Of a stretch of 39,979 nt of DNA, positions 1-39,979 are shown piece after piece. Numbering within the stretch: position 1 is the stretch's first letter; every line of letters starts with the position of its first letter. Both the position numbers and the translations under genes were made by a program. Under the pieces are notes generated by a model. That model was not told where the DNA came from and ran no database searches. It saw only the letters and a program-made list of their open reading frames with translations. Source of the stretch: Chitinophaga pinensis. GTDB lineage: Bacteria > Bacteroidota > Bacteroidia > UBA4408. Location: positions 1-39,979 of the forward strand of contig CAMBZU010000025.1 of the NCBI GenBank assembly GCA_945872355.1, in the 5' to 3' direction.

Positions 1-2
1 AC

Positions 3-107
3 TTTACTGCAAATTTAGGAGGAACTTTATATGCATTAAGTGTGCAATATAATTGTTGGCTAAACTCTACAACATATACAGCTTCTGGGCTGCAAGGCGT
101 TTGTTGT
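3..107 (+). repeat. Cysteine-rich module, copy 1 (only its end is in the window)
   Basis: The visible end reads GGTLYALSVQYNCWLNS and finishes in a Cys-Cys pair at 102-107. It aligns with the ends of copies 2 and 3 (QYCCWLNS...CC and QYNCFSG...CC). Its Cys-Cys pair lies 1,026 bases before that of copy 2. Confidence 0.75.
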
Positions 108-3100
108 AGCTTGCCTTCTTTGCCTCCAGTGGCTGATTTTAGTTTAACTAATGACACAATTTGCGTCGGCGATTGTATTGATTTATTTGATGCTACCTCT
201 GGTAATCCTACATCATGGAACTGGACTTTGCCCGGTGCATCTATAACTAATTCATCAGCTCAAAATCCAACAAACATTTGTTACAATACAGCAGGGTCAT
301 TTCCAATTTCTTTAACTGCAGCAAACACTAATGGCAGTGATAGCCAAACGAAAAATATAGTTGTAGTTTCAAACCCAACAGCAAGTATTTCCTACACTGG
401 GAGCCCATTTAATGGTGCTCTTTCAACGCCTCAAATTGTAAATCAAACCGGAACAAATGGAGGTAATTATTCGGCAAGCCCAGCGGGATTATCAATCAAT
501 CCAATTACAGGTGCAATCACCCCATCTTTAAGTACACCAGGAACCTATACTGTAACATACACTATTAATGCCTCTGGCGCTTGTACAGGATTTACAACAA
601 CTACAACAATTACAATTAATGCCACTGCAGGTGGTTTCAATTGCAGTCAAAATGGCAATGTTATCATTTTTACAAACTATGATGGGGGTGAACTTAACAT
701 CAATATCGACCAAAATATCCCTAACCTAAAAATTGGCATTTGTACCTATGAGCCAGTACGTGTCACAATTAGCGGGCCATACAGCAGCAATGTGGCAGAA
801 GTAATGTATGCAGGTTTTAATTCGGTTCAGAATAACAACAATTGTAGCATTGGTAATTTTCCTACCTCAATTATTGGTGTGCCAGCAGCTAACCAAACCA
901 TTTTGACAATACCGGCTGTAACAGTTAATAATCCTAATGGATATAATTTTGGAATTATTTGTGCCTATAGTTGTAATTCAAGCGTATATCAGGGAGGTTG
1001 CAATACCATAGATCAAATAGAAGATTATTTTATGACACAATTTGGCGGTTCATTATTTTCTCTAAATGCACAATATTGTTGTTGGTTAAATAGTAATTTA
1101 TACAATGTGAGTTCGCTTAGCGCTGCTTGTTGTTTATCTTCGTCGCCTGTGGCTACAATTAATTATACAGGGTCTCCTTATTGCACGTCTAATGCACAAA
1201 GTCAGAATATTAGCTTAACAACCAATGCAAGTGGTTCTTTTTCGGCAAGTCCAGCGGGTTTAGCTATAAATGCAATTACGGGTGCAATTGTTCCCTCCTT
1301 AAGTGCTCCTGGAATTTATACGGTTTCATACACAATGCCAGGTTGCCCGAGCATTGTAGCAACTACTACAGTTGAGATAGCAAATGCTCCTACTGCAACT
1401 ATTGCCTATGCTGGACCTTATAGCACAGCTATTACATTACCTCAAGCAGTTGTTTTAACAGGAAGCGTTGGAGGTAGTTTCTCTACTGCTCCAGCAGGTT
1501 TAACTATTGATGCTTTAACTGGCCAAATAACTCCATCCACAAGCACACCAGGAACCTACTTGGTAACTTATAATGTGGCTGCAACTTCATCTTGCTCAGC
1601 TTTCTCAACTACAGCAAGCGTAACTATAACAGGGGCTGCAGTTATTTGCAATCCTAATGGCAATGTGATTATTTATTCTAATTATCAGGGTGGTGTGCTT
1701 AACATTAATGTCGATCAAAATATTCCAAATTTAAAAGTTGGCATATGTACCTATGAAGCTACACAAGTAAATTTTACAGGGCCTTTTGTAGCAAATATTA
1801 CAGAGGTTATTTATGCAGGTTTTAATGGATTAAATAATTCAAATTGCGGGAGTAATATTCCTACCACCATTATTAATGGGGTTTCAGCAGCTATTGTAAG
1901 TATTTATTCTTATACAACAAATAATATAGCTGTAACAACGTATTTGGGTCAACCCGTTGCGCCTAACGCAACTCCTCTTGTAAACTGTATGACTGGTGCA
2001 GAAGGATGTACAAATGGCAATGCTGGAGGAGGAAATTCATCGCCTCAAATTGTTCAATATTTTTTAGCTGAGTTTGGGCCTGGTTCTTCATTATTTGCGC
2101 ATCAAACGCAATATAATTGTTTCAGTGGAAATTACTTGTTAAGTGCCGGTGGAAATTGCTGTTTACAAACACCAGTAACACCTCCAAATCCTATTTATGC
2201 TGGTGCTAGTAATTATAATTTTATAATTCCTGAAGATACATTGTTGTGCAGTGCAAGTATTACAATAGATTTATCATTTTATCCAGTTTTATTTCAACCC
2301 CCAACTTACCCAGGTTATGTTTGGAGTGATGGCACAATTGGGCCAATTATAAATATTACCCAACCCGGAACTTATTCTTTCACCGCAGGAGATTATTGTC
2401 ATTTTGGCAATAATTTATTGACAGATACAATTGTTGTTTTACCATGTTGTAATCAACCACCGGCTCCTATTGTAGCAGGTAATACAACTTATTGTGTGGG
2501 CGATGTTTTTAATTCAATTTCTGCTACTGCACAAAATGGAGGTACAATTACTTGGTATGGCGATGCTGCTTTAAATAATATATTGGCTACTGGAAACAAT
2601 TATACACCAAGCTTAGCCATTGGGGTTAATAATTTATATGTAACTGAAAGTAATTCAGGTTGTGAAGGGCCTGCTGCACTATTTTCAATTACTCTTAATG
2701 CTATTCAAAGTGCTGCATTTACATATCAAGATTCGCAGTTTTGCCAGAATGGTGCAAATGCTATTGTAACTCTATTGGGAGCTGCAGGGGGCATTTTTAG
2801 TTCTTTTCCTACAGGGCTGGTTTTTATTGGTAATCAAGGCGAAATAAATATGGCACTTTCTGCACCAGGAAATTACAGTATTGTATACACTAATGCAGGA
2901 GCTTGTGCTGGTTCAGATACATTTAATATTACGATAAGTCAAGCTGTAAATGGTGGCTTTACCTATAGTGATTTTTTCTTTTGCAATACTTCGCCTAACC
3001 CATCAGCTTTAATTAATTCTGGTGCAACTTATGGCGTATTTTCTTCAAATCCTTCTAGTTTAATTTTTGCTGATATCACAACAGGAACTATCAATTTATC

Positions 3101-3938
3101 GCTCACTCCACCGGGTATTTATACCATTTCAAATTATATTTCTGCCACGGGAGGTTGTATCGATTATATCGGTTCATTTACATTAACAATTACAGCAGCT
3201 CCTACTGCAAATATTGTTTATCCTGCTTTAGATTTATGTTCGGGCTCTAATGAAATTATTGAGCCAATAATTAATGGGAATACAGGAGGTTTATTTACAT
3301 CAAATGAAAATACGATAGCAATAGATCTTCAAAATGGTGCTATTAATTTGAATGCTTCTCTTGCAGGAAACTATATAATTACATATACAGTTCCAGCTGC
3401 TGCTGGTTGTCAAGAAATTACTTCAAATGCTGTTGTTCAAGTGCTAGCAGCGCCGCAATTAGAGCTTACTTCGAGTGTAACCATTAATCAATTTCAAACT
3501 GCCACTTTAGTTGCAAATGGAAATGGTTTATTTAGTTGGAGCAACGGAGAATTGGGCGATAGCATTATGGTTTCACCTAAAGAAACAACAAGCTATTGTG
3601 TTACAGCCACCTTGAATGGATGTGTGGATACAGCATGCACTATAGTTTATCTTGAGTTAGAGTGTGGCGATATTTTTGTTCCTAATGCCTTCTCACCTAA
3701 TGACGATAATAACAATGATTTGCAATGTGTTTTAGGTAATTGTATTCAATCAATGTACTTTGTAATATTTGATCGTTGGGGAGAAAAAATATTTGAGTCG
3801 ACAACGCAGAATAGCTGCTGGGATGGCACTTACAAAGGCAAGGCATGCAATAATGGTATTTATGTTTATCGATTAGAAACTACTTTGATCAATCAAGAAT
3901 TTATTACTAGGCAAGGCAATATTAATTTAATAAGATAG
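3..3938 (+). CDS. Giant modular T9SS surface protein (5' end outside window)
   Basis: The reading frame is open to the left window edge: codons from base 3 encode FTANLGGTLYALSVQYNCW, which matches the internal repeat, so the GTG at 42 is not the real start. About 1,311 residues are visible. In order they are: the end of a cysteine-rich module (to 107), a PKD-like domain with a WNWTLPG core (about 125-365), an Ig-like domain with the SPAGLSINPITGAITPSLS signature, a full cysteine-rich module (636-1136), two more Ig-like domains, a third cysteine-rich module (1641-2165), then five or six Ig-like domains. From 3663 comes the type B T9SS sorting domain: VPNAFSPNDDNNND, FDRWGEKIFES, W-DGTYKGK and a NGIYVYRLE end. 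Family knowledge predicts export through T9SS and attachment at or release from the surface. The exact role (adhesion, gliding, matrix) is not shown. No catalytic domain is visible. Confidence 0.9.
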   Translation, partial: FTANLGGTLYALSVQYNCWLNSTTYTASGLQGVCCSLPSLPPVADFSLTNDTICVGDCIDLFDATSGNPTSWNWTLPGASITNSSAQNPTNICYNTAGSFPISLTAANTNGSDSQTKNIVVVSNPTASISYTGSPFNGALSTPQIVNQTGTNGGNYSASPAGLSINPITGAITPSLSTPGTYTVTYTINASGACTGFTTTTTITINATAGGFNCSQNGNVIIFTNYDGGELNINIDQNIPNLKIGICTYEPVRVTISGPYSSNVAEVMYAGFNSVQNNNNCSIGNFPTSIIGVPAANQTILTIPAVTVNNPNGYNFGIICAYSCNSSVYQGGCNTIDQIEDYFMTQFGGSLFSLNAQYCCWLNSNLYNVSSLSAACCLSSSPVATINYTGSPYCTSNAQSQNISLTTNASGSFSASPAGLAINAITGAIVPSLSAPGIYTVSYTMPGCPSIVATTTVEIANAPTATIAYAGPYSTAITLPQAVVLTGSVGGSFSTAPAGLTIDALTGQITPSTSTPGTYLVTYNVAATSSCSAFSTTASVTITGAAVICNPNGNVIIYSNYQGGVLNINVDQNIPNLKVGICTYEATQVNFTGPFVANITEVIYAGFNGLNNSNCGSNIPTTIINGVSAAIVSIYSYTTNNIAVTTYLGQPVAPNATPLVNCMTGAEGCTNGNAGGGNSSPQIVQYFLAEFGPGSSLFAHQTQYNCFSGNYLLSAGGNCCLQTPVTPPNPIYAGASNYNFIIPEDTLLCSASITIDLSFYPVLFQPPTYPGYVWSDGTIGPIINITQPGTYSFTAGDYCHFGNNLLTDTIVVLPCCNQPPAPIVAGNTTYCVGDVFNSISATAQNGGTITWYGDAALNNILATGNNYTPSLAIGVNNLYVTESNSGCEGPAALFSITLNAIQSAAFTYQDSQFCQNGANAIVTLLGAAGGIFSSFPTGLVFIGNQGEINMALSAPGNYSIVYTNAGACAGSDTFNITISQAVNGGFTYSDFFFCNTSPNPSALINSGATYGVFSSNPSSLIFADITTGTINLSLTPPGIYTISNYISATGGCIDYIGSFTLTITAAPTANIVYPALDLCSGSNEIIEPIINGNTGGLFTSNENTIAIDLQNGAINLNASLAGNYIITYTVPAAAGCQEITSNAVVQVLAAPQLELTSSVTINQFQTATLVANGNGLFSWSNGELGDSIMVSPKETTSYCVTATLNGCVDTACTIVYLELECGDIFVPNAFSPNDDNNNDLQCVLGNCIQSMYFVIFDRWGEKIFESTTQNSCWDGTYKGKACNNGIYVYRLETTLINQEFITRQGNINLIR
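636..1136 (+). repeat. Cysteine-rich module, copy 2 (complete)
   Basis: About 167 residues from FNCSQNGNVIIF to the Cys-Cys pair at 1128-1133. Diagnostic stretches shared with copy 3 are GNVII, NYDGG, LNINIDQNIPNLKIGICTYE, EVMYAGFN and a QY-C-C ending. Cysteines recur at matching places, including ICTYE, N-CSIG and the terminal CC, which suggests disulfides. I do not recognise a named domain. Confidence 0.8.
1641..2165 (+). repeat. Cysteine-rich module, copy 3 (complete)
   Basis: About 175 residues from VICNPNGNVIIY to the Cys-Cys pair at 2157-2162. It matches copy 2 in LNINVDQNIPNLKVGICTYE, EVIYAGFN and the QYNC...CC end. Its centre is different: it carries a glycine-rich EGCTNGNAGGG insertion. 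The Cys-Cys pair lies 1,029 bases after that of copy 2, nearly the same period as copies 1 to 2. Confidence 0.8.
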
Positions 3939-3980
3939 CTTGTAACTCCGATGTGATTTTTTTTAGTAATTCGAATAAAC

Positions 3981-4014
3981 TAAAATAGACGCCCCACCCA
4001 GAGCGTCTATTTTA
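3981..4014. terminator. Bidirectional intrinsic terminator
   Basis: A perfect 12-bp inverted repeat (3981-3992 with 4003-4014) encloses a 10-base loop. The core AGACGC/GCGTCT is flanked by A/T runs on both sides, so it can end transcription in both directions. It lies between the convergent adhesin gene (ends 3938) and the minus-strand gene ending at 4054, exactly where a shared terminator is expected. Confidence 0.85.
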
Positions 4015-4053
4015 ATTATTTCAACAGCTTTTTTAATACTAAAAATATTGCAG

Positions 4054-4596
4054 CTAATGTTTCGCTATTTCTGATTCTAAAATTTCAGTTACTGTAGTAA
4101 TTATTGCTTTACTTTCAGCTTGATTTTTTATAGCTTTAGCATATTTAATTTTCATATCTACACCAATTACCAAAACGTATCCAACTTCGTCACAGTCGCC
4201 TAAACTCCAAGCTTTAGAGGCAACATGATCATCATCCACTAAAATCACCGAGCTAGGATATTTACTTTGTTTTTGTCTTCCGGCGTATCTTATCATCGAG
4301 TTTGGTAACCAAGTATCTTTGCAATTCGCAATTCCAATACCCACATACTTTTCTTTTGGAAAATTCTTTGCCTTAATTGCATCTGATAATGGATCATTTA
4401 CATCTTTAACATCAGGATCAGTATAAAATACAACCATCACTTTCTGTCCCCAAAATGGAATGGGGCTCGCTTTATCATCAGGGTTTTTTATTTTTACATT
4501 GCTAACAGTTTTTCCTATATTAACTTGCCAAGCTGTTATTGAACTGGCAACTAACAAAAGCAAACATAGCATCGATAATTTTTTCTTCTTTGTCAT
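4054..4596 (-). CDS. Secreted YtfJ-like protein with a thioredoxin-type fold
   Basis: The product is 180 residues with a lysine-rich N-terminus and a hydrophobic stretch (about residues 8-22) ending in ITAWQ, a probable Sec signal peptide, so it should be periplasmic. The mature part resembles the YtfJ family: WGQKVMVVFYTDPD, then NDPLSDAIKAKNFPKEKY, a YPSSVILVDDD strand, SKAWSLG, and a final strand-helix pair. These are thioredoxin-like fold elements, but there is no CxxC, so a redox function is not indicated; the cysteines seen (NCKD, GDCDE) are not paired as an active site. The function of YtfJ proteins is not established. It is monocistronic between a terminator and a long gene-free stretch. 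The family call is from memory of the conserved pattern. Confidence 0.65.
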   Translation of the reverse strand: MTKKKKLSMLCLLLLVASSITAWQVNIGKTVSNVKIKNPDDKASPIPFWGQKVMVVFYTDPDVKDVNDPLSDAIKAKNFPKEKYVGIGIANCKDTWLPNSMIRYAGRQKQSKYPSSVILVDDDHVASKAWSLGDCDEVGYVLVIGVDMKIKYAKAIKNQAESKAIITTVTEILESEIAKH

Positions 4597-5327
4597 AGTT
4601 TTTGAAATTATTGTTCAATACAAATATATACATTTGAACGTGTATTAGCATTAATTTATTTTGGATAAACAAATTATTCATAGGGTAATTTGTTTTCCTT
4701 TCATTTGGTTTATATAAAAGAAATGTTGCTAATTTCTCTTACATTAATTTCTAAATTATATCACTTTTATTGAGCGAATAAAAATAAAAAAACGGCAATT
4801 AATGATTAATTAATCTGCATAAATAGCTAAGAAAATGCAGCTGCCTTTTATATAAAAAATAGTTATAGTTGATACTACAATTGATGAATTTTAAATCCAG
4901 ATTACACATTAGGAATCGTTAATCAGCAAAATTTTACAATAATATCAATTGCTCACAGACTGTTTTGGATAGAAAGTATAACAAGCTATTTTGAAATTCA
5001 AAATGGGAGTAAGTCCTTTAGATTGAAGTAAAATGAGTTGATTAGATTTTTAATGCGGAATCTGGGTTAAATGTATACCGTCTAATTGCATACTTGGGTT
5101 TAGCTTATAAATCTTTCTTTACGCAAAGCAAATAATAGCAAACTTGGAAAAGTTGAAATAGCTGTAGCCATTTATTATTGATAAAAAATAAGTGCATTTA
5201 TATATATAGCTGTAAAAATGATGCTAAAAACAGCGTCAAAATTGTTATATATATTGTAGATCAGTATTTAACTAAGGTTATTATTTTGCTTTTTATTTAT
5301 TGAATAAAAAAAAGTAAAAGAGATAAT
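4597..5327. other. Gene-free stretch, 731 bases
   Basis: This very AT-rich stretch lies between the start of the YtfJ-like gene and the end of the TPR gene. I found no credible ORF, tRNA, strong hairpin or repeat array. There are only short 5-bp inverted repeats and runs of TATA, including an AT-only hairpin at 5290-5310 just past the TPR gene. It may be a decayed gene or may hold an undetected small RNA; nothing in it supports either directly. Confidence 0.5.
4621..4628 (-). promoter_or_regulatory. Possible Bacteroidota -7 box for the YtfJ-like gene
   Basis: On the minus strand this reads TATATTTG, a match to the Bacteroidota consensus TAnnTTTG, 25-32 bases upstream of the start codon at 4596. 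No clear TTTG -33 element is present at the right distance. The overlapping plus strand also contains a chance match (4629-4636) with no gene behind it, so the motif alone is weak evidence. Confidence 0.25.
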
Positions 5328-5978
5328 TTACCCTGGCATTCTACTCAAATATTTATCCATCTCTTTAAGTTGCTTTACCACCTCTTCCGATTTAGGTTTT
5401 GCTGCTTTTGCTTTTACAAAGAAATCTCTGGCGGCTTTATTTTCACGTCTTCTTAAATAAATTTGCGACATCGCTAAATAGGCCATGGCTTGACTGTCTT
5501 TATCTGGTAATCCGGTTCTGATGGCTGCTTTCACATACTTTTCACCCTCTTTAAAGTCATTTCTTTGCAGCGCCATCATTCCCATTTGCAAGTTATTCGC
5601 AGCGTCCATTTCAGAATTTACACCACCTAATTTAACACTCTTCTTTAAGTTTTGCTCTGCAGAAGTGTAGTTTTGTTGTGCCATATCCATATTGGCTTTA
5701 AGGGTGTAGTAGCTACTGCGAACAGGCTTTATCAATAAGTTTGGAAACCATATTGAGTTTAATATACGATTTACCTCCTCAATGTTTCCGTCTTCAATTG
5801 GTTTTTGTAATAATCTAATTGGGCCAATTAAAAAGTGGGAGAGAAGAGCAATGAATGCAAGTGAATACATTAATACTGCTGTCCAAATATCAACTGTAAA
5901 CTGCGCTATAACACCTAGTGCAATTGATAAAAGGCCAAGCCAAAAGCGATATTTAATTAAAAAATTATAAAACTTCAT
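5328..5978 (-). CDS. Membrane-anchored TPR protein
   Basis: The product is 216 residues. Two hydrophobic segments (about 13-32 and 33-53) form an N-terminal hairpin in the inner membrane. From about residue 60 the protein is helical with tetratricopeptide-like repeats, for example ANMDMAQQNYTSAEQNLKKS, AANNLQMGMMALQRNDFKEG and AMAYLAMSQIYLRRRENKAA. TPR helices usually bind partner proteins, so a scaffold role is likely, but no partner is identified. It sits 38 bases downstream of dsbD on the same strand and is probably co-transcribed, which hints at an envelope function. No terminator with a T-run follows; only an AT-only hairpin lies at 5290-5310. Confidence 0.7.
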   Translation of the reverse strand: MKFYNFLIKYRFWLGLLSIALGVIAQFTVDIWTAVLMYSLAFIALLSHFLIGPIRLLQKPIEDGNIEEVNRILNSIWFPNLLIKPVRSSYYTLKANMDMAQQNYTSAEQNLKKSVKLGGVNSEMDAANNLQMGMMALQRNDFKEGEKYVKAAIRTGLPDKDSQAMAYLAMSQIYLRRRENKAARDFFVKAKAAKPKSEEVVKQLKEMDKYLSRMPG

Positions 5979-6016
5979 AAGGGTATATTAACTAAAATTT
6001 ACTAGATTAATTTAAA

Positions 6017-8098
6017 TTATTTTTTTGAATACAATGCTTTTCCTTCATCTAAAAAACGAATGAATTTGTCAATATCGGGATCATAGCCTGTAGGCTTATT
6101 AAGTATTTGTTCTTTAGCATCTAACAATACATAATAGGGCTGCGAGTTTGTGCCAAAGCGCTTTGTTTGCATGTCACTCCACTTATTACCTATTGTTTTT
6201 ATTTTATTTCCTGTGGTAGCACTCACATGTTTTTCGGCCTCTGGCAAGGATGTTTTGTCATCTACATAAAGTGAAACCAATACGTAATCTTTATTCAAAC
6301 GCTCTAACACTCTTGGATCAACCCATACATTATCTTCCATTTTACGACAATTTACGCAACTCCACCCTGTAAAATCTACCATTAATGGTTTTTTAACTTC
6401 TTGTGCATAAGCCAATGCCATATCGTAATCATGGAAACAATTTAAGTTATGTGGGCAATGTTCTGGATCTGTTCCTGGAATTATTTTTCCTCCAGCATCT
6501 GTTGGACTTCCATTGCCTAAAGACCAACCTTCATTATAAAATGTAGGAGGGGGGAAACCACTAATTATTTTTAATGGGGCACCAAACATACCCGGAATTA
6601 AATAAACAACAAAGCCAAAAACAAGAATAGAGAGCATCACTCTTGGTATGGTAATATATTTAGTATCACTGTCGTGAGAAAATTTAAGCTTGCCTAGTAA
6701 ATAAAAACCAAGTAAGCTAAAAATAACTATCCATAAGGCAATAAATACTTCACGAGTTAATAAGCCCCAATGGTAAGCCAAATCAACATTCGAAAGGAAT
6801 TTCATGGCTAATGCTAATTCCAATAATCCCAATACTACTTTTACTGAATTCAACCAACCGCCCGATTTTGGTAAAGAGTTTAACCATCCCGGAAAAGCTG
6901 CAAATAATCCAAAAGGCAAGGCTAATGCCGAAGAAAACCCAATCATACCAATGGTTGGATTCAATACATTTCCTCCAACTGCAGCTTGCACAAGCAGGGT
7001 TCCAATAATAGGACCTGTACATGAAAATGAAACTAGTGATAAAGTAAAAGCCATAAAGAAGATGCCCAATAATCCTCCTTTCTCACTTGCTGTATCTGCT
7101 TTATTAACCCAACTGCTTGGTAAGGTAATTTCAAATGCACCTAAAAAAGAAGCGGCAAATACAACAAAAATAATAAAGAAGGCAAGATTCACAATTGCAT
7201 TACTCGCCATAGCATTCAACGCATCTGGCCCTAACGACAGAGTAATTACCATTCCTAAAGTAACATAAATTAAAATGATTGATAAGCCATAAATAAATGC
7301 ATTCATCAATCCTTTTTGCCTGGTGCCACTACGTTTTGTAAAAAAACTTACAGTTAAAGGAATCATAGGAAATACACAAGGAGTAAGCAAAGCAAGTAAT
7401 CCCCCTAAGAAACCAGCCACAAAAATGGCCCAGGCACCCATGTTCTCTTTTTTATCTTCAATATCTTCTTTTACAATATCATTTGTGTTGCTTTCAGCAG
7501 CTGATGCTATTATAGCGGTCGTATCTTCTTTTGTTGAATCAACTTTAGTGGAAATATTATCAGCAGTAGCTAACTTGGGTATTTCCGCTTTTTTTTCTTT
7601 TTCACCTGTACATGGTGCTCCTGATGCAGCAGTAATTTTAAATTCAAAGTCAACATCTTCTGGCGGCAAGCATTTTGATTCATCGCACACCATAAAATTA
7701 AGATAACCTTTTACTGAGAATGATTTTAAGTTAGAAATTTTTATTTTTTGCTTAAAAATTGCATCGTTGGCAAAAAACTTCAATTTCATTTCAAAGTTTG
7801 GATCGTACTCCTCAATTGGTTTTCCTTCGGTAATCTTTCCAATGAAAATGCAATCAACACTTTTATCAAAGTTAAATGTGGTTGCAACTGGCCCATCGTC
7901 CCTGTCTAAAAATTGAGAATAAACATGAAATCCTTTATCAATCTTAGCTTTAAAGATTAGTTCTGCTTCACAATCATTGATGCGATTTACACTGTAGCTC
8001 CATTTTACTGGTTTTAATATTTGCGCATAGCCAATATTGCCAATTAAAAAGGTCAAAATAAGTGTAATTATATTCTTCAAAGGATATTGCTTAATCAT
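6017..8098 (-). CDS. dsbD: Thiol:disulfide interchange protein DsbD
   Basis: The 693-residue protein has the full DsbD layout. A signal peptide (about 1-25) is followed by the periplasmic alpha domain, with a cysteine pair in MVCDESKCLPP. A charged linker follows, then about eight membrane helices with PCVFPMIPLTVSFF and FSCTGPIIGTLL carrying the membrane cysteines. The C-terminal thioredoxin domain has a CVNC motif at Cys581 and Cys584 in FTGWSCVNCRKM. DsbD carries reducing power from cytoplasmic thioredoxin across the inner membrane to periplasmic proteins such as disulfide isomerases and cytochrome c maturation factors. It lies between an OmpA-type lipoprotein (85 bases upstream) and a TPR protein (38 bases downstream) on the same strand. 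All cysteine pairs needed for electron relay appear to be present. Confidence 0.93.
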   Translation of the reverse strand: MIKQYPLKNIITLILTFLIGNIGYAQILKPVKWSYSVNRINDCEAELIFKAKIDKGFHVYSQFLDRDDGPVATTFNFDKSVDCIFIGKITEGKPIEEYDPNFEMKLKFFANDAIFKQKIKISNLKSFSVKGYLNFMVCDESKCLPPEDVDFEFKITAASGAPCTGEKEKKAEIPKLATADNISTKVDSTKEDTTAIIASAAESNTNDIVKEDIEDKKENMGAWAIFVAGFLGGLLALLTPCVFPMIPLTVSFFTKRSGTRQKGLMNAFIYGLSIILIYVTLGMVITLSLGPDALNAMASNAIVNLAFFIIFVVFAASFLGAFEITLPSSWVNKADTASEKGGLLGIFFMAFTLSLVSFSCTGPIIGTLLVQAAVGGNVLNPTIGMIGFSSALALPFGLFAAFPGWLNSLPKSGGWLNSVKVVLGLLELALAMKFLSNVDLAYHWGLLTREVFIALWIVIFSLLGFYLLGKLKFSHDSDTKYITIPRVMLSILVFGFVVYLIPGMFGAPLKIISGFPPPTFYNEGWSLGNGSPTDAGGKIIPGTDPEHCPHNLNCFHDYDMALAYAQEVKKPLMVDFTGWSCVNCRKMEDNVWVDPRVLERLNKDYVLVSLYVDDKTSLPEAEKHVSATTGNKIKTIGNKWSDMQTKRFGTNSQPYYVLLDAKEQILNKPTGYDPDIDKFIRFLDEGKALYSKK

Positions 8099-8183
8099 AA
8101 GTATGATCTTTAATTAAACAACAAACCTAACTTTTTTGAAAGAATATTGCACTAATAAAGGATTAAAATTTGCTAATTCTCGC

Positions 8184-9215
8184 TTAATTGGTCTCTAATA
8201 CTTTAAGAAGCTCATCTAATTTAGGTGTTAGAATGATTTCTGTTCTCCTGTTTTTTTTGCGAGATTGTGCTGTATTCTCAGTGTCAATGGGAAAAAACTC
8301 ACCATGTCCTGCTGCAGTTAATCTTTTCGGATCAACAGTAGTATGGGAGGTTATTAATTTTACAATAGATGTAGCACGCAAAACACTTAAATCCCAATTG
8401 TCTTTTATGCCACCGCTTGCGCTAGAAAATGGAACATTGTCGGTATGGCCTTCAACCAGTATGTTGATATCAGGATTTTGTTCTAAGACCTTAGCTAAAC
8501 TTTTTATAGCTTCTGCTCCTTTAACATCAACAGTTATACTGCCACTTGCAAACAATAATTTCTCTTCTAAAGATACGTATACTTTGCCATTTTTTTGCTC
8601 AACAGTTAAACCATTATTTTGAAAACCCAGCAAAGCTTCGGTAACCTTAGTTTTAAGGGCCGTTACTGTCGAATCTTTTTTTGCTAAAATAGTTTGTAGT
8701 TCTGTAAGTTTTGCTTCTCTAGCCTTTAAAGCCTCTTGAGATGTTTTTAATTCTTCATTCAATTTATCTAAATTAGTTTTACGTGCTTCTAATTCTTGTT
8801 TTAAAATTTTAAGCGCATCCTGCTCGCGCTGCAATTGCTCTTGCGAAAGTTGATAATTTGTTACCAGTAACTTATTTTCATTTACATTGCCTTCTAATAA
8901 TTCTTTGTTTTTTGATAGCAGCAAATCATAGGTCTGGTTCAATTTATCATAGTTTTTTGTTAGTAATCTCATTGAGTTACCCATTACCATGGTGTCATTC
9001 TGTAAATTACTCACTTTGCGTTTCAATAGCTGCAAATCATTTTCACTCTCTGTCAATTTCGTGTTACATGAGAGCGAGCTAGCTTTTATATCGGCGAGTT
9101 CTTGGGCGCCTTTTTTTTCTTTTGCTTTCAAGTCTTCAAATTGTCTAGCGGGCACGCAGGAATAAAGCCAAAAAAGCATGATGGCAAACGGAGCAAATAA
9201 GTTTAGTTTTTTCAT
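8184..9215 (-). CDS. OmpA-family peptidoglycan-binding lipoprotein
   Basis: The product is 343 residues. The N-terminus MKKLNLFAPFAIMLFWLYSC ends in a lipobox-like LYSC, so Cys20 is the likely lipidation site. Residues about 28-205 form a long coiled coil (LKAKEKK, ELEARKTNLDKLNEELKTSQ and similar heptads). Residues about 215-335 are an OmpA-like domain: LLFASGS, ILVEGHTDNVPF, NWDLSVLRATSIVKLI and RKKNRRTEIIL. These carry the Asp, Asn and Arg positions that bind diaminopimelate in the family. It probably tethers the outer membrane to peptidoglycan across the periplasm, with the coiled coil as spacer. It is the first gene of a likely run with dsbD and the TPR gene, and it diverges from exbB. 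Confidence 0.88.
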   Translation of the reverse strand: MKKLNLFAPFAIMLFWLYSCVPARQFEDLKAKEKKGAQELADIKASSLSCNTKLTESENDLQLLKRKVSNLQNDTMVMGNSMRLLTKNYDKLNQTYDLLLSKNKELLEGNVNENKLLVTNYQLSQEQLQREQDALKILKQELEARKTNLDKLNEELKTSQEALKAREAKLTELQTILAKKDSTVTALKTKVTEALLGFQNNGLTVEQKNGKVYVSLEEKLLFASGSITVDVKGAEAIKSLAKVLEQNPDINILVEGHTDNVPFSSASGGIKDNWDLSVLRATSIVKLITSHTTVDPKRLTAAGHGEFFPIDTENTAQSRKKNRRTEIILTPKLDELLKVLETN

Positions 9216-9675
9216 AGTAATAATTTAGGAAAATGTGAGTCAAATTAAAAACCTAATTTCAAAAAAATACTTCAAATTAGCTTTGCTTACAAAGCATCTA
9301 ACAAAAATAGGTTTAGAAATTATTCAATTAAAATTATCATGCTTTAATTAGTAACAATATAATGTGCATAGCATAAATCTAGTTGTAAAAACGATCATAT
9401 GCTATTGCGCATAAATAATGTTAAATAAGAAACGTTATAATGTAGCCGCCGTAATTAGCCATGTTGAATTGTTTTAGCTAAATTTTAAAGCAATACATTT
9501 ATTAGTTTTTCATTCAGAAATCAATGAATATTTAAACTAAAAATACCAAGTAATTTTAATCTTTTTATTTTTACGCCTATAACTAACATGTACTTGTTTA
9601 TAATTAAAACTTAACGACATCATTGATGCCATTAAGTAAAACTAATTTAGCGTTAATAAAAAAATCTACAATCAT
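9216..9675. other. Divergent intergenic region, 460 bases
   Basis: This region separates the minus-strand OmpA lipoprotein from the plus-strand exbB operon, so it should hold promoters for both. It is AT-rich. A small perfect hairpin (GCTTTG, loop CTTA, CAAAGC) lies at 9280-9295 in the likely leader of the OmpA gene. I found no ORF and no promoter pair with good -33 and -7 matches at the right spacing. A lone TATTTTTG occurs on the minus strand upstream of the OmpA gene without a proper -33 partner. Confidence 0.45.
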
Positions 9676-10386
9676 ATGTTGTTATCATTGTTTTTACAAA
9701 TTACCGAAGGTATTATAGGCAGCGCACCAGCAATCCCTTCTGCAGCTCAAAATACACCTAAACAAGCAACTTTATCATTGCTTGATTTAATTATGAAAGG
9801 TGGTTATATTATGATACCCATTGGTGTTTTGTCAATCATCAGTATTTATGTGCTGATAGATAAGCTAATTGTTGTTAAGAGGGCTGGAAAGGTTTCTAAT
9901 GATTTTATGAATAATGTAAAGGATCAAATTAAAAAGGGAAATCTGGAGGGAGCCAGCAGCATATGTAAGAGCAATCCTTCAGCTATTTCTACTGTAATTA
10001 ATAAGGGTATTTCTCGTATTGGTAAACCCATTAAAGAAATTGAAGGTGCTATGGAAAGTGTAGGCAAATTGGAAGTTGCCAAAATGGAAAAAAACATGAG
10101 CATACTTGGCATTGTTGCTGGTATTGCACCCATGTTCGGATTTATTGGAACAATCATAGGTGTTATTAAAATTTTTTACGATATTTCTTTAGTTGATGAC
10201 ATTAGTATAAGCCTAATTTCTAATGGCCTTTACCAAAAAATGATAACAAGTGCTGCCGGATTAGTAGTTGGTGTTTTTGCATTTGTAAGTTATCATTACC
10301 TCAATTTATTAATTGACCGTTCAATATTTAAGATAGAAGAAGCTTCAGTTGAATTTATTGATGTTTTACAAGATCCTAACGCATGA
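9676..10386 (+). CDS. exbB: ExbB/TolQ/MotA-family proton channel subunit
   Basis: The product is 236 residues with three membrane segments: about 45-64 (GGYIMIPIGVLSIISIYVLI), about 130-160 (MSILGIVAGIAPMFGFIGTIIGV) and about 178-205 (MITSAAGLVVGVFAFVSYHYL). The GIAPMFGFIGTIIGVI stretch is the family signature. With ExbD it forms the proton-driven inner-membrane motor that powers TonB. Its stop overlaps the exbD start by 4 bases (ATGA), implying translational coupling, and tonB follows. That context favours ExbB over TolQ, although Bacteroidota members are often labelled TolQ. The start at 9676 gives an extra N-terminal stretch of about 35 residues before the first conserved segment. Confidence 0.9.
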   Translation: MLLSLFLQITEGIIGSAPAIPSAAQNTPKQATLSLLDLIMKGGYIMIPIGVLSIISIYVLIDKLIVVKRAGKVSNDFMNNVKDQIKKGNLEGASSICKSNPSAISTVINKGISRIGKPIKEIEGAMESVGKLEVAKMEKNMSILGIVAGIAPMFGFIGTIIGVIKIFYDISLVDDISISLISNGLYQKMITSAAGLVVGVFAFVSYHYLNLLIDRSIFKIEEASVEFIDVLQDPNA

Positions 10387-10784
10387 ATCTAAAACGAAAC
10401 AGAAAGAGATTTGAGGCAGAAGTTGGGGCCTCAAGTATGAGCGACATCATGTTCTTTTTAATGCTATTTTTTCTAATAGTGTCCACTATGGTTAATCCTA
10501 GCGTAATAAAGTTAATGTTGCCAAAGGCAAGTTCGTCTAACACTGTTAATAAGCAAAAAATTATTTTAGAAATGTCGCTCGATAAACAGTATTCTTTAAA
10601 TGGTCAGCGTATTACCTTCGAAGAAATTGAACCAAGGTTAACTGCTGGAGTGGCTCGTGTAGAAGAACCTACTGTTGTTTTACGCATCGACAATGGATTA
10701 AGTGTGCAAGATTTGGTTGATGTATTAGCTATTGGAAATAAATTAAAAGTAAAAATGATTATGGCAACCCAAGCTCCTAAATAA
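10383..10784 (+). CDS. exbD: ExbD/TolR-family motor subunit
   Basis: The product is 133 residues. It has one N-terminal membrane helix, SMSDIMFFLMLFFLIVSTM, preceded by a basic cytoplasmic tail. Asp21 at the head of the helix is the conserved proton-carrying aspartate of ExbD, TolR and MotB-type subunits. The periplasmic part (about 45-133) has the ExbD pattern, with VVLRIDNGLSVQDLVDVL and a terminal KVKMIMATQ strand. It overlaps exbB by 4 bases and precedes tonB by 55 bases. The three proteins should form one complex in the inner membrane. Confidence 0.9.
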   Translation: MNLKRNRKRFEAEVGASSMSDIMFFLMLFFLIVSTMVNPSVIKLMLPKASSSNTVNKQKIILEMSLDKQYSLNGQRITFEEIEPRLTAGVARVEEPTVVLRIDNGLSVQDLVDVLAIGNKLKVKMIMATQAPK

Positions 10785-10839
10785 TGGACATGCAGTTATG
10801 GAATTATTGAAATAATTACATCTGTAAAATAAAAATACA

Positions 10840-11706
10840 ATGACATCAAATCAAGATTTAGGAAAAAATAGATTAATGGCGCTTGCTGGAACATTATTGT
10901 TTCATGCCTTACTCTTTTTAATTTTTATTTTAATAGTTTTCAAAACGCCAATTCCTCCATTTCCAGAAACAGGTGGTAATGGTATTGAAGTTAATTTTGG
11001 TACTTCTGACGATGGCATGGGCACTATACAACCCGAAGATTTAACAAACCCTACTAACACAGCATCAACAGCCGAAGAAGTCGCTGATCCACCCATCGAA
11101 ATTTCAACACCTGTGCGTCCTTCAGTAAATCCAATACTAACGCAAGAAACCGAAGATGCACCTACAGTGGCAAAAGTAGATCCTACTGAAAATGCTTCAA
11201 ATAATACTGCAACTGAACCTGTCCCCGAACCAAGAAAGGTGAATACAAAAGGTTTGTATAAAGGTAAAAGATCTAATGGTGGCAGCACAGCGCAAGGAGA
11301 GGGGGAAACCAATAAAGCTGGTGATCAAGGTGTAAAAGAAGGAAGCAGAAATTCCACTTATCATGGTCCAGGTGGTGGAACAGGCAATGCACTTGGTAAT
11401 GGAACTGATGGCCCCGGTGGTGATGGAAAAGGGGGGCCGCGCTATTCTTTAACAAATAGAAAAGCCAATAGTTTGCCAATCCCAAGAGCTGCGTTTCAAG
11501 AGGATGGAAAGGTGGTTGTAGAAATTACTGTGGATAAAAATGGAAATGTCATAAAAGCTAAACCTGGTGTAAAAGGTTCTACCACATCAAACCCAAATTT
11601 ACTTGATATTGCCCGCAGAGCGGCTATGTCGGCTAAGTTTAATCCTTCTGCTGATGCACCCGAAGAGCAAAAAGGAACCATCACTTATAATTTTATTCTT
11701 AAGTAA
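10840..11706 (+). CDS. tonB: TonB-family energy transducer
   Basis: The product is 288 residues. One N-terminal membrane helix (about 14-35, LAGTLLFHALLFLIFILIVF) is followed by a long low-complexity linker. This is first Pro/Thr/Glu-rich (about 40-130) and then very Gly-rich (about 145-205). The C-terminal domain (about 207-288) begins YSLTNRKANSLPIP and continues GKVVVEITVDKNGNVIKA and ARRAAMSAKFNPS, the usual TonB C-terminal pattern. It passes motor energy to TonB-dependent outer-membrane transporters. No such transporter is encoded in the window. The linker is rich in glycine rather than Pro-Lys repeats. It is the third gene of the exbB-exbD-tonB-folC unit, with folC starting 9 bases after it. 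Confidence 0.9.
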   Translation: MTSNQDLGKNRLMALAGTLLFHALLFLIFILIVFKTPIPPFPETGGNGIEVNFGTSDDGMGTIQPEDLTNPTNTASTAEEVADPPIEISTPVRPSVNPILTQETEDAPTVAKVDPTENASNNTATEPVPEPRKVNTKGLYKGKRSNGGSTAQGEGETNKAGDQGVKEGSRNSTYHGPGGGTGNALGNGTDGPGGDGKGGPRYSLTNRKANSLPIPRAAFQEDGKVVVEITVDKNGNVIKAKPGVKGSTTSNPNLLDIARRAAMSAKFNPSADAPEEQKGTITYNFILK

Positions 11707-11715
11707 AAGCTTGTT

Positions 11716-12999
11716 ATGGCCATCAAGTATCATGAGGCTTTAATGTACATGTACGATCAATTACCAATGTTTCAGCGCATTGGTACTGCAGCATACAAAG
11801 CAAATCTAGACAATACTTGGGCAATTTGCAATTTATTAAACAATCCTCAACATCATTTTAAAAGCATACATATTGCTGGTACTAATGGCAAGGGGTCAAC
11901 AAGTCACATGCTATCCGCTGCCTTTCAAGAAGCAGGCTATAAAACAGGTTTATATACCTCGCCTCATTTAAAAGATTTTAGGGAGCGCATTAAAATTGAT
12001 GGAAAAATGATTTCCAAAAAATATGTTGCACAATTCATTGACCAGTACCAGCTTGAATTTATGCGTATCCAACCTTCATTTTTTGAAATGACAGTAGGAT
12101 TGGCTTTTCAATATTTTAAGGATAAAAAAGTTGATATTGCCATTGTCGAAACAGGCCTGGGTGGGCGGCTCGATAGCACTAATGTGATAGCTCCTATAAT
12201 GAGCATCATTACCAATATTAGTATGGATCATATGTCGCTTCTTGGAAATACATTGCCGCTTATAGCCAAAGAAAAGGCGGGCATAATGAAACCAAATACA
12301 CCTGTTATTATTGGAGAAACACAAGCTGAAATTAAATCTATATTTGTGAATAAGGCAAAAGAAAGTAAGGCGAAAATTTATTTTGCGGATAAACATTTTA
12401 AAGTATCAAATCACTTGCAAAAAGGCTTTCTAAAAGTAAGTCATGAGCATAATGTTTACTTTGAAAAATTAAACCCACAGCTAAAAGGTATTTATCAAAC
12501 TAAAAATATTGCAACAGCATTGCAGGCTATAGAAATAGCTAAAACTTTAGATTTTAAAATTTCTAAAAAACAAACCAAAGATGCCTTTCAAAATGTTATT
12601 GATACCACAGGTTTTTTAGGTAGATGGCAGGTATTGCAAAATAAGCCACTTTGCATAGCTGATACTGGTCATAATGAGGCTGGCATTAAAATGGTGTTAA
12701 AACAAATTAAGCAAACACCACATCAACATTTGCACTTTGTTTTAGGAATGGTTAACGATAAGGATATCACTACAATCTTAAGTTTGCTTCCCAAAAATGC
12801 AATCTATTATTTCTGTAAAGCAAATATACCAAGAGGTTTAGAAGCTAATGAACTGGCTTCGCTTGCATTGCCCTTTAAACTCAAAGGTAAAGTTTTTAAA
12901 AGTGTAAGCGCAGCATTCAAGAATGCAAAAATGCAAGCAGCAACGAATGATTTAGTCATAGTTGGTGGATCAACATTTACAGTTGCAGAGGTAGTTTAA
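11716..12999 (+). CDS. folC: Folylpolyglutamate / dihydrofolate synthase
   Basis: The product is 427 residues, normal for the family. It has the Mur-ligase-type ATP-binding loop in HIAGTNGKGSTSHML, then the folate-binding YTSPHLKDFRERI, the ETGLGGRLDSTN motif, and the C-terminal domain with ADTGHNEAGI and FVLGMVNDKD. The enzyme adds glutamate to dihydropteroate and/or to tetrahydrofolates in the cytoplasm. It starts 9 bases after tonB and is likely the last gene of that operon. The metabolic link to tonB is not obvious, but I recall this adjacency as common in Bacteroidota. No clear terminator follows: ATTAG-TTTT-CTAAT at 13012-13025 is a hairpin without a T-run. Confidence 0.93.
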   Translation: MAIKYHEALMYMYDQLPMFQRIGTAAYKANLDNTWAICNLLNNPQHHFKSIHIAGTNGKGSTSHMLSAAFQEAGYKTGLYTSPHLKDFRERIKIDGKMISKKYVAQFIDQYQLEFMRIQPSFFEMTVGLAFQYFKDKKVDIAIVETGLGGRLDSTNVIAPIMSIITNISMDHMSLLGNTLPLIAKEKAGIMKPNTPVIIGETQAEIKSIFVNKAKESKAKIYFADKHFKVSNHLQKGFLKVSHEHNVYFEKLNPQLKGIYQTKNIATALQAIEIAKTLDFKISKKQTKDAFQNVIDTTGFLGRWQVLQNKPLCIADTGHNEAGIKMVLKQIKQTPHQHLHFVLGMVNDKDITTILSLLPKNAIYYFCKANIPRGLEANELASLALPFKLKGKVFKSVSAAFKNAKMQAATNDLVIVGGSTFTVAEVV

Positions 13000-13217
13000 A
13001 CTCAATTAATGATTAGTTTTCTAATACAAAATATAGGTTAAGTGATTTCAATTGCTATTTTTTTTCAGATCAAGTTTTACGATGGCATTTAGTTTAGGGC
13101 TTCGCCGCTAGAAAAGTTTTTAGGAAACAACTTCTTGTAGCTGCAAATTTTTAGCTGCAGGTTAATGTCAAGATTTTGGGATAATTCACGTTGATAGAAA
13201 GTAAAAAAAATAACTTT

Positions 13218-13580
13218 ATGCGTTTTAAAAGTTCAAAAAATTGGAATTTAATAATAGATGCCTTGGCACTATTTCCTTTCATAAATATGATTAGTTTATT
13301 AAGCTTTTATTTGCATACTGCAATTATAATTGGTCACTTACCTATTCCAAGTTTGGATGACCCCAAAAATCTACTTATTTATTATTTTTATGAACCCATA
13401 ATTTTGATGAGTTTTGTTGCAAACATTATTTGTCTTTTTTTATGGCTATTTGGGGCTTTGACTTGGAACTTAATCACCATAAATCCAATAACTTGGAAAC
13501 CTGTTTTGATTAGAATAGCGCTACAAATAATTGTAGTATACCTATTATTTTCAGATATTTCCGTGTGGCTTGGAGATTAG
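13218..13580 (+). CDS. Small membrane protein of unknown function
   Basis: The ATG at 13218 (MRFKSSKNWNL, 120 residues) is preferred over a TTG at 13191 that would add nine lysine-rich residues. Three or four hydrophobic segments are visible: about 13-35 (LIIDALALFPFINMISLLSF), 60-85 (LMSFVANIICLFLWLFGAL) and 98-114 (ALQIIVVYLLFS), joined by short polar loops. I do not recognise a family. It stands alone, with about 218 bases upstream after folC and about 237 downstream before the convergent paaA. Two direct copies of TAGCTGCA lie upstream at 13138 and 13152. Its reality rests on length and regular membrane topology only. Confidence 0.55.
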   Translation: MRFKSSKNWNLIIDALALFPFINMISLLSFYLHTAIIIGHLPIPSLDDPKNLLIYYFYEPIILMSFVANIICLFLWLFGALTWNLITINPITWKPVLIRIALQIIVVYLLFSDISVWLGD

Positions 13581-13741
13581 CGCCTACATTTTTAAGCTTC
13601 GATGCTTCGTCAGAAATATTTTATAAAAAGTGCAAGGTGAGATTGGGCTCAAAACGTAAATAGTTATGGAAGCAAGCTGCCTCCTGCTTATTATTTTTAC
13701 TTTATCAAATCAACCCTAAATACATGGAATCAATTAAAAAG

Positions 13742-13794
13742 CTAACAAAGGAGCATTGCTTCAATAGATGAGCATTTTTGCTAACCTTTGTTAG
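13742..13794 (-). terminator. Possible terminator of paaA
   Basis: A perfect 10-bp inverted repeat CTAACAAAGG/CCTTTGTTAG (13742-13751 with 13785-13794) has a 33-base loop. On the minus strand it is followed by CTTTTAATT. It lies 24 bases past the paaA stop. The long loop and the short T-run make it an imperfect terminator. The right arm can alternatively fold on itself (CTAAC-CTTT-GTTAG), and the loop holds two direct GAGCATT copies. Confidence 0.5.
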
Positions 13795-13817
13795 TGTAAT
13801 AAAATTAGATAAATATA

Positions 13818-14756
13818 CTAAGCAGCTTTTGCAGCAGCTTTTTTATTAGCATATGCATGTGCTGCGGCTCTTACCCAAGCCCCATTTTTATCCGCATCAA
13901 CCCTAGCTTTTAAACGTTTTTTGTTACAAGGTCCATTACCAGCAACAACATCAAAAAATTCTTTCCAATTAATTGTACCATGCTCATAATGACCAGTGGT
14001 TTCATTAAATTTCATATCATTATCTGGAACTGTTAAGCCCAAAAAGTCAGCTTGCGGAATTGTTCTATCAATAAATCGCTGTCTAATTTCATCATTAGTT
14101 TCTAATTTCACCTTCCAACGCATCAATTGTTCGGTGTTTGGTGAAGCAGCATCTGATGGTCCAAGCATCATTATTGCTGGCCACCACCAACGATTTAACG
14201 CATCTTGCGCCATTGCTTTTTGAGCAGGAGAGCCATTAGATAAGGTGAGCATTATTTCATATCCTTGTCTGTTATGGAAACTCTCTTCTTTACAAATTCT
14301 CACCATGGCTCTAGAGTATGGCCCATAAGAGCCTCTTGCTAACATGGTTTGATTCATTATGGCTGCGCCATCAACCAACCATCCAATAGCACCTATATCG
14401 GCCCAAGTTAACGATGGATAATTAAAGATGCTTGAATATTTGGCCTTACCTGTAAATAGCTGGTCTAATAATTCAGTTCTATCTATACCCAAGGTTTCTG
14501 CTGCACTGTATAAATAGAGGCCATGACCTGCTTCATCTTGCACTTTTGCAAGCAATACTGCTTTCCTTCTTAAGCTTGGTGCACGGGTAATCCAATTGCC
14601 TTCAGGCAACATGCCTACAATTTCTGAATGTGCATGCTGACTCATCATCCGAATTAACTGTTTTCTGTAGGCTTCAGGCATCCAATCCTTAGGTTCAATT
14701 TTTAAACCTTTGTCTATTTTCTCTTGAAATTTCTCTAATAAAATTGAGTCTTCCAT
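13818..14756 (-). CDS. paaA: Phenylacetyl-CoA 1,2-epoxidase catalytic subunit PaaA
   Basis: The product is 312 residues, the normal length. The diiron ligand motifs are intact: Glu45 in [13 protein letters not shown], Glu75 and His78 in KVQDEAGHG, and Glu158 and His161 in [11 protein letters not shown]. Stretches such as [31 protein letters not shown] and GWLVDGAA follow the well-studied enterobacterial PaaA almost residue for residue. In the complete enzyme PaaA works with PaaC (structural), PaaB, and the reductase PaaE to epoxidise phenylacetyl-CoA in aerobic phenylacetate breakdown. None of paaB, C, D, E, G or K is in this window: its upstream neighbour is recJ, 33 bases away on the same strand. 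The C-terminus is Ala/Lys-rich. Confidence 0.93.
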
Positions 14757-14789
14757 TGTTTATGCTTTAGTATTAAAATCTATTTTTAG

Positions 14790-16526
14790 TTATAACAAAT
14801 TTGTAGGGTTTAATGTTTTTTGATGCTCAAATTTAATATCCTTAATATTAAATTGCAAGGTAACATTACCGTTGTACTCATTCTCCTCCACAGTAAAACA
14901 AATATCAAAGGCAGATTTTTCTAGTAGCTGTTCATATTTTTCTCCAGCATTAAAAGCAATAGCAGGGAAACTAAATTTTAAATCATCTTGATAAATATCT
15001 AACTTCAAGTGATTGTTTCCAACAACTCTTGCATATCCTTTATCTTTAACTCCTCTTGCCAAAAATACAGGAGCCATATTTCTCGGTCCAAAAGGTGCTA
15101 ATTGTTTTAAGATGCGCAAAAACTTAGCATCTAAGTCAACTAATTTAATTTCTGCATCAATCTCTACTTCGGGTGTAAGCAAACGCTCTTCTATTGTTTG
15201 AGAAACAATCAATTCAAATTTTTCAATAAATAATTGAATATTTTCTGTTTTTAGTGTTAAGCCAGCAGCATATTTATGTCCACCGTATTGCTCAAGCAGT
15301 TCACTGCAAGACTCTATTGCTTTATACACATCAAAATCTTTAACCGATCGGGCAGAGCCTGTTGCCATGCCATTAGATGATGTAAGCACAACTGTTGGTC
15401 TGTAATATTTTTCAGTAAGTCTCGAAGCTACAATACCTACAACGCCTTTGTGCCAATCTGGATGGTACAATACTGTGCTTTTCTTAAGATAATTGTCTTT
15501 ATCCTCGTCAATCATGCTAAATGCATGTTTGGTGATGCTTTGATCTAAGGTTTTACGTTCAGAATTTGTGTTGTCAATTTCTTCACTAGAACTTAACGCG
15601 TCGGCTGGATTGTCGGATATAAGTAATTCTACTGCTGTATTTCCGCTTGCGATTCTCCCTGCAGCATTTATTCTAGGTGCAATTGTAAAAACAATATCAC
15701 TGATGGTTAATTTTTTTGTAAAGGCTGCTAATTTTAGAATAGCATCAAATCCTTTTCTTTGGCGATTGTTGAGCACCTGCAGGCCATAGTATGCCAAAAT
15801 TCTATTTTCATCAACTATCGGTACAATATCTGCGGCAATGCTAACAGCTACTAGATCTAAATATTTAATTAATGAGTCCTCTGGAATATTTTTACGTTTG
15901 GCATACGCTTGAATAAGTTTAAAACCAATACCGCAACCGGATAACTCATTAAAAGGATATTTACTCGATTCCATTTTCGGGTCAAGCACTGCAACTGCAT
16001 TAGGCACTGTTTCACCGGGTAAATGATGGTCACAAATAATAAAATCTACACCTTTTTCATTGGCATAATCAATTTTGTCAATTGATTTAATACCACAATC
16101 AAGCGCTATAATTAATTTAAAATTGTTTTCTTTTGCGTAGTCAATCCCTTTAAAGGAAATGCCGTAACCTTCACTGTACCTATCTGGTATATAAAATTCT
16201 AAATTTGTGTAATGACTTTTAAAGAATGAATAAACTAAAGCTACTGCAGTTGTGCCATCCACATCGTAGTCGCCATAAATTAAAATTTTCTCGTTATTTT
16301 CTATGGCTAATTCAATTCTATTAATTGCGACATCCATTCCGTTCATTAAAAATGGGTCGTGCAACTGTGAAAGCTCAGGTCTAAAAAAGTCCTTTGCTTG
16401 TTCCCAATTTTTTATGCCACGTAGGTATAGAATTCTGCTTAATAAAGGTTTAACACCTAATTGCAAACTGAGTAAACCAATTACACTGCGGTCAACATCC
16501 TCCTGTAAACTCCATCTCTTCTTCAT
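14790..16526 (-). CDS. recJ: Single-stranded-DNA-specific exonuclease RecJ
   Basis: The product is 578 residues, typical for RecJ. It has the DHH-phosphoesterase motifs in order: GDYDVDGT (Asp86, Asp88, Asp90), LDCG (Asp143), the DHH motif at 166-168 in ICDHHLPGE, and a downstream GCGIGFKL stretch. The DHHA1 part shows HKGVVGIVASRL and QYGGHKYAAGL. RecJ degrades single-stranded DNA 5' to 3' in recombination and mismatch or base repair. It stands after the terminator of the PpiD-like gene, so it has its own promoter in 16527-16620. It is followed by paaA on the same strand after 33 bases, which may be read-through rather than a functional pairing. Confidence 0.95.
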   Translation of the reverse strand: MKKRWSLQEDVDRSVIGLLSLQLGVKPLLSRILYLRGIKNWEQAKDFFRPELSQLHDPFLMNGMDVAINRIELAIENNEKILIYGDYDVDGTTAVALVYSFFKSHYTNLEFYIPDRYSEGYGISFKGIDYAKENNFKLIIALDCGIKSIDKIDYANEKGVDFIICDHHLPGETVPNAVAVLDPKMESSKYPFNELSGCGIGFKLIQAYAKRKNIPEDSLIKYLDLVAVSIAADIVPIVDENRILAYYGLQVLNNRQRKGFDAILKLAAFTKKLTISDIVFTIAPRINAAGRIASGNTAVELLISDNPADALSSSEEIDNTNSERKTLDQSITKHAFSMIDEDKDNYLKKSTVLYHPDWHKGVVGIVASRLTEKYYRPTVVLTSSNGMATGSARSVKDFDVYKAIESCSELLEQYGGHKYAAGLTLKTENIQLFIEKFELIVSQTIEERLLTPEVEIDAEIKLVDLDAKFLRILKQLAPFGPRNMAPVFLARGVKDKGYARVVGNNHLKLDIYQDDLKFSFPAIAFNAGEKYEQLLEKSAFDICFTVEENEYNGNVTLQFNIKDIKFEHQKTLNPTNLL

Positions 16527-16620
16527 ATCAATCCGGTTTGTTTGCTATACTACTAAGTTTTAAAATTAGTTGCAATTTTTATAAGTACGCTAAAATACAT
16601 TAATAATTTAAGAAAATAAA

Positions 16621-16647
16621 AAAAGGGTAGAAAAATTCTACCCTTTT
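16621..16647 (-). terminator. Intrinsic terminator of the PpiD-like gene
   Basis: A perfect 12-bp inverted repeat (AAAAGGGTAGAA with TTCTACCCTTTT) has a 3-base loop. On the minus strand it is followed by a run of seven T and then ATTTTC. It lies 21 bases past the stop of the minus-strand foldase gene and upstream of recJ, so it insulates recJ from that gene. Confidence 0.88.
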
Positions 16648-16667
16648 ACAATTTATTGACTTAATTA

Positions 16668-18770
16668 TTAAAAGAAAGTTGCTCTTCTATCTTCAATTTC
16701 AGCTTTGTCTTTTAGTGCTTCAAATATTTCATAGTCAACTCTTTGTCTTACAGAGTTGCTCATATTATCTGCATTACTTTTGTATTTATCTACAGAAGGC
16801 TTTGCTTCGGTAAAATCAGTTATTACATATACAAATACTGCATTGTCACCTTTAGTTGCTTTACTTAATACCTTTGCTTTTGAACCAAACGCACTACCAA
16901 CTATACCTGCTTCACGTCCATAGCTGCCCAACACACCATTTATAAAACTTTGATTGCTGGATAGTTCTAATTGCAAATTCATTTTTTGAGCTATTTGTTC
17001 CAAAGTTGTTGCTGATTTCATATTAGCTTCAAATTCACTAATAAATTTCTCTGCTTTCTTTTGTTTTTTTGCTTCAATTTCAACTTGTTCCTTAACTTCC
17101 TCTAATGGTAAAGTTCCTTTCTCCTTAATTTTGGTAAGAATAGCTACTATATACTTTTCTCCAATTTGAAACACTGGAGAAACTTCTTCTTTTTTAGCTC
17201 CATAAGCCCAACGAACAACTTCTCTGGCATTTTCAATACCATTAAAATTACGTTCGGTTTCTCTTAGGTTATCAGCACTTCTTTTATTAAATCCTTGATC
17301 TTTTACTGCTTTTTCATACAAATCTTTATTGTTGTTCTTGCCAGCAAATTCACTTGCTTTGCCGTAATAAAATTGGTAGGTTGCTGAACTTGGTGATGAA
17401 GAACGCTCCACAGTAGAAACCAAAATCCTTTTTGATTCTTTACCTTTATCCATTACTTCAATTAAATGCACACCAAATTGGGTTTCTACAATTTGCAAAT
17501 CACCTTTTTTACCATTAAAGCAAGCATCATTAAATGGTTTAACCATCATTCCGTCCTTAAACCAACCTAAGTCGCCACCTTTAACCGCAGAACCTTGGTC
17601 TTTTGAAAATATTTTAGCTAGTTCATCAAACTTTTTACCACCTTTAATAGCGGTTTTCAAGCTATCTGCACGCTGAAGTGCTTTTTTAGAATCTCCGTTT
17701 TCAATTGAAATTAAAATGTGTCTTGCTTTTACAGAGTCTGGATACATTTTACTGCCTGAAAGCTTGGCAATTTTAAAGTTATTTCCTTCTGGGAATGGCC
17801 CTACTACAGTTCCAATAGGTGATCTTGAAAGGCTATCAAAAAACATAAATCCTGCATTAAAACCAATGTATTTTTCTACATATTTAGCATCTGAATTTTG
17901 GTTAACAAAATCTGAATCAACTGTTGCTGTTGCAAAATCAATTTTCAATTTATTTAAACCATCCGCTAATATTTGTCTGTCTTCTCCCGAAGGAACTACA
18001 TTAAATTCAACGTAATCAATGCCACGAACTGTTTCTTTTTGTTTGTATTTATTCTTGTTTTCGTTGTAGTATTTTTTTAAATCATCTTCAGATACCTTAA
18101 TAATGCTATCTGCAATATCTGAGTACTTTTTTGCAATGTATTGAATATTTGCTGTTCTAGAAGTTCCTTGGTAATTTCTCTTAGCTTCTGCTTTTGTAAT
18201 ATACAAACCTTTTTTTACCATGGCAGTATATTTTTGTGAAACTCTTTCTTCCTTAATGGCTTGTTCAAAAACAATCCATCTGTTTTTTGTGTCGCCTGTT
18301 TCATCTTTCTCCATGTTTTTAAGAAAGTTAACCACATTGGCCGGACTAAATTCATTTGTTTTAGGATCAGTAAAGGCTTGCTTAATTTGAGGATGAGGAT
18401 CTTTGCCTTGAACCATATCACTTAACTCTGGCTCACTTACAAAAATACCTATTTTCTCATAACGTGGCTTTACAACATATTCAAGTAAAACTTGATTCCA
18501 AACTTGCGAACGCAAATTTTCACGTGTGTTTTCATCTATGGTAGCCTGCTTATTTTGGGCCTTTTGATTGGTTTCTGCTTGATCCAATTTGTTTTGAAAT
18601 TCTTCTATTGAAACGTCTTTCCCATTAATCACAGCAATTTTACTGCGATCAGAGGCCGAAAGTCCCTTTCTTGACTCTAAAGCACTCTCTAGAATAAATA
18701 TCAATAAGGCAATAGCAATAATAGTTACAAGTAATCCGGAACGGTTGCGGATTTTAGTTAGTAAGGTCAT
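16668..18770 (-). CDS. ppiD: PpiD/SurA-like peptidyl-prolyl isomerase, membrane-anchored
   Basis: The product is 700 residues. One N-terminal membrane anchor (about 12-28, GLLVTIIAIALLIFILES) is followed by a SurA-N-like chaperone region (VINGKDVSIEEFQNKLDQAE). A parvulin-type rotamase domain spans about 345-440, with VKARHILI, KFDELAKIFSKDQGSAVKGGDLGWF, MVKPFNDACF and ETQFGVHLIEV. The rest is charged helical chaperone-like sequence. The topology is that of PpiD: anchored in the inner membrane and acting on proteins as they leave the Sec channel. Unlike many PpiD proteins whose rotamase domain is degenerate, this one keeps the HIL and GGDLG motifs, so isomerase activity is plausible. It has its own terminator. 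No other foldase gene is adjacent. Confidence 0.88.
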   Translation of the reverse strand: MTLLTKIRNRSGLLVTIIAIALLIFILESALESRKGLSASDRSKIAVINGKDVSIEEFQNKLDQAETNQKAQNKQATIDENTRENLRSQVWNQVLLEYVVKPRYEKIGIFVSEPELSDMVQGKDPHPQIKQAFTDPKTNEFSPANVVNFLKNMEKDETGDTKNRWIVFEQAIKEERVSQKYTAMVKKGLYITKAEAKRNYQGTSRTANIQYIAKKYSDIADSIIKVSEDDLKKYYNENKNKYKQKETVRGIDYVEFNVVPSGEDRQILADGLNKLKIDFATATVDSDFVNQNSDAKYVEKYIGFNAGFMFFDSLSRSPIGTVVGPFPEGNNFKIAKLSGSKMYPDSVKARHILISIENGDSKKALQRADSLKTAIKGGKKFDELAKIFSKDQGSAVKGGDLGWFKDGMMVKPFNDACFNGKKGDLQIVETQFGVHLIEVMDKGKESKRILVSTVERSSSPSSATYQFYYGKASEFAGKNNNKDLYEKAVKDQGFNKRSADNLRETERNFNGIENAREVVRWAYGAKKEEVSPVFQIGEKYIVAILTKIKEKGTLPLEEVKEQVEIEAKKQKKAEKFISEFEANMKSATTLEQIAQKMNLQLELSSNQSFINGVLGSYGREAGIVGSAFGSKAKVLSKATKGDNAVFVYVITDFTEAKPSVDKYKSNADNMSNSVRQRVDYEIFEALKDKAEIEDRRATFF

Positions 18771-18948
18771 CTTTTTCTTTGTGTTAATTAATTTTTAGGA
18801 GCGCGAATATACAAATTGTTGACAAAATAAAGTAATTTCAATTGCAAATTGGTTAAATTTATATGATTTGCTTATGATTCCTGGTTTGTAAGATGGTTGA
18901 AAATATTTTAAAACGACCATGTTTCCTTAAAAACTAGAACATCTTTTG

Positions 18949-19551
18949 CTACTTTAGGAGTATTTCTTTCATTTTTAAAAAGCTCAAATAAGGCCCTTCA
19001 ACACTTGCATAATTTACCAGCCATGCAGGTAAACTCCCTCCGGGATCAATATCCAAGGTGTAAGTTACATGCGTATTTTTGCTGTTAATAGGCGTTAGTT
19101 TCCAAATGGAAGTTGATCTTGGAACCCTTATCTTACCTGCAACCTTTGGACGCAAATTTGGATCGCTGGTGGCTTTAATGGTGCAAACACCAGTTAGTGA
19201 ATCTGTCACTGCCGTTATATGTATTATCAAATCTCTATTGCTCACTGGCCAAGGGGCATATGTTTCACCATAGTAAAGAATATCATAAGTTGCATTGCTT
19301 TTGATGAGTACAGATTGTACTGCATTATATACCCATTCGGTATGCCTGCTCACATTAAAAATTAAATTAAGCATTTGATCAACAGAAACCGAAATTTCGC
19401 ATTCAGCCTTTAATAAATCAAATGGAGATTGTTTATTTTTCTTTGTATAAACCTTAATGCCATCATTGTTTTTTTTTAGCTCCCACACTTGTGCATCAAC
19501 TTTAATTACAAGGAGTAAAGAAATTACGGAGATAAATAAATAACGTTTCAA
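18949..19551 (-). CDS. Secreted START/SRPBCC-domain protein
   Basis: The product is 200 residues with a signal peptide (MKRYLFISVISLLLVIKVDA, cut before Q21), so it is probably periplasmic. The mature part has a START-like lipid-binding pattern: WELKKNNDGIKVYTKK, an early VDQMLNLIFNVSRHTEWV helix, SNRDLIIHITAV, WKLTPINSKNTHVTYTLDID and a C-terminal helix SYASVEGPYLSFLKMKEIL-like segment. START folds bind hydrophobic ligands in a deep cavity. The ligand is unknown here. Its start codon overlaps the stop of the UbiA prenyltransferase gene by 4 bases, indicating translational coupling. That suggests, without proving, a link to an isoprenoid lipid or quinone. Confidence 0.78.
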   Translation of the reverse strand: MKRYLFISVISLLLVIKVDAQVWELKKNNDGIKVYTKKNKQSPFDLLKAECEISVSVDQMLNLIFNVSRHTEWVYNAVQSVLIKSNATYDILYYGETYAPWPVSNRDLIIHITAVTDSLTGVCTIKATSDPNLRPKVAGKIRVPRSTSIWKLTPINSKNTHVTYTLDIDPGGSLPAWLVNYASVEGPYLSFLKMKEILLK

Positions 19552-20411
19552 GAGAAATAATCAAAAAGATAAAAACTTAAAAATGCAACACTGGCTATAC
19601 CATTAGTTGTGAAAAATGCAAGGTTCACTTTTGATAAATCATCTGCTTTCACAAGGCTATGCTGATAAACTAAAAGGCCAGAAAAAACAGCCCATCCTAA
19701 AAAATAAAAGTTGCCACAATGCATTAAAATGCCAGGAATAATTAAAATCAAAGATGAAAATACATGAATTAACCTTGATAGTTTTAAAGCGCCATTCCTG
19801 CCAAGTATCACAGGAATAGATCTTAATTTTTGAGATTTGTCAAAATCATCATCTTGTAAAGCATAAATAATATCAAAACCCCCAACCCAAAAAAGTATTG
19901 CTAATGAAAACAAAGCAGGTATAATATGAAAATAACCTGTTACAGCCAAAAAAGCGCCTAAGGGAGCCAAGCTTAATCCAATGCCTAAAACAAAATGACA
20001 AAGTGCTGTAAATCTTTTGGTTAAGCTATATCCTAACACTACAATAATAGCTATTGGCGACAGGTAAAAGCAAATACTGTTTATAAACCATGTTGTAATT
20101 ACAAAAAATATAACATTAATAATTACAAAAAATAGGGCTGCCTTTGCACTTATAATACCAGCAGGTATTTCTCTTACAAAGGTTCTAGGATTTGCTTTGT
20201 CAAAATTACGATCGGCAAACCTATTAAAAGCCATTGCTGCATTTCTTGCAAATACCATACACATTACTATTTTTAAAAATAATAACCACTCAAAGCGGGC
20301 ATCATTCATCTTTAGCGCTGTAAAGTATCCAACAATGGCAAACGGAAGTGCAAATACAGTATGACTGAATTTTACTAATGACAAGTAGTTTAATAAAGCA
20401 ATCTTAGGCAT
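19548..20411 (-). CDS. ubiA: UbiA-family aromatic prenyltransferase
   Basis: The product is 287 residues with about eight membrane helices. Both metal-diphosphate motifs are intact: NRFADRNFD (Asn63, Asp67, Asp71) and DIIYALQDDDFD (Asp180, Tyr183, Asp187, Asp191). An NPRTFVREIPAG stretch with the usual basic residues follows the first motif. Such enzymes attach a polyprenyl chain to an aromatic acid in the inner membrane. In Bacteroidota, which use menaquinone, this 4-hydroxybenzoate-type branch is most likely the MqnP-like step of the futalosine menaquinone route rather than ubiquinone synthesis. No other menaquinone gene is in the window, so that assignment is inference. It is the upstream partner of the START protein gene, with a 4-base overlap. 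Confidence 0.88.
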   Translation of the reverse strand: MPKIALLNYLSLVKFSHTVFALPFAIVGYFTALKMNDARFEWLLFLKIVMCMVFARNAAMAFNRFADRNFDKANPRTFVREIPAGIISAKAALFFVIINVIFFVITTWFINSICFYLSPIAIIVVLGYSLTKRFTALCHFVLGIGLSLAPLGAFLAVTGYFHIIPALFSLAILFWVGGFDIIYALQDDDFDKSQKLRSIPVILGRNGALKLSRLIHVFSSLILIIPGILMHCGNFYFLGWAVFSGLLVYQHSLVKADDLSKVNLAFFTTNGIASVAFLSFYLFDYFS

Positions 20412-20601
20412 TAATGAAATTTAAAGGGTGGATTAAAAAGTTTATATTAATTCTTTAATATTAATTCTACAGAAACAAATAAAGTACATTTTGGTTTAAA
20501 TCTAGCTGCTTAAACCTATCCTAAAAAAACAATATAAGTATTATTGAATTATCTTTAACTCCTCTGGTATAAGATTAATTCGAATCCTTTACATAAAAAA
20601 A

Positions 20602-20856
20602 CTAACTTGATTTAATATTGTTTTCTTTCAAACGCTCTTCTCTGGGGCCTCGCATATGAATAACAAGTCCGTTAAGAAAGTTTCTTAAAATTTGATCACC
20701 GCATTCTTTGTAATTAGGATGGTCTTCGTTTCTGAAAAAAGCATTCAATTCACTTGTACTTACATTAAAATTTGCAAGCAATAATATTTTTTGAATGTCA
20801 TCATTTTTTAATTTTAAAGCGACCCTTAATTTCTTCAGAATATCATTGTTTGACAT
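20602..20856 (-). CDS. DUF1456 (YehS-like) protein, single repeat
   Basis: The product is 84 residues. The sequence NNDILKKLRVALKLKNDDI, VSTSELNAFFRNEDHPNYKECGDQ and LRNFLNGLVIHMRG matches the DUF1456 repeat. It most resembles the second half of E. coli YehS, which carries two such repeats in about 156 residues, so this is a half-length, one-repeat version. A dimer could restore the two-repeat unit. The function of the family is unknown. It stands alone, 190 bases upstream of the UbiA gene on the same strand. It ends in a charged tail (PREERLKENNIKSS). Confidence 0.8.
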   Translation of the reverse strand: MSNNDILKKLRVALKLKNDDIQKILLLANFNVSTSELNAFFRNEDHPNYKECGDQILRNFLNGLVIHMRGPREERLKENNIKSS

Positions 20857-21236
20857 AATCTAGTTTTAAAATAATTTTAAGATGTATTAAAATACAAAAG
20901 TGCAAATAATACCAATGCAATTTATAAAACAGCCTATTTTTTATAAACCTGTAATCAGAATTTACCTTTATTGATTTAAACACAATAAAAATAAGATGTG
21001 CCAAAATTGGGTTAATTTTTATTTATTAGGTGTAATATTTCATTAAGATATTTTAAGAATAATTAGATCTCTAGTAGCATTAAGCATTAAAAAACAATTT
21101 GGTATTTTACCCAAGTTGTTGAAATGTAACAACTAATGGAGTGCTTCAACAAAATGTTGATAAAAATGAAAAGCATGCCCTAAGAATTAAATATTTAGCG
21201 GGTGTAAGTCAATTATATTTGCATTTTTAAATTCAG
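20857..21236. other. Divergent intergenic region with two hairpins, 380 bases
   Basis: The region lies between the DUF1456 gene (minus) and the OmpA-family gene (plus). Two inverted repeats sit close together: AGTTGTT/AACAACT (21114-21120 with 21128-21134) and TCAACA/TGTTGA (21146-21151 with 21155-21160). Neither is followed by a T-run, so they are not obvious terminators. No ORF or RNA gene was recognised. Confidence 0.45.
21214..21221 (+). promoter_or_regulatory. Possible -7 box for the OmpA-family gene
   Basis: TATATTTG fits the Bacteroidota consensus TAnnTTTG. It lies 15 bases before the start codon at 21237, so the leader would be very short. The best upstream -33 candidate, a TTTAG at 21194, is a poor match and slightly too close. 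Confidence 0.28.
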
Positions 21237-22466
21237 ATGCGTAATATAATATTCCTTATTAGTTGTTTTTTTATCAGCAATTTGCATGGTCAAAATAGTG
21301 ATTGCAACACTGCTCTATTGATTTCGGATACCATATATCAACAAATAATACCACCGTTTGGATATGGCAAAGTTAAAGAGTTAGTTCAACCCAAGAAGTA
21401 TGATTTCACTTCTTTTAAAAGTGAAAAAAACAGTGAGTGGTTCATTTTGAAGCAAACTGAAAAAGTAAGTTTGACGCTGAGTATCATTCCAATTAATGTT
21501 AATGATGATTATGACTTCATGATTTTTGATGCCTCAGAAATTGGATTTTGTGATTCTATAAAAGTAGCCAACAAAATCAAACCTTTACGATCTAATATTT
21601 CAAGAAACGATAAAGCTGTTAATAGTATCACTGGATTAAGAACAAGTAACGATACTTCATTTGTAGGTATAGGTTTAGGTAATTCTTTTTGTAGGCCAAT
21701 TATTATGGAAGCCGGTAAATCATATATATTGGTAATTTGCTGCGATCGCAATCCACAAAAAGGTTTTACATTGAAATTAAATTATGAAAAAGTAAAATCC
21801 AATGATGCTGCTACAGATAGTCTTTTGGCTAGGATAGAAGCAGAGTCCAAAAAAAGTAGAAATAAATTGCAGTTCTTTTTTGCAGATAAAGAAACTAAGC
21901 AAAAAATTGAAGCAGATGCTGTTGTTAGAACCAATTTAATTGATACGGGATATGTAATAAGTGGCTTTTCTGCATATAACATTGCCCTTAAATCTCAAAC
22001 AGATTTAATGGCAGTTGCCTCAGGGTTTATGATTGAAAAGAGAAATTATTCATTAACTGAAGATTCTCTTTCAATTATTGATACTATATTTTTAAGAAAG
22101 ATAACTGTTGATGCATATTTAGAAATAATTCCTTTTTATTTTGAAGGTAATACCAATAAATTATTGCCAAAATCAAAGCCTGCACTTTTATCACTTTTGC
22201 TCTTTTTACAGAAAAATCCAAATGTGCAAATTGAGATTCAGGGGCATGCAAATGGCCCTAAAAGAAAAAATGTAAGAGAGTTTAGAAAACTCAGTGAGAA
22301 TAGGGCAGAGGCTATTAAAAAGTATCTAACTTTTGAAGGGATTAGTAAAAAAAGGTTGGCAATTGAAGGTTATGGAAACGCTATGATGCTTTTTCCTGAT
22401 CCACAAACTGAAGAAGAGAGTGAATTAAATAGGAGGGTTGAAATTAAAATAATTTCTATTGAATAA
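21237..22466 (+). CDS. Secreted OmpA-domain protein with an N-terminal beta-domain
   Basis: The product is 409 residues. A signal peptide (MRNIIFLISCFFISNLHG, about 18 residues) leads to a cysteine-containing beta-rich domain (about 20-185). That domain resembles pre-peptidase or carbohydrate-binding sandwich folds (SEWFILKQTEKVSLTLSI, DYDFMIFDAS, SYILVICCDRN). A middle linker follows, with a YVISGFSAYNIAL repeat-like segment. The OmpA-like domain spans about 295-409: IIPFYFEGNTNKLLPKSKPAL, VQIEIQGHANGPKR, LSENRAEAIKKYL, RLAIEGYGNAM and ELNRRVEIKII. The family binds peptidoglycan. Here the usual TDxxG is replaced by HANGPKR, so binding of diaminopimelate may be altered. It is followed by topA after 134 bases. 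Confidence 0.8.
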   Translation: MRNIIFLISCFFISNLHGQNSDCNTALLISDTIYQQIIPPFGYGKVKELVQPKKYDFTSFKSEKNSEWFILKQTEKVSLTLSIIPINVNDDYDFMIFDASEIGFCDSIKVANKIKPLRSNISRNDKAVNSITGLRTSNDTSFVGIGLGNSFCRPIIMEAGKSYILVICCDRNPQKGFTLKLNYEKVKSNDAATDSLLARIEAESKKSRNKLQFFFADKETKQKIEADAVVRTNLIDTGYVISGFSAYNIALKSQTDLMAVASGFMIEKRNYSLTEDSLSIIDTIFLRKITVDAYLEIIPFYFEGNTNKLLPKSKPALLSLLLFLQKNPNVQIEIQGHANGPKRKNVREFRKLSENRAEAIKKYLTFEGISKKRLAIEGYGNAMMLFPDPQTEEESELNRRVEIKIISIE

Positions 22467-22600
22467 TTTTATCTTAAATTGTAGTGATTTATTTAAGTGT
22501 AAACAGTTGTTTTGAATTTTTTGTAAAACTCTCTTTAGTTGCAAATTAAATAAAATCCTTTTCTTTGCCTTTTTGATAACTAAAATCTTAATACACAAAC

Positions 22601-25042
22601 ATGAGTAAAAATTTAGTGATTGTTGAGTCTCCTGCAAAGGCCAAAACTATAGAAGGATTTTTAGGAAGTGACTATATCGTTAAGTCGAGTTTTGGTCACG
22701 TGCGAGATTTGGTTAAGAAAGGACTAGGCGTAGATGTAAACAATAAGTTTTTGCCAAATTACGAAGTGTCAGAAGATAAAATAAAAGTTGTTAATGAGCT
22801 AAAGAAAATTGCAAGTAAAGCAGAAGTAGTTTGGCTAGCAACTGATGAGGACCGTGAAGGAGAAGCTATTTCATGGCATTTATATGAGACTTTGGGTTTA
22901 GATAAAAGTAACACAAAAAGAATAGTGTTTCATGAGATTACCCCAAGTGCAATTAAAAATGCAATCAACAACCCGCGTACAATTGATTTAAATTTAGTAG
23001 ATGCACAGCAGGCAAGAAGAATACTAGATCGTTTGGTTGGTTTTGAATTATCTCCCGTATTGTGGAAAAAAGTAAAACCTTCTCTTTCTGCTGGTCGTGT
23101 GCAATCTGTTGCTGTTAGATTAATTGTTGAAAGAGAAAGAGAAGTTACTAATTTCGTAACCGAGAACTATTATAGGATAACAGCCATTTTCACCAACCAA
23201 AAAGGTGATTCATTTAAAGCTGATATCGCAAGAAGGGTTCCAACTAAGGAAGAAGCTCAAAGAATTATTGAAACATGTTTAGGAGCGCAATTCACTGTGG
23301 CTGATCTTCAAACATCGCCAGCAAAGAAAACACCTGCAGCGCCTTTTACTACATCTACGCTTCAACAAGAAGCAAGTAGAAAATTAGGCTTTTCTGTGGC
23401 GCAAACAATGAGTATTGCACAACGATTATATGAAAGTGGAAAAATCACATATATGAGAACTGATTCTGTTAATTTATCAGAAACAGCACTTATTGCATCA
23501 AAGGAAGAAATACTTAAATCCTTCGGCAAGGAATATCATCACGAGCGACAATTTAAAACAAAATCTAAAAGTGCTCAAGAAGCGCATGAGGCCATAAGAC
23601 CAACTTATTTTAATGTACATAAATTAGAGGGCGAAAATCAAGAAAAAAAACTCTACGAACTCATTTGGAAAAGAACTGTTGCGTCACAAATGAGTGATGC
23701 CCAATTAGAAAAGACCAATGTTCAGATCAAAAATAACAATAACAATGAAAACTTTGTTGCTAATGGTGAAGTAATGAAGTTTGATGGATTCTTAAAATTA
23801 TACATTGAGTCCACAGATGATGAAAATACTGAAGAACAAGAAGGGATGTTACCTGCCATGAAAATCACTGACAATCTCAAGTATAATGAAATTAAAGCTA
23901 CTCAAAAGTTTACCTATCATCCACCAAGATATACTGAGGCTGCTTTGGTTAAAAAGTTAGAAGAACTGGGTATTGGACGTCCATCAACCTATGCACCAAC
24001 TATTTCTACTGTGCAAAAAAGAGGATATGTGGTAAAAGAAGATAGAGACGGTGTAAAAAGAAATTTCGATGTGATCGTTTTAAAAGAAACTGAAATTTCT
24101 AATACTACTGAAACTATGAATACGGGTGCTGAGCGCTCAAAATTATTCCCTACCGATATTGGAGTTGTTGTAACAGATTTTCTTACTGCTAATTTTGATG
24201 AAATTATGGATTATAATTTCACAGCTTTGGTGGAAAAGGAATTTGATGAAATTGCTGAAGGCAATCTTAAATGGCAAAAAATGCTCGAAAGTTTTTACAG
24301 ACCATTTCATATTCATGTAGAAAACACAGTTGAACATTCAGACAGAGCTTCAGGTGAAAGAAACTTAGGGGTTGACCCAGTGTCTGGCAAAAATGTTTTC
24401 GCGCGTATTGGTCGCTTTGGGCCTGTTATTCAAATTGGGGATGGTGATGCCGAAGAAAAGCCAAAGTTTGCAAGTTTGAATAGTAATCAACGCATAGAAA
24501 GTATTACTTTAGAAGATGCAATGGAGCTTTTTAAACTGCCACGTGTAGTTGGTCTATTTGAAACAAAAGAAATGATTGTTGCTGCAGGCAGATTTGGTCC
24601 TTATGTAAGACATGAAGGTGCATTTTACTCGCTAGCAAAAACTGATGAGCCCATGAGTATTACAGCAGAGAGAGCCATCGAACTTATTGAAGCAAAAAGA
24701 AAAAAAGACAGTGAACGTGTTATCAATCATTTTAAAGATCAAGATATTCAAGTTTTAAATGGTCGCTGGGGGCCATATATTGCTGCAAATGATAAAAATT
24801 TTAAAATTCCAAAAGGAAGCAAGGAAGCAAAAGAATTGAGCTTGGCAGATTGTTTAGATATCATCAATTCTAGCGAAGGTACTCCTCAAAGAAATGCTGC
24901 ATTTAAGAAAAAAGCTGCGGTTGCTGCACCAAAGAAGACAGCAAAGAAAACTGCCGCTAAGAAAACAACGAGTAAAACAACAGCAAAAAAGCCAGCACCT
25001 AAAAAAGTAGCTGCCAAAAAAATACCAACTTCTAAAAAATAG
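22601..25042 (+). CDS. topA: DNA topoisomerase I
   Basis: The product is 813 residues. A Toprim domain at the N-terminus (NLVIVESPAKAKTIEGFLG, then ATDEDREGEAISWHL) is followed by the type IA core with the catalytic tyrosine Tyr284 in GKITYMRTDSVNLSE and the LEELGIGRPSTYAPTISTV motif. The C-terminus lacks zinc-finger cysteines. It has instead three repeats built on GRFGP or GRWGP (about residues 600-750). A strongly basic tail rich in Ala, Lys, Pro and Thr (about 770-813) looks like histone H1. The enzyme relaxes negative supercoils. It is separated by only 5 bases from the arginase-fold gene and lies just upstream of the T9SS cluster. Confidence 0.95.
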   Translation: MSKNLVIVESPAKAKTIEGFLGSDYIVKSSFGHVRDLVKKGLGVDVNNKFLPNYEVSEDKIKVVNELKKIASKAEVVWLATDEDREGEAISWHLYETLGLDKSNTKRIVFHEITPSAIKNAINNPRTIDLNLVDAQQARRILDRLVGFELSPVLWKKVKPSLSAGRVQSVAVRLIVEREREVTNFVTENYYRITAIFTNQKGDSFKADIARRVPTKEEAQRIIETCLGAQFTVADLQTSPAKKTPAAPFTTSTLQQEASRKLGFSVAQTMSIAQRLYESGKITYMRTDSVNLSETALIASKEEILKSFGKEYHHERQFKTKSKSAQEAHEAIRPTYFNVHKLEGENQEKKLYELIWKRTVASQMSDAQLEKTNVQIKNNNNNENFVANGEVMKFDGFLKLYIESTDDENTEEQEGMLPAMKITDNLKYNEIKATQKFTYHPPRYTEAALVKKLEELGIGRPSTYAPTISTVQKRGYVVKEDRDGVKRNFDVIVLKETEISNTTETMNTGAERSKLFPTDIGVVVTDFLTANFDEIMDYNFTALVEKEFDEIAEGNLKWQKMLESFYRPFHIHVENTVEHSDRASGERNLGVDPVSGKNVFARIGRFGPVIQIGDGDAEEKPKFASLNSNQRIESITLEDAMELFKLPRVVGLFETKEMIVAAGRFGPYVRHEGAFYSLAKTDEPMSITAERAIELIEAKRKKDSERVINHFKDQDIQVLNGRWGPYIAANDKNFKIPKGSKEAKELSLADCLDIINSSEGTPQRNAAFKKKAAVAAPKKTAKKTAAKKTTSKTTAKKPAPKKVAAKKIPTSKK

Positions 25043-25047
25043 TAGTT

Positions 25048-26220
25048 TTGGATATTTCTGTTTTTTTTAACCCTGTAAATCTCTCTTTTATTAGTGATGG
25101 CAATGTTTATCAGCCTAATCAGCTAGGACACACCATTAAAAAGTTTGAAGAAAAAGATAATTTTCCTTCTGTAGAAGAGTGCCGAATAGCAATAATTGGT
25201 GTGAAAGAAGGTAGAGGGGCCCTCGCTAACGAGTCATGTGCGGATGCTCCAGATTTTGTGCGAAAACATTTATACAAACTTTGGGGACTGGGAAATTTAT
25301 TTCAAATTGTTGATATGGGCAACATTGAGCCAGGTCATAGCATTGAGGATACCTATTACGCATTGTCTTCAACTGTTGAATATCTTGTTAAGTTTAATAT
25401 TCTGCCTTTGATTATTGGTGGTGGTCAAGATTTAACCTTTGCCAATTACAGAGGATACCAACATTTGGAACAATTGGTAAATTTGGTTTCGGTAGATGCT
25501 AATTTTAATTTGGGCTTTATTGATGATGAATTGGATGCCCAAACTTACCTGAGTAAAATTATACTTTACCAACCCAATTATTTATTCAATTACAGTAACA
25601 TAGGATATCAAACATATTTTGCAGATCCGGCTGCGGTTGAACTTATGCAAAAGTTATTTTTTGATAGCTATCGTTTAGGCACGGTTAGAGCAAATTTAGA
25701 AGAAACTGAGCCAATAGTTAGAAATGCCGACATCGTATCTTTTGATATTTCTGCTGTGCGCAAGGCTGATGCTCCGGGGAATTTCAATGCCGGTCCCAAT
25801 GGCTTTTCAGGTGAAGAGTTTTGCCAAATAGCGCGTTATGCAGGTTTGAGCGATAAAGTATCTTCAGTTGGTTTTTATGAGTACAATCCCATTTTTGATG
25901 ATAGAGAAAGTACAGCCAACCTAATAGCACAGGCAATATGGTGTTTTATTGAAGGCGTCAGTCAACGTAAAAATGACATTCCAACAAGTTTAAATCCTAA
26001 TTTTTTGAAATATCGGGTATTTATTAGTGAAAGTAAACACGAAATTGTATTCTACAAAAGCAATAAAAGTGATCGTTGGTGGATGGAAGTGCCTTACCCC
26101 AACAACAAATCAAAGTATGAACGTCATCATTTAGTGCCTTGTTCCTATGCCGACTATCAAATAGCTTGTAATGAAGGTATGCCAGATAGATGGTGGCAAA
26201 CCTATCAGAAACTTATATAG
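25048..26220 (+). CDS. Arginase/formimidoylglutamase-fold protein with degenerate metal site
   Basis: The product is 390 residues. The TTG start at 25048, 5 bases after the topA stop, is chosen because the next in-frame ATG would remove about 90 conserved residues. The ureohydrolase fold is recognisable: CRIAIIGVKEGRGALANESCADAPDFVR, LPLIIGGGQDLTFANY, LVSVDANFNLG, and SFDISAVRKADAPGN. Active family members read GG(D/G)HS, DAHxD and DxD at these places to bind two Mn ions. Here they are GGGQD (Gln127), DANFN (Asn152, Asn154) and DIS (Ser235). Only Asp150 and Asp233 remain, so classical hydrolysis of arginine or formiminoglutamate is unlikely. A C-terminal extension of about 80 residues (SDRWWMEVPYP) is also present. 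I infer a structural or regulatory role. Confidence 0.8.
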   Translation: MDISVFFNPVNLSFISDGNVYQPNQLGHTIKKFEEKDNFPSVEECRIAIIGVKEGRGALANESCADAPDFVRKHLYKLWGLGNLFQIVDMGNIEPGHSIEDTYYALSSTVEYLVKFNILPLIIGGGQDLTFANYRGYQHLEQLVNLVSVDANFNLGFIDDELDAQTYLSKIILYQPNYLFNYSNIGYQTYFADPAAVELMQKLFFDSYRLGTVRANLEETEPIVRNADIVSFDISAVRKADAPGNFNAGPNGFSGEEFCQIARYAGLSDKVSSVGFYEYNPIFDDRESTANLIAQAIWCFIEGVSQRKNDIPTSLNPNFLKYRVFISESKHEIVFYKSNKSDRWWMEVPYPNNKSKYERHHLVPCSYADYQIACNEGMPDRWWQTYQKLI

Positions 26221-26384
26221 TGCAAAATAACATTAATTTACTAAATATTAACAACTATTTAGCTGCATGAACATAATATTGTTAAAAAGATTTGCAATTT
26301 CCGAAATTGATTCTTTTCTTTACCGACTGAATTTAAAAAATAGTACATATCAAAGCAAATAAAAAAGTAACCAAATCAATACTT

Positions 26385-27320
26385 ATGAAGAAAATAATTA
26401 CTTCTGTAATACTTGCCATTGGCGGTTTTCAAGCTTTCGCTCAACAAGACCCACAGTTCAGTCAACAGATGTTTACACGGTTGTCAACTAATGCAGGTTT
26501 TGCCGGCGCTAGTGAGTATTTGTGTGCAACTGTAATGAATCGTCAGCAATGGGTTGGTTTTGATGGCGCACCTAAATCTACATTGGTTACTATTGATGCC
26601 CCAATAAAAATTGGAGAGCATACAATTGGTGTTGGTGCTACTATCATTGCAGATAAATTAGGTTTTGAAAGCACTTTTTCTGGGAAACTAGCAGCAGCAT
26701 ATCGTAAAAATATTGGACCTGGTAATTTAGGCATCGGTTTAGATTTTGGAATTTTAAACAAAGCAGTAGGCGGTAATTTTATTTCAATTCAACAAGGTGA
26801 TAATTTAATACCACAAGCTTCAGTTAGTGATAAGGCTATGGATTTAGGTTTCGGATTGCATTATCATATTCCAGGAAAATTATATGCAGGAATTTCTGGT
26901 GTACATTTATTAGCACCAAAGTTAGAAGGAACCAATTTGCAATATTTAATGGCTCGTCATTGGTATGTTACAGCTGGTTACGAATATGCCATCAACGAAA
27001 TGTTAACTGTACGTCCTAATTTTTTATTTAAAACTGATGGTGCATCTTCTCAGTTAGATGTTAATGCAAATGTATTATATAACAATATGGTTTGGGCTGG
27101 TTTATCATTTCGCTTACAAGATGCTATAGTGCCAATGTTAGGCTACCAAGGTACTTTGGCAAATGGCAAAGGAAACTACAGAATTGGATATGCTTATGAT
27201 TTAACTATATCTAATATAAAGCAATACAGCAGTGGAACACATGAAATTATGTTAGGCTTTTGTTACAACATAACACCTCCAAAGAAAATCACAAGGTATA
27301 AAAACCCTAGATTTTTATAA
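26385..27320 (+). CDS. porP: PorP/SprF-family outer-membrane protein of T9SS
   Basis: The product is 311 residues. A signal peptide (MKKIITSVILAIGGFQAFA, cut before QQDPQFSQ) leads to the family hallmark QDPQFSQQMFTRLSTNAGFAG. Repeated amphipathic beta-strands typical of a membrane barrel follow, for example GIGLDFGILNKAVG, LYAGISGVHLLAP, VRPNFLFKT, GNYRIGYAYDLTI and HEIMLGFCYNI. PorP/SprF proteins sit in the outer membrane and are needed for secretion or surface attachment of T9SS substrates. It directly precedes gldK (174 bases), which is the arrangement of the porphyromonad porP-K-L-M-N operon. No clear terminator separates it from gldK. Confidence 0.92.
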   Translation: MKKIITSVILAIGGFQAFAQQDPQFSQQMFTRLSTNAGFAGASEYLCATVMNRQQWVGFDGAPKSTLVTIDAPIKIGEHTIGVGATIIADKLGFESTFSGKLAAAYRKNIGPGNLGIGLDFGILNKAVGGNFISIQQGDNLIPQASVSDKAMDLGFGLHYHIPGKLYAGISGVHLLAPKLEGTNLQYLMARHWYVTAGYEYAINEMLTVRPNFLFKTDGASSQLDVNANVLYNNMVWAGLSFRLQDAIVPMLGYQGTLANGKGNYRIGYAYDLTISNIKQYSSGTHEIMLGFCYNITPPKKITRYKNPRFL

Positions 27321-27494
27321 AATTTACTATTTTTGTAACTTATAATTTAACTCCTTCGTAAAGGGCACTCACACACTTTTCTTTTTAAAACAGAAAATCT
27401 AAATTCTACAAAATGAAGCAAAATTACTTAAAGCGTAACATTTCAAAAAATGCAAGGCTGTTTCATTAATTGTACTCAATTTAATTTAAAAAAA

Positions 27495-28802
27495 ATGAAG
27501 AAGTTTATTTATCTAATAGCGATTATCGCTTTATTTTTTACCTCATGTTCAAATGAAGGTAATGGTCAACTTTTGGGCGTTCAAAATCGACAAGGATGGT
27601 ACGATTTAGATCCATTTGGTATGCTGTATATCAAAATGGGAAGTTTTACTATGGGTCCTGGAGATCAAGATGTGCCATTTGCACAAACAACCCAAGCCAA
27701 AACAGTTTCTGTGCAGGCCTTCTACATGGATGAGACAGAAATTACCAATAACGAATATCGCCAGTTTGTATATTGGGTTAGAGATTCTATTGCTCGAAGA
27801 ACATTAGGTGAAGCGGGTAATGATAATTTTTTGGTTTCACAAGACCAATATGGTGAAGATATTACGCCAGGCCCTCAAATTAATTGGGAAGAGAAGTTGA
27901 AATATTCATCACCTGAGGCACGCGAAGGTTTGAATGATATGTATCTTCCAGAAAATGAAAGATTCTACAGAAGAAAAGAAATTGATACTAGAAAGTTAAT
28001 GTTTGAATACTATTGGATTGATTTGCGCGAAGCTGCAAGAAGATCAAACCGTGAGCAAGGATTAACCGATAGGTCTGTGTTTATAAAAAAAGATGTGATT
28101 AATGTATATCCTGACACTTTAGCTTGGATACATGATTTTACATATTCTTTTAATGAGCCAATGACAAATATGTATTTCTGGCATCCTGCTTATGATGAAT
28201 ATCCGGTAGTTGGTGTAACTTGGAAACAAGCGCGCGCATTCTGTATTTGGAGAACGCAGTTGATGAATAGCTTCTTAGTAAATGTTGATGTGCCTATGGT
28301 GCAGGACTTTAGGTTGCCAACTGAAAGTGAATGGGAGTATGCAGCAAGAGGAGGTCTAAGCCATGCTCCGTACCCTTGGGGTGGTCCTTACATCAGAAAT
28401 CAAAGAGGTTGCTTCTTAGCAAATTTTAAGCCAATGAGAGGGAACTACACTGATGATGGTGGATTTCATACAGTTCGTGTAGCTACTTACAATCCAAATA
28501 ATTATGGTTTGTACGAAATGGCTGGTAATGTTGCTGAGTGGACAAATAATGCTTATGATGAAGCAGCTTATAATTTTTCACATGACTTAAATATGGATTA
28601 CCAATATGAAGCCAATGATAACGACTTGCCTGCTTTAAAAAGAAAGGTAATACGCGGGGGCTCTTGGAAAGATATTTCTTACTATACGCAAGTTGGAACT
28701 AGAACATATGAATATCAAGATACTGCTAAATGCTATATCGGATTCCGCTGTGTGATGTCTTACTTAGGCAGAGGTAAAGGAATGGATGTATCAGCAAACT
28801 AA
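27495..28802 (+). CDS. gldK: T9SS ring lipoprotein GldK (PorK)
   Basis: The ATG at 27495 is chosen (435 residues) because it starts a clean lipoprotein signal, MKKFIYLIAIIALFFTSC, with Cys18 as the lipid site. The longer frame from 27450 would bury this signal behind 15 unlikely residues. The rest is a sulfatase-modifying-factor-like fold: GSFTMGPGDQDVPF, YMDETEITNNEYRQFVYW, FRLPTESEWEYAARGG, YPWGG, YEMAGNVAEWTNNAY and VIRGGSWKD with FRCVMSY at the end. GldK forms a periplasmic ring with GldN under the outer membrane. It heads gldK-gldL-gldM-gldN with gaps of 73, 37 and 21 bases. Confidence 0.95.
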   Translation: MKKFIYLIAIIALFFTSCSNEGNGQLLGVQNRQGWYDLDPFGMLYIKMGSFTMGPGDQDVPFAQTTQAKTVSVQAFYMDETEITNNEYRQFVYWVRDSIARRTLGEAGNDNFLVSQDQYGEDITPGPQINWEEKLKYSSPEAREGLNDMYLPENERFYRRKEIDTRKLMFEYYWIDLREAARRSNREQGLTDRSVFIKKDVINVYPDTLAWIHDFTYSFNEPMTNMYFWHPAYDEYPVVGVTWKQARAFCIWRTQLMNSFLVNVDVPMVQDFRLPTESEWEYAARGGLSHAPYPWGGPYIRNQRGCFLANFKPMRGNYTDDGGFHTVRVATYNPNNYGLYEMAGNVAEWTNNAYDEAAYNFSHDLNMDYQYEANDNDLPALKRKVIRGGSWKDISYYTQVGTRTYEYQDTAKCYIGFRCVMSYLGRGKGMDVSAN

Positions 28803-28875
28803 TTTAAATTAAACAATTCATAAATAAACAATTAAACCAAATCAATCTTATCAAACTTAAATTCTTCTAAAAACT

Positions 28876-29694
28876 ATGGGAATCATTCAATCACTTCAGA
28901 CAAAAAAAGGTAAAACTTTCATGGGTTATCTTTACGGATGGGGAGCATCTATTGTAATCGTTGGAGCAATGTTTAAAATTCAGCATTGGCCTGGTGCAGG
29001 TCCGATGCTAGTTGCAGGTTTAACAATTGAAGCAATTATCTTTTTTTTCTCGGCTTTTGAGCCAATTCATGAAGAAACAGATTGGAGTTTAGTATATCCA
29101 GAATTGCGTGGTATGCATGATGATGAAGATGGAGGACATGGTCATAAAGAAGTGAAAAAAGGTTCGAAAGATCCTCTTGCTCAAGAATTGGATAAAATGT
29201 TAGAAGAAGCCAAGATTGGTCCAGAATTGTTAGAAAGTTTGGGTGCAGGAATGCGTAGTTTAAGTGATCAAGCTGGTAAAATGTCAAATATTGCTGATGC
29301 TTCTGTTGCTACTTCATCTTTCGTAAAAGAAGTTGAAGGTGCAACTCAAAACATGAGTGAGCTTAGTAAAAGTTATGTAAAGGCAACAGCTTCATTAGCT
29401 GACTTATCAAATACAAATATTGATGGGCAAGCATATGGTGAGCAATTACAGCAGGTTTCTAAAAATTTAAGTGCATTAAATGCAGTTTACGAATTGCAAT
29501 TGCAAGGTTCAAGCGAACATTTAAAGTCTGCCAATAAGATGTATGAAGGTATTGATTCTTTATACAGAAACTTGCAGGATTCTGTTCAAGACACTAATAG
29601 ATATAAAGAGGAAATTGGTAAGTTAGCAACTAACTTGGGAGCTTTGAATACCGTATATGGTAACATGCTTTCTGCAATGAATTTTAATAAATAA
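28876..29694 (+). CDS. gldL: T9SS/gliding motor protein GldL (PorL)
   Basis: The product is 272 residues. Two membrane helices near the N-terminus (about 17-33 and 43-62) enclose the conserved FKIQHWPGAGPML loop. Glu52 in GLTIEAIIFFF sits inside the second helix. A buried helix-2 glutamate is known in this family to be essential for proton use. The remaining 200 residues are cytoplasmic and largely helical, with Ser/Asn-rich coiled-coil repeats (SLSDQAGKMSNIADAS, SALNAVYELQLQGSSEHL). GldL and GldM form the proton-driven rotary motor that powers T9SS export and gliding. The gene is directly followed by gldM. Confidence 0.95.
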   Translation: MGIIQSLQTKKGKTFMGYLYGWGASIVIVGAMFKIQHWPGAGPMLVAGLTIEAIIFFFSAFEPIHEETDWSLVYPELRGMHDDEDGGHGHKEVKKGSKDPLAQELDKMLEEAKIGPELLESLGAGMRSLSDQAGKMSNIADASVATSSFVKEVEGATQNMSELSKSYVKATASLADLSNTNIDGQAYGEQLQQVSKNLSALNAVYELQLQGSSEHLKSANKMYEGIDSLYRNLQDSVQDTNRYKEEIGKLATNLGALNTVYGNMLSAMNFNK

Positions 29695-29731
29695 CATTAA
29701 TAATTAGCAACTAATTTAAATTTAAAATACT

Positions 29732-31399
29732 ATGTCATCAGGCGGTACCCCCAGACAAAAAATGATTGGTATGATGTACTTGGTACTCACGGCATTGCTT
29801 GCAATGAACGTTTCCAAGTCCATACTAGAAGCATTCGTAATTGTAAATGAGGGTTTGGAAAGAACCAATGAAAACTTTGATAAAAAGAACGCAAAATTAT
29901 ACTCTGATTTTAAAGGTGCATTGGATAAAGATCCAAACAAAACTAAACCCTATTACGATAGGGCTCAAACAGCAAAAAAACTTGCTAAAGAGCTCAATGA
30001 ATATATTGAAAAGATAAAGAAACATGTAATTGAAAAAACCGATAAAAAGGAAAAAGCAGTTGCAGATACAATACATCTTAAATACGTTGATGCAAAAGAC
30101 AATTATGACGAACCTACTAATTTATTGATTGGTAGTGAGCCTGCTTCTCCAGCTAAAGGCGAATTAACAGCACTTGATCTCAAAAATAGAGTAGGAAAGT
30201 ACAAAGAAGAAATGATTAAACTTTTTGATGATAAAAAGTTGTTTTTGCCTGCCGATAAAAAAGATATGGAAGGTAAATTAAAATCTGGATTAGATTTACC
30301 TGATGGTGTTGAGAATGGTGTAAAAGCTGGATGGGAGGTTGTAAATTTCTTCCACTTGCCATTAGCAGCTGTTATCGTAAATTTAACTGCGTTACAATCT
30401 CAGGTTACTAATGCAGAAGTTGATGTTGTTGGTAAATTATTATCTGCTGTTTCTGCAACAGATTTTAAATTTGATAGATTGCAAGCCAAAGTTATTGCGC
30501 CTTCAAGCGTACTAATTCAGGGTGATGAGTATAAAGCTGATGTATTATTAGTAGCATCAAATAGTACTAGTAATCCGAAGATTTTATTATGTGCAGTTGA
30601 CACATCTAAAAATGATGGTGATACTGATCCAAGGTTGAACAAAAACGATCCAGGCAAAGAAATTCCTGTTTCTGGTGGTGTTGGAAAATACAAGACTGGA
30701 ACAAGTGCTACCGGAGAGCAAAAATGGAGTGGTGTGATTCAAGTTGAAAAACCAGGAGGTGGATCTAATTATTATCCATTTGCTGCAAGTTACATTGTAA
30801 CTCCTCCAGCTTTGGTTGTATCGGCTACAAAAATGAACGTACTTTACATCGGTGTTCCTAATCCTGTAGATATTTCGGTACCAGGATATGCGCCGGAGTT
30901 AGTAACCCCATCAGTTAGTGCAGGTAATAGCATATCTCCTGATCCAACAAAGAAAGGCTCTTATGTTTTGAATTGTACAAAAGGCACTAAAGAAGCAAGT
31001 GTTTCAGTTTCTGTAAAACAAGGAAGCACTAACAAAGCAATGCAGGGCGCTGTTAAATTCCGTGTGAAGAATTTACCAGATCCAATTGCTAAAGTTGGTG
31101 GTAAAGAATCAGGTGTAATTACTAAAGCTTTGCTTTTGGCATCTGGTGGTGTTGCAGCTGTAATGAAGGACTTTGATTTTGATTTAAGAGTTACTGTTGC
31201 TTCTTACACAGTTGCATTAAACGTTGGTGGCGAATTTAAAACAGCTTCTGCCACAGGCTATAATTTTACTGGAGAAATAACTACTTTGCTTCAAAAGGTT
31301 AAAAACAACGGAAGGGTAATTTTTGAAGACATTAAAGTGAGAATGCCTGACGGTACAGTTAGAACTTTACCTACACTTACACTAAAAGTTAACGGTTAA
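29732..31399 (+). CDS. gldM: T9SS/gliding motor protein GldM (PorM)
   Basis: The product is 555 residues, somewhat longer than the roughly 515 of the flavobacterial protein. The N-terminus SGGTPRQKMIGMMYLVLTALLAMNVSKSILEAF has the single membrane helix and the conserved arginine just before it (Arg8). The large periplasmic part begins helical (about 35-250, with EYIEKIKKHVIEKTDKKEK), then turns into a chain of beta-domains (about 250-555) that reach across the periplasm. Those domains include VIAPSSVLIQGDEYKADV, NVLYIGVPNPVDIS and GGKESGVITKALL. GldM couples the GldL motor in the inner membrane to the GldK-GldN ring. Many proline and glycine turns mark the domain borders. It is in the gldKLMN operon, 37 bases after gldL. 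Confidence 0.95.
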   Translation: MSSGGTPRQKMIGMMYLVLTALLAMNVSKSILEAFVIVNEGLERTNENFDKKNAKLYSDFKGALDKDPNKTKPYYDRAQTAKKLAKELNEYIEKIKKHVIEKTDKKEKAVADTIHLKYVDAKDNYDEPTNLLIGSEPASPAKGELTALDLKNRVGKYKEEMIKLFDDKKLFLPADKKDMEGKLKSGLDLPDGVENGVKAGWEVVNFFHLPLAAVIVNLTALQSQVTNAEVDVVGKLLSAVSATDFKFDRLQAKVIAPSSVLIQGDEYKADVLLVASNSTSNPKILLCAVDTSKNDGDTDPRLNKNDPGKEIPVSGGVGKYKTGTSATGEQKWSGVIQVEKPGGGSNYYPFAASYIVTPPALVVSATKMNVLYIGVPNPVDISVPGYAPELVTPSVSAGNSISPDPTKKGSYVLNCTKGTKEASVSVSVKQGSTNKAMQGAVKFRVKNLPDPIAKVGGKESGVITKALLLASGGVAAVMKDFDFDLRVTVASYTVALNVGGEFKTASATGYNFTGEITTLLQKVKNNGRVIFEDIKVRMPDGTVRTLPTLTLKVNG

Positions 31400-31420
31400 T
31401 ACAAATCAAAACTACTTGAT

Positions 31421-32272
31421 ATGAAAGCCTTGTTCAATAAAACTATTTTAACTGCTATAGTTAGTTTAAATTTAGCAGTTGTATCTTCAAATGTAAATGC
31501 CCAGTCTAATATTTTAGATGGTGTTTATGTGAAAGAACATACCATTGAGCGTAGGGTAATTCCATACACTTATTTGAGAGAAGCTGATGTTATGTGGAGT
31601 AAGAGAGTATGGCGTATTATTGATTTACGTGAAAAGTTAAATCATGATATGTATTTTCCAATTGATGTGATTGCCGGTAGAAGAAGTTTGATGCAAGTTA
31701 TTTGGGATGGCGTAACAAAGGATGGGTCAATTACTGCCTACGGCGATGAAAATGATGGTGATTTTACCACCCAAATGTCAAAAACGGACTTAGACAATAA
31801 ATATAACACTTGGGATACTACTCAAATTGAAGATCCAGGTACTGGTGAAATGGTAGAGAAAATTACCCAAAAGGTTTTTATTCCTTCGGAAGTAAAGCAA
31901 CTGAGAGTGAAGGAAGATTGGTTTTTTGATCGTCAACGCTCAGTGATGGATGTTAGGATTATTGGTATTGCTCCAATTCGTTTTTATAACAAAAATGGAG
32001 AAGAAAGGTTTGAAACTATGTTTTGGATCTATTATCCTGAGGCAAGATTTTCTTTTGTAAGTGCTGAAGTATATAATAAAGGAAATGATGCTGAACGTAG
32101 AACCTATGAAGATATCTTCTGGAAAAGACGTTTTAGCAGTTATATCTATAAAGAAACTAATGTATACAATAGAAGAATTAATACTTACATGAGTGGTTTA
32201 GATGCCCTTTTAGAAGCAGAAAAAATCAAAGAAGACATCTTTAATATGGAACACGATTTGTGGGAGTATTAA
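31421..32272 (+). CDS. gldN: T9SS ring protein GldN (PorN)
   Basis: The product is 283 residues with a signal peptide (about 1-27, ending SSNVNAQ). Family-typical stretches are HTIERRVIPYTYLREADVMW, KRVWRIIDLREKLNHDMYFP, LRVKEDWFFDRQRSVMDVRI and EARFSFVSAEVYNKGNDA. It also shares with known GldN proteins a segment near the end (RTYEDIFWKRRFSSYIYKE). GldN associates with the lipoprotein GldK in the periplasmic ring. It is the last gene of the operon, 21 bases after gldM. It is closed by a strong terminator about 19 bases past its stop. Confidence 0.95.
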   Translation: MKALFNKTILTAIVSLNLAVVSSNVNAQSNILDGVYVKEHTIERRVIPYTYLREADVMWSKRVWRIIDLREKLNHDMYFPIDVIAGRRSLMQVIWDGVTKDGSITAYGDENDGDFTTQMSKTDLDNKYNTWDTTQIEDPGTGEMVEKITQKVFIPSEVKQLRVKEDWFFDRQRSVMDVRIIGIAPIRFYNKNGEERFETMFWIYYPEARFSFVSAEVYNKGNDAERRTYEDIFWKRRFSSYIYKETNVYNRRINTYMSGLDALLEAEKIKEDIFNMEHDLWEY

Positions 32273-32290
32273 CATTATATATTTTATATC

Positions 32291-32319
32291 AAAAGGAGGA
32301 ATTTATTCCTCCTTTTTTT
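32291..32319 (+). terminator. Intrinsic terminator of the gldKLMN operon
   Basis: An 11-bp perfect stem (AAAAGGAGGAA, 32291-32301, with TTCCTCCTTTT, 32306-32316) has a 4-base loop and continues into three more T. It lies 19 bases past the gldN stop. The A-run on the left lets it also work for the minus-strand relic that ends at 32325. Confidence 0.9.
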
Positions 32320-32324
32320 GTGCC

Positions 32325-32837
32325 TTATTTTTTAAACGACCGGCTTTTGAGAGTGCAATCAGGATACATAGTTAGTTGGCGAGGACGCCAACCAATGACC
32401 AAATTTTTGATTCCTCTAAAATATCGTGTTTCAATAATTTCTGGCTCAATATTGTGTCCGCCTCCTGAAACTCTCATTTTCACGAGAGCCTTGGCTAGTT
32501 CTAGATTTTGAAGCCAAAAGAAAAGCAAAGTCACAGTATAACCTTTTTCTTTAGCTTCTAAAATTTAACTTTTATAGTTTTTGGTTGATAAAGTAGTATC
32601 GAAGGCAAAACTTTGATTGTCAAATAACAATTCTGTGATTCTTTTTAACATTATTCTACCAGACTCAAAAGCAACCTTTTCAAGTTGAAATGGTGACAAA
32701 CCTTTGGCAATTTCGTCTGCATTTACAAATTCTTTACATTCAATAATTTCTGGCAGAATAGTGAACGAAGCAGTAGTTTTTCCTGCTCCATTGCAACCTG
32801 CTGTTATATAAAGATTCTTGTCTGTCATTATCAACAA
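32325..32837 (-). pseudogene. Zeta-toxin-like P-loop kinase, interrupted by one in-frame stop
   Basis: Two pieces in the same frame (32837-32565 and 32534-32325) read as one protein if the TAA at 32567-32565 were a sense codon. The join would be TLSTKNYKS-stop-ILEAKEKGYTVTLLFFWLQN. The first half has a Walker A loop GCNGAGKTT (homologues as I recall read GPNGAGKTT), NADEIAKGLSPF and FDTTLST. The second has LLFFWLQNLELAKALVKMRV and GGHNIEPEIIETRYFRGI. Such proteins are UDP-sugar or nucleotide kinases, some of them toxins. After RGIKNL the sequence no longer looks like the family and runs through a GC-rich hairpin (32375-32392), so the C-terminus is probably lost. No antitoxin gene is adjacent. 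A real nonsense mutation is favoured over a sequencing error, given the abnormal end. Confidence 0.8.
32375..32392. repeat. GC-rich perfect hairpin, possible interspersed repeat
   Basis: GTTGGCG and CGCCAAC form a perfect 7-bp stem with a 4-base loop AGGA. It is markedly GC-rich against the AT-rich surroundings. It lies inside the 3' end of the zeta-toxin relic, where similarity to the family stops. I have a recollection of similar GTTGGCG...CGCCAAC units as repeated elements in Bacteroidota, but copy number in this genome cannot be seen here. Confidence 0.5.
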
Positions 32838-32938
32838 ACTTACAAAATATTCTCGTTACTTTCAAAATATGAACTTTATTCAAATGAATTCGAAAATTTG
32901 ATTAGCATATTGCCTAACTACTAAACATGCGTATCATC

Positions 32939-33331
32939 TTAATTAAAATCTTTTATAGTTTCAAATGAGCTTTGTATTCTTTTAATAATCAATTGCTGTA
33001 TGCGTTTATTAATTTCCTCTTTGTTTGATGCCCAATATGCAGTTTCATCGGCAGTGAAAAGTGCAATGATAACACCTTTAAATAGCGCCTGTAGTGCTTG
33101 ATTTTGTTTAATGCTGTTTTCTATTTTAAGATTTCTTTGCGCAGTTGTTGCGTGTGAATATTCTATTTTATGTGTTTTTAGATAATCATGATAAATAGCA
33201 ATAATTAAAGTGTGTTGAAATTTTATAATTGGGCGTAGCGTTTTATCTTGAAACAGTTGATTGGGATTAGTTTGAATAGCTTCATAATGTATTTGGCTTC
33301 TTAGCGCTAATAATCCTTGGTCTCTGGACAT
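32939..33331 (-). CDS. Small conserved helical protein of unknown function
   Basis: The product is 130 residues, all helical by appearance, with no signal peptide or membrane segment. The pattern MSRDQGLLALRSQIHYEAIQ, NQLFQDKTLRPIIKFQ, LIIAIYHDYL, LQALFKGVIIALFTADETAYW and NKRIQQLIIKRIQ resembles a short protein that I recall from flavobacteria, where it is often labelled 'glyoxalase'. No glyoxalase metal-binding motif is visible, so I do not adopt that label. It is cytoplasmic by appearance. It stands between the zeta-toxin relic (101 bases downstream) and cinA (divergent, 141 bases). The relation to the relic is not clear; it is not an evident antitoxin. Confidence 0.65.
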   Translation of the reverse strand: MSRDQGLLALRSQIHYEAIQTNPNQLFQDKTLRPIIKFQHTLIIAIYHDYLKTHKIEYSHATTAQRNLKIENSIKQNQALQALFKGVIIALFTADETAYWASNKEEINKRIQQLIIKRIQSSFETIKDFN

Positions 33332-33472
33332 GTTTTATTTGTTTTTTTAGATATTATAGTCAATAACAATATAACAATAAATGATAGTTTTTGTTGTTGA
33401 AAAATATGGCAATTAACATTAATGATTGTTACTTTACATCTTTATTAAAACGAATTAAATTATTAAAGCATT

Positions 33473-34726
33473 ATGCAGGTAGAAATAATAACCATTGGGG
33501 ATGAGATTTTAATAGGCCAGATTGTTGACTCTAATTCTGCATGGATGGCTCAGCAATTAAATCTTTGTGGATTTGGAGTGAAGCAAATTTCTTCAGTTTC
33601 TGATAATGAATTGCATATTTTGAAGGCATTGGATGAAGCAGCATCGAGGGCCTCTGTTGTGCTGATAACGGGAGGTTTAGGTCCAACAAAAGATGATATT
33701 ACCAAAAAAACACTATGTAAGTATTTTGGTAGTAACTTGGTTTTTAATGAAGATGTTTATAATGATGTTGAAAAGCTATTTAAGGATAGAGGGTATGAAG
33801 TTACAGCATTAAATAGAGGGCAAGCGGAGGTTCCTGCGCATTGCGTTGTTGTTAGAAATCAGGTAGGAACAGCACCAGGAATGTGGTTCGAAAATAAAGG
33901 CGTAGTATTTGTCTCTATGCCAGGCGTACCTTATGAAATGATGCATATGATGGAAACTTTCATCATCCCTAAATTAAAAACACATTTTAGCGCGCCTATT
34001 ATTTTACATCACACATTGTTAACACAGGGTATTGGCGAAAGTAGACTGGCAGAAGAAATTAGTGAATGGGAGGAGGCGCTCCCCACATTTATAAAGTTGG
34101 CTTATTTGCCTTCAGTGAGCGCAGTTAGGTTGCGTTTAAGTGGCTTTGGTAATGATAGCACACGCTTGCAAAATGAATTTGATAAACAACTTGATTCATT
34201 AAAAGCCTTAGTGGATAAATACTGTTACGGTGAGAATTTGGATACCTTGGAGCTGGTTGTAGGCAAGATGCTTAAAGCATCGGGGAAGACATTAGCAACT
34301 GCGGAAAGCTGCACTGGCGGGCAGGTAGCAGCTACCATCACTAAAGTGCCAGGTTGTTCTGCTTATTTTAAAGGTGCAGTTGTGTCTTATGCAAATGATG
34401 TTAAGAAAGATTTTCTTGGTGTTTTACAGGAGGATTTAATAGCCTATGGTGCAGTGAGCAGGCAGGTGGTAGAAGCTATGGCAAGAGGGATAGTGAAAGA
34501 AATGAAGGTAGATTATGCTATCGCAACAAGTGGAATAGCAGGCCCTGATGGTGGGTCAATAGATAAGCCAGTAGGTTTGGTATGGATTGCAGTAGCCGAT
34601 AAAGACAATGTATATGCTAAGCAATTTTTATTAGGTAAAAACCGTGAGCGTATTATTCAGGCAGCTACTTTAACAGGACTAAACCTATTGCGAAGGTTTA
34701 TGCTGAATGAATTAGCAATTGAGTAA
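33473..34726 (+). CDS. cinA: CinA-family protein (nicotinamide-nucleotide amidase)
   Basis: The product is 417 residues, full length. The N-terminal molybdopterin-binding-like domain has MQVEIITIGDEILIGQIVDSN, LITGGLGPTKDDITKK and SMPGVPYEMMHMM. The C-terminal amidase domain (about 255-415) has the motifs ATAESCTGGQVAATITKVPG, GAVVSYANDVKK and ATSGIAGPDGGSIDKPVGLV. The family hydrolyses ADP-ribose (N-domain) and deamidates nicotinamide mononucleotide (C-domain), recycling NAD breakdown products. The older 'competence/damage-inducible' name comes from other bacteria, and no competence gene is nearby. The gene is monocistronic and convergent with the permease gene 20 bases further on. Confidence 0.95.
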   Translation: MQVEIITIGDEILIGQIVDSNSAWMAQQLNLCGFGVKQISSVSDNELHILKALDEAASRASVVLITGGLGPTKDDITKKTLCKYFGSNLVFNEDVYNDVEKLFKDRGYEVTALNRGQAEVPAHCVVVRNQVGTAPGMWFENKGVVFVSMPGVPYEMMHMMETFIIPKLKTHFSAPIILHHTLLTQGIGESRLAEEISEWEEALPTFIKLAYLPSVSAVRLRLSGFGNDSTRLQNEFDKQLDSLKALVDKYCYGENLDTLELVVGKMLKASGKTLATAESCTGGQVAATITKVPGCSAYFKGAVVSYANDVKKDFLGVLQEDLIAYGAVSRQVVEAMARGIVKEMKVDYAIATSGIAGPDGGSIDKPVGLVWIAVADKDNVYAKQFLLGKNRERIIQAATLTGLNLLRRFMLNELAIE

Positions 34727-34746
34727 TTTAATTTTCTGTTAGTGTT

Positions 34747-35520
34747 TTAAATTACGCCAAGTGCCAACAATATCGCTAATGATATAATCATGATGCTGGC
34801 TAAGGTTTGGATGAAATTGAGTGTAATCTTTTTTAATAATTTATTTCCTAAATATGCTCCTGCAAAAGCGCTTAGTACAGCCAGTAAAAGTAGCGTATCA
34901 TTTTCCCAATAATCATAGCTGTTGCTTCCTGCAAAGTAGATGCTTAAACGCGTTACGTCAATAAGACAAGCAATAACAACTCCTGTTGCAATATATACTT
35001 CTTTGGTTAATCCATAGCGTAATAAAAATGCACTTCTTAAAGCCCCTTGATTACCGGATAAGCCACCAAAAAAACCAGAAATAAAACCACCAATACTTAA
35101 ATATTTGCTGTTAAATTGGAGTGCCTTTAACGAGGGAATAATTTCAAATAATGCAAATAAGATCATCATAGCAGCCACTAAAAGTTTGATAAAAGTTACC
35201 TCCATTGTTTTTCCCATGCATTGATACTCGTAATGAAATAAATTTTGGGATAAATAAATTAATAGATAAGCCCCAAAAAATGAGCCGATAATTGCAGTGC
35301 ATCCAAATTTAATGGCTATATGTTTATCTGTTTGCTTTCCTACTAAAGCCAGCTTAAAAATATTGTTGAGTAAATGCACCATGCCTGTTAATGCTATTGC
35401 TTCTTGTACAGGAAAAAACACAATCATAACTGGTGTTAGAATTGTTCCTAAACCAAAACCAGAAAAAAAAGTAAGTAATGATGCGCCAAAGGCAGTTAAG
35501 CAAATAATTGCATACTCCAT
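34747..35520 (-). CDS. TauE/SafE-family membrane permease
   Basis: The product is 257 residues with about eight hydrophobic helices. The TauE/SafE pattern is clear: an N-terminal half with GFGLGTILTPVMIVFFPVQEAIALTG and a C-terminal half with IGGFISGFFGGLSGNQGALRSAFLL, plus AFAGAYLGNKLLKKI near the end. The family moves organic or inorganic sulfur anions or related small anions across the inner membrane. The substrate cannot be read from the sequence. It is convergent with cinA (20 bases between stops) and divergent from ridA (79 bases between starts). No sulfur-metabolism gene is adjacent. Confidence 0.88.
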   Translation of the reverse strand: MEYAIICLTAFGASLLTFFSGFGLGTILTPVMIVFFPVQEAIALTGMVHLLNNIFKLALVGKQTDKHIAIKFGCTAIIGSFFGAYLLIYLSQNLFHYEYQCMGKTMEVTFIKLLVAAMMILFALFEIIPSLKALQFNSKYLSIGGFISGFFGGLSGNQGALRSAFLLRYGLTKEVYIATGVVIACLIDVTRLSIYFAGSNSYDYWENDTLLLLAVLSAFAGAYLGNKLLKKITLNFIQTLASIMIISLAILLALGVI

Positions 35521-35599
35521 TTAATTAAAATAATATTGTTGAAGCAAATGTAATTGTAAAAGTATAATTTCGAGCCATCAATAATTTATAATTAAATAA

Positions 35600-35980
35600 A
35601 TGGAAAAGAAGATTATTCATACATCAAATGCGCCTGAAGCCATTGGGCCATATAGTCAAGCTGTGCAGATTGGAAATATGTTATTTATGTCGGGTCAAAT
35701 TGCTATAAATCCTAAATCAGGAGCGCTTGAGATGACCGATATCATTACCGAAACTCATCAAGTAATGAAAAACATACTTGCAGTTTTAGCCGCGGCCGAA
35801 TTTGATTTGTCTCATGTAGTAAAAACCACTATATTTTTGAGTGATATGAATTATTTTCAAGATGTTAATACTGTTTATGCATCTTATTTTTTAGGGAGTT
35901 ATCCTGCCAGAGAAACAGTTGCAGTTGCAGGTTTGCCCAAAAATGTGAATGTAGAAATAAGTATGATTGCTCATAAATAG
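35600..35980 (+). CDS. ridA: RidA enamine/imine deaminase
   Basis: The product is 126 residues, the normal size. It has IGPYSQAVQIGNMLFMSGQI at the front and YPARETVAVAGLPKNVNVEI at the back. Arg104 and Glu119 match the catalytic arginine and the conserved glutamate of RidA. RidA hydrolyses reactive 2-aminoacrylate-type enamines released by PLP enzymes, protecting them from damage. It works as a cytoplasmic trimer. The DUF2027-Smr gene starts 8 bases after its stop, so the two are probably one transcript, with no known functional link. Confidence 0.95.
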   Translation: MEKKIIHTSNAPEAIGPYSQAVQIGNMLFMSGQIAINPKSGALEMTDIITETHQVMKNILAVLAAAEFDLSHVVKTTIFLSDMNYFQDVNTVYASYFLGSYPARETVAVAGLPKNVNVEISMIAHK

Positions 35981-35988
35981 CATAAAAA

Positions 35989-36963
35989 ATGGATTTTAAA
36001 ATTGGTGATAGGGTTTCATTTTTGAATGAAAAAGGTGGAGGCATTGTTGTTTCAATTAAAGACAAGAATACTGTTGTAGTGAGCGAGGATGATGGGTTTT
36101 CAACACCATATGCTATTAAGCAATTGGTAAAGGTTCATCAATCAGTAACAGCCACTATACATGATTTACAAATTCCAAATGTAACTAATGAAGTAAAACT
36201 TATTAGCTTATTATTTGTGCCTAAGGATAATACCAATTTAATGAGTAGTGATTTAGATTTGCAATTGGTTAATAATTCGGGTTGTAATTTTTATTTTGAA
36301 TTGTTTCAATTCGAGGCGAATAAAATGTTGCTTTTTTCATCAGCTCAATTGGCAGATGGGATGACTCATTTTGTGAAAACAATTAAGCGAGAAGAGGTTG
36401 AAGCTTATTGTAATTTGAGGTTTCAATGTCTTTTTAATTCAACTAAAAAGATGTTGCCAATGCATCCATTTGCACAGCAAGTAAATATAAAAGCGAGTAA
36501 ATTTTATAAGCATACAAGTTATACTTTTTCACCTTTTGTTGCCAATGTTGCTTATAGTAATGTACTGGCTAATGCTGAAGACATTGAAAGGATGAAACAA
36601 CAGCCTTTGGAGTTGTCGGATCAATTAATAGATAAGGAATTTAATGTTACTGAGAAGAAATCAAAGCCCAATAATTACCTAAGAAAAGATGTTGAAGTAG
36701 ACTTGCATATCTCGGAAATTTTGGAAGATCAAATAGGAGTGAGCACCATGCAGTTACTACAAATTCAACTTAATTTATTTAAGAAAGAATTAGAAAAGGC
36801 GATCCATTTAAACTATGCTTCCATTACCTTTATACATGGCATTGGCAAGGGTGTTTTAAAGCAAGCCATTCTTAAAGAGCTAGAGGAATACCAAGGTATA
36901 AAGTACTATCCTGCCAGTTTTCAGAAATATGGAAGTGGCGCTACAAAGGTGGAGATATTTTAA
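35989..36963 (+). CDS. DUF2027 protein with C-terminal Smr domain
   Basis: The product is 324 residues. Residues about 1-50 look like a small beta-barrel (IGDRVSFLNEKGGGIVVSI, NTVVVSEDDGFSTPYAIKQL). Residues about 60-190 form the DUF2027 beta domain, which is Bacteroidota-typical as far as I recall. The last 90 residues are an Smr domain with VDLHI (Asp238, His240) and FIHGIGKGVLKQAI (His283), ending in YGSGATKVEIF. Smr domains, best known from MutS2, are nucleases or nucleic-acid binders, and some act on stalled or collided ribosomes. There is no MutS ATPase part here. Charged spacer residues 205-235 separate the halves. It starts 8 bases after ridA. Confidence 0.85.
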   Translation: MDFKIGDRVSFLNEKGGGIVVSIKDKNTVVVSEDDGFSTPYAIKQLVKVHQSVTATIHDLQIPNVTNEVKLISLLFVPKDNTNLMSSDLDLQLVNNSGCNFYFELFQFEANKMLLFSSAQLADGMTHFVKTIKREEVEAYCNLRFQCLFNSTKKMLPMHPFAQQVNIKASKFYKHTSYTFSPFVANVAYSNVLANAEDIERMKQQPLELSDQLIDKEFNVTEKKSKPNNYLRKDVEVDLHISEILEDQIGVSTMQLLQIQLNLFKKELEKAIHLNYASITFIHGIGKGVLKQAILKELEEYQGIKYYPASFQKYGSGATKVEIF

Positions 36964-36977
36964 AACTCTTCCTTCAA

Positions 36978-37001
36978 ATTCCGCACTAGAAAATGCGAAA
37001 T
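36978..37001. terminator. Weak hairpin between convergent genes
   Basis: ATTCCGCA and TGCGAAAT pair over 8 bp with one C-A mismatch around an 8-base loop. It lies between the stops of the Smr gene (36963) and clpB (37041). No T-run follows on either strand, so it is only a possible terminator. Confidence 0.3.
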
Positions 37002-37040
37002 AGCTTCGTTACATTGGCAGATAGAGTATAAACTTATTTA

Positions 37041-39674
37041 TTAATCGAGCTTTTTTAAGTCTGTTTCAATAGGGTTTCTGAACACAAATTCCTTATTAAA
37101 AACATCCAAAACAATTTGAGCATCTTTGGCTACCATTCCTGCAAGTATTTGTTTTGACAATTCATTAAGTACTTTTTTTTGCATTACTCTTTTAATTGGA
37201 CGCGCTCCAAATTGAGGGTCGAAACCCAATTGAGCTAACCAATCTATAGCTTCTGGCGTTGCATTAATATGAATGTCATTTTCATGCAAAGTTTTAGCAA
37301 TGTGATCAAATTGTATTTCAACAATTTTATGCACATCTTCACGATTTAATGGTGTAAACATGATTGTTTCATCAATACGATTTAAAAATTCTGGTCGTAT
37401 TGTTTTCTTAAGTAATTCGAACACTTCAATTTTTGTTTTAGCAATTATTTCTTCATATTTATTTGGGTTCATGTTAGCAATAATGTTTTCAAAATTCTCT
37501 TGAATTAAATGCGAACCCATATTTGAAGTCATGATGATAATTGTATTTTTGAAATTTACCACTCTACCTTTATTATCGGTTAAACGGCCATCATCAAGTA
37601 CTTGTAATAAAATGTTGAATACATCAGGATGCGCTTTTTCAATTTCATCTAATAAAACTACACTATATGGCTTTCTTCTAACAGCTTCGGTTAATTGACC
37701 ACCTTCTTCATATCCAACATAGCCAGGAGGCGCGCCAACCAATCGGCTTACTGCATGTCTTTCTTGATATTCACTCATATCTATGCGCGTCATGCTATTT
37801 TCGTTGTTGAATAAAAACTCGGCTAAAGCTTTGGCCAATTCAGTTTTACCTACTCCTGTTGTTCCTAAAAATATAAACGAGCCAATGGGCCTTTTGCTGT
37901 CTTGCAAACCAGCGCGGCTTCTTCTTACAGCATCGCTTATAGCTTCAATAGCTTCATTTTGGCCTACCACACGTTTATGCAATTCATCTTCTAAATTTAG
38001 CAGTTTTTCTCTTTCACTTTGCAACATTCGTGCAACTGGAATGCCTGTCCAGCCTGCAATTACACCAGCAATATCTTCACTGTCTACTTCTTCTTTAATT
38101 AATTGCGAACCGCTTGTTTGCAATTCCGCCAATTTGCTTTCAAATGATTTTAATAGGATGTCGGCTTCTTGAATTTTACCATATCTGATTTCAGCAACTT
38201 TTCCATAATCGCCGGCACGTTCAGCTTGTTCAGCTTCAAATTTTAAATTTTCAATTTGTTCCTTTGCTTTTTGAATGCCCTCCACCACTTCTTTTTCACC
38301 TTGCCATTTTGCTCTTAGGTTAGCACGTTCATCAGAAAGTTCAGCAATTTCTTTATTTAAATCATCTAGTTTTTTTGAATCATTTTCTCTTTTGATGGCT
38401 TCTCTTTCAATTTCAAGTTGCCTAATTTTTCTTTCAAGAACATCTAATTCAATGGGCATGGAGTTGATTTGCATTCTAAGTTTAGAGGCAGCTTCATCCA
38501 TTAAGTCGATAGCCTTGTCTGGTAAAAATCTATCATTGATATATCTTTGCGAAAGCTCAACAGCAGAAATAATTGCTTCATCCTTTATTCTAACTTTATG
38601 ATGAGCTTCATATTTTTCTTTAATACCGCGTAATATAGAAATAGCATCTTCTGCAGAAGGTTCATCAACCATTACTTTTTGAAATCTTCTTTCGAGTGCT
38701 TTATCTTTTTCGAAATACTTCTGAAATTCGGTTAAGGTAGTTGCACCTATTGCTCTTAGTTCTCCCCTTGCCAAAGCGGGTTTAAGAATATTAGCTGCAT
38801 CCATAGCACCCTCGCCACCGCCAGCACCAACTAAAGTGTGTATTTCATCAATAAATAATACTATTTCACCATCAGCAGCTATTACTTCTTTTACAACCGA
38901 TTTTAATCTTTCTTCAAATTCGCCTTTATATTTAGCACCCGCAATGAGCGCGCCCATGTCCAAGGAAAAAATTTGTTTACTTTTTAGGTTTTCGGGTACA
39001 TCGCCATTTATTATTCTGTGCGCTAAGCCTTCAGCTATAGCTGTTTTTCCAACACCTGGCTCACCTACTAAAATAGGATTGTTTTTAGTTCTTCTCGAAA
39101 GTATTTGTAGCACTCTTCTGATCTCTTCATCGCGACCAATAACAGGGTCGAGTTTTCCTTTTTTAGCTTGCTCATTTAAATTGATAGCATATTTGTTAAG
39201 CGTGTTGTAGGTTTCTTCAGCAGATTGACTTGTAACTTTAGCTCCCTTTCTAAGTTCAGTAATGGCTGCTTTAAGATCTTTTTCAGTTACGCCATTATCT
39301 TTCAGTAATTGTGAAATGGTATCAGCGCTTGCAAGAATGCCCAGTAACAGGTGTTCAATTGAAACATACTCATCGCCAAATTCTTTTAAATAGTTGGTTG
39401 CTTTTGCTATGGCTTGGTTGGTTGCATTTGAAAGGTAAGGTTGACCTCCAGTGACCTTGGGATAGCCCTCAACAATTTTATCGAGGACTTTTAAAAACAT
39501 AGGACTATTTACATTTAATTTTTTTAGAATGAAAGGAGTTACATTTTCATCTACAGCCAAAATTCCTTTTAAAAGATGGCCATTTTCGATAGCTTGCTGG
39601 GTGTTTAGCGTGGCAATTTGCATTGCTTGTTGCACAGCTTCTTGTGATTTAGTTGTGAAATTATTGAGGTTCAT
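37041..39674 (-). CDS. clpB: ClpB disaggregase
   Basis: The product is 877 residues, slightly longer than the usual 855-865. The layout is an N-terminal Clp-N double repeat (about 1-150), first AAA+ domain with Walker [16 protein letters not shown] and Walker [15 protein letters not shown], a coiled-coil middle domain (about 405-530, [20 protein letters not shown] onwards), and second AAA+ domain with [15 protein letters not shown] and [26 protein letters not shown] pore loop and the C-terminal FLNRIDE and [12 protein letters not shown] sensor motifs are present. ClpB threads aggregated proteins through its pore together with DnaK. No CIRCE operator is visible upstream. The gene is monocistronic, with its start at 39674 close to the right edge of the window. 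Confidence 0.97.
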
Positions 39675-39979
39675 TTGAGTTGTATTATTTGGTTTTATAA
39701 ATATACACTCAATAACCTATCCATTAGATATATTTAAGTTAAGAAGAGGAAAAACTGTCTGATTTTTTTTAGTATGTATGATATAATGTCTTGATGCTGT
39801 TTGAAAAACTGCTATTTTTACATGAGCCTAAATGTTCATGTGTTTTAAACTTTTTTCGATGTAAATAGTTTTAAAAAATAAGTTTTTAATTGGTTGTCAT
39901 TCATATTAATTTTTTATATTGCAGGTTATTGAAAAACGCAAATTTGATAAATATTATTAAGCCTTTAAGTATTGTATTT
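39675..39979. other. Upstream region of clpB, 305 bases to the window edge
   Basis: This AT-rich, gene-free stretch continues beyond the window. It should hold the clpB promoter. On the minus strand there is a TATATTTA, an imperfect -7 box, but no matching -33 element at the proper distance. I see no CIRCE inverted repeat, ORF or RNA gene. Confidence 0.4.

Follow-up and report, generated by a model that had tools for sequence, protein, structure and literature searches.

Introduction

Hydrolysis by arginase and formiminoglutamase needs both metals of the active site. In Trypanosoma brucei, an arginase-like protein is said to have this fold and to have evolved with no binuclear manganese centre, in which it would resemble the protein studied here; it is eukaryotic and has no known gene context. 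In metformin hydrolase, according to the portion of the source consulted (PMC11271267), MetCb is a metal-free subunit of the arginase family that acts as the partner of MetCa and has been retained as a binder. Judged from fold matches and from that portion of PMC11271267, MetCb/MfmB (8x3g, 8ryi, 8snf) resembles the present protein in its arginase fold, in the loss of most metal ligands and in a C-terminal extension. In contrast to MetCb, which the same portion places beside the catalytic MetCa, the gene analyzed here has topA and porP-gldKLMN as neighbours. The formimidoylglutamase HutG (TIGR01227; 1xfk, 3m1r, 4mxr) shares the fold over about 280 residues, with Z scores of 32.8 to 38.0, and the motifs GG-H/Q-D, D-A-x-F-D and D-x-x are in register. 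Unlike HutG, the present protein does not reach the curated cut-off (81 bits where 229 are required), and its family has lost metal site B in 206 of 206 members, carries an additional C-terminal domain and stands apart from the canonical clade. An arginase-fold gene beside topA or gldK is not described in the literature searched, which included few subscription papers and no preprints, and the parts of two T9SS papers that were searched for the term do not mention arginase. Arginase-fold pseudoenzymes are already known; the class-wide family adjacent to topA and gld is a new variant. Here, the gene was analyzed in a stretch of 39,979 nucleotides, termed the window, and in related genomes.

Identity and flanks of the gene

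The gene and its neighbours are located as follows.

22601..25042, + strand: topA (DNA topoisomerase I), lying upstream with a gap of 5 bases (profile matches)
25048..26220, + strand: arginase-fold protein of 390 aa whose metal site is degenerate, TTG start (ORF call, Pfam, alignment, AlphaFold model)
26385..27320, + strand: porP/sprF family gene for an outer membrane protein, lying next downstream (profile matches)
27450..28802, + strand: gldK (profile matches)
28876..29694, + strand: gldL (profile matches)
29732..31399, + strand: gldM (profile matches)
31421..32272, + strand: gldN (profile matches)

By ORF coordinates, the stop of topA at 25042 falls 5 bases before the gene and the start of porP at 26385 falls 164 bases after it, exactly the distances given in the preliminary description. 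Pfam Arginase (PF00491) matches the frame at 1.3e-17 and 64.6 bits, where the gathering score is 22; this places the protein in the superfamily. The best family profile is that of formimidoylglutamase (TIGR01227, NCBIfam), at 81 bits against a curated cut-off of 229.15 bits, so that the protein is not assigned to the HutG equivalog. The best solved structure by sequence is the formimidoylglutamase of V. cholerae (1xfk, E 2.8e-8). The protein is probably cytosolic, since its Kyte-Doolittle hydropathy, taken over 19 residues, nowhere exceeds 1.35. PADLOC models gave no match to the gene at E up to 1, and a link to defence is unsupported. The Bacteroidota promoter pattern TTTG-N17-21-TAnnTTTG has no match on the + strand in 26221-26384, between the gene and porP. 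Over the whole window, the pattern occurs 8 times against 3.5 expected, with 7 of the matches on the minus strand, and 3 of 100 shuffles reach 8. An OmpA-domain gene lies upstream of topA at 21237-22466, an arrangement seen otherwise only in L091 among the first-draw loci.

The source genome (G000) carries two further arginase-family genes, C47:26165-27070 (L233) and C51:20923-21789 (L234), both on contigs other than that of the window and both with all six ligands (HDHDDD). Either could supply the canonical ureohydrolase, encoded elsewhere, with which a pseudo-subunit of the MetCb type would form a hetero-oligomer, and metal-free MetCb does activate MetCa in the portion of PMC11271267 consulted. 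Such an arrangement is nevertheless very improbable here. A second Pfam Arginase match is absent among the window ORFs in 21237-32272, which leaves the gene with no adjacent catalytic partner of the MetCb type, and no such partner came up beside it in the neighbourhoods that were scanned for topA and gld genes. Many genomes of the class have a single match to the window protein, in a search that can miss distant arginases, and the single-copy, class-wide spread follows no single ureohydrolase among those tested.

Fold and constraint

The AlphaFold2 model of the window protein, built with 76 homologues, has a mean pLDDT of 94.2. When the model was compared with the PDB, the nearest solved fold was the formiminoglutamase of T. 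cruzi (4mxr), with a Z score of 38.0 and an rmsd of 1.9 Å over 276 residues, which identifies an arginase fold; other ureohydrolases follow it among the best matches. All fold matches listed end by about residue 312, and the C-terminal 80 residues therefore lie outside the arginase fold. The closest relative found was L091, at 84% identity. Its dN relative to the window is 0.111 for the arginase-fold gene and 0.112 for topA; no dN/dS value is derived, since synonymous sites are saturated in both genes. The reading frame is free of stops. With an open frame, a confident fold and a dN like that of topA, the ORF can be put down neither to chance nor to decay. The proposal that the fold is well kept and that the gene is selected for something other than classical hydrolysis is supported.

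That the gene is decaying and stays where it is because of its operon is extremely improbable. The arginase core is strongly eroded in L053-L056 (277 to 351 aa), and seven T9SS-bearing families have no detectable copy, as decay would predict. Set against this are the residues that are invariant throughout the class, the full length of nearly all members listed, the similarity of dN to that of topA, and the survival of the gene where the topA-gld order is broken.

Metal site of the window protein and its family

Three segments contain the positions of the canonical ligands.

25426..25428, + strand: codon of Gln127, a ligand His in canonical ureohydrolases (sequence, alignment)
25495..25509, + strand: codons 150-154, D-A-N-F-N against canonical D-A-H-F-D, with Asp150 kept and His152 and Asp154 lost (sequence, alignment)
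25744..25752, + strand: codons 233-235, D-I-S against canonical D-x-D, with Asp233 kept and Asp235 lost (sequence, alignment)

On alignment to 1xfk, with which the family alignments agree, the six ligand positions read Q127, D150, N152, N154, D233 and S235. Because both kinds of alignment place these residues there, only Asp150 and Asp233 remain, two ligands of six, the same residues that had been picked out by eye beforehand. Replacement ligands at other residues were not seen in the structure or family alignments. For the family, 234 homologue matches were reduced to 217 by collapsing identical last 250 residues. A cut-off of 110 bits then gave 206 members, the window gene included, and left 11 sequences below it; 10 of these are canonical paralogues, and the other is L055, which is strongly eroded and was excluded from the ligand counts. 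We take site A to be positions 127, 150, 154 and 233, and site B to be positions 150, 152, 233 and 235, after the human arginase scheme.

No member of the 206 carries all six ligands, and the full ligand set of the HutG binuclear centre is thus absent from them. Site B is intact in none of the aligned members, and the four ligands of site A are intact in 26. Four ligands are kept in 35 members, three in 145, two in 15, one in 10 and none in a single member; these tallies are counts rather than frequencies of events, because sampling was uneven and the sequences share ancestry. Gln127 is found in 158 of 206. At position 152, Lys or Arg occurs in 103 and His in 11, and Asp235 is found in 7. The acidic positions are kept much more widely, with Asp150 in 194, Asp154 in 181 and Asp233 in 195. 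Glu at 278 is present in 143 of 206, and a Glu also stands at that motif position in 1xfk. In the same alignment, the 10 arginase-family paralogues from class genomes, used as a control, read HDHDDD in 7 cases and HDHDCD in 3. The suggestion that a basic residue at 152 substitutes for metal B once His127 is lost was rejected, as residues 152 and 127 do not covary (84 of 158 Gln127-bearing against 13 of 27 His127-bearing sequences; Fisher p 0.68). The term "metal-less variant" used in the preliminary description is too strong for the family, because 26 of 206 members retain the four ligands of site A.

Classical activity is very unlikely, because hydrolysis in the superfamily needs both metals and site B is lost in every aligned member. 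An altered enzyme would be a different matter, one that uses a single metal at site A, or no metal, as a hydrolase or lyase on an amidine such as a guanidino or formimino compound. The members with a complete site A, the wide retention of Asp150, Asp154 and Asp233, and the Glu shared with the 1xfk motif would all suit such chemistry, and the formiminoglutamase of T. cruzi, with Asn at the first His ligand position, is still a manganese enzyme. We regard this reading as improbable given the universal loss of site B, the predominance of Gln127, the two remaining ligands of the window protein, and a formimidoylglutamase profile score far under the cut-off.

C-terminal domain and family-only residues

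Beyond the arginase fold, the protein carries a domain specific to the family.

25972..26217, + strand: family-specific C-terminal domain, residues 309-390, predicted to contain four strands and two helices (alignment, prediction)

Within this domain F335, W344 and C365 are invariant, and W345, Y370 and P379 are nearly so. Family-only residues were defined as those shared by 93% or more of the family but not conserved in the 10 canonical paralogues. They include Y76, P176, F205, R209, G211, E221, P222, R225, C259, A265, G266, W298 and G303 in the core, and F335, W344, W345, C365, Y370, A373 and P379 in the C-terminal domain. A profile of the domain (A3) matches 62 of 73 class genomes and none of the 223 other genomes of the phylum sample. 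At E<=0.01 it also matches 10 of 25 hand-picked genomes, once each, one of the matches being a chance-like frame of 32 residues. Predicted in isolation, the domain has a pLDDT of 81.5. Foldseek returned no match for it at E<=0.001, and the best row on a second look at the Foldseek-ranked chains had a Z score of 3.8. A profile search of the PDB gave nothing below E 0.1, and Pfam holds no family for the C-terminal domain of the window protein. WGR chains of PARP are among the weak Foldseek and fold rows, with Z scores of 2.4 to 2.7. Identity with the nucleic-acid-binding WGR domain (PF05406) is not supported, as there is no Pfam WGR match and the hhalign probability is 0.5%, in a comparison that covered three WGR sequences.

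The domain was undetected in seven genomes that have the arginase-fold gene and are of the f4 family or the f6 type (G012, G095, G162, G210, G265, G277 and G281), and is therefore not indispensable everywhere. In the f4 family (L048-L052), the core is kept, the proteins measure 356 to 358 aa, the ligand positions read NSISND, and no C-terminal domain was detected. In the f6 family (L053-L055; G064, G158 and G162), the arginase core is strongly eroded and the proteins measure 277 to 335 aa; even so, G064 and G158 still give a match to the domain. These three eroded copies have a convergent gldK at a distance of about 1.35 kb.

Distribution and phylogeny

When 296 phylum genomes were searched with the window protein, 152 gave a match at E<=1e-3, a set in which true relatives and canonical paralogues are mixed. 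The family profile A1, built from 34 sequences, matches 365 of 395 class genomes at E<=1e-8 and 357 at E<=1e-40. The matches weaker than 1e-40 fall in eight genomes (G349, G378, G380, G037, G452, G064, G158 and G162), and those in G349, G378 and G380 could be canonical paralogues. The class is taken to be Bacteroidia from its named relatives (Bacteroidia, Bacteroidales, Flavobacteriales, Sphingobacteriaceae), which are the best 80 of 588 confirmed. In a tree of 73 rows, the family forms a clade separate from 6 canonical formimidoylglutamase rows with an SH-aLRT of 100; the tree was made by a quick method and its backbone is weak, with 11 of 70 inner branches starred and 30 open.

Gene order around topA and gld

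The neighbourhood sample consisted of 71 loci from 67 families, with one locus or more per family code, and several of the contigs are short. topA lies directly upstream in 37 of 67 families, porP or gldK lies downstream on the same strand in 36, and both are found in 34. The gene is thus encoded in a gld/por cluster in the window and in those 36 families. All 29 first-draw genomes of f5 have topA, the arginase-fold gene and gldK in that order, without porP; the Tenacibaculum loci L142 and L158 resemble them. The preliminary description had pointed to arginase-like genes near gld clusters in other Bacteroidota, and the neighbourhood survey supports this, in 34 of 67 families and in all of these f5 genomes. 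Two or three gldN-like genes stand in a row after gldM in L096, L123, L175, L171, L189, L207, L205 and L197. On the tree, linkage changes 11 times for topA and 11 times for porP/gldK. Because the linkage is scattered over the tree, the order topA-gene-porP-gldKLMN is probably ancestral and was lost many times, as far as the weak backbone allows.

Intergenic gaps were surveyed in the 203 loci that score >=150 and remain after sequences were collapsed on their last 200 residues. These gaps are estimates, because starts were chosen by rule. From topA to the arginase-fold gene, the median gap is 17 nt over 108 loci, 56 of which have 20 nt or less. From the gene to porP/gldK, the median is 142.5 nt over 86 loci, and none has 20 nt or less. 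By its spacing, the gene therefore belongs to the topA unit and not to that of porP/gldK, and this suggests that it may be co-transcribed with topA. For 156 loci, the sequence extends at least 1.5 kb in either direction; both neighbours are present in 59 of these, topA only in 19, porP/gldK only in 2, and neither in 76.

Co-occurrence with T9SS

GldK was found in 369 of 395 class genomes. The arginase-fold gene is present in 352 and absent from 17 of the GldK-positive genomes; the GldK-negative genomes, most of which are incomplete, divide into 13 with the gene and 13 without it. SprA was then searched in the 43 genomes without GldK or without the gene. Fifteen near-complete genomes from seven families have both GldK and SprA and no arginase-fold gene (G311, G388, G443, G469, G492, G190, G249, G570, G584, G589, G600, G607, G624, G632 and G639). 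In G311 (L249), porP-gldKLMN is intact without the gene. Seven near-complete genomes lack both GldK and SprA. The gene is kept in G347 and G516, and in G347 (L250) it stands directly behind topA; it is absent from G230, G238, G416, G317 and G533. The latter two are reduced genomes of 0.5 and 1.2 Mb. G230, G238 and G416 belong to family f12, in which the gene is absent from 6 of 6 sampled members, with GldK or without it. The gene is thus not one that is present with T9SS and absent without it. There is no support for strict dependence on T9SS in either direction, and single draft-genome cases may fall.

These results bear on a dedicated accessory of T9SS or gliding, a cytosolic protein that would bind the GldL/GldM motor or control expression of the gld operon. 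In its favour are the porP or gldK gene downstream on the same strand in more than half of the families and in all f5 genomes of the first draw, and a linkage that is scattered over the tree and looks ancestral. The eroded copies L053-L055 still lie near gldK, and the named control Bacteroides ihuae has neither GldK nor a Pfam Arginase match. We nevertheless consider such an accessory unlikely. It is opposed by the fifteen T9SS genomes without the gene, among them G311 with its intact cluster, by the two of seven marker-free genomes that keep it, by the 76 loci with neither neighbour, and by a gap to porP/gldK that is never 20 nt or less. The T9SS-linked role put forward in the preliminary description is not supported as stated.

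Proposed role

The reading that we prefer, and consider rather likely, is that the protein is dead as a binuclear hydrolase and retained as a cytosolic binding or scaffold protein, the gene being a single-copy, class-wide family descended from a formiminoglutamase-like ureohydrolase; this grading applies to the reading as a whole. The gene is probably kept for a binding job because the metal site has been dismantled and the gene is yet retained in most of the class genomes sampled. In all 206 aligned members site B is gone, while the fold, the arginase core and three acidic first-shell residues are kept. The family has gained an extra C-terminal domain and a set of invariant residues that are absent from the canonical paralogues, and the gene persists through the class whether or not its neighbours adjoin it. 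The protein may then work without hydrolysis, as a soluble cytosolic binder or scaffold, its old pocket serving a ligand or acting as a structural core, and its Trp-rich C-terminal domain contacting a partner. It would be made together with TopA. MetCb is the closest precedent for a role of this kind, though its catalytic partner is encoded by the adjacent gene. Gene order points to candidate partners in TopA or DNA-linked housekeeping, and in the cytosolic face of the GldLM motor. It should be noted that several observations count against a binder. Asp150, Asp154, Asp233 and Glu278 are widely kept, as would fit single-metal or other chemistry, some members hold all four site-A ligands, and the C-terminal domain is undetected in seven genomes.

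A bolder version makes the family a class-defining pseudoenzyme of Bacteroidia, a ligand-sensing or scaffolding cytosolic hub, co-made with topoisomerase I, that would stand between DNA topology and the T9SS/gliding motor. This is speculative, and we hold it to be doubtful. The Trp-rich C-terminal domain is of a kind not seen elsewhere among the genomes searched.

Significance

Pseudoenzymes of the arginase family are otherwise represented by scattered cases, such as MetCb and the trypanosome protein. Here, a pseudoenzyme appears near-universal and single-copy across a whole bacterial class, and of the secretion and gliding clusters in these bacteria its gene adjoins the one that is best studied. 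In all or almost all cases the family seems to be annotated through the formimidoylglutamase profile, though the metal site rules that function out. Such genes should therefore not be read as histidine-degradation enzymes.
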